Assembly (NCBI GenBank): GCA_913041495.1
Contig: CAJWHT010000024.1
Coordinates: 1 to 42,220 of the forward strand
From: an uncultured Desulfobacteraceae bacterium
Lineage (GTDB): Bacteria; Desulfobacterota; Desulfobacteria; Desulfobacterales; Desulfobacteraceae
Length of the DNA: 42,220 bases
Direction: 5' to 3'
Made by a program: the position numbers and the translations under genes. How positions within the stretch are numbered: position 1 is the first letter of the stretch; each line of letters starts with the position of its first letter. This document shows, one piece after another, positions 1-42,220 of the stretch. The notes beneath the pieces were generated by a model. That model saw only the letters and a program-made list of their open reading frames with translations. It had not been told where the DNA came from and searched no databases.

Positions 1-171
1 AACAAATAAATCATCACCAACTAACTGAACTTTATCACCAATTGTTTCAGTTAATTTTTTCCAACCATTCCAATCATCTTCATCTAAACCATCTTCGATA
101 GATAAAATTGGATATTTTGCTATCCAATCTGACCAATAATCAACCATTTCAGTAGGAGTTAACTTTTCTCC
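1..171 (-). pseudogene. eno: Enolase fragment (truncated at both ends; probably foreign)
   Basis: The reverse strand of the first ~170 bases gives an uninterrupted frame of about 57 residues that I recognise as enolase. It includes the active-site stretches [11 protein letters not shown] and, at the window edge, GDDLFV, which carry metal-binding acidic residues in the family (2-phosphoglycerate to phosphoenolpyruvate, glycolysis). The frame runs off the window on its C-terminal side. On the N-terminal side it breaks near base 171, where an unrelated gene on the other strand begins. Codon use is strongly AT-rich, unlike the host sequence after base 540. The wording resembles Bacteroidota-type enolases from memory. 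I read it as part of a chimeric contig end rather than a real host gene. Confidence 0.8.
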
Positions 172-173
172 AG

Positions 174-530
174 TTGATTGATGTAAATGATGGCGCTTCT
201 ATGCTTTTAGGTCCTACTATGGATGCTTTAAGAGCTAATAGTATTTTAAAGAATTTACGCACACTACACATCAGAATGAAACAACACAGTAAAAATGCAC
301 ACTATCTTGCAATAAAATTCCAAGAACTAGGGCTATATGTGTTTTATCCAGGATTACCAAATCATCCTCAACACGAATTGATGAAATCTTCTATGAATGA
401 GGAATTTGGCTTTGGAGGTATGCTAATGATTGACGCAGGAGATATGGAAAGAGCATATAAACTTATGGAGGCTATGCAAAATAATAACATTGGGTATTTA
501 GCTGTTAGCTTAGGATTTTATAAAACATAA
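174..530 (+). pseudogene. Methionine/cystathionine gamma-lyase-like PLP enzyme fragment (no N- or C-terminus)
   Basis: About 118 residues match the C-terminal half of a PLP-dependent Cys/Met-metabolism enzyme, with phrases such as [26 protein letters not shown] and YLAVSLGFYKT. The PLP-lysine region that should precede it is missing: the frame starts abruptly after the enolase fragment with no credible start codon. The family normally continues past GFYKT for several dozen residues, but here a stop follows at once. Base composition is AT-rich like the enolase piece and unlike everything downstream. Both ends therefore look like junctions, near 171 and near 528. It is most likely foreign DNA joined to the host contig during amplification or assembly; a decayed gene is the less likely alternative. 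Confidence 0.7.
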
Positions 531-547
531 CTAAACAGGAAATGATT

Positions 548-820
548 ATGATTTGCACTACTGTAAGAGAAGGCGATGATTGCGTATTTATGACCGCCGA
601 AGGCTGCAGCTACAACGAAGGCGCCTGCCTTCCCATTATCGACGAATGCAACGGATGCCAGAGAACCTCTGAATTCCCCACAGGCATGTACTGCGTTGCC
701 GCACCGGATCCCTCACTTAAGTGGAAAAACGGCAACTGCAACATTGCCACCCACGTCAAGACCGTCACCGAAACCAAGAAGCAGAAACTGAACCCGATCA
801 AGGCATCCAAGAGAAGATAA
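548..820 (+). CDS. PxxKW family cysteine-rich protein
   Basis: A 90-residue protein with eight cysteines (residues 3, 12, 20, 27, 34, 37, 49 and 64) and the sequence PSLKW at residues 55-59. Together with the basic tail ending KASKRR this marks the PxxKW cysteine-rich family, which I know mainly from Desulfobacterota and whose function is unknown to me. The cysteine pairs could bind a metal or an iron-sulfur cluster, but that is inference. No signal peptide or membrane segment is visible. I chose the ATG at 548 over the ATG at 542 because AGGA at 537-540 sits 7 bases before it and only 1 base before the other. The gene stands alone with its own terminator. The presumed contig junction lies just upstream, so its promoter may be lost. 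Confidence 0.8.
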   Translation: MICTTVREGDDCVFMTAEGCSYNEGACLPIIDECNGCQRTSEFPTGMYCVAAPDPSLKWKNGNCNIATHVKTVTETKKQKLNPIKASKRR

Positions 821-850
821 GCCTTAAGGCTTCATCACGGTTTTATATAC

Positions 851-904
851 AAACTCTGCGGTCTGCCTTGTCACCGAGGTCCGAGGCTGCAGAGTTTTTT
901 TGTT
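851..904 (+). terminator. Rho-independent terminator after the PxxKW gene
   Basis: AAACTCTGC at 851-859 is complementary to GCAGAGTTT at 889-897. The arm runs into seven T (895-901), followed by a further T-rich stretch. It lies 30 bases after the stop of the cysteine-rich gene and before the aminotransferase. Confidence 0.75.
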
Positions 905-952
905 TTTTTCAGGCTGTTATAAACAATTACTACATACGGTAAAGAAATAGAT

Positions 953-2269
953 ATGAATCCAATTGCGCAGGAACTCAACACCACGATCCAGGAAGCCGGC
1001 CCCCATATCTTTGACATGTTGTCTGATATGGGAAAAGCACTTTTCTTTCCCAAAGGGATTTTAAGCCAGAGCGCCGAGGCTAAGGTCAAGGCCCATAAGA
1101 TAAACGCCACCATCGGTATTGCCAAGGAAGGCCCTTCCGTACTCAGCCTGTCCTCCGTCACCCAGTATGTCACCGGTATCGAACCGGATGAATACCTGCC
1201 CTATGCGCCGTCCTTCGGCATTCCGGCACTGCGGGAGCAGTGGAAAAAGGACCTTTATAAAAAAAATCCCTCCCTGGGCAGCCAGACCGTCAGCCTGCCG
1301 GTGGTGACCTCCGGGATCACCCACGGTGTCAGTGTAATATCCGACATGTGGGTCAATTCAGGGGATGTTATTGTGCTCCCCGACATGTTCTGGGGCAACT
1401 ACAACATGACCTTTTGCGTACGCAACCATGCACAATTAGTTCATTTCAAAGCCTATGATGACGGCCTCACCCGATTCAACGTGGATGATTTTGAGCGGGT
1501 CATGCGGGAACAGGCAAAAAAGAACGACAAGCTGATCACCGTACTCAACTTTCCCCATAACCCCAGCGGATACACCCTAAGCAAAACCGAAGCCGACCGG
1601 GTGGCAGCGATCCTCATTGATATTGCACAAGAAGGTACCAATGTAGTGGCCGCCTGTGACGATGCCTACTTTGGCCTTTTCTTTGAGGAGGAAACCAGCA
1701 AGGAATCCCTGTTTGCCAAAATTGCCGGCAAACATCCCCGGCTGCTCGCCATAAAACTTGACGGTGCCACCAAAGAAGATTACGTCTGGGGGTTCAGAAC
1801 CGGATTTGTCACCTACGGAATTGCCGCTGACACAAATATCGAAGGGGTATACGAAGCCCTTGAAAAGAAAACGGCGGGCTGCATCCGTGGCAACATCTCA
1901 AACGCCTCCCATCTGAGCCAGACCATCCTGCTTAAATCCATGACAGACGATAATTATGACGGTCTCAAGCAGGAAAAATTCAACTTGCTCAAATCCAGGG
2001 CAGACAGACTGAAAGTGGTTCTCAAAGATCCCAAATATGCGGACGGCTTTGATGTCTACCCCTTTAACTCCGGATATTTCATGTGTATCCGTCTCAAGGA
2101 CGTCAACGCCGAAAAACTGCGGGTGCATCTGCTGGATAACTACGGGGTCGGCCTGATTTCCATGGGAGATAAAAATATCCGTGTGGCCTTCTCCTGCCTG
2201 GAAGAAAAGGATGTTACCACCTTGTTTGATATTATCCTCAGTGGTATTAACGATCTGAGAAAGGCCTAA
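953..2269 (+). CDS. Class I/II PLP-dependent aminotransferase
   Basis: A 438-residue fold-type I aminotransferase. Visible landmarks are the substrate-side motif FPHNPSGY, the cofactor-binding region CDDAYFGLF, and a GATKEDYVWGFRTGF stretch whose lysine is the likely Schiff-base residue. The family transfers amino groups between amino and keto acids. The substrate cannot be told from sequence; an aromatic or aspartate-type role is possible. Length is typical to slightly long for the family because of an N-terminal extension of about 45 residues before the INATIG segment. The ribosome site is weak (GGTAAAG about 11 bases upstream). It is preceded by a terminator and followed after 57 bases by the ClC gene, so the two may be cotranscribed. 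No membrane segments are seen; cytosolic. Confidence 0.85.
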   Translation: MNPIAQELNTTIQEAGPHIFDMLSDMGKALFFPKGILSQSAEAKVKAHKINATIGIAKEGPSVLSLSSVTQYVTGIEPDEYLPYAPSFGIPALREQWKKDLYKKNPSLGSQTVSLPVVTSGITHGVSVISDMWVNSGDVIVLPDMFWGNYNMTFCVRNHAQLVHFKAYDDGLTRFNVDDFERVMREQAKKNDKLITVLNFPHNPSGYTLSKTEADRVAAILIDIAQEGTNVVAACDDAYFGLFFEEETSKESLFAKIAGKHPRLLAIKLDGATKEDYVWGFRTGFVTYGIAADTNIEGVYEALEKKTAGCIRGNISNASHLSQTILLKSMTDDNYDGLKQEKFNLLKSRADRLKVVLKDPKYADGFDVYPFNSGYFMCIRLKDVNAEKLRVHLLDNYGVGLISMGDKNIRVAFSCLEEKDVTTLFDIILSGINDLRKA

Positions 2270-2326
2270 GACCCTCAAAGCCCAGGCCAAAGACCAAAGC
2301 CAAAACAGAAGATAAGCGAAAACGAC

Positions 2327-4102
2327 ATGAGTTTTTCAAAGTCAAAAAGCGTCGATCTGAAATACGCCACCAAATGGATGTTCTACTTTGTGCTCATCGG
2401 AATCATTGCCGGATTCGGGGCCGTTTTATTCCATTACCTCTGCGGTCTGGGCATGCACTATTTTTTGGATATGATGGCCGGCTACCGCCCTGGAAATCCC
2501 GCCGGTGAGCACCTGCTGCTACCCCATACGGACACCCCTTTCAACCAATGGATGCTCCTGATCCTTCCGGCATTGGGAGGGGTGATTTCCGGCTGGCTGG
2601 TGTATACCTTTGCCCCGGAAGCCGAGGGGCACGGCACGGATGCAGCCATTGACGCCTACCATCACAAAGGGGGAATGATACGTGCCAGAATCCCCATCAT
2701 CAAAACCATTGCCTCCACCATCACCCTGACAACGGGTGGGTCCGGCGGAAGGGAAGGGCCCATCGCCCAGATCGGGGCGGGGTTCGGATCATTTCTGGCC
2801 ACCAAGTTCAACCTGTCTGAACGTGAACGTCGGATCATGATGGCAGCCGGTATCGGTGCCGGTGTCGGCTCCATTTTCCGCGCCCCCCTGGCCGGCGCGC
2901 TGTTTGCGGCTGAGGTGCTTTACCGTGATCCGGACTTCGAGTCCGAGGTGATTATCCCGGCCGGGATCTCCTCTGTGGTAGCCTATTGCATCTTCTGCCT
3001 GGTATTCGGCTGGGGATCATTGTTCGACTCCCCGGCGTTCAAGTTTGAAAATCCCCTGGAGCTGGGACCCTACATCGTGCTTGCCGGTGTCCTGGTGGTC
3101 ACCGGCGCCCTCTACGTCAAGGTATTCTACGGAATCATCGACCTGTTTAGAAAACTAAAGGTGCCCAACCACATAAAACCTGCTATCGGCGGCCTGTGCA
3201 CCGGTATCATCGGTTTTTTCCTGCCCTACACCCTGGCCTTCGGTTACGGCCTGGCCCAGGACGCCATTTTCAATAAAGTGTCCATTTCCGTGCTTTTGGC
3301 CCTGGCCATCGGCAAAATTTTTACCACGGCCTTCTCCATCGGTTCCGGTGGTTCAGGCGGGGTTTTCGGCCCGTCAGTGGTCATTGGCGGGGCCATGGGC
3401 GGAGCTGTGGGCAAGGTGTTCAACATGTTGATGCCCACAGTGGTCACCCAGCCCGGGGCATTTGTAATCGTGGGTATGGCAGGTTTCTTCACAGCCGTAT
3501 CTAACACCCCCATCTCCACCATCATCTTTGTCAGCGAGATGACCAACTCCTATCATCTGCTGCTGCCAAGCCTGCTGGTGTGCTCCCTGTGTTACCTGCT
3601 GGCCAAGCGGTGGACCATCTTTGAAAACCAGGTCAAAGCCAGGGTGGATTCCCCGGCCCATGCCGGTGAATTCATGATGGATATCCTTCAGACCATGAAA
3701 GTGGAAAATCTGGAACACCTGATCAAGAAGGTGAGGGTGGTAAACGAAGATATGCCCTTCAGTCAGTTTAAAAAGATATTCCAGACCACCAAACAGCATT
3801 ATTTTCCGGTGATGAATGGGAAGGGGGAATTTGTGGGGATCTTTTCCTCCACGGATATCAGGGAAGTCATCTTCACCAGCCACCTGGAAGAACTGGTGGT
3901 AATGAAGGACATCATGATTTCGGGCCTGATTACCACCACCATGTCCGAAGATCTCAACGCGGTGCTTCACAAACTGACCCAGAAAAACATCGATGCTCTG
4001 CCGGTTGTACGCGAAGACAACCCCAAAGCCTTTGAGGGACTGATCTACCGACGGGACATCATCAACCACTACAATTATCACATTAAAAAGATCAGAGAAT
4101 AA
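2327..4102 (+). CDS. ClC-family chloride channel/transporter with two C-terminal CBS domains
   Basis: A 591-residue integral membrane protein. Residues 15 to about 430 carry the ClC core: GSGGREGP ends at about 145, with the gating glutamate at about 143, and a later GSGGVFGP is the second anion-selectivity segment. Residues from about 450 on are two CBS repeats (around MKVENLEHL, and MKDIMISGLI to INHYNY), usually nucleotide-binding regulatory modules. The first selectivity segment reads GHGT rather than the canonical GSGIP. At the site matching Glu203 of E. coli ClC-ec1, the proton glutamate, the sequence reads AAEVLY (Glu196-Val197). Valine there is what animal ClC channels have, which suggests passive chloride flux. 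The alignment is by eye. The start is ATG with no strong ribosome site. Confidence 0.9.
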   Translation: MSFSKSKSVDLKYATKWMFYFVLIGIIAGFGAVLFHYLCGLGMHYFLDMMAGYRPGNPAGEHLLLPHTDTPFNQWMLLILPALGGVISGWLVYTFAPEAEGHGTDAAIDAYHHKGGMIRARIPIIKTIASTITLTTGGSGGREGPIAQIGAGFGSFLATKFNLSERERRIMMAAGIGAGVGSIFRAPLAGALFAAEVLYRDPDFESEVIIPAGISSVVAYCIFCLVFGWGSLFDSPAFKFENPLELGPYIVLAGVLVVTGALYVKVFYGIIDLFRKLKVPNHIKPAIGGLCTGIIGFFLPYTLAFGYGLAQDAIFNKVSISVLLALAIGKIFTTAFSIGSGGSGGVFGPSVVIGGAMGGAVGKVFNMLMPTVVTQPGAFVIVGMAGFFTAVSNTPISTIIFVSEMTNSYHLLLPSLLVCSLCYLLAKRWTIFENQVKARVDSPAHAGEFMMDILQTMKVENLEHLIKKVRVVNEDMPFSQFKKIFQTTKQHYFPVMNGKGEFVGIFSSTDIREVIFTSHLEELVVMKDIMISGLITTTMSEDLNAVLHKLTQKNIDALPVVREDNPKAFEGLIYRRDIINHYNYHIKKIRE

Positions 4103-4140
4103 CGCAAGGCGGCCTGAACCCGTCCGCCAGGTATGATTCG

Positions 4141-4878
4141 CTAATAGATGACCTGATGCAGAAACAATCCCCTGGCCGGTGCCGTTGCCCCGGCCAGGGT
4201 TCTGTCACAAGATGACAGTACCTGGCAAAATTGCTGCTCGGACAGTTTGCCGGCTCCGGCATCCTTCAGGGTTCCCACTATATTTCTTACCATATTCTTT
4301 AGAAATCCGGAGGCCGATATCCGGAACACCAGGATATTCTCACCGTCCTTCTGCCACGTGGCCTCGAACACCTGTCTTACTGTGGATGACCTGGGGCTGC
4401 CGGTGTTCTCAAAGGCCTTGAAATCATGAGCACCAACCAGGTGCTCCGCGCACTTGTTCATGGCATCCATATCCAGCGGACGATTCACATGCCAGACGTA
4501 GTCACTGCCGATGGCAGAAGGCTCCCGGCGATTGAGTATATAGTACCGGTACTCCTTTGATTTAACCCAGTACTGGGCATGGAAATCCTGGGGAACGGTA
4601 TCACAGGCCATCACCACCACCGGATGACGCATCATGCTGTTGACCCCTTTTTTTATGGCTTCCGGTGTCAGCCGGGTATCGGCATGGAAATGAGCCACCT
4701 GTCCCCGGGCATGCACCCCCGCATCGGTCCTGCCGCTGCCGTGGATCCGGATTTCCTGGTTGAGGATGATGCTCAGGACGGATTCCAGCGCTGCCTGGAT
4801 CGTGGGCTTATCCGCCTGGCGCTGCCAGCCGAAAAAACGGGTGCCGTCGTATTCAATAACCAGTTTGAAATTTTGCAT
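4141..4878 (-). CDS. truA: tRNA pseudouridine(38-40) synthase TruA
   Basis: A 245-residue TruA, which isomerises uridines 38-40 in the anticodon arm of many tRNAs. The catalytic aspartate lies in GRTDAGVHA (about residue 52). Other family landmarks are YDGTRFFGWQRQ near the N-terminus, SKEYRYYIL, and FLKNMVRNIVG in the C-terminal domain. I place the start at the ATG encoding MQNFKLVIEYDG, because the extra 33 upstream codons in frame overlap the MarR gene and do not look like TruA. It begins 4 bases after the marR stop on the same strand, so the two genes probably share a transcript. The ClC gene on the opposite strand converges with it. Confidence 0.93.
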   Translation of the reverse strand: MQNFKLVIEYDGTRFFGWQRQADKPTIQAALESVLSIILNQEIRIHGSGRTDAGVHARGQVAHFHADTRLTPEAIKKGVNSMMRHPVVVMACDTVPQDFHAQYWVKSKEYRYYILNRREPSAIGSDYVWHVNRPLDMDAMNKCAEHLVGAHDFKAFENTGSPRSSTVRQVFEATWQKDGENILVFRISASGFLKNMVRNIVGTLKDAGAGKLSEQQFCQVLSSCDRTLAGATAPARGLFLHQVIY

Positions 4879-4882
4879 GGGA

Positions 4883-5341
4883 TTAATCTGCGTTTTTTTG
4901 ATCAGCCAGGACCTGCTTAACTTTCTCATTGGCGCCGGCAATGTGTTGGGACAGGAGAATGGCGGTTTCAGGCCCAAGGATTTCGCTATACTTCAGATAC
5001 AGGCACTTATAGGCTTCGGCCACCTTGGAGCGAAGCGCATCTGCCTTTGGGGTGGGGTGGACAAAGGCCACCTTTCCCCGGCTGATTTTCCTGACAAGTT
5101 TCTTTTTCACCAGGGCATCCACAAACCGCGTCACGGTAGAAGGGTTTAACTGCAGCAGGCGGCTCAGATCCTTGGGGCTGATGCCCGGGGTTTCAAATAC
5201 CAGCAGCAAGAGGGAGGCATGGGCAGGGGAGAGTTTCAACCCTGCAAACTCGGCTTCGGCAAGCTTGAGCAAGTGCCTGGAAAAAGCATTGGTATTAAAG
5301 AACAGGCAACTGTCCAAAAAATTTTGTTTGGGCGCGGGCAT
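4883..5341 (-). CDS. MarR-family transcriptional regulator
   Basis: A 152-residue winged-helix regulator. The helix-turn-helix part reads SPKDLSRLLQLNPSTVTRFVDALVKK, followed by the wing (VRKISRGKVAFVHPTPKA). Helices at both ends would form the dimer interface, as in MarR proteins. Such proteins usually bind a short palindrome and respond to small molecules. A matching palindrome sits 28-46 bases upstream of its own start, which suggests autoregulation. The start ATG has AAGGA about 7 bases upstream. It forms a two-gene unit with truA, an unusual partner that gives no clue to the ligand. The inducing signal is unknown. Confidence 0.85.
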   Translation of the reverse strand: MPAPKQNFLDSCLFFNTNAFSRHLLKLAEAEFAGLKLSPAHASLLLLVFETPGISPKDLSRLLQLNPSTVTRFVDALVKKKLVRKISRGKVAFVHPTPKADALRSKVAEAYKCLYLKYSEILGPETAILLSQHIAGANEKVKQVLADQKNAD

Positions 5342-5368
5342 GGGCGGTCCTTGTCTGTGTGTTGCACA

Positions 5369-5399
5369 TACAAGTATTATCTTTGTATTCCGGTGTCAA
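5369..5399 (-). promoter_or_regulatory. Putative marR promoter with overlapping palindromic operator
   Basis: On the minus strand TTGACA (5399-5394) is followed after 17 bases by TACTTG as a weak -10. TACAA-N9-TTGTA (5369-5387), a 19-base inverted repeat, overlaps the -10 region. This is the usual placement for a MarR operator repressing its own gene. Functional assignment is inferred from position and symmetry only. Confidence 0.45.
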
Positions 5400-5534
5400 G
5401 CGATTCGGGCAGGCTCCGCACGTTTAATTCACGATCCCAAGACAGGTTACCGTTGCTTTGAAGGCAAACGTGTATGAACTGACAATGATGCAGCAGGCAA
5501 TGTCCGTTTTGATGATGGAATAGCTTTTATTTCA

Positions 5535-6047
5535 CTATAGATACTTGAGATATTGATCTGCGGGGATAGGTTTGGGAAAGTCGTCATCTTTAAGCATAGG
5601 CACGTTAAAACCATGGGAATTTAACCATGACACAGCTTCATCAAGAACATGAAAATATTGCCAGTGAAACACACCGTTAAAATCTTTGTTTCTCTGGTCC
5701 AGAAGATACTTTCCAACTTGAATGTTTGTGGGCTCCAGATAATACGCATTATAAAGCGCCTTGTAATATCCCGATAAAAAATGATGGAGTTCTTTTATTT
5801 TTGCCCCACATTCAGGGGTTTCCAATCCCCAATTTCTGCCATCAATGATGATGCACCGGGTCAAATCAGGTTTGGATTCAACTCTTTTTCTAAGAAGCGC
5901 ATCATATATTTCAGCACATTCCAGGTTCCAAGAGCCGGATGCGACCAACAGCGTATAATTTTCTTCAAATTTAAAGGCAAATGATCCATGTGGGTCCATA
6001 CGATACGATAAACCAAAAGTTTTTTTTTTGTCAATCGATAAAGCCAT
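5535..6047 (-). CDS. Hypothetical protein, possibly SpoIIAA/STAS-like fold
   Basis: A 170-residue soluble protein that I do not recognise with certainty. The pattern FKFEENYTLLVASGSWNLE, then CIIIDGRNWGLETPE and a late VLDEAVSWLNSHGF resembles the strand-helix rhythm of SpoIIAA/STAS-like proteins, in which a small beta sheet precedes a helix and an IIDxRxW segment. That is a weak structural guess, not a function. No signal peptide or membrane segment is present. No clear ribosome site precedes the ATG at 6047 or the alternative ATG at 5999. The region is visibly richer in A and T than its neighbours, and a run of nine T (6021-6029 on the plus strand) falls inside the first codons. Together these hint at later acquisition or a mis-set start. 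Confidence 0.55.
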   Translation of the reverse strand: MALSIDKKKTFGLSYRMDPHGSFAFKFEENYTLLVASGSWNLECAEIYDALLRKRVESKPDLTRCIIIDGRNWGLETPECGAKIKELHHFLSGYYKALYNAYYLEPTNIQVGKYLLDQRNKDFNGVFHWQYFHVLDEAVSWLNSHGFNVPMLKDDDFPKPIPADQYLKYL

Positions 6048-6120
6048 CGGGCAGGGCTTTACTGATGAACGTTGTTTCCTGTATCGGTCTGTTGGTTCCG
6101 GAATCGGCCATCGTGTCGAT

Positions 6121-7203
6121 TTACATCAATTTTGACCGTTGTATCATGACACAATCGGCAAGCACCAGGGCTGCCATGCTTTCAACAATGGGCACCGCCC
6201 GGGCTACCACACAGGGATCATGGCGCCCCTTAGCCTCCAGCACCACAGGATTTCCCTTGAAATCCGATGTTTGCTGGGGCAGGCCAATGGTGGCAGGGGG
6301 TTTGAAGGCCACACGGAAAACAACGGGCTCTCCATTTGAGATCCCCCCTTGAATCCCGCCGCTGAAGTTGGTTGCGGTGCCCAGTTTCCTGCCTTTCAGC
6401 ACAAAGGGATCATTGTGTACGGACCCTTTCATACGCACACCACTGAACCCTGAGCCGATTTCAAACCCTTTGGTGGCTGGAATAGACAGCATTGCCCGGG
6501 CCAGCATGGCTTCAAGTTTGTCAAAAACGGGCTCTCCAAGGCCGGCAGGTACATGCCTGCACACACAGGTAATGATACCCCCGAGGCTATCTTTGGCATC
6601 CTTGGCCGCCTCAATACCGGCTTCCATCTTCTTTGCCGCTGACTGATCCGGGCACCGTATGGCTGTTGCGTCCACATCTGCCCGGCTCAGTTTTTCAATG
6701 TCCGGCAGGGAGGCCTTTATATCGGCGACCTGACTTACCCAAGCCACGATGTCTATCCCATGGACCTTGCGCAAAAGTGTCTCTGCAATGGCGCCACCGC
6801 ACACCCGGCCGATGGTTTCCCGGGCAGACGACCTGCCTCCACCGCTGGAAGCCCGGATACCATATTTTTTTTGATAGGTGAAATCCGCATGGGAGGGACG
6901 GGGGATATCGGCCATATCCGAATAATCCCCGGGGATCTGGTCACGGTTCGGAACAAACATGGAGATGGGGGTGCCAAGCGTTTTTCCGTTCTCAACTCCG
7001 GATTGGATCTCCACCCGGTCCGATTCCGAGCGCTGGGTGGCCACAGCACTCTGCCCGGGCCGCCTGCGGTCCAACTGGGGCTGGATATCCGCTTCACTCA
7101 GGGTCATTCCGGGCAGACAACCGTCAACGACAGCGCCAACCCCTTTACAATGAGACTCCCCGAAAGTGCTGACTTTGAATATGGTTCCGAATGTGCTTGT
7201 CAT
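6121..7203 (-). CDS. aroC: Chorismate synthase, first copy (stand-alone)
   Basis: A 360-residue chorismate synthase, which converts 5-enolpyruvylshikimate-3-phosphate to chorismate with reduced FMN. Landmarks are [57 protein letters not shown] and the C-terminal GRHDPCVV. The wording ([22 protein letters not shown]) is the type shared by plant, fungal and many bacterial enzymes. It differs clearly from the second aroC at 31.9 kb (GESHGKALG, IQKALDKRKPGSG). I start it at the ATG encoding MTSTFG, which has AAGGAA about 8 bases upstream; ten further in-frame codons upstream look like leader. It has no aromatic-pathway neighbours and is divergent from argJ. All motif residues look intact, so it is probably functional rather than a relic. 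Confidence 0.93.
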
Positions 7204-7308
7204 GACTTGGTTCCTTTGCATCAGCCAACTCAACGAACATGTCGAATTGGTATTTTATCATTATGGCTCGTTTGGTTTCCTTTCCTCTGTCCGAACAACC
7301 TTCTATTT

Positions 7309-7336
7309 ATTGTAAGCGGTGAAACCCAATTCACAA
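7309..7336 (-). promoter_or_regulatory. Candidate promoter for the stand-alone aroC
   Basis: On the minus strand TTGTGA (7336-7331) and TACAAT (7314-7309) are spaced by 16 bases, about 105 bases before the start codon. The -10 is good and the -35 moderate. No terminator or aromatic-rich leader frame follows it, unlike at the second aroC operon. Confidence 0.35.
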
Positions 7337-7377
7337 GTCAAATCCGGAATAAAAACACACCCCGGGCTGCCAAACCA

Positions 7378-7406
7378 TTTACATCTTGGTTGAACAACCT
7401 TATTAT
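7378..7406 (+). promoter_or_regulatory. Putative argJ promoter with inverted repeat in the spacer
   Basis: TTTACA (7378-7383) and TATTAT (7401-7406) are separated by exactly 17 bases, 49 bases before the argJ start. Between them sits GGTTG-AA-CAACC (7388-7399), a perfect inverted repeat that could be an operator. It does not resemble the E. coli ARG box as I know it. Confidence 0.5.
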
Positions 7407-7454
7407 GGCCCCACACCACAAAAGATACCGTCCAAAAAGGAGAATAAATATAGC

Positions 7455-8639
7455 ATGAAAGGATTCAGGTTTGCCGGAATAGCCGCCGGAATAAAAAAGA
7501 AAGAAGGACTGCGGGACTTAGGGCTTATCGTGGCGGATACGCCCTGCACGGCTGCCGCCTTGTTTACCCGGAACAACGTTGTGGCAGCTCCGGTTATCCT
7601 TGGAAAAAAAACCGTTGCCGACGGCAGGCTGCAGGCGATCCTGGCCAATGCCGGCAATGCCAACTGCTTCACAGGTGAAAAGGGATTGGAAGATGCCAGG
7701 GCCACTGCCCAAAAGACCGCCGCCGCTTTAGGCATTTCACCTGATCTGGTATTGGTTTCCTCCACCGGTGTGATAGGGCAGCCGCTGCCCATGGGCAAAT
7801 TTGAAACGGGTATCCCGGAAGTGGCTAAGGCCCTTGACACGGGAATCATTGAAGATTTTGCAGACGCCATCCTCACCACGGACACCTGTCGTAAGATCGT
7901 GCGAAAGACAGGTCAGGTCAATACCGGTTCCGGAAAAAAAACGTTCCATATCTTAGGAGTAGCCAAGGGCTCTGGAATGATACGGCCGGACATGGCCACC
8001 ATGCTGGCCTATGTCCTTACGGATGTCGCCATCAGTTCTAAAAATCTGAAATCAGCACTGTCCCATGCCAACGAACGTTCCTTTAACAGGATCACCGTGG
8101 ATGGGGATACCTCCACCAATGATACACTGGCCTGCCTGGCCAGCGGGGCAGGGCAGGCGGTGATTGATGATGAGGTCACCCTTGCCGTATTTCAAAACGC
8201 TCTGGACGAGGCCTGTTATGAGCTGGCACGTATGATTGTCCGTGACGGAGAAGGGGCGACCAAGGTGGCCGGAATTACCGTTAAAGGTGCCGCCACCCAG
8301 GAAGATGCTTTCAAGGCCGCAGAAGCCATTGCCCATTCCCCCCTGGTGAAAACGGCCATTTACGGAGAAGATCCCAACTGGGGGCGGATTACTGCAGCAG
8401 CCGGAAGGTCTGGGGCCCAAGTGGTTCAGGATAAAATGGATCTGTATTTTGGCGATGTCCGCCTGGTGATCCAGGGGCAATGGCAGGGACCGGAAGCAGA
8501 AGGGAAAGCAGCCGTTCTAATGAAGGCCGAAGATATCGATATTGTCCTGGATCTAAATCTTGGCCATCATTGCGATCATTTTCTTTTCTGCGATTTCAGT
8601 GAGAACTACGTCAGAATCAATGCAGATTATAGGACTTGA
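7455..8639 (+). CDS. argJ: Bifunctional glutamate N-acetyltransferase / amino-acid acetyltransferase ArgJ
   Basis: A 394-residue ArgJ of arginine biosynthesis. It recycles acetyl groups from N-acetylornithine to glutamate and, in bifunctional members, also uses acetyl-CoA. The self-cleavage site is visible in [14 protein letters not shown]: cleavage before Thr182 would yield alpha and beta chains and make that Thr the nucleophile. Further landmarks are [11 protein letters not shown] near the N-terminus, [10 protein letters not shown], and EDPNWGRI. The ATG at 7455 begins the conserved [12 protein letters not shown] segment and has AAGGAG about 12 bases upstream; 23 earlier in-frame codons are unlikely to be translated. 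It stands apart from other arg genes. The pseudouridine synthase gene starts 4 bases after its stop, so the two are probably cotranscribed. Confidence 0.93.
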
Positions 8640-8643
8640 GTTT

Positions 8644-9339
8644 ATGCGGCTTCAGAAATTTTTAGCCCATGCAGGTATTTGCTCAAGACGGAAGGCAGAA
8701 GCACATATCCTGGAAGGCCGGGTCACGGTGAACGGTGAAAAAATAACAACCCTGGGCACCCAGGTGGACCCCGGTCAGGATACGGTAAGGTTCAATGGAA
8801 AAAAGGTTGCCCCCCCTGCCCGGGCACGCGGCTTCACCTATATTGCCGTGAACAAACCCAAAGGGGTGGTGACCACCTGCGCACAGGAAAACGCAAGGAT
8901 CATCCTGGATCTTGTCCCCATCGATAAACGTGTCTACCCGGTGGGACGGCTGGATAAGGATTCCATCGGGCTGGTACTGCTCACCGATGACGGGGAACTG
9001 CACAACAGGCTCTCCCACCCCTCCCACGACCATGAAAAGGAGTATGTGGTCACAACCGTTCATCCCATAAAAGACAAGGCGCTGAAGGCCATGGCCGCAG
9101 GGATGTTCATAGACGGGAAAAAAACCCGGCGGGCCCGGGTGACCCGGATATCTAAAAACGGATTTAAAATTATTCTCAAGCAGGGACTCAACCGGCAGAT
9201 CCGGAAGATGGTGGGAAAAACCGGCAACAAGGTTGATATGCTCAAGCGGGTGCGCATGGCAAATATCAACCTTGGCGGTTTAAAGCAGGGCAAGTGGCGG
9301 TATCTCACCGATGAAGAGGTGAAAAAACTACACCAGTGA
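8644..9339 (+). CDS. 23S rRNA pseudouridine synthase, RsuA/RluB/RluF type
   Basis: A 231-residue pseudouridine synthase. An N-terminal S4 RNA-binding domain (MRLQKFLAHAGICSRRKAE to VNGEKI) is followed by the catalytic domain. The active aspartate is in VGRLDKDSIGLVLLTDDG, and the ending region carries LNRQIRKMVG. The GRLDxDSxGL form and the HEKEYVV segment fit the RsuA/RluB/RluE/RluF branch, but the exact target base cannot be assigned from sequence. The ATG at 8644 has AGGA 9 bases upstream. Its C-terminal 12 bases overlap the end of trpS on the opposite strand, so the two genes are convergent and share their ends. Confidence 0.88.
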   Translation: MRLQKFLAHAGICSRRKAEAHILEGRVTVNGEKITTLGTQVDPGQDTVRFNGKKVAPPARARGFTYIAVNKPKGVVTTCAQENARIILDLVPIDKRVYPVGRLDKDSIGLVLLTDDGELHNRLSHPSHDHEKEYVVTTVHPIKDKALKAMAAGMFIDGKKTRRARVTRISKNGFKIILKQGLNRQIRKMVGKTGNKVDMLKRVRMANINLGGLKQGKWRYLTDEEVKKLHQ

Positions 9340-10338
9340 TTGAATACCGATACTCTTTCGGATCTTGTCCAGGAAGGGAACGGAAAATTCCCTGGCCTTG
9401 ACCGCCCCCTTCTGAAGAACGGCTTCAATATCTCCCGGATTCTGGATCAGTTCATCATATCTTTTGCGGGGGGCTTTCAGGATCTCATTGATATATTCGA
9501 ACAACTCCTGCTTGGCCGTCCCCCAGGCAATGCCTTCCCTGTAACGGGCCGCCAGGGCGTTGGTTTCTTCTGCCGTGGCAAAGGCCTTATAGATGGAAAA
9601 AATGGTGCAGGACTCCGGATCTTTGGGCGCTTCAGGCGGCAGAGAGTTGGTCTGGATCTTCATGATCATCTTGCGCAGACGCTTCTCGGTATCGAACAGG
9701 GGGATAAAGTTGTTGTAACTCTTGCTCATCTTGCGGCCGTCCAGGCCGGACAGAACCGATGCCGTCTCATCCACCACAACCTCGGGAAGGATGAACAGTT
9801 TTTTATAGGTATGGTTGAACCTTGCTGCAATGTCCCGGGTCATTTCCAGATGCTGGATCTGATCTTTTCCCACAGGCACCTTTCTGGCGTTGAACATCAG
9901 GATATCTGCGGCCATGAGCACCGGATAGGAGAACAGGCCCATGGTCACCCCTTTGTCAGGATCTTTCTGCTTTTGTTCCTCATTTTCCTGGACTGCGGCC
10001 TTATAGGCATGGGCGCGGTTCATCAGTCCCTTGGCGGTCAGGCAGGTCAGTATCCATGTCAGTTCAGGGATTTCAGGGATGTCCGACTGGCGGTAAAAGA
10101 CACAATTATCATAATCCAGCCCCAATGCAATCCATGCGGCGGCGATTTCCAAAGCGGACTGCCGGCGTTTCTTGGGGTCGTCATTCTTAATCAGGGAATG
10201 GTAATCGGCCAGAAAGTAATAGGAGGTAAGGGCCGGGTCCTTGCTGGTTTCAACAGCCGGACGGATGGCACCGACATAGTTGCCTAAATGCGGGGTACCG
10301 GATGTGGTGATGCCGGTCAAAAAATCTGCGTTTTTCAT
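9328..10338 (-). CDS. trpS: Tryptophan--tRNA ligase
   Basis: A 336-residue class I aminoacyl-tRNA synthetase charging tRNA-Trp. The HIGH-like motif is PHLGN (residues 16-20) and the KMSKS motif is intact at residues 203-207. Other TrpS landmarks are MGLFSYPVLMAADIL and VPVGKDQIQHLE. Length is normal for a bacterial TrpS. The ATG has AGGAAG about 5 bases upstream. It lies 95 bases downstream of the tRNA nucleotidyltransferase gene on the same strand, so a tRNA-related transcript is plausible. Its 3' end overlaps the convergent pseudouridine synthase by 12 bases. Confidence 0.95.
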   Translation of the reverse strand: MKNADFLTGITTSGTPHLGNYVGAIRPAVETSKDPALTSYYFLADYHSLIKNDDPKKRRQSALEIAAAWIALGLDYDNCVFYRQSDIPEIPELTWILTCLTAKGLMNRAHAYKAAVQENEEQKQKDPDKGVTMGLFSYPVLMAADILMFNARKVPVGKDQIQHLEMTRDIAARFNHTYKKLFILPEVVVDETASVLSGLDGRKMSKSYNNFIPLFDTEKRLRKMIMKIQTNSLPPEAPKDPESCTIFSIYKAFATAEETNALAARYREGIAWGTAKQELFEYINEILKAPRKRYDELIQNPGDIEAVLQKGAVKAREFSVPFLDKIRKSIGIQSLV

Positions 10339-10433
10339 TTTGCTTCCTAAATAAATTACAGGGTTGCTGACACAGGGGAACTACCAGAAAAAGCAGCGTT
10401 TATCAACCCTGATCATCCGTTCATATCCAAGTC

Positions 10434-13103
10434 TCATTTGATCAATTCATTTTCGATGGCGTACCGGGTGGCAAACTCAAGCTCTTCTCTGCGGGTGGTC
10501 AACCGCCCGGAAAGCTTTTCGTCAATGATCAGGTTTAAAATCCGGGTGTAGACCGGGCCGGGTTGTATGCCGATGGCCAACAGGTCTTTGCCCCGGGTAA
10601 GCGGTGTCACATACCGGTGCCGGGTGTGGAAGTTGGAAATGGCCTTCTGGACCGCTTCGTTTTTTGTCAATGCCATCATGTACAAGAGGCATTCCGTTTT
10701 GAAATTGATAAGCGCCCAGTACATTTCCTGGCGCGATACGGGGAACCTGTTTTCAATATGGCTGAGTCTGTTCTCGGCCTTGTACCGCCGTTCCATCAGC
10801 AGACGCCGCTCACGGACCGGGATCATGAGTCGCTCCATAATTTCCTCACAGACACGGTAGGGCCGCCTGTAAAGCAGGGCCATAAAGTATACCGCCCACC
10901 TGGGATAGTCTTCATCTAAATAAAGCAGGTCATGCCAGGTTAAGGCCCGCTTGGCGGATTCAAGTAGCTCGTAAGTATTGGGCGTAATGGTCAGTTCCTT
11001 GTGAATCGCCTTTTCTATCCCGTATTCCGTCATAATTTCCACAGCCGGTATGGGATTGTCTTCGGAAAAGATCTGTTTGAGTTCCGAAAGCACCCGCAAC
11101 CCGCTCAAATGCTTGAACGTATCAATTTTCACGGCGTTTTTAATCAGGTTGGAGGTCACCTTGCCGATGTTGAAGCCGAACCGGTTGGCAAATTTGATGG
11201 CCCTAAATATCCGTGTGGGGTCCTCCACAAAGCTCAGGTTATGGATAATCCGGATGGTTTTGTCTTTCAGGTCCCTGCCCGCACCGAAATAATCGATCAG
11301 GGTGCCGTAATTATCCGGATTCAATGCGATGGCCAGGGTATTGATGGTGAAATCCCGCCGGGCCAGATCCATCTTGATGGAGGAATGCTCCACAATGGGC
11401 AGGGCGGCTGGCATGGTGTAATATTCAAGCCTGGCCGAAGCCACATCCACCTTGAACCCGTCCGGAAAAACAATGACGGCAGTGTTGAACTTATGGTGGG
11501 TATTGACCCTGCAGCCATGCTTTTTGGCATAGTATTTGGCAAAGGCGATACCGTCTCCTTCCACAACCACATCAACGTCTTCTATGGGTCTGTCCAGCAT
11601 CAGGTCGCGTACGAATCCCCCCACCACGTAAACTTCCAGGCCCAGATCCAGGGCCGTGACGCCGATGTCCTTGAGCAAGGAGGCAATCCGGTCGTCAAGC
11701 CGCTGTTCCAGCAGATGGCGTACGAATTTCTTTTTGGTATTGGGACGGTTGACCATCCGCTTTTCAGCCCGGGCAATCTCCCGGTTGTGTTCAACCAGAT
11801 AGTCCAGCAGATCGGTGCGGGTGATCACCCCCAAAATTCTCCCATTTTCCATAACAGGGAGAACCCGCTGCTTTGCCTCAATAATCTTCTCTTCGATCTC
11901 TTTAAGGTCTGCGTCCGGGGCCACCCTCATGGCCTCCGAATTGATGTACTCGCGCACCGCTTGTTTGCCCAGTTTATGAAACTGAAGTTTTTCAACCACC
12001 TGCCTCGTGATATACCCTTCATAGGCCCCTGTCGCACCATCCACTGCGAGCAGGGAATTGATATTGTACCGGGTCATCAGCTTTGCGGCATCTTCACAGG
12101 GTCTTGCCGCGTCAATGGTGATGGCCGGAGAAGACATGAGTTTTTTGGTCACCTGGATGCTTGTCAGTTGCCGGGTCAGCAATTCCAGAAGGCGCAGCTC
12201 TACCTGGGGAAGGGTTTGATTTTCCACCTTTGCAGAAGCGGCATAGCTGTGGCCACCGCCGCCGAACTCCGTCAATAGTTTGCCCACATCCACTTCAGGG
12301 ATCCTGTTGCGGGCGATTATATTTATTTTGGTGCCCATGAGCACCACGGTAAAAAACACATCCAGGTTCTCCATGCGGACGATTTTCTGGACAATGGATG
12401 CAAGATCTGTAATGTAGGACGGGGAAGAAATGGTGGACAGGTGCACCGCGATGCCGTTGATATGGTGAACGGTCATTTCGTTGAGCAGTTCATTTAACCA
12501 CGTTACCTGCTCGGTTTTCATCTCCTTGACCACGAGATTTGCGATCGTATTCAGGCTGGCACCACAGGATACCAGGTAACCTGCCTGGATGAAATCCGCC
12601 GGGGTGGTGGAGGAATAAGTGAAATTTCCTGTGTCCTCATAAATGCCCAGGGCCATCACGGTGGCCTCTTCGGGGGTTACCTCTATTTGTTTTTCCCTCA
12701 GCAGTTCACAAAGAATGGTGGTGGTGGCCCCGTAGGGTTTTGATACATCTTTTGTGCCCCGGATTTCACCGGGCATAGGGGGATGATGATCGTAGATATC
12801 AATGGTAATATCCCCCCTATTGAGTAAGTCAGCCACCCCGGTCAACCGCCCTTTTTGTCGGGTATCCACGATTACCAGCCGGTTGGTTTCCGAGTAATCC
12901 AGGGCCGTGGGATCCGCCATGTTGAATAGATAACTCATGGAATGGATGAAAAAATCCCTCAGGCTTTTCTCCTGGGAACCGGGAAATATGATTACGGCAC
13001 CCGGATAAAGCTTCTGGGCCGCCAGCATGGCACCGATAGCATCAAAATCCGCATTCACGTGACTGGTGATGATGGTTCGGGCTGTCATCTTTTTTTTGAC
13101 CAA
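10434..13103 (-). CDS. DHH phosphoesterase - CBS - tRNA nucleotidyltransferase fusion
   Basis: An 889-residue three-part protein. Residues 10-310 are a DHH/DHHA1 phosphoesterase: SHVNADFDAIGA, DHHPP at about 105-109, and GGGGHSYAAS at about 281. Residues 315-440 are two CBS repeats. From about 490 comes the class II poly(A) polymerase/CCA-adding head with VGGFVRDLMLDRPIEDVDVVVEG, holding the metal-binding DVD, followed by the RNA-binding domains. It probably adds A, or CC/CCA, to tRNA 3' ends. In Geobacter, as I recall, CC- and A-adding activities sit on separate proteins, so the exact activity is open. The start appears to be TTG: AGGAG lies exactly 7 bases before it, while the ATG five codons on (13088) has no ribosome site. 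trpS follows on the same strand. Confidence 0.88.
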   Translation of the reverse strand: MVKKKMTARTIITSHVNADFDAIGAMLAAQKLYPGAVIIFPGSQEKSLRDFFIHSMSYLFNMADPTALDYSETNRLVIVDTRQKGRLTGVADLLNRGDITIDIYDHHPPMPGEIRGTKDVSKPYGATTTILCELLREKQIEVTPEEATVMALGIYEDTGNFTYSSTTPADFIQAGYLVSCGASLNTIANLVVKEMKTEQVTWLNELLNEMTVHHINGIAVHLSTISSPSYITDLASIVQKIVRMENLDVFFTVVLMGTKINIIARNRIPEVDVGKLLTEFGGGGHSYAASAKVENQTLPQVELRLLELLTRQLTSIQVTKKLMSSPAITIDAARPCEDAAKLMTRYNINSLLAVDGATGAYEGYITRQVVEKLQFHKLGKQAVREYINSEAMRVAPDADLKEIEEKIIEAKQRVLPVMENGRILGVITRTDLLDYLVEHNREIARAEKRMVNRPNTKKKFVRHLLEQRLDDRIASLLKDIGVTALDLGLEVYVVGGFVRDLMLDRPIEDVDVVVEGDGIAFAKYYAKKHGCRVNTHHKFNTAVIVFPDGFKVDVASARLEYYTMPAALPIVEHSSIKMDLARRDFTINTLAIALNPDNYGTLIDYFGAGRDLKDKTIRIIHNLSFVEDPTRIFRAIKFANRFGFNIGKVTSNLIKNAVKIDTFKHLSGLRVLSELKQIFSEDNPIPAVEIMTEYGIEKAIHKELTITPNTYELLESAKRALTWHDLLYLDEDYPRWAVYFMALLYRRPYRVCEEIMERLMIPVRERRLLMERRYKAENRLSHIENRFPVSRQEMYWALINFKTECLLYMMALTKNEAVQKAISNFHTRHRYVTPLTRGKDLLAIGIQPGPVYTRILNLIIDEKLSGRLTTRREELEFATRYAIENELIK

Positions 13104-13246
13104 CGATTGACTCCTGTTGAAAAGGTGGTCCGCAATTTATATACTAAACAGGTCCAATTTACAAATAACCAGACATAGATCAGGACAGGTGCTGACGCGT
13201 CAGGCGAATGGAATCAGTCTTGCATGCATACAAACTTGATATTTAG

Positions 13247-13268
13247 GATGGTGCACCATCTGCACCAT
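13247..13268 (+). promoter_or_regulatory. Palindrome and possible sigma-54 -24/-12 element upstream of pilC
   Basis: GATGGTGCACCATC (13247-13260) is a perfect 14-base palindrome, and its TGCACCAT half is repeated directly at 13261-13268. The same bases contain GG (13250-13251) and GC (13262-13263) spaced by 10 bases, as in -24/-12 promoters, though the flanking match (TGGTGC ... CTGCA) is imperfect. It sits 35-56 bases before the pilC start. Confidence 0.3.
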
Positions 13269-13302
13269 GCACATAACACCCATACAACTTGAAGGATAAA
13301 CC

Positions 13303-14514
13303 ATGGCTGAAATTTACGTGTGGAAAGGAAAAAATCCAAAAGGGAAAAAAATCAAGGGTGAGATGGAAGCAGAGAGTCGGGATCAGGTCCGGCTTAGCCT
13401 TGAACGCCGAAAAATAAATGTCACCAACATCAAGAAAAAGCCAAAAGATATATTTGAAAACATCGAATTTTTCCAGCCAAAGGTCACTGAAAAAGATGTC
13501 ATCATCTTTTCGAGGCAGTTTTCCACAATGATTGATGCAGGCCTTCCCTTGCTGCAGTGCCTGGACATACTCCAGTCTCAGCAGGAGAACCCCACCTTCA
13601 AAAAACAGCTCAAAAAAATAAAAGAGGCGGTGGAATCCGGCGAAACCTTTGCAGATGCACTGAAACGGTACCCCAAGGTATTCAACGAACTCTTTGTCAA
13701 TATGATTGCCGCGGGTGAAGCAGGCGGTATTCTGGATGTAATTCTCCAACGATTGTCCGCTTACATGGAAAAGATGGCCAAACTAAAAAAGCAGGTCAAA
13801 GGCGCCATGACCTATCCGGCCATCACTATCGTGGTGGCGATCATTGTTGTGACTATTATCCTTGTTTTTGTTATCCCGGTTTTTGAGGACATGTTCGCCA
13901 GCATGGGATCATCGCTGCCAGGTCCCACACTGATGGTTGTGGCATTGAGTGACTTTGTCATCACCAACTTCATGTATATCTTCGGAGGGCTTTTCGGGAC
14001 AATTTTTCTGCTGCGAAGGACCTATAAAACAAAAAAAGGGCGGATCATGATGGATGACTTATTTTTACGCCTGCCGGTGGTAGGCATCCTGATCCGGAAG
14101 GTTGCCGTGGCAAAATTCACCCGGACCACCTCCACCATGATTTCAAGTGGCGTCTCCATTCTTGAAGCCTTGGACATTGTCGGTAAAACATCGGGTAACA
14201 AGATCGTTGAATTTGCCATTCAGGATGTGAAGGTGGGCATTGCAGAAGGGCGTTCCATGGCAGATCCATTGCTTGAAAGCGGGGTGTTTCCGTCCATGGT
14301 TTGCTCCATGATCGCCGTTGGTGAGTCCACAGGGGCCCTGGATACGATGATGGAAAAAATTGCAGATTTCTACGACGAGGAAGTGGACCAGGCGGTGAAA
14401 AATCTGACGGATATGATCGAGCCCTTCATGCTTGTTTTCCTTGGGGTTGTCGTAGGCGGCCTGGTCATCGCCATGTACCTGCCGATTTTCTCAATGGCAG
14501 GGTCCATTGGATAA
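13303..14514 (+). CDS. pilC: Type IV pilus / type II secretion inner-membrane platform protein PilC
   Basis: A 403-residue PilC/GspF protein, the inner-membrane platform on which pilus assembly ATPases act. An N-terminal cytosolic segment (WKGKNPKGKKIKGEMEA, typical of PilC) precedes two homologous helical domains: one with FSRQFSTMIDAGLPLLQCLDIL, the second with FTRTTSTMISSGVSILEALDIV. Each is followed by hydrophobic segments (around TYPAITIVVAIIVVTIILVFVIPVF, and the C-terminal PFMLVFLGVVVGGLVIAMYLPIF). Length matches the family. GAAGGATAAACC gives a ribosome site before the ATG. No pilB, pilT, pilD or pilin lies beside it here. The next gene, a PilS-like kinase, overlaps its end by 8 bases, so the two should be translated together. 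Confidence 0.92.
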   Translation: MAEIYVWKGKNPKGKKIKGEMEAESRDQVRLSLERRKINVTNIKKKPKDIFENIEFFQPKVTEKDVIIFSRQFSTMIDAGLPLLQCLDILQSQQENPTFKKQLKKIKEAVESGETFADALKRYPKVFNELFVNMIAAGEAGGILDVILQRLSAYMEKMAKLKKQVKGAMTYPAITIVVAIIVVTIILVFVIPVFEDMFASMGSSLPGPTLMVVALSDFVITNFMYIFGGLFGTIFLLRRTYKTKKGRIMMDDLFLRLPVVGILIRKVAVAKFTRTTSTMISSGVSILEALDIVGKTSGNKIVEFAIQDVKVGIAEGRSMADPLLESGVFPSMVCSMIAVGESTGALDTMMEKIADFYDEEVDQAVKNLTDMIEPFMLVFLGVVVGGLVIAMYLPIFSMAGSIG

Positions 14515-15823
14515 GCCGGTGGCGCCCCGGTCCTTAAAGGACAGCAATGCCCTGTCGGGTCAGATCAGATGGCTGATACTTGCCAGAGCCGTCTTTGCCA
14601 TTGTCCTGATTTTCTCAACCCTGTTTTTTGCCAACAACGAAACAGGGTCAAGCCTGAGCCAGCCCTTTTTATCCCTTTATAAAATGGCGGCGGTTGTGCT
14701 GCTGATGTCGCTCGTCTATATTTTCTGGCTGAACCGCAAGACTCACCTGGTACTGCTGGCCTATGTACAGACAGCAGCGGATACGGTTCTTGTCACAGTG
14801 ATCATATTTGTCACCGGCGGCTTTGAAAGCATCTTCACCTTTTTATATCTTCTTGTCATCATATATACGGCCATGCTGCTTCTCCAGCAGGGCAGCTTTG
14901 TGGCGGCCACGCTCTCCAGCATTCAATACGGCCTGCTGATCGAATTTCAGTACTTCAACATCATTGAACCCTTTGCCCAGGGAACGCCACTGTCTTTGGG
15001 CGTTGACGAAGCACAGATTGTCTACCGTATCGTTATCACCATTGCCGCCTGCTTTGCCGTCGCCGCACTGAGCGGAATTCTATCCTTCCAGCTCAAAACA
15101 GCCCGCCAGGAGCTTAAAATCACCCAGGAACATTTAAAGCGGGTGGAGAAAATGGCGGCCGTGGATGAAATCATCTCAGGTATTGCCCATGAAATTAAAA
15201 ATCCCCTGGCATCCCTGTCCGGCTCCATCCAGATGCTCAGGGACGACCGTGACGGCGCCCACCAGGAAAAACTCATGCAGATCATTCTCCGGGAGACGGA
15301 TCGGCTCAAACAGATCGTCAATGATATCCGCCTGATATCAAGGCCTAGAAAAACCAATGCCAAACGGCTGAACATGGCTGCAGCCATCGACGATGTGGTC
15401 ACCTTGTTTTTGAACACTCCGGAATGGAAATCCAGAATAGAACTATCCACCCGCATTGAAAAAGAGCTGTCCGTGATCATGGACCCCGTACACATGCAGC
15501 AGGTCCTGTGGAACCTGGTTAAAAACGCCGCAGAAGCCATAGAAGGCACCGGAAAGATCATCATTACCTTAGACGCCCCCAGAAACAAACGGGTATATCT
15601 GACCATTCGCGATACCGGCCAGGGGATACCCAGTGAAAAAGCGTCACACATCTTCGATCCTTTTTTTACCACCAAACCAGAAGGCACCGGCCTGGGCCTG
15701 CCCATCATCCACAGGATCATCGATACCTATGACGGCATGATCGACTTTGAAAGCGTTCCTGGAAAAGGCACCTTATTCACCTTGATTTTCAACAATCCGT
15801 ATTCCCGTGCACTCCCTGAGTGA
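14507..15823 (+). CDS. pilS: PilS-like sensor histidine kinase
   Basis: A 438-residue membrane histidine kinase. Six hydrophobic segments between about residues 20 and 195 form a PilS-type membrane sensor. A short linker leads to the phosphoacceptor box ISGIAHEIKNPLASL (His at about 228), followed by the ATPase domain with LWNLVKNAAEAIEG (N box), IRDTGQGIP (G1), FDPFFTTKPEGTGLGLPI (F/G2). In known systems PilS activates PilR, a sigma-54-dependent regulator of pilin genes. No PilR-like gene follows here, so its partner must lie elsewhere. The start is not ATG: TTG at 14507 (overlapping pilC) or GTG at 14519 are the choices, and neither has a clear ribosome site. Confidence 0.82.
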   Translation: MDKPVAPRSLKDSNALSGQIRWLILARAVFAIVLIFSTLFFANNETGSSLSQPFLSLYKMAAVVLLMSLVYIFWLNRKTHLVLLAYVQTAADTVLVTVIIFVTGGFESIFTFLYLLVIIYTAMLLLQQGSFVAATLSSIQYGLLIEFQYFNIIEPFAQGTPLSLGVDEAQIVYRIVITIAACFAVAALSGILSFQLKTARQELKITQEHLKRVEKMAAVDEIISGIAHEIKNPLASLSGSIQMLRDDRDGAHQEKLMQIILRETDRLKQIVNDIRLISRPRKTNAKRLNMAAAIDDVVTLFLNTPEWKSRIELSTRIEKELSVIMDPVHMQQVLWNLVKNAAEAIEGTGKIIITLDAPRNKRVYLTIRDTGQGIPSEKASHIFDPFFTTKPEGTGLGLPIIHRIIDTYDGMIDFESVPGKGTLFTLIFNNPYSRALPE

Positions 15824-15837
15824 TGCTTAACAACTGC

Positions 15838-15867
15838 TTGACATTGGTCCCCAAAAAAGGATATTTT
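15838..15867 (+). promoter_or_regulatory. Candidate promoter for lysS and the envelope block
   Basis: TTGACA (15838-15843) is followed after 18 bases by TATTTT (15862-15867), directly behind the kinase stop and about 150 bases before lysS. The -35 is perfect and the -10 moderate. Confidence 0.4.
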
Positions 15868-15902
15868 ACCATGTTTTAAGGTCTGACAGCCCTTGGCCGA
15901 TT

Positions 15903-15930
15903 AGGTGAGTCCGAAAAGAGCGACTCACCT
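15903..15930 (+). other. Perfect 9-bp hairpin between pilS and lysS
   Basis: AGGTGAGTC (15903-15911) pairs perfectly with GACTCACCT (15922-15930) around a 10-base loop. No T run follows, so it is not a standard terminator. The overlapping CCTGC-G-GCAGG (15928-15938) would compete for the last bases. It could be a rho-dependent end, a leader structure of the lysS transcript, or a protein site. Confidence 0.4.
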
Positions 15931-16016
15931 GCGGCAGGCAAATCAGGCAGCATTGTTAACAGAACGCGTTTAATAGATTAATCTGCGTATATAAAAATAG
16001 ATGAAAGTAATGTCCC

Positions 16017-17495
16017 ATGGATAAAACAAGCAAGTTGCTCAACCTGCGCAAAGAAAAAATCAACGAGCTCAAAGACGGCGGCGTTCAGCTTTACCCCAAC
16101 GATTTCACCCCCACATGCACTGTACCCGAAGTAAAAAAAGTGATCGAAAATGAGACCGATACTTTGGGGGAAACGGGCAGGAAATTTAGCCTGGCCGGCC
16201 GGATGATGGCAGTCAATAAAATGGGTAAATCCTCCTTTGTCCGCTTTCAGGACAGCGGTGAGCAGATGCAGGTCTATATCCAGAAAAACAAGGTGGGAGA
16301 TGATACATACGCCTTGTTCAAAAAACTGGACATTGGTGATTTTATAGGCGTTTCCGGCCCCCTCTTTCAGACCCGGACCGGAGAGTGGACCGTTCTGGCA
16401 GAAGAGTTCAGACTGCTGTCCAAGTCCGTCAGACCGCTGCCGGAAAAATTTCACGGCATAAAGGATCCTGAAAAAAGATATCGCCAGCGCTATCTCGATC
16501 TCATCATGAATGAAAAGGCCAGGGATATCTTCACCAAAAGAAGTGCCATTGTGTCAGCCATGCGCCGTTTTTTCGAAGATAAGGGGTTTATGGAAGTGGA
16601 AACCCCGATGATGCAGCCCCTTCCCGGCGGTGCCGAAGCAACCCCGTTTAAAACCTGGCACAACGCTTTGGGCATGGAGCTTTTCCTGCGCATCGCCCCT
16701 GAACTCTACCTGAAACGGCTGGTGGTCGGCGGGTTCGAAAAGGTTTTCGAGATCAACCGAAACTTCAGAAACGAAGGGGTATCCACCCGCCATAACCCTG
16801 AGTTTACCATGGTTGAGTTCTACCAGGCCTACGCCACCTATGAAGATCTGATGGATCTGACCGAAATCATGTTCGAAGAAATTGTACGGCAGGTCACCGG
16901 CGATTCCAGCCTGGAATATCAGGGGCAAACCATTGACTTTTCCAGGGGATGGCGCAGGATACCCATGGTGGAATCCCTGTCCGCCATCGGCGGCATAGAC
17001 CCTGATATATTAAATGATACCCAGGCGCTCCTGGATCACGCAGAAAAAAACAATATTCATATCACCAAAAAAGACAGGCACGGCAAGGTCTTAACTAAGC
17101 TTTTTGATGCCCTGGTGGAACCCAAGCTGATTCAGCCCACTTTTATCACCGGATACCCGGTGGAGGTCTCCCCGCTGTCACGCAAAAGTGATACAGACCC
17201 CGAACTCACCGACCGGTTCGAACTCTTCATTGCCGGCCGGGAAATTGCCAACGGATTTTCCGAAATCAACGACCCGGAAGACCAGCACAACCGTTTCCTG
17301 ATGCAGGTTCGCCAGAGGGATGAGGGGAACGACGAAGCACACATCATGGACACCGACTACGTGGAAACCCTCGAGTACGGCATGCCCCCCACAGCCGGCG
17401 AAGGCATCGGCATCGACCGTCTTGTCATGCTGCTGACGGATTCACCTTCCATACGAGAAGTTATTCTTTTCCCCCACATGAAAAATAACGCTTAG
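16017..17495 (+). CDS. lysS: Lysine--tRNA ligase, class II
   Basis: A 492-residue class II lysyl-tRNA synthetase. An N-terminal OB-fold anticodon-binding domain (LAGRMMAVNKMGKSSFVRFQD) precedes the catalytic domain. Motif 1 lies around FFEDKGFMEVETPMMQP, motif 2 is FRNEGVSTRHNPEFTMVE, and motif 3 is GEGIGIDRLVMLLTDSPSIREV, ending in the usual LFPHMK. Length is normal. It is the first gene of a same-strand series running into lolC/E after 12 bases. That lysS-lol-bamA arrangement probably reflects one long transcript. The ribosome site before the ATG is weak. Confidence 0.96.
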   Translation: MDKTSKLLNLRKEKINELKDGGVQLYPNDFTPTCTVPEVKKVIENETDTLGETGRKFSLAGRMMAVNKMGKSSFVRFQDSGEQMQVYIQKNKVGDDTYALFKKLDIGDFIGVSGPLFQTRTGEWTVLAEEFRLLSKSVRPLPEKFHGIKDPEKRYRQRYLDLIMNEKARDIFTKRSAIVSAMRRFFEDKGFMEVETPMMQPLPGGAEATPFKTWHNALGMELFLRIAPELYLKRLVVGGFEKVFEINRNFRNEGVSTRHNPEFTMVEFYQAYATYEDLMDLTEIMFEEIVRQVTGDSSLEYQGQTIDFSRGWRRIPMVESLSAIGGIDPDILNDTQALLDHAEKNNIHITKKDRHGKVLTKLFDALVEPKLIQPTFITGYPVEVSPLSRKSDTDPELTDRFELFIAGREIANGFSEINDPEDQHNRFLMQVRQRDEGNDEAHIMDTDYVETLEYGMPPTAGEGIGIDRLVMLLTDSPSIREVILFPHMKNNA

Positions 17496-17507
17496 CGGCC
17501 CGGCCTG

Positions 17508-18731
17508 ATGGCAGTCGAATACTTCATAGCGAAAAAATACCTCAGGGCAAAACGGAAAGAAGGGTTCATCTCATTGATCACCTTTCTTTCCGTTGCCGGC
17601 GTCATCCTCGGCGTGATGGCCCTGGTGGTGGTGATTGCCGTCATGAGCGGCGCTGAAACAGAATTCCGAAAGCGAATTCTGGGGCTGGAACCCCACATGC
17701 TGGTGATGAATTACGGGGGGACATTTCAAGATAAAGAAGGCATGGCAAACCGTATCAGAAGCATTGAGGGGGTAGCGGCCGTTTCTCCTTTATTGTTCGG
17801 GCAGGCCATGATCCGGACATCCCGTTCCTTTTCAGGTGTCATGGTAAGAGGTGTCACCCCCGATACCGGGGCTGCCCTGATCAAGGATTTGACACCGGAT
17901 GAACTGACTCGGGCCCTTGCAAAAGGGGAAAAAAAGGGGGATTTGCCGGGCATTGTACTCGGCAAGGAACTGGCCAATTCCATCGGCGTGATCACCGGGG
18001 ACACCATCCTGCTTATGACCGCCAAAGGCATCATTTCCCCCATCGGCCAAATTCCCTCCATGAAACGGTTTGTCGTGGGCGGCACCTTCTCTTCGGGTAT
18101 GTCCGAGTATGACAGCATGCTTGCCTATGTGCACCTGGACCAGGCCCAATCCCTTGTCCGTGCGCCTGACAGAATCTCGGCCCTGGGTATCTGGCTGAAC
18201 GATGTGTTCCAGGTGAAGCCCATGGCCGAAAACCACCTGGGGTTTATAAAGTACCCCTTTTACATCAGGGACTGGATGGACATTAACCAAAGCCTGTTCT
18301 CCGCACTGAAACTTGAAAAATCCGCCATGTTTGTCATCCTGACCCTGATTATCCTGGTCGCGGCCTTCAATATCGCCAGTGCCCTGATCATGATGGTAAT
18401 GGAAAAAACCAAAGACATTGCCGTGCTCAAGGCCATGGGGGCCACCCATAAAACCATCCGTCGCATCTTTATTATCAAGGGAATGATCATCGGTGTTTCC
18501 GGAACGATCATCGGCACGGTGTCAGGGATTCTTGTCTGTTACGTACTCAAAAAATACGAATTTATCCGGCTGCCGGAGGCATACCCATTTTCAACCCTGC
18601 CGGTCCAGCTTGAATATGCCGATGTCGCGCTCATCGCCGTATCGGCCATAGTGATCTGTTTTCTGTCCACCCTGTACCCGTCTTACAAGGCGTCCAGAAT
18701 GGACCCCGTGGAGGCCATTCGATATGGATAA
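17508..18731 (+). CDS. lolC: Lipoprotein-releasing ABC transporter permease LolC/LolE
   Basis: A 407-residue permease of the LolCDE machine, which extracts lipoproteins from the inner membrane and hands them to LolA. It has a first membrane helix at about residues 20-48 (ITFLSVAGVILGVMALVVVIAVMSGAE), a large periplasmic domain, and three C-terminal helices starting near MFVILTLIILVAAFNIASALIMM. Typical LolC/E phrases such as KTKDIAVLKAMGAT and [18 protein letters not shown] are present. Only one permease gene is found here, as in organisms that use a LolC/E homodimer (LolF-like), though a second gene could lie elsewhere. The ATPase gene lolD overlaps its last 8 bases. Confidence 0.93.
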   Translation: MAVEYFIAKKYLRAKRKEGFISLITFLSVAGVILGVMALVVVIAVMSGAETEFRKRILGLEPHMLVMNYGGTFQDKEGMANRIRSIEGVAAVSPLLFGQAMIRTSRSFSGVMVRGVTPDTGAALIKDLTPDELTRALAKGEKKGDLPGIVLGKELANSIGVITGDTILLMTAKGIISPIGQIPSMKRFVVGGTFSSGMSEYDSMLAYVHLDQAQSLVRAPDRISALGIWLNDVFQVKPMAENHLGFIKYPFYIRDWMDINQSLFSALKLEKSAMFVILTLIILVAAFNIASALIMMVMEKTKDIAVLKAMGATHKTIRRIFIIKGMIIGVSGTIIGTVSGILVCYVLKKYEFIRLPEAYPFSTLPVQLEYADVALIAVSAIVICFLSTLYPSYKASRMDPVEAIRYG

Positions 18732-19416
18732 TGCACCGCTGGTGACTCTGGAAGGCATCAGTAAGACATTCCAGTCCGAATCATCGGACGCCGAAGGTCT
18801 GACAATTCTCAAAAAAGCAGATTTTGATGTAAAAAAGGGTGAAACCATCGCTGTGGTCGGTGCCTCGGGTATCGGAAAATCCACACTGCTCAATATCATC
18901 GGCACCTTGGATAAACCGGATGAAGGGCACCTGGTTTACAAAGGCAAAAACCTGCTTTCTTTAGGAGACGACGCCCTGGCCCGTTTCAGGAACCGGAAAA
19001 TCGGATTTGTCTTCCAGTTCCACTACCTGCTGCAGGGCTTTACAGCGCTGGAAAATGTCATGTTGCCGGGGCTGATCGCCGGAAAACCCAAAAAAAGTAT
19101 TGAAAAGCAAGCTGCAAATATGCTTGAAAGAGTAGAACTTGATAACCGGCTTTACCACCGGGTGGAAGAACTTTCCGGTGGGGAACAGCAACGGGTGGCC
19201 ATAGCCAGAGCCCTTGCCATGAAACCGGACATGCTTCTGGCAGATGAACCCACGGGCAACCTGGATGCAAAAAACTCAGACAAGGTGCACCGGATGATGC
19301 TGGAACTGAACAAAGATTTAGACATGACAATTATCGTCGTAACGCACAACAACGCACTGGCCGATATGATGGGCCGCAAGGTCACCCTTGAAGAGGGTAA
19401 AATTACGGCGGCTTAA
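18724..19416 (+). CDS. lolD: Lipoprotein-releasing ABC transporter ATP-binding protein LolD
   Basis: A 230-residue ABC ATPase that powers lipoprotein release with the adjacent permease. Walker A is GASGIGKST, the signature motif is [15 protein letters not shown], Walker B is [12 protein letters not shown], and the switch histidine lies in VVTHNNAL. LolD-type context comes from its overlap with the permease gene and from bamA directly downstream. A short insertion (SESSDAEGL) in the first strand region is the only deviation from the plain family layout. It starts inside the end of lolC/E, implying coupled translation. Confidence 0.94.
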
Positions 19417-19448
19417 TACTTAGGGAAACCAGACTCAGGAAAAAATTT

Positions 19449-22085
19449 ATGAAAAAGATTACCATTGGTTTTGGATTGGCTATTAGCCTCTTTTTGTCTT
19501 GTATCACTGTGCTGCAGGCTCAGGAACAGGTGAGTGTGGCTGTGTTTCCCTTTGAGGTCCAGGCAGCAGCTCCCAACAGCCAGGTCAAGACCGTACTGCC
19601 CCAGATGCTCAAGGACAAACTTGAAAAAGACGGTGCCAAAGTGGTTCTTACGGACACCTCCTTGGATGTCTCGGACTGGGGCTATCCTGATTTTCGCCGG
19701 GAGGGCATCCGGCTGGGTGTGGACTGGATTATCCTTGGGCATGTTTTCATTTCCGGACAGCGGATGAGTATCGACAGTACCATGTACAGTGTATACGAAG
19801 ACCGCGCGCCCTTTACCTATTTTTCACAGGCCCCGAACATGGGAGGCCTTTTCGGGGCGGTGTCCTCGCTTAGCAAGGACATTATCGGGCAGTTGTTCCA
19901 GAAACAGATCATCTCCGATATCCGCATCACCGGAAATAAACGGATTGAATCCGATGCCATCTCCCGGGTAATTAAAACCCAAACCGGGGAACTGCTCAAT
20001 CCCGAGAGCCTTTCCTCCGACCTTCACCTGATCTATAAAATGGGGTACTTTGACGATGTTGTCGTGAAAAAAGAAACCCTCGACCGCGGGGTCGCCGTTG
20101 AATTCCAGGTAGCCGAAAAACCCAGCGTCAGAAACATCAAGTTTGCGGACAACAGCGTATACGAGGACGAAGAGTTGTCTCAGGTGGTGAGTACCTCCAC
20201 CGGCTCCATTCTGAACGTGTATAAAATCAACAGTGACGTTGAAAAAATCAAACGGCTCTACTTTGAAAAAAACTACCACAATTGCCGGATTACCTATGAC
20301 ATCAAACCGCTGAAAAATGACCAGGCAGATATTATATTTACCATAAACGAAGGGGAAAAAATCAGGATCGAATCCATCGTTTTCGACGGTAACCACCATT
20401 TTTCAGATGATGACATCAAAGATGTCATGCAGACCCAGGAAAAGGGGTTCTGGTCATTTTTAACCCTGTCGGGCAATCTTGATGAAACCGAGTTGGACAA
20501 CGATGTTATCAGAATAGAGTCGCTCTATAAAAACAACGGTTTTATAAACGTCAAGGTCTCGGATGCAGATATCAACCTGGGAAATGAAAGTATCACCATC
20601 AGTTTCAAGATTGAGGAAGGTGACCAGTATAAAACCGGCAAGGTGGAGGTCACAGGCGACATCCTGACCTCTGAGGCGGATCTGCTCGCCCTGTTGAAGT
20701 CGGAACCCAAGGAACTGTACAACCGGGAACTGATCCGCAAAGACATGATTACCCTGAGCGACCTCTACTCCAATGACGGATATGCCAATGTAAAAGTCAG
20801 CCCCCTGGTCAACAGAGACGAAGAGGCCAAAACGGTGAACATCATTTTCAACATTGCCAAAGGCGAACTGGTTTACTTCAACAGGATTACCATTACCGGA
20901 AACGCCAAAACCAAGGACAAAATCATCCGGCGGGAACTGGGCATTGAAGAGCAGGGACGCTACTCAATGAAAGGCCTCCAGCGAAGTTACAGAAACCTGG
21001 CCTACAAAGACTATTTCGAAAACATTGATATCCAGCCCGTGAAAACCGACAAACCCAACCAGCGGGATGTTGAAGTGAAGGTCACGGAAAAATCCACCGG
21101 CAACTTTTCCTTTGGCGGAGGCTTCAGCAGTGATGACGGACCCTTCGGCATGTTCTCCGTTGAAGAACGCAACCTGCTGGGCAACGGCCAGCACCTTAAA
21201 TTTATGGCCAGACTGTCCGGTGAAAACGGATTGTTCACGATCGGTTTCACAGAACCCTGGATGTTTGACCGTCCCGTTTCAGCCGGGTTTGACATCTACA
21301 AGTCTGAAAATGAGTATGACCACTATGACAAGGATGCCATGGGGCTGACACTGAGAAGCTCCTATCGCAAATATTGGGATTATACCACCGTCGGCATCAA
21401 GTACAACATAGAGGACTTTGAAATCTACGATGTGGATTCATCCAATACAAATGTTGTGGAAGGGGACTATCTGAGTTCGAGCATTACGCCTTATATTTCC
21501 TATGACTCAAGAGACCACCGTTTTCTGCCCACAACGGGCATGTTTCATAAGATATCCTATGAATATGCCGGGGAATTCGTCGGCGGAGAGATAGACTTCA
21601 GCAGACTACTGGCGGAAACCGCCTACTTTTTCCCCCTGTTCTCCAAGGTGACCGGGGCGGTATATGCCAAAGGCGGTCTGCTCTGGGACAACACCGACAA
21701 CGATATCAATATCGACTGGGAAAAATTCTACCTGGGTGGTATCAACTCCATCCGCGGGTATGACAACACCGACATCAACGGAACCTCATCCGGCAGCAGT
21801 ATCGAAGAAGGCGGTGAGAAATACGTTCAGTTTAACCTTGAGATGATATTTCCGCTGCAGGAAGACGCCGGTGTCTACGGCGTTCTTTTCTTCGACGCCG
21901 GTGATGTGGCCAACGGTAAAGAAACCATTGATTTCGGCACCCTCTACTCATCTTCGGGGTTTGAACTCAGGTGGAATTCCCCCATGGGCCCCATCCGCCT
22001 GGCATACGGTGTTGCCATTGACGGGCAGGATGTGAAAGATACCGGCGAAGGTCAGTTTGACTTTTCCATCGGGGCCTTTTTCTAA
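19449..22085 (+). CDS. bamA: Outer membrane protein assembly factor BamA with extra N-terminal domain
   Basis: An 878-residue BamA, the beta-barrel insertase of the outer membrane. A signal peptide (residues 1 to about 24, ending VLQAQ) is followed by an extra domain at residues 27-150 that is not POTRA: VSVAVFPFEVQAA, LPQMLKDKLEKDGAKVV and GVDWIILGHVFISG recall the TolB N-terminal/CsgG-like alpha-beta fold. Five POTRA domains follow (about 155-225, 226-304, 305-393, 394-473, 474-548), then the barrel with the conserved IRGY loop-6 motif and a C-terminal phenylalanine (IGAFF) as beta signal. E. coli BamA is about 810 residues, so the length difference fits the extra domain. The ATG has AGGA 9 bases upstream; ompH follows. 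Confidence 0.94.
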   Translation: MKKITIGFGLAISLFLSCITVLQAQEQVSVAVFPFEVQAAAPNSQVKTVLPQMLKDKLEKDGAKVVLTDTSLDVSDWGYPDFRREGIRLGVDWIILGHVFISGQRMSIDSTMYSVYEDRAPFTYFSQAPNMGGLFGAVSSLSKDIIGQLFQKQIISDIRITGNKRIESDAISRVIKTQTGELLNPESLSSDLHLIYKMGYFDDVVVKKETLDRGVAVEFQVAEKPSVRNIKFADNSVYEDEELSQVVSTSTGSILNVYKINSDVEKIKRLYFEKNYHNCRITYDIKPLKNDQADIIFTINEGEKIRIESIVFDGNHHFSDDDIKDVMQTQEKGFWSFLTLSGNLDETELDNDVIRIESLYKNNGFINVKVSDADINLGNESITISFKIEEGDQYKTGKVEVTGDILTSEADLLALLKSEPKELYNRELIRKDMITLSDLYSNDGYANVKVSPLVNRDEEAKTVNIIFNIAKGELVYFNRITITGNAKTKDKIIRRELGIEEQGRYSMKGLQRSYRNLAYKDYFENIDIQPVKTDKPNQRDVEVKVTEKSTGNFSFGGGFSSDDGPFGMFSVEERNLLGNGQHLKFMARLSGENGLFTIGFTEPWMFDRPVSAGFDIYKSENEYDHYDKDAMGLTLRSSYRKYWDYTTVGIKYNIEDFEIYDVDSSNTNVVEGDYLSSSITPYISYDSRDHRFLPTTGMFHKISYEYAGEFVGGEIDFSRLLAETAYFFPLFSKVTGAVYAKGGLLWDNTDNDINIDWEKFYLGGINSIRGYDNTDINGTSSGSSIEEGGEKYVQFNLEMIFPLQEDAGVYGVLFFDAGDVANGKETIDFGTLYSSSGFELRWNSPMGPIRLAYGVAIDGQDVKDTGEGQFDFSIGAFF

Positions 22086-22129
22086 ACACAAAAATGAAAA
22101 CCAATTTTAATAATCTTTTCGGAGGAACA

Positions 22130-22660
22130 ATGAAAAAAGGATTCATCGCACTGGCAATCCTGACCCTTTTAACCCTGATGACCGGTACGGCATTTTCAGC
22201 TGACGTTGCCAAAATTGGCGTTATCAGTTTTGAAACCGTATTAAAGCAATCCAGCGCCGGCAAAGTGATGCAAAGTGAACTCAAGGCCCATTGGAACAAA
22301 CTCAAAGAAAAACTGGAAACAGAAAAAAAGCGCATCGACGAAATGGCCCTGGCCTTTGAAAGGGAAAAACTGGTACTCAGCCCGGAGAAACAAAGAAACC
22401 GTGAACGGGAGATCCGGGACCAGTATGGTGATCTGAAAAAAACCAGTGCCGATTACACGGAAGACATGCGGATCATGGAAGCCAAGCGGGTGAACCAAAT
22501 GCAGAAGGAAGTCTTTAAAATCGTCAATGAACTTGGCAAAAAAGAAGGCTATCTCATGATCCTTGAACGAAAGATCGGGGGAGTGATTTACGCGCCGGAT
22601 CACGTGGATATTACCGAAAGTGTCATCAATGCCTACAACAAGTCATTCTCCAAGAAATAA
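22130..22660 (+). CDS. skp: OmpH/Skp-family periplasmic chaperone
   Basis: A 176-residue OmpH/Skp protein that in this family escorts unfolded outer membrane proteins to BamA. A signal peptide (KKGFIALAILTLLTLMTGTAFSAD) is followed by VAKIGVISFETVLKQSSAGKVM and a long charged coiled coil (residues about 50-120, rich in K, E and R), then a return segment ending in a short hydrophobic stretch (GYLMILERKIGGVIYAPDHVDIT). I choose the ATG at 22130, preceded by GGAGGAACA, over an ATG 36 bases earlier, because the signal peptide begins there. It sits between bamA and lpxD, as in many Gram-negatives. Confidence 0.9.
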   Translation: MKKGFIALAILTLLTLMTGTAFSADVAKIGVISFETVLKQSSAGKVMQSELKAHWNKLKEKLETEKKRIDEMALAFEREKLVLSPEKQRNREREIRDQYGDLKKTSADYTEDMRIMEAKRVNQMQKEVFKIVNELGKKEGYLMILERKIGGVIYAPDHVDITESVINAYNKSFSKK

Positions 22661-22680
22661 AAAACAGAGAATCGCCTGAA

Positions 22681-23721
22681 ATGCTCACAGTAGAACAGAT
22701 TGCAGAAATGACGGGTGCCCGGATCATCTCCGGGCCTTCCGATCGCAGTGTCGCCGGTATATCATCTTTTGATGATGCAGGTTCTAATCATCTGACCTTT
22801 GCCGTTGACCAGGGGTATCTGTCGCGGCTTGACCAGAGCCGTGCGGCCGCCGTTCTGGTGCCCGAAGGCACGTCACCGGATGCTGCGAGCGGAAAAGTAC
22901 TTCTGGTCCACACTGCGCCCAAGATCGCCTTTTTCAAGGTGGTTGAGTTCTTTTTTCCCACACCGGAAATGACGGCCGGCATTCACCCCACAGCGGTACT
23001 TGGAAAAAATGTGCAACTCGGGGAAGACATCGTAATCGAAGCCAATGTTTTTGTTGGTGACAATACCAGCATCGGCTCCGGCACCCGGATCATGGCAAAT
23101 GCATATGTGGGTGACCATTGCCGTATCGGTGACGGGTGTGAGTTCAAACCCAACGTAACGGTGATGGATCGCAGCAGTATCGGAGACCGCGTCACCATCC
23201 ATTCCGGAACGGTGATAGGATCGGACGGATACGGGTTTGCCCAGGCCGACGGCACACACAATAAATTGATCCACACCGGACATGTGGAGATCGGAGATGA
23301 CGCCGAAATCGGCGCCTGCACCACCATCGACCGGGGCACTTTAGGCGTGACCCGCATCGGAAAAGGGGTAAAGATGGATAATCAGATCCATATTGCCCAT
23401 AACGTCAAAATCGGGGACAATTCCCTGGTGGTGGCCCAGGTGGGCATCGCCGGAAGCACCAGCATCGGCAAGAACGTCATCATCGCCGGCAAGGCGGGCA
23501 TTTCCGGCCATCTGACCATCGGGGACAACGCCATTGTCGGGCCCTACGCCGGGGTTTCGGCAAACGTTGCGGCCGGAGAAATCGTTTCCGGAATCCCGCA
23601 CATGCCCCACAAAACCTGGCTGAAAGTTGCCAATATCATCTCCCGTCTGCCCGGCATGAGAACCCAACTGCGTTCCCTGGAACGACGGATGAACAAGATC
23701 GAAGGAAAAACCACGGAGTAA
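22681..23721 (+). CDS. lpxD: UDP-3-O-acylglucosamine N-acyltransferase LpxD
   Basis: A 346-residue LpxD, which adds the second acyl chain in lipid A synthesis using acyl-ACP. The N-terminal uridine-binding domain (TVEQIAEMTGARIIS to HTAPKIAFFKVVEFF) is followed by a left-handed beta helix of hexapeptide repeats (IGSGTRIMANAYVGDHCRIGDG and onward). The catalytic-histidine region is IHIAHNVKIGDN, and a C-terminal helix (LRSLERRMNKIEG) closes the protein. Length matches the family. lpxA starts 2 bases after its stop, with no fabZ in between. Confidence 0.95.
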   Translation: MLTVEQIAEMTGARIISGPSDRSVAGISSFDDAGSNHLTFAVDQGYLSRLDQSRAAAVLVPEGTSPDAASGKVLLVHTAPKIAFFKVVEFFFPTPEMTAGIHPTAVLGKNVQLGEDIVIEANVFVGDNTSIGSGTRIMANAYVGDHCRIGDGCEFKPNVTVMDRSSIGDRVTIHSGTVIGSDGYGFAQADGTHNKLIHTGHVEIGDDAEIGACTTIDRGTLGVTRIGKGVKMDNQIHIAHNVKIGDNSLVVAQVGIAGSTSIGKNVIIAGKAGISGHLTIGDNAIVGPYAGVSANVAAGEIVSGIPHMPHKTWLKVANIISRLPGMRTQLRSLERRMNKIEGKTTE

Positions 23722-23723
23722 AT

Positions 23724-24494
23724 ATGATCCACCCCACCGCCATCGTCGATCCATCTGCACAGATCGATGATAATGTTACCATCGGCCCCTATGCGATTAT
23801 CAATTCAGATGTCCGCATCGGTGCCGGCACCACCATCGGCCCCCACGCCACTGTTGAAAACTACGTCACCATCGGTGAAAACTGCCAGATATTCCAGTAT
23901 GCCTCCATTGGCGGGGCACCGCAGGATCTTAAATTCCACGGAGAAAAATCTTATCTGAAGATCGGCAGCGGCTCCATCATCAGGGAATTTGTCACCATCA
24001 ACCGGGGCACAGAAGTCGGCGGCGGTCTGACCGAGGTGGGAGAACGCAACTACCTGATGGCCTATACCCACATCGCCCATGACTGCAAAACAGGAAAAGG
24101 GGTTATCCTTGCAAACAACTCTACCCTGGCCGGGCATATTGAAATCGGCGACTTTGCCACCATCGGCGGACTTGTTGCCATCCACCAATTTGTCAAGATT
24201 GGTGACTACGCCTACATCGGCGGTAAATCCGCCGTGGTCAAGGACATCCCACCCTACGTGATCGCAGCAGGGGACCGGGCCACATTGCACGGGCTGAACA
24301 ACGTGGGACTCAAACGCCACAACTTCCAGAAATCCACCCTGCAGCAGCTTAAAAAGGTGTACCGAATCTTTTTCAGGATCGGTCTCACCGTTGCCCAGGC
24401 CCAGGAAAGGGCAAAAGCGGAAGTAGAGCAGGTCCCCGAAGTCATGGCATTTATGAAGTTCATCAAAGAATCCAACCGGGGTGTCACCCGGTAA
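23724..24494 (+). CDS. lpxA: UDP-N-acetylglucosamine acyltransferase LpxA
   Basis: A 256-residue LpxA, the first enzyme of lipid A synthesis, moving a 3-hydroxyacyl chain from ACP to UDP-GlcNAc. Hexapeptide repeats begin at the N-terminus (IHPTAIVDPSAQIDDNVTIGPYAII). The family motif AYTHIAHDCKTGKGVILANN contains the catalytic histidine region, and HQFVKIGDYAYIGGKSAV and LKRHNFQ are typical LpxA. The C-terminal helical domain follows. It starts 2 bases after lpxD and is followed directly by lpxI. Confidence 0.96.
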   Translation: MIHPTAIVDPSAQIDDNVTIGPYAIINSDVRIGAGTTIGPHATVENYVTIGENCQIFQYASIGGAPQDLKFHGEKSYLKIGSGSIIREFVTINRGTEVGGGLTEVGERNYLMAYTHIAHDCKTGKGVILANNSTLAGHIEIGDFATIGGLVAIHQFVKIGDYAYIGGKSAVVKDIPPYVIAAGDRATLHGLNNVGLKRHNFQKSTLQQLKKVYRIFFRIGLTVAQAQERAKAEVEQVPEVMAFMKFIKESNRGVTR

Positions 24495-24498
24495 CCCC

Positions 24499-25332
24499 AT
24501 GGAGACCGAGTTACAAAGAATTGGCCTGATTGCCGGCGGCGGGCAGTTTCCGCGCCTCTTTGCCAGAAAAGCGATGCAGAAAGGCTACCGGGTCATCGCC
24601 GCCGGATTCCATTCCGAAACAGACAAGGATCTTGCCAACGACGTTGACAGCCTCAAATGGCTTTACCTGGGCCAGGTCAACAAGCTGCTGAAATATTTTA
24701 AAAGCCATGGCGTCACCGAAGCTGCAATGCTGGGTACAATCCAGAAGACCAATATTTTCAAAGACATACGTCCGGATTTCAAGGCGCTTGCCTTTATTGC
24801 CAAAACCGCCAGGACCCACGACGATTCCATACTGACCTCCTTTGCCAACCTTCTTGAAGAAGAGGGTATTCAGCTTCGGCCCTCCACCTTCCTGCTGCCG
24901 GAACTGATCAGTCCTGCCGGGTGCTGGACCCGCCGTAAGCCTGATAAGGCAGAAACCAGGGATATCCGCCAGGGGTGGCATCTGGCAAAGGCTGTGGGAA
25001 AGCTGGACATCGGACAATGCCTTGTCATCTCCAACGGCACCGTTCTTGCCGTGGAAGCCATCGACGGCACCGACGCCACCATTTTAAGGGGCGGAAAACT
25101 CTCACATGGTAACGGTGCCGTTGTGGTCAAGCTGTCAAAGCCCACCCAGGATCTTAGGTTCGATTTGCCGTCCTCGGGATGCGAAACCATTGAAACCATG
25201 CACCGCAGCGGCGCCACGGTGCTGGCCCTTGAAGCCGGCAGATCCCTCTCGTTCGACCGGGAGGAAATGATCCGGCTGGCCGACAGATACAAGATATCCA
25301 TCATCGCACTCACGGACGACGACATTCCATGA
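24499..25332 (+). CDS. lpxI: UDP-2,3-diacylglucosamine diphosphatase LpxI
   Basis: A 277-residue LpxI, which hydrolyses UDP-2,3-diacylglucosamine to lipid X in bacteria that lack LpxH. The N-terminal domain begins IGLIAGGGQFPRLFARKA. The C-terminal domain carries the conserved DIGQCLVISNGTVLAVEAIDGTDATI and later GAVVVKLSKPTQDLRFDLP, both typical of the former DUF1009 family. I prefer the ATG at 24499, five bases after the lpxA stop, to the GTG at 24481 that overlaps lpxA; neither has a strong ribosome site. lpxB overlaps its stop by 4 bases (ATGA), so these genes are translationally coupled. Confidence 0.93.
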   Translation: METELQRIGLIAGGGQFPRLFARKAMQKGYRVIAAGFHSETDKDLANDVDSLKWLYLGQVNKLLKYFKSHGVTEAAMLGTIQKTNIFKDIRPDFKALAFIAKTARTHDDSILTSFANLLEEEGIQLRPSTFLLPELISPAGCWTRRKPDKAETRDIRQGWHLAKAVGKLDIGQCLVISNGTVLAVEAIDGTDATILRGGKLSHGNGAVVVKLSKPTQDLRFDLPSSGCETIETMHRSGATVLALEAGRSLSFDREEMIRLADRYKISIIALTDDDIP

Positions 25333-26489
25333 CCGCCAAGGCACCTCATATCATGATCCTGACCGGGGAACCCTCCGGAGATTTCCACGCAGGTCCAGTG
25401 ATACAGGCCTTAAAGGCACTTTCTCCTGATGCCCGCATCTCCGGTATCGGCGGCCCCGTGATGACAGCCCAGGGGGCTGACGTCTTCTTTCCCATCGAAC
25501 GTCTTTCCGCCATGGGACTGTTCCAGGTAATCCGCCAGTTTTCCACCATTAAATCGGCCTTTAATCTCGTAAAACAACGAATACAAAACCAGCAGCCTGA
25601 CCTGGTGGTACTGATCGATTATCCAGGGTTTAACCTGAGAATGGCCCAATATATTAAAGAACATACCCGTATCCCGGTGTGTTATTACATTGCGCCCAAG
25701 GTCTGGGCCTGGAACGCCGCAAGACTGAAAAAACTCAAAGCATACACTGACCATGTGGCCTTGATCCTCCCCTTTGAACAGCCCATTTATAAAAAAAAGA
25801 AGATATCCGCCACATATGTGGGCAACCCCCTTTTGGACGAATACGCCCATACACTGATAGGGGGACAATCCTGCGATTCGGATGCATCAGGTGAACCCGG
25901 GCCTATTATCGGCCTGCTTCCCGGATCACGGGCCTCGGAAATTGAAAAACTGCTGCCGGTGATGCTTGACAGCGCCGCAAAAATTCAATCCGTGCATACC
26001 CATGCAAGATTCCTGATTTCAGCGGCCTCCGGCCTACAGGCCGGTCAGATTCAGCACATTCTCAAAACCCATGACAGTATCCCACGTCATTGTGAGGTGA
26101 TCCAGGGGCGGCCCATCACAATTTTCAGCCAAGCCCAGATGCTTATCGCGGCATCCGGCACAGTGACCCTTGAGGCCGCCCTGTGCCGCCTGCCCACCAT
26201 TCTTGTCTACCGGGTATCCCCCCTGACTTTCGGACTGGGAAAGCTTCTGGTGAAGGTGAACTATGTGGGACTGGCCAATCTCATTGCCGGCATGCCGGTC
26301 ATGCCCGAGCTGCTGCAGTCCGATGCGAATCCGGAAAAAATCAGTCACACGGCTTTTTTGATGTTGAACGACCTGGACCGGTACCGCAGGCAACTTGAAA
26401 TCGTACGCCGGCGTCTGGGAACCCCGGGTGCCCCGAAACGGGCTGCCGGCATCATGCTCAGTCTTGTGACGGCAAAGGAAAATCATTAA
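25329..26489 (+). CDS. lpxB: Lipid-A-disaccharide synthase LpxB
   Basis: A 386-residue GT19 glycosyltransferase that joins lipid X and UDP-diacylglucosamine into the lipid A disaccharide at the inner face of the membrane. Landmarks are LTGEPSGDFHAGPV near the N-terminus, VVLIDYPGFNLRMA, YYIAPKVWAWNAARLKKL, YVGNPLLDEY and LLPGSRASEI, then AASGTVTLEAALCRLPTILVY in the nucleotide-sugar site. It ends the lpx series and is followed by 148 bases with a new promoter, so the operon likely ends here, although no clear terminator is seen. Confidence 0.95.
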   Translation: MTAKAPHIMILTGEPSGDFHAGPVIQALKALSPDARISGIGGPVMTAQGADVFFPIERLSAMGLFQVIRQFSTIKSAFNLVKQRIQNQQPDLVVLIDYPGFNLRMAQYIKEHTRIPVCYYIAPKVWAWNAARLKKLKAYTDHVALILPFEQPIYKKKKISATYVGNPLLDEYAHTLIGGQSCDSDASGEPGPIIGLLPGSRASEIEKLLPVMLDSAAKIQSVHTHARFLISAASGLQAGQIQHILKTHDSIPRHCEVIQGRPITIFSQAQMLIAASGTVTLEAALCRLPTILVYRVSPLTFGLGKLLVKVNYVGLANLIAGMPVMPELLQSDANPEKISHTAFLMLNDLDRYRRQLEIVRRRLGTPGAPKRAAGIMLSLVTAKENH

Positions 26490-26547
26490 AGTGTCCGGCC
26501 ACGAGGAAAACACCCCGAAACCGGCCGTAAAATCGTTATCTGTTGAA

Positions 26548-26577
26548 TTGACAAATTTGGATGAAACTGATTAGAGT
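26548..26577 (+). promoter_or_regulatory. Putative promoter for the CorC/HlyC-like gene
   Basis: TTGACA (26548-26553) and TAGAGT (26572-26577) are spaced by 18 bases, 60 bases before the next start codon, in an AT-rich stretch between lpxB and that gene. Confidence 0.45.
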
Positions 26578-26637
26578 AAATTTATCATAAGGTGTCAGTA
26601 CCTTAGGATTGTTCACCCAACAAGGACTTGTGCTTAA

Positions 26638-27969
26638 ATGACGCTTGAACTAACCCTGTTAATCATCTGTCTATTTTTATCCGGCTTTTTTTCGTCCTCG
26701 GAGACCGCTCTTTTTTCCATATCAAAGGTGAAGGCGCTTCACATCGCCAAAGACGGATCAAAAACCGGCCAACTCATCATGGAGATGAAGGAAAACTCCC
26801 ACACCCTGCTGACCACCATACTCATCGGGAACAATCTTGTGAATATCGGTGCCTCCTCCCTGGCTACCGCCCTGGCCATCGCCCATTTTGAATCCAATGC
26901 CGTGGGCATCGCCACCGGTGTGATGACCCTGCTCATCCTGGTGTTCGGAGAGATTTTTCCAAAATCCTTTGCCAATCACAACAACGTGCTGGTGTCCCGG
27001 GCGGTGATTTATCCCCTGTACTGGCTGTCCAGAATTTTCTGGCCCCTGATCTTCATTCTCAACGTCATCCCCAGGCTGCACGGCACCATCGACAATGCCC
27101 AGGAAGCCGTGACCGAAGACGAGCTCATGACCATGGTAGAGGTGGTGGAGGAAGAGGGGGAAATCAAGGAAAAGGAAAAAGAGTACATCACCAATATTTT
27201 TGAATTTGACGATACCTCCTGTTCCGAAATTATGACCCCCAGGGCAGATATGTTCGTCCTGGATATTTCAGAAGAACTCGATATTCAGAGCATTCTGAAA
27301 ACCGGTTTTTCAAGAATCCCCGTCATCAGGGACTATATCGATGAAATTATCGGCATCCTCCATGTAAAAGACCTGTTTGCCGAATTTCAAAAACAGGTGA
27401 CCGGCGGGCAGGATATGCGCGTTATCGATATCCAGAAAATCATGAAAACACCGTATTTCATTCCCGAATCCAAAAAACTGGATTCCCTGCTTCAGGAATT
27501 CAAAAATAAAAAAAGCCATATGGCGGTGGTGGTGGACGAGCACGGCGGCGTCTCCGGTATCGTCACCCTTGAAGATGTGGTTGAGGAAATCTTTGGCGAG
27601 ATCACGGATGAAACCGACCAGAGCACCCAGGATTTCGTCCGGCTCAAAGGTAAAAAATGGCTGGTGGCCGGCCGGGTGGATGTGGATGACCTGAACAAAA
27701 AACTGCCGGAGTTGGGAATTCCCGAATCCGGCAACTATGATACCTTTTCAGGATTTTTCCTTGAACAGATCGAGCGGATTCCGGCCCAGGGCGAATCCAT
27801 CCGCATCAACAACTGGATCATCACTGTCAAGGATATGGACGGCAACCGAATCAAATCCTTTGTGGTCAGATCGGCGGATGAACCCTTAAGTGAGCCGGTA
27901 AAGGCCGTTGCCAGCAGCCGGCCACCAAATAATCCAACTGAAACAACTAAAAATGAGACAGGTTCTTGA
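26638..27969 (+). CDS. CNNM/CorC-HlyC family membrane protein with CBS domains
   Basis: A 443-residue hemolysin-C-like protein. An N-terminal DUF21 membrane domain with about four helices (LTLLIICLFLSGFFSSSETALFSISKVKA onward, including VFGEIFPKSFANHN) is followed by two CBS repeats (from EIMTPRADMFVLD, and MKTPYFIPESKKLDSLLQEF with VVVDEHGGVSGIVTLEDVVEEIFGEI). A C-terminal CorC_HlyC domain carries VAGRVDVDDLNKKL and GFFLEQIERIP. Members of this group are linked to magnesium and cobalt handling, but the substrate cannot be read from sequence. The last 40 residues are polar and look disordered. It has its own promoter and lies just ahead of the pheA leader. Confidence 0.88.
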   Translation: MTLELTLLIICLFLSGFFSSSETALFSISKVKALHIAKDGSKTGQLIMEMKENSHTLLTTILIGNNLVNIGASSLATALAIAHFESNAVGIATGVMTLLILVFGEIFPKSFANHNNVLVSRAVIYPLYWLSRIFWPLIFILNVIPRLHGTIDNAQEAVTEDELMTMVEVVEEEGEIKEKEKEYITNIFEFDDTSCSEIMTPRADMFVLDISEELDIQSILKTGFSRIPVIRDYIDEIIGILHVKDLFAEFQKQVTGGQDMRVIDIQKIMKTPYFIPESKKLDSLLQEFKNKKSHMAVVVDEHGGVSGIVTLEDVVEEIFGEITDETDQSTQDFVRLKGKKWLVAGRVDVDDLNKKLPELGIPESGNYDTFSGFFLEQIERIPAQGESIRINNWIITVKDMDGNRIKSFVVRSADEPLSEPVKAVASSRPPNNPTETTKNETGS

Positions 27970-27992
27970 CATATTCAAAACAGGCGTATAAG
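27966..27992 (+). promoter_or_regulatory. Candidate promoter for the pheA leader
   Basis: TTGACA (27966-27971, overlapping the stop of the upstream gene) and TATAAG (27987-27992) are spaced by 15 bases, a little short. Transcription would start near 28000, just before the leader-peptide ribosome site. Readthrough from the upstream gene is an alternative source of transcript. Confidence 0.4.
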
Positions 27993-28029
27993 GTTCCTTG
28001 TGTTTTATAAAAACGGGAACCAACATCAG

Positions 28030-28101
28030 ATGAACTATACCATTGACAGCTATTTTTATTTTTTTAAGCCCTTTTTTAAGGGCTGTACCTGTCTGTGGTG
28101 A
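28030..28101 (+). CDS. Putative aromatic-rich leader peptide of the pheA-aro operon
   Basis: An open frame of 23 codons ahead of pheA, too short for ordinary gene finding. It starts with ATG at 28030 (GGGAA at 28015-28019 may serve as ribosome site) and ends at TGA 28099-28101. The peptide is MNYTIDSYFYFFKPFF followed by KGCTCLW: five Phe, three Tyr and one Trp in 23 residues, with the core YFYFFKPFF encoded at 28051-28077. Phe/Tyr-rich leader peptides of this sort (compare E. coli PheL, rich in Phe) sense aminoacyl-tRNA supply by ribosome stalling. It stands in front of a gene for Phe synthesis, with a terminator between. The peptide itself is probably not functional after release. No experimental support is available to me. 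Confidence 0.75.
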   Translation: MNYTIDSYFYFFKPFFKGCTCLW

Positions 28102-28168
28102 ATTTTAAGTAAACCCGTCCCAAAAACAAAAATGAACCGCAGCAGGCACCGCCTGAGGCGGTTTTTTT
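28067..28168 (+). promoter_or_regulatory. Ribosome-mediated transcription attenuator of pheA-aroE-aroA-aroK-aroC
   Basis: Four segments can form two exclusive structures. Segment 1, AGCCCTT (28067-28073, inside the Lys-Pro-Phe codons), pairs with segment 2, AAGGGCT (28078-28084). Segment 2 extended, GGCTGTACCTGT (28081-28092), pairs with segment 3, GCAGGCACCGCC (28142-28153), at 10 of 12 positions including one G-U. Segment 3 is also the left arm of the terminator (28135-28163). A ribosome stalled on the Phe/Tyr codons would cover segment 1 and free segment 2 to block the terminator. A ribosome reaching the stop at 28099 would cover segment 2 and let termination happen. Pairings are worked out by eye, without energies. 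Confidence 0.7.
28135..28168 (+). terminator. Intrinsic terminator inside the pheA leader
   Basis: Outer stem AACCGC (28135-28140) with GCGGTT (28158-28163), a symmetric AG/AG internal loop, inner stem CAGGC (28143-28147) with GCCTG (28151-28155) and a 3-base loop, then T at 28162-28168. It ends 30 bases before the pheA start, leaving no room for a normal promoter after it, so pheA transcripts must pass it. Confidence 0.85.
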
Positions 28169-28198
28169 AGTTTTAGGACCTGATTATGAGGCATTGCC

Positions 28199-29305
28199 AT
28201 GGATCAAAATGATCACCCAGACAACCCCCTGGCCCCTTTAAGAGATGAGATCGACAGGATTGATGCCCGTATCCTGGAACTGATCAACCAGCGTCTGCGC
28301 ATCGGCGAACAGGTGGGTGCCGTAAAGAAAAAAGAGGGAAGCCAGATCCTTGACCGGGTCAGGGAACGGATGGTAATCGAAAACCTGTCCAGTATCAACC
28401 AGGGGCCTGCGGATAAAGAACTTATTCAATATATTTTCAACGTCATCATCACGGCCACCCGGGAAATTCAAAAGCCCAAAACCATTGCCTACTTAGGCCC
28501 CAAAGCCAGCTATACGCATATTGCGGCCTTAAATCATTTCAAGCATTCCGGGCGGTTTGTTCAGCAGCCCAACCTGTTTGACATTTTCAGGGATGTGGAA
28601 AGAGGCCAGAGCCATTTCGGTGTCGTTCCCGTGGAAAACTCCATTGAAGGAGCGGTGAACCATACCCTGGATCTGTTCGGCGAGTTCAACCTGAACATTA
28701 TCTCCGAACACTATGAACCGGTATCCCACGATCTTCTATCCATTACCGGTGAACCCTCGGATGTAAAAACCATCTATTCCCATCCCCAGGCCATTGCCCA
28801 ATGCAAGGGCTGGTTGAAGAAAAAATTTCCCCATGTGGACGTCATGGAAACCACATCCACGTCCAAAGCGGCCCAGATGGCCTCCGTGGATGAAAGCGTG
28901 GCGGCCATTGCCAGCCAGAAAGCCGCCCATATATACGAGTTGCTGCCCGTGGAATCCAAAATCCAGGACCGCAGCGGCAACGTGACCCGGTTTCTTGTCA
29001 TCGGCAAAGACCAGCCCCCGAAAACCGGACGGGATAAGACCAGCATCATGTTCGCCACATCACACAGCCCCGGTGCCCTTTTCAAAGCCCTGGCTCCCAT
29101 AGACAGGGCAGGGCTGAACATGCTCAAACTGGAATCCAGACCCACCCGTCACCAGAACTGGAGTTATTACTTTTTCATGGACATTGCAGGCCATATCCAG
29201 GATGATCTTGTTGCCCGGACCATCGAGGAAATCAAGGCCGTTACCCTGTCCCTGAAAACCTTGGGATCTTACCCGGTCTTTAGCAAAGAGGAGCCGCTGT
29301 CATGA
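28199..29305 (+). CDS. pheA: Bifunctional chorismate mutase / prephenate dehydratase
   Basis: A 368-residue P-protein that turns chorismate into prephenate and then phenylpyruvate for phenylalanine. Residues 10-95 are an AroQ-type mutase (LRDEIDRIDARILELINQRLRI, with VKKKEGSQILDRVRE). Residues about 95-275 are the dehydratase, with VVPVENSIEGAVN and the catalytic NVTRF segment. Residues about 285-355 are an ACT domain with the GALF and ESRP motifs that bind Phe for feedback inhibition. It is first in a five-gene operon and overlaps aroE by 4 bases (ATGA). Control appears double: attenuation in the leader and allosteric inhibition at the ACT domain. Confidence 0.96.
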   Translation: MDQNDHPDNPLAPLRDEIDRIDARILELINQRLRIGEQVGAVKKKEGSQILDRVRERMVIENLSSINQGPADKELIQYIFNVIITATREIQKPKTIAYLGPKASYTHIAALNHFKHSGRFVQQPNLFDIFRDVERGQSHFGVVPVENSIEGAVNHTLDLFGEFNLNIISEHYEPVSHDLLSITGEPSDVKTIYSHPQAIAQCKGWLKKKFPHVDVMETTSTSKAAQMASVDESVAAIASQKAAHIYELLPVESKIQDRSGNVTRFLVIGKDQPPKTGRDKTSIMFATSHSPGALFKALAPIDRAGLNMLKLESRPTRHQNWSYYFFMDIAGHIQDDLVARTIEEIKAVTLSLKTLGSYPVFSKEEPLS

Positions 29306-30129
29306 TTACCTCCACCACCTGCCTATACTGTGTGCTGGGAAACCCGGTGGTCCATTCCAAAAGCCCCCTGATTCATAACGCTGCCTTCAAGGACTTGGGA
29401 ATCAATGCGGTATATCTGGCATTTTCACCGGAGAATACCAAGGCTGCCGTCCGGACCACCATGGATGCCATCCGGACCCTGAATATCGGCGGTGCCTCGG
29501 TGACCATCCCGTTCAAGGAAGTCATCATGCCATACCTTGATAGAATCGACACCATGGCCCAAACTATCGGGGCGGTAAATACCATCGTCAACCGGGAAGG
29601 GCGCCTCACCGGATATAATACGGATTGCGAGGCTGCCATTGCACCGCTGCGGCCCTTTGGCATCAAAGGCAAGACCGTATGCATAGTCGGCGCAGGAGGC
29701 GCGGCGCGGGCCGTTGCCCACGGTATTGCCGCCGAAGGGGGTAAGGTGGTTGTCGTCAATCGAACCCAGGAAAAGGGCAGGGCGCTTGCCGGCCGGGTAG
29801 GTGGCACCTTTGTTCCTGTCGACCGAGCCGCAGAGGTTGAGGCCCAGGTGGTGATTAACACCACAAGCCTCGGTATGGCACCGGATACCCAGACCCTGTC
29901 CTTCCCAGAATCGGCCCTTCATCCCGGCACCGTGGTCATGGACGTGGTCTACACCCCCATGGACACCTGCCTGCTCAAAACAGCCCGTGCCAAAGGGTGC
30001 ACCACCATCGACGGCCTGTCCATGTTTGTGGCCCAGGCCGCAGCCCAGTTCACCCTTTGGACCGGACAACACCCTGATATCGAACTCATGAAACGAACTG
30101 TACTCGAAAACGCTTTAGGAGACCTGTAA
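29302..30129 (+). CDS. aroE: Shikimate dehydrogenase
   Basis: A 275-residue NADP-dependent shikimate dehydrogenase (3-dehydroshikimate to shikimate). The substrate domain shows GNPVVHSKSPLIHNAAF and NIGGASVTIPFK, with the catalytic lysine at the end of that segment; GYNTDCEAA carries the conserved aspartate. The nucleotide domain has VGAGGAARAVAH and the NADP-type VVNRTQEKG, and a TIDGLSMFVAQAAAQF helix closes the protein. The ATG overlaps the pheA stop and its own TAA overlaps the aroA ATG by one base, so translation is coupled on both sides. Confidence 0.95.
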   Translation: MITSTTCLYCVLGNPVVHSKSPLIHNAAFKDLGINAVYLAFSPENTKAAVRTTMDAIRTLNIGGASVTIPFKEVIMPYLDRIDTMAQTIGAVNTIVNREGRLTGYNTDCEAAIAPLRPFGIKGKTVCIVGAGGAARAVAHGIAAEGGKVVVVNRTQEKGRALAGRVGGTFVPVDRAAEVEAQVVINTTSLGMAPDTQTLSFPESALHPGTVVMDVVYTPMDTCLLKTARAKGCTTIDGLSMFVAQAAAQFTLWTGQHPDIELMKRTVLENALGDL

Positions 30130-31397
30130 TGAAACCCCTGACACCCAAACGACTGTCAGACCAAACTGTCCGGATTCCCGGCTCAAAGAGCATTTCCCAC
30201 CGGATGATGATCTGCGCCGCCCTTGCAGAAGGCAAATCCGTCATTCACAACGCACTGAAAAGCGAAGATCTCTCCCTGACCTGCCAGACCCTGTCTTATA
30301 TGGGTGCCATGATACATGAGGTGTCCGACACCGCCACCGAAGTTAAGGGGTTTGCCGGACGGCCGAAACCCTGGGCCGAGCCCATTTATCTGGGCAATTC
30401 GGGAACCTCCATGCGGCTTTTAGCCGGTATCGCCGCCCTGGGGGACACCGCCTATACCCTCACCGGGGATGAACGGATGTGCCAGCGCCCAATGAACGAA
30501 CTTCTGGACGCCCTGTCCCGGATTCAGATCACCGCCCACGCGAGAAATGAGGCGGGGACACCGCCGGTGGTGATCCAGGGCGGCAGCCGTCTCGGCGGCA
30601 GCACCGTCCTGGACTGCTCCAAGTCCAGCCAGTACCTGTCCGCACTTCTCATGGCAGGGGCCTTGTTCGACCAGGGACTTGAGATTGAACTTACCGGCCC
30701 GCCGGTATCCGTGCCCTATATCAACCTCACCCTTGACGTGATGAGACAATACAAGGTGTCTGCGGAACGCATCTCTGATACCCTGTACCGGGTGGCGGGC
30801 AACCAGAGCTATGAAGCCGGCACCCGGATCGTGGAGCCGGATCTTTCCAATGCCGGCTACTTCTGGGCCGCAGGCGCTGTCACCGGGCAAAAAATAGGTG
30901 TGGATAACATCCGGCCGGACTCCCTGCAGGGCGATCTGAACCAGATCAATATCCTGGAGCAGATGGGCTGCCGGGTTGAACGTGTTGGTCAGGTGATATC
31001 GGTCCGGGGAGGCGATCTCAAAGGGGTGGATGTGGACATGTCCGACACCCCGGATGCGGTGCCCGCCATTGCCGTGACCGCGGCATTTGCAAAAGGCACC
31101 ACCCGGATCAGGAACATTGCCCACTTAAGGGTCAAGGAATGTGACCGGATTGACGCGGTCTGTTCCCAGCTTGAAAAAATGGGCATCCATGTAGCCCAGG
31201 GAGATGACTGGATGGAGGTTACCGGCGGTACCCCGAAAGGGGCATTCATTTCCACCTTCAACGACCACAGGATCGCCATGTCATTTTCCGTGGCAGGCCT
31301 CAGGGTGGCAGGGATGGAAATCGAGAATCCCTCCTGCGTGGAAAAATCCTTTCCCACCTTCTGGGAGATATATGACGGCCTGAAGGAAACTAAATAA
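30129..31397 (+). CDS. aroA: 3-phosphoshikimate 1-carboxyvinyltransferase (EPSP synthase)
   Basis: A 422-residue EPSP synthase joining phosphoenolpyruvate to shikimate-3-phosphate. Landmarks are PGSKSISHRMMICAALAEG (Lys20 and Arg25 region), LGNSGTSMRLLAG, SSQYLSALLMAG, DMSDTPDAVPAIAV and RVKECDRIDAV, then FNDHRIAMSFSVAGL near the end. The glyphosate-contact segment reads NSGTSMR: the glycine matching Gly96 of E. coli is kept, while the following proline site is leucine. The start codon shares one base with the aroE stop (TAATG), and the aroK start shares one base with its own stop. Confidence 0.96.
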   Translation: MKPLTPKRLSDQTVRIPGSKSISHRMMICAALAEGKSVIHNALKSEDLSLTCQTLSYMGAMIHEVSDTATEVKGFAGRPKPWAEPIYLGNSGTSMRLLAGIAALGDTAYTLTGDERMCQRPMNELLDALSRIQITAHARNEAGTPPVVIQGGSRLGGSTVLDCSKSSQYLSALLMAGALFDQGLEIELTGPPVSVPYINLTLDVMRQYKVSAERISDTLYRVAGNQSYEAGTRIVEPDLSNAGYFWAAGAVTGQKIGVDNIRPDSLQGDLNQINILEQMGCRVERVGQVISVRGGDLKGVDVDMSDTPDAVPAIAVTAAFAKGTTRIRNIAHLRVKECDRIDAVCSQLEKMGIHVAQGDDWMEVTGGTPKGAFISTFNDHRIAMSFSVAGLRVAGMEIENPSCVEKSFPTFWEIYDGLKETK

Positions 31398-31933
31398 TGA
31401 CAATAGGGCCCATTTTTCTGATCGGATACCGGTGCACCGGTAAGACCACCACAGGCAAATACCTTGCCAAGTTGCTTGGCCGCCCGTTCATGGACACGGA
31501 CCGGCTGCTTGAATCTTCTGCCGGAACCACCATCACCCGGATGGTTGACGCCCGGGGCTGGGACTACTTCAGGCGCGAGGAAACCCGCACACTGCTGACC
31601 CTTGACCTGTCAAGCGGTCCAGTGGTGGCCACCGGCGGCGGTATTATTCTGGCCCAGGAAAATCGCAGGTTTATCCGCCGGAACGGAATAGCGGTCTGGT
31701 TGACCGCCGATGCGGCCACCATCATGGACCGGCTGGCATCCGACACCGCAACGGCGGATTCAAGACCTGTTTTCACGGATGCCTCCCTTGAACAAGAGAC
31801 AAAAAACACGTTGAACACCAGGGAGCCGCTGTATCGCGAACTTGCCTCACTTACCATCAATACGGCTGACCACACCCCGGAAGCCGCGGCTGAAACTATC
31901 AAAAGAGAACTTATAAAGGAAACGCAGAAATGA
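31397..31933 (+). CDS. aroK: Shikimate kinase
   Basis: A 178-residue shikimate kinase. The P-loop is GYRCTGKTT (residues 10-18), the shikimate-binding aspartate is in FMDTDRLLE, the arginine segment is FRREETRTL, and VVATGGGIIL gives the conserved glycine loop; the lid carries SRPVF. Length is typical. The gene is joined to aroA (TAATG) and overlaps aroC by 4 bases (ATGA). The enzyme supplies shikimate-3-phosphate to the EPSP synthase encoded just upstream. Confidence 0.94.
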   Translation: MTIGPIFLIGYRCTGKTTTGKYLAKLLGRPFMDTDRLLESSAGTTITRMVDARGWDYFRREETRTLLTLDLSSGPVVATGGGIILAQENRRFIRRNGIAVWLTADAATIMDRLASDTATADSRPVFTDASLEQETKNTLNTREPLYRELASLTINTADHTPEAAAETIKRELIKETQK

Positions 31934-32988
31934 ACGGTTCTAGCTTTGGAAAAGCCTTTCAAATAACAACCTTTGGTGAATCCCACGGCAAGGCGCTGGG
32001 CGTGGTTATCCAGGGCTGTCCTGCCGGCATCCCCATTGACGAGGCAAGTATCCAAAAAGCCCTGGACAAACGAAAACCAGGCTCAGGCCCCGCTTCCACC
32101 AAAAGAAAGGAACCGGACATCCCCCGCATCCTGTCCGGCACCTTTGAGGATAAAACCACGGGCACCCCTATCATGATTCTCATTGAAAACAAGGATGCCA
32201 AATCCAGGTCCTACACAGACATTGCAGATGTGTTCAGGCCGGGACACGGTGATTTCACCTACCTGAAAAAATACGGTATCCGGGATTACAGGGGCGGGGG
32301 CAGGGCGTCTGCCAGGGAAACAGCCGCCAGGGTCGCCGCAGGGGCCGTTGCCCAACTGGTACTTGATCCCCACGCCGTATCAATTGAAAGCCACACCCTG
32401 GCCCTTGGCGGTGTGCACGCCACCACGTTTGACAGGCAGGTGATAGAAGAAAATCCGTTTCGCACCGCAGACCCTGAAGCTGCCCAGGCCATGGCAAAAC
32501 GGGTGGAACAGGTCAAGGCGGAAGGAGACTCCCTGGGGGGGATTGTCGAAATCCGTGCGGCCAATGTGCCGCCGGGACTTGGGGATCCCGTGTTTGACAA
32601 GCTGGACGGCGACATTGCCAAGGCCATGATGAGCATCGGTGCGGTGAAAGCCGTGGAAATCGGTGCCGGGGTTGAGGCCTCATCTCTCAAAGGCTCCGAA
32701 AACAACGATGCCATGACCCTGGACGGATTTAAATCCAACAATGCCGGCGGTATACTGGCGGGTATCTCCAATGGCGAGGATATCGTTGTCCGGGTTCATG
32801 TGAAACCCATTCCCTCAATTTTAAAATCCCAGGATACCTTAAAAGAAAGCGGTGAAGCCACCACCATATCCACCAAGGGAAGGCATGACATCTGCGCCAT
32901 ACCGCGGATAAACAAGGTCTGTGAGGCCATGCTTGCACTGGTACTTGCAGATCATTTGCTTCGGCAAAAATGCCAGGTTCAACTGTGA
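31930..32988 (+). CDS. aroC: Chorismate synthase, second copy (aromatic operon)
   Basis: A 352-residue chorismate synthase at the end of the aro operon. Landmarks are FGKAFQITTFGESHGKALG, DKRKPGSGPASTKRKEPD, YRGGGRASARETAARVAAGA, NNAGGILAGISNGEDIVVR and the C-terminal STKGRHDICAIPRINKVCEAM. The core motifs match those of the first copy at 6.1 kb, but the proteins are clearly divergent in the segments between, so this is not a recent duplication. The start overlaps the aroK stop (ATGA). A strong hairpin terminator follows about 40 bases after the stop. Confidence 0.95.
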   Translation: MNGSSFGKAFQITTFGESHGKALGVVIQGCPAGIPIDEASIQKALDKRKPGSGPASTKRKEPDIPRILSGTFEDKTTGTPIMILIENKDAKSRSYTDIADVFRPGHGDFTYLKKYGIRDYRGGGRASARETAARVAAGAVAQLVLDPHAVSIESHTLALGGVHATTFDRQVIEENPFRTADPEAAQAMAKRVEQVKAEGDSLGGIVEIRAANVPPGLGDPVFDKLDGDIAKAMMSIGAVKAVEIGAGVEASSLKGSENNDAMTLDGFKSNNAGGILAGISNGEDIVVRVHVKPIPSILKSQDTLKESGEATTISTKGRHDICAIPRINKVCEAMLALVLADHLLRQKCQVQL

Positions 32989-33030
32989 TGGTTTAAGGAA
33001 TTTAAGAAGACAAATAAAGGTAAAAAAAAA

Positions 33031-33071
33031 GATGCTGTGCCGGCGGAACCGCCGGCACAGCATCTTTTTTT
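33031..33071. terminator. Strong bidirectional terminator after aroC
   Basis: A perfect 16-bp stem, GATGCTGTGCCGGCGG (33031-33046) with its complement at 33049-33064, has nine A before it and seven T after it. It can serve the aro operon on the plus strand and the small gene at 33082-33396 on the minus strand. Confidence 0.93.
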
Positions 33072-33081
33072 GTCAGGGGGA

Positions 33082-33396
33082 TTATTTTTTAACAATATCT
33101 CCTTCAAGTTTGTCTGCGATATCAAGGGCGGAGTTCAGGGAATCGTTGATCATGAAAAGCTGGATCTTGAGGGTCTTCAATGATGCGGAGGTGGCGGAAA
33201 TCTTATCTTCCGATGACAGAAGTTTCGCCATTTCAGTGGCCTTTTTGGAAAATTCAGTCAGCCGCTCACTGAAGTTGACGATTTCCGCTGCCCAATTGTC
33301 CCGTTCTTCTCTGGTGAGTTCGATGTTGGCATTGGGGGTTCCGTTGATGAGATGATCGATCTGGTAGTCCTCAGGGTTCGCTATAATTTCATACAT
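33082..33396 (-). CDS. Small hypothetical protein, helical
   Basis: A 104-residue protein I do not recognise. After a short N-terminal segment (YEIIANPEDYQIDHLINGTP) it is almost entirely helix-forming and charged, with a heptad-like pattern (WAAEIVNFSERLTEFSKKATEMAKLL, then SLKTLKIQLFMINDSLNSALDIADKLEG) that suggests a coiled coil or helical bundle. There is no signal peptide, membrane segment or cysteine. AAGGAGAG precedes the ATG at good distance, and a convincing promoter lies 60-90 bases upstream, so it looks like a real, independently expressed gene. It sits between the terminators of the aro operon and of the TolC-family gene. Confidence 0.75.
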   Translation of the reverse strand: MYEIIANPEDYQIDHLINGTPNANIELTREERDNWAAEIVNFSERLTEFSKKATEMAKLLSSEDKISATSASLKTLKIQLFMINDSLNSALDIADKLEGDIVKK

Positions 33397-33457
33397 GGTA
33401 CTCTCCTTTGATCAGTATTTGGTCCAAGTTCGAACATTAATCGTGGAATATGAATCA

Positions 33458-33486
33458 AGGATAAGAGGGGTGCCGTGAATAGTCAA
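33458..33486 (-). promoter_or_regulatory. Putative promoter of the small helical protein gene
   Basis: On the minus strand TTGACT (33486-33481) and TATCCT (33463-33458) are spaced by exactly 17 bases, about 60 bases before the start codon. Confidence 0.5.
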
Positions 33487-33528
33487 GCTTAGTCGCTGAA
33501 AACATTAAATATTCATAACGATCACACA

Positions 33529-33565
33529 ATAAAAAACCCCACGCATGCCGTATGCCGTGGGGTTT
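33529..33565 (-). terminator. Terminator of the TolC-family gene
   Basis: AAACCCCACG (33534-33543) pairs with CGTGGGGTTT (33556-33565) around a 12-base loop. Read on the minus strand the stem ends in six T (33536-33531), about 45 bases after the stop of the outer membrane protein gene. Confidence 0.85.
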
Positions 33566-33608
33566 AACCGTTTTTTTAATATTACCGGCGGTATTGAACC
33601 GCGGCTCA

Positions 33609-34916
33609 TTAGGCGCCGTCCGCCACCAGTTGGGGCATAATATCCCCTTGTGTATAGATAATTCTTAAAATGGCCAGATAGTAGGTGTATTCGGCGTTGG
33701 ACATCCGCCGTTCAGCATCCACCAGCAGGGTATTGGCATCCATGATGTCCACGGAATCGGCCATGCCGTATTTGAACTGCATCTGTACCGCCGTATAGTT
33801 CTCCTGGGCGGATTTGACTTCATCCGCCAGATTGATCAGGGCATTCTTTGCCGTTTCATACTCAAGATAGGATTCCTTGGACTCAAGGATGATGGCTTTT
33901 TCTTCGCTGGCCAGGGCCAGTTTTGCCTTTCTGACGTCGGCCATGGCCTGGCGGACTTCAGCCTTGCGAAGCCCCCCGTCATACAAGGTAAAGGTCAGTT
34001 CCGCCTGGACGTAAAGATCTTCCGTATCAAACTCAACATCGTTGCCGCTGCTCTCATATTCATAGGTTCTCTCCCGGTAACCGCCCTCCAGGTCAAGGCT
34101 GGGCCAGTAGTCGCCTTTTTCATACCGGACGGTTTTTTCGGCGATTTCAATGGATTTTCTGGCCTCTTTGATCTCGTACCTGTTCTTGAGCGCCCTTTGG
34201 CGGATCTCAGGCTCAGTGATGGTAAAGCCTTCCTGGCGGTCGATATCATCGGCCGATACCGTAAAGACATCTTCGATTCCGACAAGTCTTACGATGTTGG
34301 CTTTGGCGGTATCCACATCATTGACCGCAACGATCTGGTCGGTTTTGGCCCGGGAGAGTTCCGCCTCGGCCCGGTACAGGTCTGTTTTGGTGACATTGCC
34401 TACACTCAGTTTTTCCCTCACCGAATTTCTATGGGCCGTCAGCCGCTCAACGTCGGCATCCGCCACATCCACCAGGCGCTTGCTGCTCAGGGTCCGGATA
34501 TAGGCCTGGGCCACCTGGAAAATATATTCGTCACGGATGGCCTCTTTTGAAAACTGCGCAAGTTCAATCCCCTGTTTACTGATGTCATAGGCAATGAGCT
34601 CACGGCCGTTGAGGGTGAAAGACTGGGTGAGCAGTGCCGACAAGGTATTGGTATCCGGGGAATAGGAATCATCGTTATTTTTATAGTTCAGATGCGCCCC
34701 GTAGAGTGTAGCCCGCGGCACAAGTACGGACAGCGCCCGTTGCTTTTCTTGTTCCGCGATGTATTCGTCTTCTTCTGCTAGCTTAATGGTTTCAGCCGTT
34801 TCGTTGGCAATCCGGCACAGCTCCTTTAAGGTATAGTGGGGCTGGGCAGATGCTTGAAATGGGAAAAAAAAGCAAAGCACCGCAATGGACATCAAGAGAA
34901 TAGAAAGCCGTTTCAT
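33609..34916 (-). CDS. TolC-family outer membrane efflux/channel protein
   Basis: A 435-residue outer membrane factor of the TolC type. A signal peptide (KRLSILLMSIAVLCFFFPFQASA) is followed by two repeats of long coiled-coil helices broken by strand segments (around YTLKELCRIANETAETIKLAEED and later YEIKEARKSIEIAEKTVRYEKGDYWPSLDLEGGY, the latter typical of the family). Such trimers form the exit duct for RND, ABC or type I export systems. No inner-membrane pump or adaptor is next to it, so its partner is unknown. I choose the ATG at 34916, which has GAGGA 7 bases upstream; 33 in-frame codons further upstream are unlikely. Confidence 0.88.
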   Translation of the reverse strand: MKRLSILLMSIAVLCFFFPFQASAQPHYTLKELCRIANETAETIKLAEEDEYIAEQEKQRALSVLVPRATLYGAHLNYKNNDDSYSPDTNTLSALLTQSFTLNGRELIAYDISKQGIELAQFSKEAIRDEYIFQVAQAYIRTLSSKRLVDVADADVERLTAHRNSVREKLSVGNVTKTDLYRAEAELSRAKTDQIVAVNDVDTAKANIVRLVGIEDVFTVSADDIDRQEGFTITEPEIRQRALKNRYEIKEARKSIEIAEKTVRYEKGDYWPSLDLEGGYRERTYEYESSGNDVEFDTEDLYVQAELTFTLYDGGLRKAEVRQAMADVRKAKLALASEEKAIILESKESYLEYETAKNALINLADEVKSAQENYTAVQMQFKYGMADSVDIMDANTLLVDAERRMSNAEYTYYLAILRIIYTQGDIMPQLVADGA

Positions 34917-35050
34917 GGATTTCCTCATAAATATTTTTGAATCAATCGGGCCAGAAGCCCTAGGGTTAATTGATATTTCCGGCCCTACCATATTATGCCG
35001 CCGGGGTAAGGTCAAGCCCTCTTATATCAGCCGTGGCCGCATCCTTCTAA

Positions 35051-35070
35051 CCCGATGATTTCCCATCGGG
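35051..35070. other. Hairpin/inverted repeat between the TolC-family gene and purC
   Basis: CCCGATG (35051-35057) and CATCGGG (35064-35070) form a perfect 7-bp inverted repeat with a 6-base centre in the divergent intergenic region, 94 bases before purC. No T run follows. It may be an operator, which is a guess from position. Confidence 0.3.
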
Positions 35071-35163
35071 AAAAGTTTATGCCTAAGATGGAAAAATACC
35101 CTATTCTATGCTATTAATCAGCAAAATTTTTGTAAAGAAGTGTTAACTTTTTAGGAGGTCACA

Positions 35164-36051
35164 GTGACTGCAATTCCCGGCACAGAATACGAAGGACTGC
35201 CCCTGGTCAGACAGGGTAAGGTAAGGGATATCTTTGATACCGGAGATGCCCTTCTCATGGTAACCACAGACAGACTTTCCGCCTTTGACGTGGTGCTGCC
35301 CAACACCATCCCCGACAAAGGCAAAGTATTGAACCAGATCTCCGCATTCTGGTTCAAGCAGATGGAAGACATTGTCAAGAATCACATCATCAGTACGGAT
35401 GTGAACGACTACCCCGAAGAATTCCACAAGTACAAAGATGCGCTGGAAGGGCGGAGCATGCTGGTTAAAAAGGCTGAGCCCATGGCAGTGGAGTGCATCG
35501 TGCGCGGCTATATTTCCGGCTCCGGATGGAAATCCTACCAGAAAGAAGGCCACGTTTGCAACATCCGGCTGCCCGAGGGGCTCAAGGAATCCGACCGGCT
35601 GGAAACGCCCTTGTACACCCCTTCCACCAAGGCTGAAATCGGGGATCACGACATCAACATCAGCTTTGAGGAAACCATCAATATCATCGGGCAGGAAAAT
35701 GCGGAAAGACTGCGTGACCTAAGCCTTGAAATCTATAACCGCGGTGCAAAGCTTGCCCTTGAAAAAGGCATCATCATTGCCGATACCAAGTTTGAGTTCG
35801 GTATCCTGGATGGCGAGATCATTCTGATCGATGAAATTCTCACCCCGGATTCCTCCCGCTTCTGGCCCCTGGACGACTACGCGCCCGGCAGGGGGCAGCG
35901 CAGTTTTGATAAACAGGCCGTCAGAGACTGGCTGACCAACTCCGGCTGGGACAAGACCCCTCCTGGCCCCGAGCTTCCCCAGGAAATCATCGACAACACC
36001 AGCAAGACCTACAAGGAAATCTTCAACCGCCTCACCGGAGAGACCATCTAA
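35164..36051 (+). CDS. purC: Phosphoribosylaminoimidazole-succinocarboxamide synthase (SAICAR synthase)
   Basis: A 295-residue PurC of purine biosynthesis, which ligates aspartate to CAIR with ATP. Landmarks are [82 protein letters not shown] and [13 protein letters not shown]. Length fits the eukaryote-like longer form also found in many bacteria. The start is GTG, backed by a perfect AGGAGGT (35153-35159). It is the first gene of a same-strand series with the ParB-like and radical SAM genes; the ParB-like gene begins 3 bases after its stop. Confidence 0.96.
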
Positions 36052-36054
36052 GGC

Positions 36055-37029
36055 ATGCAGGCATTCAAGATTTCAGACCTGCCGTTGTCAGCCGTATCTG
36101 CGGCTGACAACGAGTTTCAAATTTCCGGGGTGGGGGATGATTCTTCCGCCCTGGCTGCTTCTATGGCAGCTTCAGGCTTGTGTATCCCGATACTGGTTAC
36201 CCGTCAGGGTTCGGCTGAGGCATATACCGTTGTCTCCGGATTCAAACGCCTGGAAGCCGCCCGGACCCTGGGATGGGAGACCATTTCCTGCCGGGTGGCC
36301 CATGACACCATAGCCAAATCTTGCCTTGCCAAAATGGCGGTGGCTGAAAATGCATTCCAGCGCCAGCTTGGTCCAGGAGAACTGGTACGGGCGGCAGGAC
36401 TTTTGTCAAAGTACATGGACATCAACGAACTTGCCGGAATCTCCCAGGCGGTCTTCAATACCGGTTTAAACAGCGGGTACTTAAAAAGCCTTTTGTCCAT
36501 CCATGACCTGCCGGCACATGCAGTTCACTTACTTGATACCGGCCAGTTATCCATCAAGGCGGCCAAACTGATCACGGCCTTGGAAAACGATGCCGTCCAT
36601 GCCCTTCTGGACATCTTTTCTGCACTGAACCTTTCGGCCTCAAAGCAAACGGAAATCATCACCTGGACAAAAGAAATCGCTGCACGGGACGGGGTAACGG
36701 TGAAAGAGGTATGCATGGGCGCAGATATCCGTCAGGTGCTGCCCTCTGCCGACAATCTAAAGGACAGGGCCCAAGCCGGAAACAGGCTGCGGGGGATACT
36801 GTTCAGCAAACGGTATCCCCACCTTGACGCTGCCAAGAAGGCGGCGGCTGACAGCGTTCGAACCCTCAAGCTGCCCAAAGGCATCCGGCTGACCCTGCCT
36901 GAAAGCTTTGAAAGTTCCGTCTACTCGGCGACCATCAGTTTCACATCCGTCCAAGAGTTTGCAAAGCGTGCTGAAGCACTGGGGCAGCTTTCAGGTCATG
37001 AAGGGCTCAAAAGCCTGTTGGACAGGTAA
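36055..37029 (+). CDS. ParB-like N-terminal domain protein
   Basis: A 324-residue protein with a ParB/Srx-type N-terminal domain. It shows PILVTRQGSAEAYTVVSGFKRLEAARTLGWETISCRV (about residues 45-81, with GFKR where ParB has GERR) and ENAFQRQLGPGE (98-109, like the ParB box II). A helical region follows (DTGQLSIKAAKLI at about 161) like the central domain of ParB. The C-terminal third is unlike ParB dimerisation domains. True ParB proteins bind CTP and parS DNA in chromosome segregation. This one lacks a parA neighbour and sits between purC and radical SAM genes, so a segregation role is unlikely. The spore photoproduct lyase-like gene begins 15 bases after it. Confidence 0.75.
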   Translation: MQAFKISDLPLSAVSAADNEFQISGVGDDSSALAASMAASGLCIPILVTRQGSAEAYTVVSGFKRLEAARTLGWETISCRVAHDTIAKSCLAKMAVAENAFQRQLGPGELVRAAGLLSKYMDINELAGISQAVFNTGLNSGYLKSLLSIHDLPAHAVHLLDTGQLSIKAAKLITALENDAVHALLDIFSALNLSASKQTEIITWTKEIAARDGVTVKEVCMGADIRQVLPSADNLKDRAQAGNRLRGILFSKRYPHLDAAKKAAADSVRTLKLPKGIRLTLPESFESSVYSATISFTSVQEFAKRAEALGQLSGHEGLKSLLDR

Positions 37030-37044
37030 GGGCAGGGGAGAACC

Positions 37045-38175
37045 ATGAAAATTAGCCGCCTCTTTATCGACACGGATCTGGAAAAGGAACGCAACCGGGA
37101 TGAGTCTTTAAACCGTGAAATAGATTACCTGATCTCCAAAATCGGCCGGACGCCTGAAATGGTGGGGGATTCACGCGAGATCTACGATCTTATCAATGCT
37201 GCAGATGACCCGGTCACCGTTGCCAAAACCATCCTGTACATCACCCGCAACCGGGGTGCAGTGGTCAGGGAATGCCCTGGAACCAGCATTTACACCTGCT
37301 GCGACTACACCATTCTTCATACCGGCACCTTCTGCACCATGGACTGTTCCTACTGCATTCTACAGGCCTATTTCCATCCGCCGGTCCTCCAGTATTTCGC
37401 CGGGCTCGATATCCTGTCCAACGGACTGGACGAGGCCTTCGGGCAGGAGAAAATCCTGCGCATCGGCACCGGGGAATATACCGATTCCCTGATCTGGGAG
37501 CCGGTCAGCCCCATGCCCGCCTTTCTGGTTGAAAAATTTGCAGGGCAGAAAAATGCCGTATTGGAACTGAAAACAAAAACCGTCAACGTCAATTCACTGA
37601 TGGACCTGGACCACAACGGCAAAACCATCCTGGCCTGGTCCGTAAATACCCCGGCGGTTATCGGCTCCGAAGAAAAGGGAACCGCAGCCCTTTCAGCACG
37701 GCTTGCCGCAGCCCGGGACTGCGCTGCAAAAGGCTATAAGCTGGCGTTCCACTTCGATCCCCTGGTGATCTATCCGGGCTGCGACATTGCATATGCAAAC
37801 GTCATCCGTACCATCTTCGACCATGTGCCTCCCGAAGATGTGGTGTGGATCAGTATCGGCACCTTCCGGTTCATGCCACAGCTCAAGCCCATTGTGGAAA
37901 AACGCTTTCCCGATTCCACCATTGCCTACGGAGAATTCATTCTTGGACTGGACAACAAGATGCGCTATTTCAAACCCCTGCGAATCGGCCTGTACCAAAA
38001 ACTTGTCCGTGTGCTAAGACAGGTCGCTCCGGGTGTCCTTGTCTACTATTGTATGGAAGACCAAGAAGTGTGGGAAAAAACCATGGGCTTTTTCCCGGCA
38101 AAAGATGGCGAGCTTGGGCATATGCTGGACAAAGCTGCGGCCGATAAATGCGGCCTTGACCGCCGTCTGCTCTAA
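37045..38175 (+). CDS. Spore photoproduct lyase-like radical SAM protein
   Basis: A 376-residue radical SAM protein of the SplB family. The 4Fe-4S cysteines are in GTFCTMDCSYCILQAYF (Cys97, Cys101, Cys104), preceded by additional cysteines at 77, 85 and 86. The downstream barrel reads KILRIGTGEYTDSLIWEP, AVLELKTKTVNVNSL and FHFDPLVIYPG, as in spore photoproduct lyases. The true Bacillus enzyme has a hydrogen-donor cysteine (Cys141) in a CTSD segment; here the corresponding stretch, by eye, reads EYTDS with no cysteine. Repair of spore thymine dimers is therefore doubtful, and this Gram-negative host shows no sporulation genes here. GGGGAG precedes the ATG. It lies between a ParB-like and a B12-type radical SAM gene. 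Confidence 0.82.
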   Translation: MKISRLFIDTDLEKERNRDESLNREIDYLISKIGRTPEMVGDSREIYDLINAADDPVTVAKTILYITRNRGAVVRECPGTSIYTCCDYTILHTGTFCTMDCSYCILQAYFHPPVLQYFAGLDILSNGLDEAFGQEKILRIGTGEYTDSLIWEPVSPMPAFLVEKFAGQKNAVLELKTKTVNVNSLMDLDHNGKTILAWSVNTPAVIGSEEKGTAALSARLAAARDCAAKGYKLAFHFDPLVIYPGCDIAYANVIRTIFDHVPPEDVVWISIGTFRFMPQLKPIVEKRFPDSTIAYGEFILGLDNKMRYFKPLRIGLYQKLVRVLRQVAPGVLVYYCMEDQEVWEKTMGFFPAKDGELGHMLDKAAADKCGLDRRLL

Positions 38176-38192
38176 GGCCTTAGGAATCTTCC

Positions 38193-40070
38193 ATGCAGGT
38201 CCTTCTGACCCAATTGCCCATCCCCAAATCCAACTTCGGCATCAGAACCGGGAATATCCCCTTTGGGGCGGCCTGCCTGAAACAGGCCGCAGCAGACATC
38301 CCCGGCATCAAAATCGATATTTTACCCCAGCACCTTGCCTCACATGCGGGGGATGCTAAAATCCTGGACAACATCTGCCGGATTAAACCGGATATCCTCG
38401 GCTTAACCGTATTCTGCTGGAACCGGGAACGCAGCGTCCATCTGGCCCAAAACGCCAAAGAAGCCACGGGATGCACCGTGGTGGTAGGGGGGCCGGAAAT
38501 CACACCGGACACCCCGGATATTCATCAGGATTTCATCGACCACAGGATATACGGCCAGGGCGAATGGGCTTTCCGAAAGCTGCTCTTAGATCCGCAGTTC
38601 AGGCCGCCGGCTGGGAAGGGGGCGGACCTTGCATCCAGCCGGATATTCGAATCCCGGCCAAGCCCTTATACCGAAGACATCATCACGCCTTGCCCCGGAG
38701 ATCCTGTTCTGCTTGAAACCCAACGGGGCTGCCCCTATGGATGCAGGTTCTGCAACTACAACAAATCTGCGGGCAAACTGATCTTCAAACATCCGGATCA
38801 CATCATGGAAACGGTGGCATGGGCAAAGACCCGGGGGATATCAGAGATTGTATTTCTGGACCCGACCCTGAATGCCCGGCCCGATCTTGTGCCCTTGCTT
38901 CAAAAGCTTTGTGACCTGAATCATGACAACCGGCTGAGCCTTTCCAGTGAACTTCGGGCAGAACGGATTGACCACCGGATGGCAGAGCTTTTCAGGAAGG
39001 CAGGTTTCAAAGAATTTGAAATCGGCCTTCAGAGCATCCACCCCAAGGTTTTGGAACAAATGGGACGGCGCACCAACCTCAAAGCATTTCTGTCTGGCGT
39101 CCGAGCGCTTAAGACCCAGGGTATCCGCCCGCGGCTCGACCTCATCGCAGGCCTCCCGGGAGATACGCTGGCAGGCTTTCTGGACTCCCTGGATTTTGTT
39201 ATCGACAACGGACTGGAAGATGATATTCAGGTGTTTCCTTTGCTGGTGCTGCCCGGCACTTACTTCAGACAACATGCGGATCAGATCGGCATGGTTTATG
39301 ATCCCCATCCGCCATATACCCTGCGCCGTACCCCGACATTTTCAGAACAGGATATGGCTGCAGCCTTTGATGCGGCCGAAGAACGGCTGGACATTGCCCT
39401 GATCCCCATGCCCCACCTGGATATCGCCTTTCGGCAGCCGGAAGAAAACCATCTGACGGACGTATCCGCAGAGGTTGACGGGCAACAACTGATCACTAAA
39501 GTAAATCTAAACAAACCCAGGTCAGCCCGGGAACTCGAATCCCTGGCCCGCCGTCTGTCCTCCCCGTATCAGGTTTTTCTACACGGCCACAGGCCGGACA
39601 TCCATTGCGAGGCCATCCGCATCTTTACCAGCGCCAACCCATTCACACCCCTGGAAATCGTTTTTATCGAACCGGAAACACAGCCAGATCTAAGTGTTTT
39701 CCTGAACGCGGTGCGCCTGAACCGCCCCCACTTCCTGGACAAGGACCTGGAGCTTCTCTATCCCCGCCCCGGAAACAGGGCCGTGCTGTTTACGCTGGTG
39801 TGCAAGGCCAATGGGTTGATCTTTGATAGAGACATGGTCCGCCAGGTCTTTCACTGGGAAAAGGAGACTCTGCCTTCTATGCAGACTCTTGCCGCACTTT
39901 CCCACCTGGACGGGATATTAATGGATGCTCAAACCAGCCCATCTGTGCTGCGTGACTGGCAGGATCAAATCCGCCCTGTGGCAGATACGATTCCCCTGAT
40001 CTCCTTTAGCCGCATCGATATACAGAACAGATGGAAAACCCAGACCTGTCCGGATGACTGGGAGGTATAA
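38193..40070 (+). CDS. B12-binding-domain radical SAM protein (DUF4080-like C-terminus)
   Basis: A 625-residue protein. Residues 1-135 form a cobalamin-binding-type domain (DILGLTVFCWNRERSVHLAQ, VVVGGPEITPDTP, IYGQGEWAFRKLL) but without the DxHxxG motif of base-off B12 proteins. Residues about 170-400 are the radical SAM core with RGCPYGCRFCNYNKSAGKL (Cys180, Cys184, Cys187), EIGLQSIHPKVLEQMGR and RLDLIAGLPGDTL. The remaining 200 residues recall DUF4080-type C-terminal regions. Relatives in this class methylate or rearrange poorly reactive carbons, but the substrate here is unknown. It is the last of the purC-ParB-SPL-like series, 17 bases after the previous gene, and converges with the DUF429 gene. 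Confidence 0.83.
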   Translation: MQVLLTQLPIPKSNFGIRTGNIPFGAACLKQAAADIPGIKIDILPQHLASHAGDAKILDNICRIKPDILGLTVFCWNRERSVHLAQNAKEATGCTVVVGGPEITPDTPDIHQDFIDHRIYGQGEWAFRKLLLDPQFRPPAGKGADLASSRIFESRPSPYTEDIITPCPGDPVLLETQRGCPYGCRFCNYNKSAGKLIFKHPDHIMETVAWAKTRGISEIVFLDPTLNARPDLVPLLQKLCDLNHDNRLSLSSELRAERIDHRMAELFRKAGFKEFEIGLQSIHPKVLEQMGRRTNLKAFLSGVRALKTQGIRPRLDLIAGLPGDTLAGFLDSLDFVIDNGLEDDIQVFPLLVLPGTYFRQHADQIGMVYDPHPPYTLRRTPTFSEQDMAAAFDAAEERLDIALIPMPHLDIAFRQPEENHLTDVSAEVDGQQLITKVNLNKPRSARELESLARRLSSPYQVFLHGHRPDIHCEAIRIFTSANPFTPLEIVFIEPETQPDLSVFLNAVRLNRPHFLDKDLELLYPRPGNRAVLFTLVCKANGLIFDRDMVRQVFHWEKETLPSMQTLAALSHLDGILMDAQTSPSVLRDWQDQIRPVADTIPLISFSRIDIQNRWKTQTCPDDWEV

Positions 40071-40078
40071 CCACCTGT

Positions 40079-40720
40079 TTAACAAATGTAATCAAAGGGA
40101 TGGATCGGCGGGAGAGCCGCCATCAGCCAGGCCGGCTCTCCCAGGTGCCACTTCCAGGCCCCGAGTGCGGCTGCGCAGGCCGACACGTAATGATCGCTTG
40201 GATCGTCCTCTGAATCCACTCCAACGAGTCCCTGCTCCCCAAGCCATGTAAGAAGCCGTTTCCTGACATCGGAACTTTTTTTAATCGCCCTGACACCATC
40301 GACCCAAGCCCCCCGGAGCACCATCGCCCCTCCGGGATGCACTTCAACGATGCGCGCGACCGGGCAAATCTGCAGGACCAGTCTTGCCACAGCCATTCCT
40401 CTGAGGGTAAGGTAAACCATTCGGGTCATGGTCGGCGTCATCACTGATCCGGGCAACATCCCTGCGGCACGAAGTGTTTGCCGCAGGGATGCGTCCCCGG
40501 GCCGGTCGCCGCCGCCGGGGTTATAGGACAGGGGGGCATCTATTCCCACCAGAATATTGGCCTGGCCTTTGAATGATCGGAACAATGCTTCAATATCATG
40601 ATCATTTGCCCCGTTCAGGACATCATCGCGCACCAGCCGTTTTTCTGACGCCTTAAACACGGCAACGGCCGTATCTTGAGTATTGACAGGACCGGACAGG
40701 TCCACCCCTATAACGATCAT
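40079..40720 (-). CDS. DUF429 protein (predicted RNase H-like fold)
   Basis: A 213-residue DUF429 protein. The family is predicted to adopt an RNase H-like fold. The conserved acidic residues are visible in VIGVDLSGP (N-terminus), VGIDAPLSY, the EVHPGGAMV stretch, and DSEDDPSDHYVSACAAALGAW at the C-terminal side. Its activity has not been shown to my knowledge. I start it at the ATG encoding MIVIGVDLSG, with AGGGA 5 bases upstream; 35 additional in-frame codons upstream are less convincing. It ends 8 bases from the convergent radical SAM gene and is divergent from the acyltransferase gene. Confidence 0.75.
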   Translation of the reverse strand: MIVIGVDLSGPVNTQDTAVAVFKASEKRLVRDDVLNGANDHDIEALFRSFKGQANILVGIDAPLSYNPGGGDRPGDASLRQTLRAAGMLPGSVMTPTMTRMVYLTLRGMAVARLVLQICPVARIVEVHPGGAMVLRGAWVDGVRAIKKSSDVRKRLLTWLGEQGLVGVDSEDDPSDHYVSACAAALGAWKWHLGEPAWLMAALPPIHPFDYIC

Positions 40721-40867
40721 AAATTCCCTTATAGATATCATTTGAACTTTTGCCCGCCTGTCTATATATTCGGTTGCCATGGAATGCAATGGGAGAATCA
40801 GCCCTGTAATTAATTCGGACGCCAACGATCTTTTCGGGTGCCGCAGTGAAAACGAGGAGAAAAAATC

Positions 40868-41569
40868 GTGACACCTATCTTATCTGTCTGCCTGTGGGCC
40901 GCAGGCATTGTCTTTTTCACCTTCAGTTTCTGCATCCTGGCAATCAGCCTGCCGGTGATGCCAAGGCCTGTCACTTTCAGCCTGGCCCGCCGCCTTTTTT
41001 CCATTCTCATCCGGATCATGGGCATCCGCCTTAAGGTGACGGGGCGGGAGAATTTAGATCCCTCACAGACCTATCTGCTCATGGGCAATCATGAAAGCCT
41101 GTTCGACCTGTTCGTGATCCCCGCAGCCCTGCCACTGACCTTTACCGGGGTGGAAGCGGCCTATCACTTCAAAATACCCGTATGGGGCTATCTCATACGC
41201 AAATGGGGCTGCATTCCCATCCAGCGGGGCAATCTGGAAAAGGCCAAGAAAAGCCTGGAACTTGCCAGGCAGACATTGGCCTGCGGCCTTTCCATCGTTA
41301 TCTTGCCCGAAGGCCACCGGACCCGGACAGGGAAGATGGCTGCCTTTAAAAAAGGACCGTTTCACCTGGCCAAGGCCACAGGAGCGCCTTTGGTTCCTTT
41401 CGGTATCAGCGGATTGTTTGAATTTCAAAGAAGGGGCGGCTTTGCCATAACCCCGGGTGTAGTGACTGTCCGGATCGGAAAACCCATACCGGCCAGTGAA
41501 TATAACAGGCTTTCCGTTGAGGAGTTAAGGGAAGTGATGTTTGAACGGATTCAGACACTTTCCGCCTGA
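40868..41569 (+). CDS. plsC: 1-acyl-glycerol-3-phosphate acyltransferase (PlsC family)
   Basis: A 233-residue membrane-bound acyltransferase, likely making phosphatidate from lysophosphatidate. The N-terminal helix (LSVCLWAAGIVFFTFSFCILAISLPV) anchors it. The catalytic HX4D motif is NHESLFD (His75, Asp80). IQRGNLEKAKKSLELA, the LPEGHRTRTGK motif and the APLVPFGI segment complete the four acyltransferase blocks. The start is GTG with GAGGAG about 9 bases upstream. It has no operon partner here; an EF-G gene converges with it, separated by a shared hairpin terminator. Confidence 0.9.
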   Translation: MTPILSVCLWAAGIVFFTFSFCILAISLPVMPRPVTFSLARRLFSILIRIMGIRLKVTGRENLDPSQTYLLMGNHESLFDLFVIPAALPLTFTGVEAAYHFKIPVWGYLIRKWGCIPIQRGNLEKAKKSLELARQTLACGLSIVILPEGHRTRTGKMAAFKKGPFHLAKATGAPLVPFGISGLFEFQRRGGFAITPGVVTVRIGKPIPASEYNRLSVEELREVMFERIQTLSA

Positions 41570-41615
41570 TATTACCATCCGGAAAATCAGGTCCTTTAAA
41601 CAAGGAGAAAAATGC

Positions 41616-41658
41616 AAAAATAAAGCCGCAGCCCAGAGTAACACCTGGCTGCGGCTTT
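41616..41658 (-). terminator. Bidirectional hairpin terminator between plsC and fusA
   Basis: AAAGCCGCAGCC (41622-41633) and its complement GGCTGCGGCTTT (41647-41658) form a perfect 12-bp stem with a 13-base loop. On the minus strand it is followed by a T-rich stretch (TTTATTTTT), which suits the EF-G gene. The plus-strand tail is poorer in T. Confidence 0.82.
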
Positions 41659-41697
41659 GTTGTGTCGTAAGTGCCTTTGCGCTATAAGGCCGTAGCC

Positions 41698-42220
41698 TTA
41701 TTCTTTTTCCGCGTTCACCTGATCGATCACCTTTTTGGCAAGATCCCCCGGTACTTCGTCATACTGCTCGAATACCATGGTGAAGGTACCGCGTCCGCCG
41801 GTCATGGAGCTTAAGTCCGGTGCGTAACGCAGCATTTCGGACATGGGAACCAGGGCGTTGATGATCTGTTTGTCGTCTTCGGAATCCATCCCCAGAACGC
41901 GGCCGCGTCTGGAGTTCAGGTCGCCCATGATGTCGCCTGTGGCGTCATCGGGGATTTTAACGGAAACCTTCATGATGGGTTCGAGAAGAACGGCCTTGGC
42001 TTCAGCGGCAGCATTTTTAAATGCCAGGGAGCCGGCGGTCTTGAAGGCCATTTCAGAGGAGTCAACCGCATGGTAGGAACCAAAATCAAGGGTGGTTCTG
42101 AAATCCACACAGGGGAATCCGGCCAGAACGCCTTTTTTCATGGCTTCGCGGATACCGGCTTCAACGGCGGGGATGTAGTTCTTGGGAATGACGCCGCCCA
42201 CGATTTTATCAACAAATTCG
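41698..42220 (-). CDS. fusA: Elongation factor G-type protein, C-terminal part (window edge)
   Basis: The last 173 codons of an EF-G-type translational GTPase. The window cuts off the GTPase and earlier domains. Domain IV ends with [26 protein letters not shown], and domain V contains [34 protein letters not shown], typical of EF-G, finishing with [20 protein letters not shown]. The tail reads [19 protein letters not shown] rather than the MTQGRA...FSHYEEVP of main EF-G proteins I remember, so this may be the second EF-G paralogue common in Desulfobacterota. That cannot be settled without the G domain. A hairpin terminator follows its stop. Confidence 0.88.

What the first reader, a model, noticed from the sequence alone, without database searches (positions are those of the whole stretch)
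27999..28198. Complete Phe/Tyr-codon attenuator in front of pheA-aroE-aroA-aroK-aroC
The sequence shows a 23-codon frame (28030-28101) for a peptide with core YFYFFKPFF, a terminator with a T run (28135-28168), and two competing pairings: 28067-28073 with 28078-28084, and 28081-28092 with 28142-28153, the second overlapping the terminator arm. The terminator ends 30 bases before pheA, so transcripts must pass it. This matches the textbook E. coli pheL/trpL design but controls a combined shikimate-phenylalanine operon, in a lineage where I do not recall such leaders being described. Mixed Tyr and Phe codons suggest sensing of both amino acids.
Basis: partly seen in the sequence, partly recalled or inferred. 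Interest (0 to 1): 0.85.

Follow-up and report, generated by a model that had tools for sequence, protein, structure and literature searches.

The report
Phe/Tyr attenuator before chorismate-phenylalanine operon
Upstream of the genes for making chorismate and phenylalanine, this sulfate-reducer relative carries an RNA switch that seems to measure phenylalanine and tyrosine supply by how fast a ribosome reads a tiny Phe/Tyr-rich gene, and similar switches with different codon mixes sit before other aromatic amino acid genes in the same genome.

Summary
At 28030-28101 lies a 23-codon frame (MNYTIDSYFYFFKPFFKGCTCLW), followed by a terminator (28136-28168) and two competing pairings, 30 nt before pheA. 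No other such frame exists in the 42 kb, and shuffling does not produce one with a terminator. In the family, a leader lies within 420 nt upstream of pheA in 40 of 53 genomes (4 more farther up; 9 none found). Across 37 distinct leaders, terminator and antiterminator are kept with compensatory changes. The same segment 2 RNA is read in two frames in different genera. Best reading: ribosome-mediated attenuation of pheL/trpL type.

A covariance model found a second such leader in the window's genome, before class I DAHP synthase (Phe, Tyr, one Trp codon). Inspection added a Phe-only leader before a DAHP-synthase/prephenate-dehydratase fusion and a Trp leader before trpE. Tyr is in the core of 3 of 29 distinct fusion leaders against 34 of 34 pheA leaders. 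This suggests a regulon in which each leader reads the amino acids its enzymes feed. The mechanism is known; the leader family matched nothing in Rfam and was not found in the open-access papers searched. Nothing is tested experimentally.

The parts
27966..27992 (+). putative promoter TTGACA (27966-27971), 15-nt spacer, TATAAG (27987-27992); predicted start near 28000
   Evidence: consensus match; TTGAC[ATG]-N15-TATA-like pattern upstream of 32 of 37 distinct leaders, in 29 of them with the second element within 60 nt of the leader ATG (no shuffle control run). The built-in scan allows only 16-18 nt spacers and missed it
28030..28101 (+). leader peptide gene, 23 codons plus TGA, MNYTIDSYFYFFKPFFKGCTCLW, rich in Phe and Tyr codons
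   Evidence: F+Y concentrated in this frame over the 37 distinct leaders (279 against 114 and 147 in the other frames)
28067..28084 (+). segment 1:2 hairpin (28067-28073 with 28078-28084), overlapping the later Phe codons
   Evidence: minimum-energy fold; nascent-RNA folding
28088..28099 (+). segment 2, CCUGUCUGUGGU, overlaps the last codons and the stop of the leader gene
   Evidence: kept as RNA but read in two frames among relatives
28136..28146 (+). segment 3, ACCGCAGCAGG, pairs either with segment 2 (antiterminator) or with segment 4 (terminator)
28152..28168 (+). segment 4 CCUGAGGCGGU and T-run: 3' half of the intrinsic terminator
28199..29305 (+). pheA: chorismate mutase-prephenate dehydratase-ACT, first gene of the operon
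   Evidence: Pfam CM_2, PDT, ACT; NCBIfam prephenate dehydratase over its cut-off
29302..30129 (+). aroE, shikimate dehydrogenase
30129..31397 (+). aroA, 3-phosphoshikimate 1-carboxyvinyltransferase
31397..31933 (+). aroK/aroL, shikimate kinase (best model AroL, 160.3 bits, just under its cut-off of 161)
31930..32988 (+). aroC, chorismate synthase

Best explanation
The region is a ribosome-mediated transcription attenuator for the pheA-aroE-aroA-aroK-aroC operon. RNA polymerase starts near 28000 and a ribosome begins the 23-codon leader. If Tyr-tRNA and Phe-tRNA are plentiful, the ribosome reaches the UGA at 28099-28101, covers segment 2, and segment 3 pairs with segment 4 to form the terminator, so transcription stops near 28168. 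If either tRNA is short of its amino acid, the ribosome stalls in the run TAT TTT TAT TTT TTT (28051-28065), masks segment 1, and leaves segment 2 free to pair with segment 3 before segment 4 is made, so polymerase reads on into the operon. Without translation, the finished RNA folds with segment 2 tied up upstream and the terminator formed. Shown: the parts, their conservation and covariation. Inferred: promoter use, translation of the leader, stalling, and the response to Phe and Tyr. In the same genome leaders also sit before DAHP synthase (Phe/Tyr/Trp codons), a DAHPS-PDT fusion (Phe only) and trpE (Trp), so this is one member of an aromatic attenuation regulon.
For: (1) The anatomy is complete and unique in the window; 0 of 3000 shuffles match. 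(2) 54 of 105 pheA loci examined carry leader plus terminator by script, 37 distinct sequences. (3) Terminator, 37 leaders: 89.5% of cells paired, 4 pairs with changes on both sides, covariation 0.124 against 0.075 in shuffles, 0 of 500 as high; on 71 wider leaders 129 cells changed on both sides against 56 in shuffles, 0 of 500. (4) Antiterminator: 90.3% paired, covariation 0.098 against 0.070, 0 of 500; own segment 2:3 duplexes average -19.2 kcal/mol against -17.08 (sd 0.37) for permuted partners, 0 of 10000 permutations as low. (5) Segment 2 is read in two frames, 18 and 19 of 37 leaders, so it is conserved as RNA, while F+Y codons concentrate in frame 0 (279/114/147) and the other frames hold stops in 29 and 34 of 37. 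(6) Nascent-chain folding with the ribosome and everything 5' of it masked: stalled at Tyr/Phe codons 28036-28063, P(antiterminator) is 0.97-1.00 for chain ends 28147-28160 and 0.63-0.99 at 28168; at the stop codon, or with no ribosome, P(terminator) is 1.00 at 28168. (7) Leader codon content differs by target gene.
Against: No expression data. With only 15 nt on each side of the stalled ribosome masked and the whole leader at equilibrium, the terminator wins in every state (P 0.79-0.999), so the switch needs kinetic order and masking of upstream RNA. In untranslated RNA the antiterminator is briefly favoured when the chain ends at 28147 or 28151 (P 0.68 and 0.90) before the terminator takes over. 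The Shine-Dalgarno-like sequence before 28030 is weak by eye and an in-frame GTG at 28000 exists. The number of pairs with two-sided change is reached by 13 of 500 (terminator) and 39 of 500 (antiterminator) shuffles in the 37-leader set, and by 319 of 500 in the 71-leader set. Of 53 family genomes with pheA 9 have no leader found, 2 of them because the contig starts inside pheA. In Desulfobacter-type leaders the 1:2 structure is weak.
Confidence: 0.92

Rival explanations
1. The hairpin is simply the terminator of the upstream CNNM-family gene (or a constitutive 5' terminator) and the aromatic frame is a by-product of a U-rich stretch.
For: The upstream gene ends at 27969, about 170 nt before the hairpin, and TTT/TAT codons are expected in U-rich RNA.
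Against: F+Y codons are frame-specific and include TTC/TAC (42 of 279); the antiterminator co-varies; the same leader family sits before other aromatic genes elsewhere in the same genomes.
Confidence: 0.03
2. A ligand- or tRNA-binding element (riboswitch, T-box) or a protein-directed antiterminator controls the same terminator.
For: Terminator and competing hairpins fit any attenuator class.
Against: No Rfam family at gathering scores in the window; in five leader loci at E<=1 only five sRNA or miRNA models, all below their gathering scores, and no leader, riboswitch or T-box family. The conserved parts visible in the alignments are codons plus switching stems.
Confidence: 0.03
3. It is an attenuator, but senses Phe only (Tyr codons being tolerated substitutes), or senses general translation speed.
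For: Phe codons outnumber Tyr codons 171 to 86 in the 34 distinct pheA leader peptides; the first gene makes Phe.
Against: Tyr lies in the core of 34 of 34 distinct pheA leaders but only 3 of 29 distinct fusion leaders, so Tyr is not a free substitute; the operon's chorismate also feeds Tyr.
Confidence: 0.2
4. The terminated leader RNA or its peptide also acts in trans, as reported for the trp leader peptide of Sinorhizobium meliloti.
For: Precedent only: PMC7298713 (start of abstract seen in the listings).
Against: The C-terminus of the peptide changes frame between genera, which argues against a conserved peptide function; trans action was not tested.
Confidence: 0.05

Closest known systems
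E. coli pheL-pheA attenuator (recalled; that pheA is attenuated in E. coli and other gammaproteobacteria is stated in a passage of PMC5343134)
   Same: Short Phe-rich leader gene, 1:2 / 2:3 / 3:4 pairing scheme, terminator just before a chorismate mutase-prephenate dehydratase gene.
   Different: Mixed Phe and Tyr codons, a five-gene chorismate-plus-Phe operon instead of pheA alone, no match to any Rfam family, different phylum.
trpL and his/thr/ilv leader attenuators (recalled)
   Same: Stop codon placed at segment 2 so a ribosome that finishes the peptide favours the terminator; leaders reading more than one amino acid are known for ilv and thr (recalled).
   Different: Phe+Tyr combination, and one leader family shared by several aromatic genes of one genome.
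Actinobacterial RNA regulatory elements of amino acid genes (PMC1262725, start of abstract in listing) and the Actinobacteria 'pheA' motif (PMC2864571, one passage)
   Same: Leader-based or structured-RNA control of amino acid genes outside gammaproteobacteria.
   Different: Different phylum; the 'pheA' motif paper holds no occurrence of 'leader peptide' in its main text.

Membership tests
Ribosome-mediated (pheL/trpL-type) transcription attenuator | Short leader gene rich in codons for the amino acid(s) the operon makes | tested here: met
Ribosome-mediated (pheL/trpL-type) transcription attenuator | Intrinsic terminator between leader gene and first structural gene | tested here: met
   hairpin in 37 of 37 distinct leaders (the leaders were selected by script for a terminator-like end); covariation
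Ribosome-mediated (pheL/trpL-type) transcription attenuator | Antiterminator that shares one arm with the terminator | tested here: met
Ribosome-mediated (pheL/trpL-type) transcription attenuator | 1:2 hairpin overlapping the control codons, and stop codon placed so a finishing ribosome covers segment 2 | tested here: met
   window; in some relatives the hairpin is weak
Ribosome-mediated (pheL/trpL-type) transcription attenuator | Promoter upstream of the leader | tested here: inconclusive
   TTGACA-N15-TATA pattern in 32 of 37, near the leader in 29; consensus match only, no control
Ribosome-mediated (pheL/trpL-type) transcription attenuator | Leader is translated; termination depends on charging of the cognate tRNA | not testable with these tools
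   needs RNA-seq, ribosome profiling or reporter assays
Rfam leader families (Phe leader and others) | Match to the curated covariance model | tested here: not met
   no match in the window at gathering scores; no leader family at E<=1 in five leader loci, the window's among them
T-box | T-box covariance model match | tested here: not met

The most novel reading that the evidence does not exclude
Desulfobacterota use a shared attenuator family as a codon-coded aromatic regulon: each operon carries a leader whose codon mix equals the set of end products its enzymes feed. That means Phe only for the DAHPS-PDT fusion, Phe+Tyr for pheA-aroEAKC, Phe+Tyr+Trp for the entry enzymes DAHP or ADH synthase, and Trp only for trpE, so the cell allocates carbon along the branched pathway by ribosome speed on four small genes.
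Probability: 0.5. Interest if true: 0.75.

Novelty: new member of a known kind. Interest (0 to 1): 0.58.

Why it matters
Leader-peptide attenuation is best known from a few model groups (recalled). Here it appears as a shared control of aromatic amino acid synthesis in a large anaerobic lineage in which few of the well-studied proteobacterial regulators occur (a passage of PMC5343134, says Deltaproteobacteria have orthologues of only five of the transcription factors it studied; which five I did not see). The differing codon mixes within one genome give a natural test of whether leader codons encode which amino acids an operon listens to.

Tried and rejected
Equilibrium folding of the full leader with only the ribosome footprint masked gave the terminator in all states; kept as evidence against, and followed by nascent-chain folding with all upstream RNA masked. 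A first pair count used a structure string on wrong columns and is meaningless; redone. Reading minus-strand genome loci as if re-oriented gave false 'no leader' rows; corrected. Of the 75 named loci I used 56; the 19 dropped are matches that do not include the start of pheA or distant lineages. Trp codons as evidence of Trp sensing: in the six pheA leaders with a core Trp the TGG lies at the start of a predicted or possible hairpin arm, so Trp (12 of 25 DAHPS cores against 6 of 34 pheA cores, p 0.02) may be structural; I treat it as weak. The Fisher p-values ignore shared ancestry. CM-TyrA (C12) has no aromatic leader frame in the 600 nt examined. Literature: ten searches listed no report of these leaders; only 20 of 29 papers were listed. 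A recalled DOI for the 2004 comparative attenuation paper is not held. Lopatovskaya et al. 2010, cited in PMC4833913, did not itself appear in an author search. So earlier prediction in print cannot be excluded. Reverse-strand covariance-model hits at the same places are palindrome echoes and were ignored.

Full report
What is there. The window (contig C24 of a 5.77 Mb, 328-contig genome) fits Desulfobacteraceae by its named relatives (lineage of one of them). Between the end of a CNNM/GldE-like gene (26638-27969) and pheA (28199) lie, in order: a promoter-like TTGACA-N15-TATAAG (27966-27992), a 23-codon frame 28030-28101 with peptide MNYTIDSYFYFFKPFFKGCTCLW, and a terminator ending at 28168. 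The operon downstream is pheA (CM, PDT, ACT domains), aroE, aroA, aroK/L, aroC with abutting or overlapping genes.

Check of the observation. The leader RNA folds at z = -4.03.

Relatives. Of the 105, 54 carry a Phe/Tyr-rich ATG frame followed by a terminator-like end, 37 distinct sequences. One further leader, L091, was missed by the script's pattern and one locus is cut by a contig end. Examples: MTITPRYFFFFRYFLSTCLW, MKSDLTDFYFYYFRFFFIGTPCLW (Desulfospira joergensenii), MIFSFNKNFYFSTRFYRKDSLPVDY (Desulfobacter vibrioformis), MFGFFADRYFFYFWFYFRTGLQAVC (Desulfocicer vacuolatum). Of the 51 rows without one, 12 are the six Desulfobacula-like genomes seen from both sources. Others are loci where pheA follows ADH synthase, or pheA genes of more distant lineages in other contexts.

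Structure by comparison. On the 37-leader alignment the terminator has 89.5% of cells paired, 4 pairs with changes on both sides, covariation 0.124 against 0.075 in shuffles (0 of 500 as high). The antiterminator has 90.3%, 3 such pairs, 0.098 against 0.070 (0 of 500). The count of pairs with two-sided change is less extreme (13 and 39 of 500 shuffles reach it). Mean own segment 2:3 duplex energy is lower than in all 10000 partner permutations. All 37 have a terminator hairpin (-11.1 to -26.5 kcal/mol), which is partly built in, since they were picked for a terminator-like end. Segment 2 is read as ...C-L-W-stop (or S-L-W, C-R-W, H-L-W, L-L-W) in 18 leaders and in the ...L-P-V-x-x frame (with variants) in 19, a different frame over the same RNA. 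So segment 2 is conserved as RNA, while the upstream run is conserved as Phe/Tyr codons: F+Y 279 in frame against 114 and 147 in the other frames, which contain stops in 29 and 34 of 37 leaders.

How it should work. Folding the nascent RNA step by step, with the ribosome and all RNA 5' of it masked, a ribosome stalled on codons 28051-28063 gives the antiterminator with P 0.98-1.00 for chain ends 28147-28160 and 0.63-0.99 at 28168. A ribosome at the stop codon gives the terminator (P 1.00 at 28168), as does untranslated RNA, although the latter passes through an antiterminator-rich state at ends 28147 and 28151 (P 0.68 and 0.90). This is the pheL/trpL logic. If only the footprint is masked and the whole RNA is at equilibrium the terminator wins in every state, so the switch depends on the order of synthesis. 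Stalling, translation and promoter use are inferred.

Wider family. A covariance model of the 37 leaders (R1) found hits in 80 of 86 family genomes and 248 of 389 genomes of the class at E<=0.1 (this threshold alone would give some tens of chance hits). From the listed hits, mostly best first, I chose 40 places to fetch; all 40 have an aromatic-rich frame on the spot. The first downstream gene reads as class I DAHP synthase in 17, ADH synthase in 17, pheA in 3, and is unassigned in 3. NCBIfam confirmed DAHPS in L158 and L170 and ADH synthase in L164; the rest are read by eye. A second model from 71 leaders (R2) shows terminator covariation 0.411 against 0.185, 129 two-sided cells against 56 (0 of 500 for both), though the number of pairs with two-sided change is not unusual (319 of 500); this alignment was fitted to the structure and leans to it. 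In the window's own genome R2 gives two strong hits, the window leader (E 4.6e-8) and C315 (E 9.8e-9) before class I DAHP synthase. The 13 other hits have E >= 0.0196; I inspected 5 and none is an aromatic leader. In the phylum sample 103 of 395 genomes match at E<=0.01. Of 26 top loci from other genomes inspected, 25 have an aromatic-rich frame. The downstream gene, where I could name it, is DAHPS of two types, ADH synthase, a shikimate kinase-like gene (below the curated cut-offs), or a binding protein that I read by eye as a branched-chain-type ABC transporter part. The kinase-like and type I-beta DAHPS genes were scanned; the binding protein had no NCBIfam hit at 1e-20 there.

Survey in the family. 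Of 74 genomes with a class I DAHP synthase, 71 have an R2 hit within 420 nt upstream; in one of the other three (G060) a leader frame is there but R2 missed it, and in another (G021) the gene starts at a contig end. Of 53 genomes with a pheA of this type, 40 have a hit within 420 nt, 4 more within 2200 nt, and 9 have none (2 of these start inside pheA at a contig end). 38 genomes have both. 122 of 135 R2 hits at E<=0.001 fall before these genes or the fusion gene below; 13 are unassigned and were not followed up.

A codon code? The own genome also has, found by inspection and not by R2, a Phe-only leader MADTFFFSFGRFFFFRSVHPVLP with terminator and antiterminator before a DAHP synthase-prephenate dehydratase-ACT fusion gene on C149, and a Trp leader MNLASGTRNSTVTRWWCRTSWRRLLQPDVDGG before trpE on C119. 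The C315 leader is MNFCKADRFYFYFWYYFFTGLPALR. In the family I listed 56 genomes with the fusion, the own one included, and obtained upstream regions for 39 others (40 asked); 30 of the 39 show the FGRFFF-type leader. In R2, 7 of the 56 have a hit at the place of this leader. DAHPS leaders were read in 26 genomes. Tyr lies in the 10-residue core of 3 of 29 distinct fusion leaders, 34 of 34 pheA leaders and 25 of 25 DAHPS leaders; Trp in 0, 6 and 12 (Fisher p 1e-14 for Tyr, fusion against pheA, ignoring shared ancestry). Tyr content therefore splits sharply by target. Trp is weak because its TGG tends to lie in a hairpin arm. I propose that each leader reads the amino acids its enzymes feed.

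Losses. Six family genomes (one genus; Desulfobacula-like by their named twins) have pheA behind the CNNM gene with no leader found. One of these (L011/L095) keeps a -35-like element and a terminator but no leader frame, which looks like decay. In G058 the leader lies before ADH synthase, upstream of an AroB-like gene (named by eye) and pheA; G059 looks the same.

Known or new. The mechanism is known. No Rfam family matches. Ten library searches listed no report of these leaders. I saw passages only of PMC2965389, PMC2864571, PMC5343134, PMC545781 and PMC4833913: the first has no occurrence of 'Desulf' or 'phenylalanine', PMC545781 none of 'leader peptide' or 'pheA', PMC5343134 says trp and pheA are under attenuation in E. 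coli and other gammaproteobacteria, and PMC2864571 lists an Actinobacteria 'pheA' motif. I file it as a new member of a known kind, with the shared leader family and its codon partition as the new part.

Noticed in passing
L158 (G000 contig C315, 976-1060 +): Second leader of the same family in the window's genome, MNFCKADRFYFYFWYYFFTGLPALR, 46 nt upstream of class I DAHP synthase.
   Followed up: yes
L108 (G000 contig C149, about 11000-10859, minus strand): Phe-only leader MADTFFFSFGRFFFFRSVHPVLP with strong terminator before a DAHP synthase-prephenate dehydratase-ACT fusion gene; not found by model R2.
   Followed up: yes
L295 (G000 contig C119), upstream of trpE on the minus strand: Trp leader MNLASGTRNSTVTRWWCRTSWRRLLQPDVDGG with repeated GCTGC elements and a terminator.
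   Followed up: partly
window 27966-27992 and upstream of 32 of 37 distinct leaders: Promoter-like TTGACA-TATA pair with a 15-nt spacer, shorter than the usual 17; no control was run.
   Followed up: partly
L222, L229, L235, L234: Phe-rich short frames (e.g. MAVEDITISSTNFFFFD) with similar switching stems before a gene read by eye as a branched-chain-type ABC transporter binding protein: possible aromatic amino acid uptake under attenuation.
   Followed up: no
L011 7884-7933 (also seen as L095): Apparent relic: -35-like element and terminator remain upstream of pheA but the leader frame is gone.
   Followed up: partly
G026 C1 1702730-1704423: Leader lies about 1.6 kb upstream of pheA, as if something had inserted between them.
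   Followed up: no
window 33024-33071: Perfect 20-pair hairpin with T/A runs on both sides between aroC and the convergent minus-strand frame, a likely two-way terminator.
   Followed up: no
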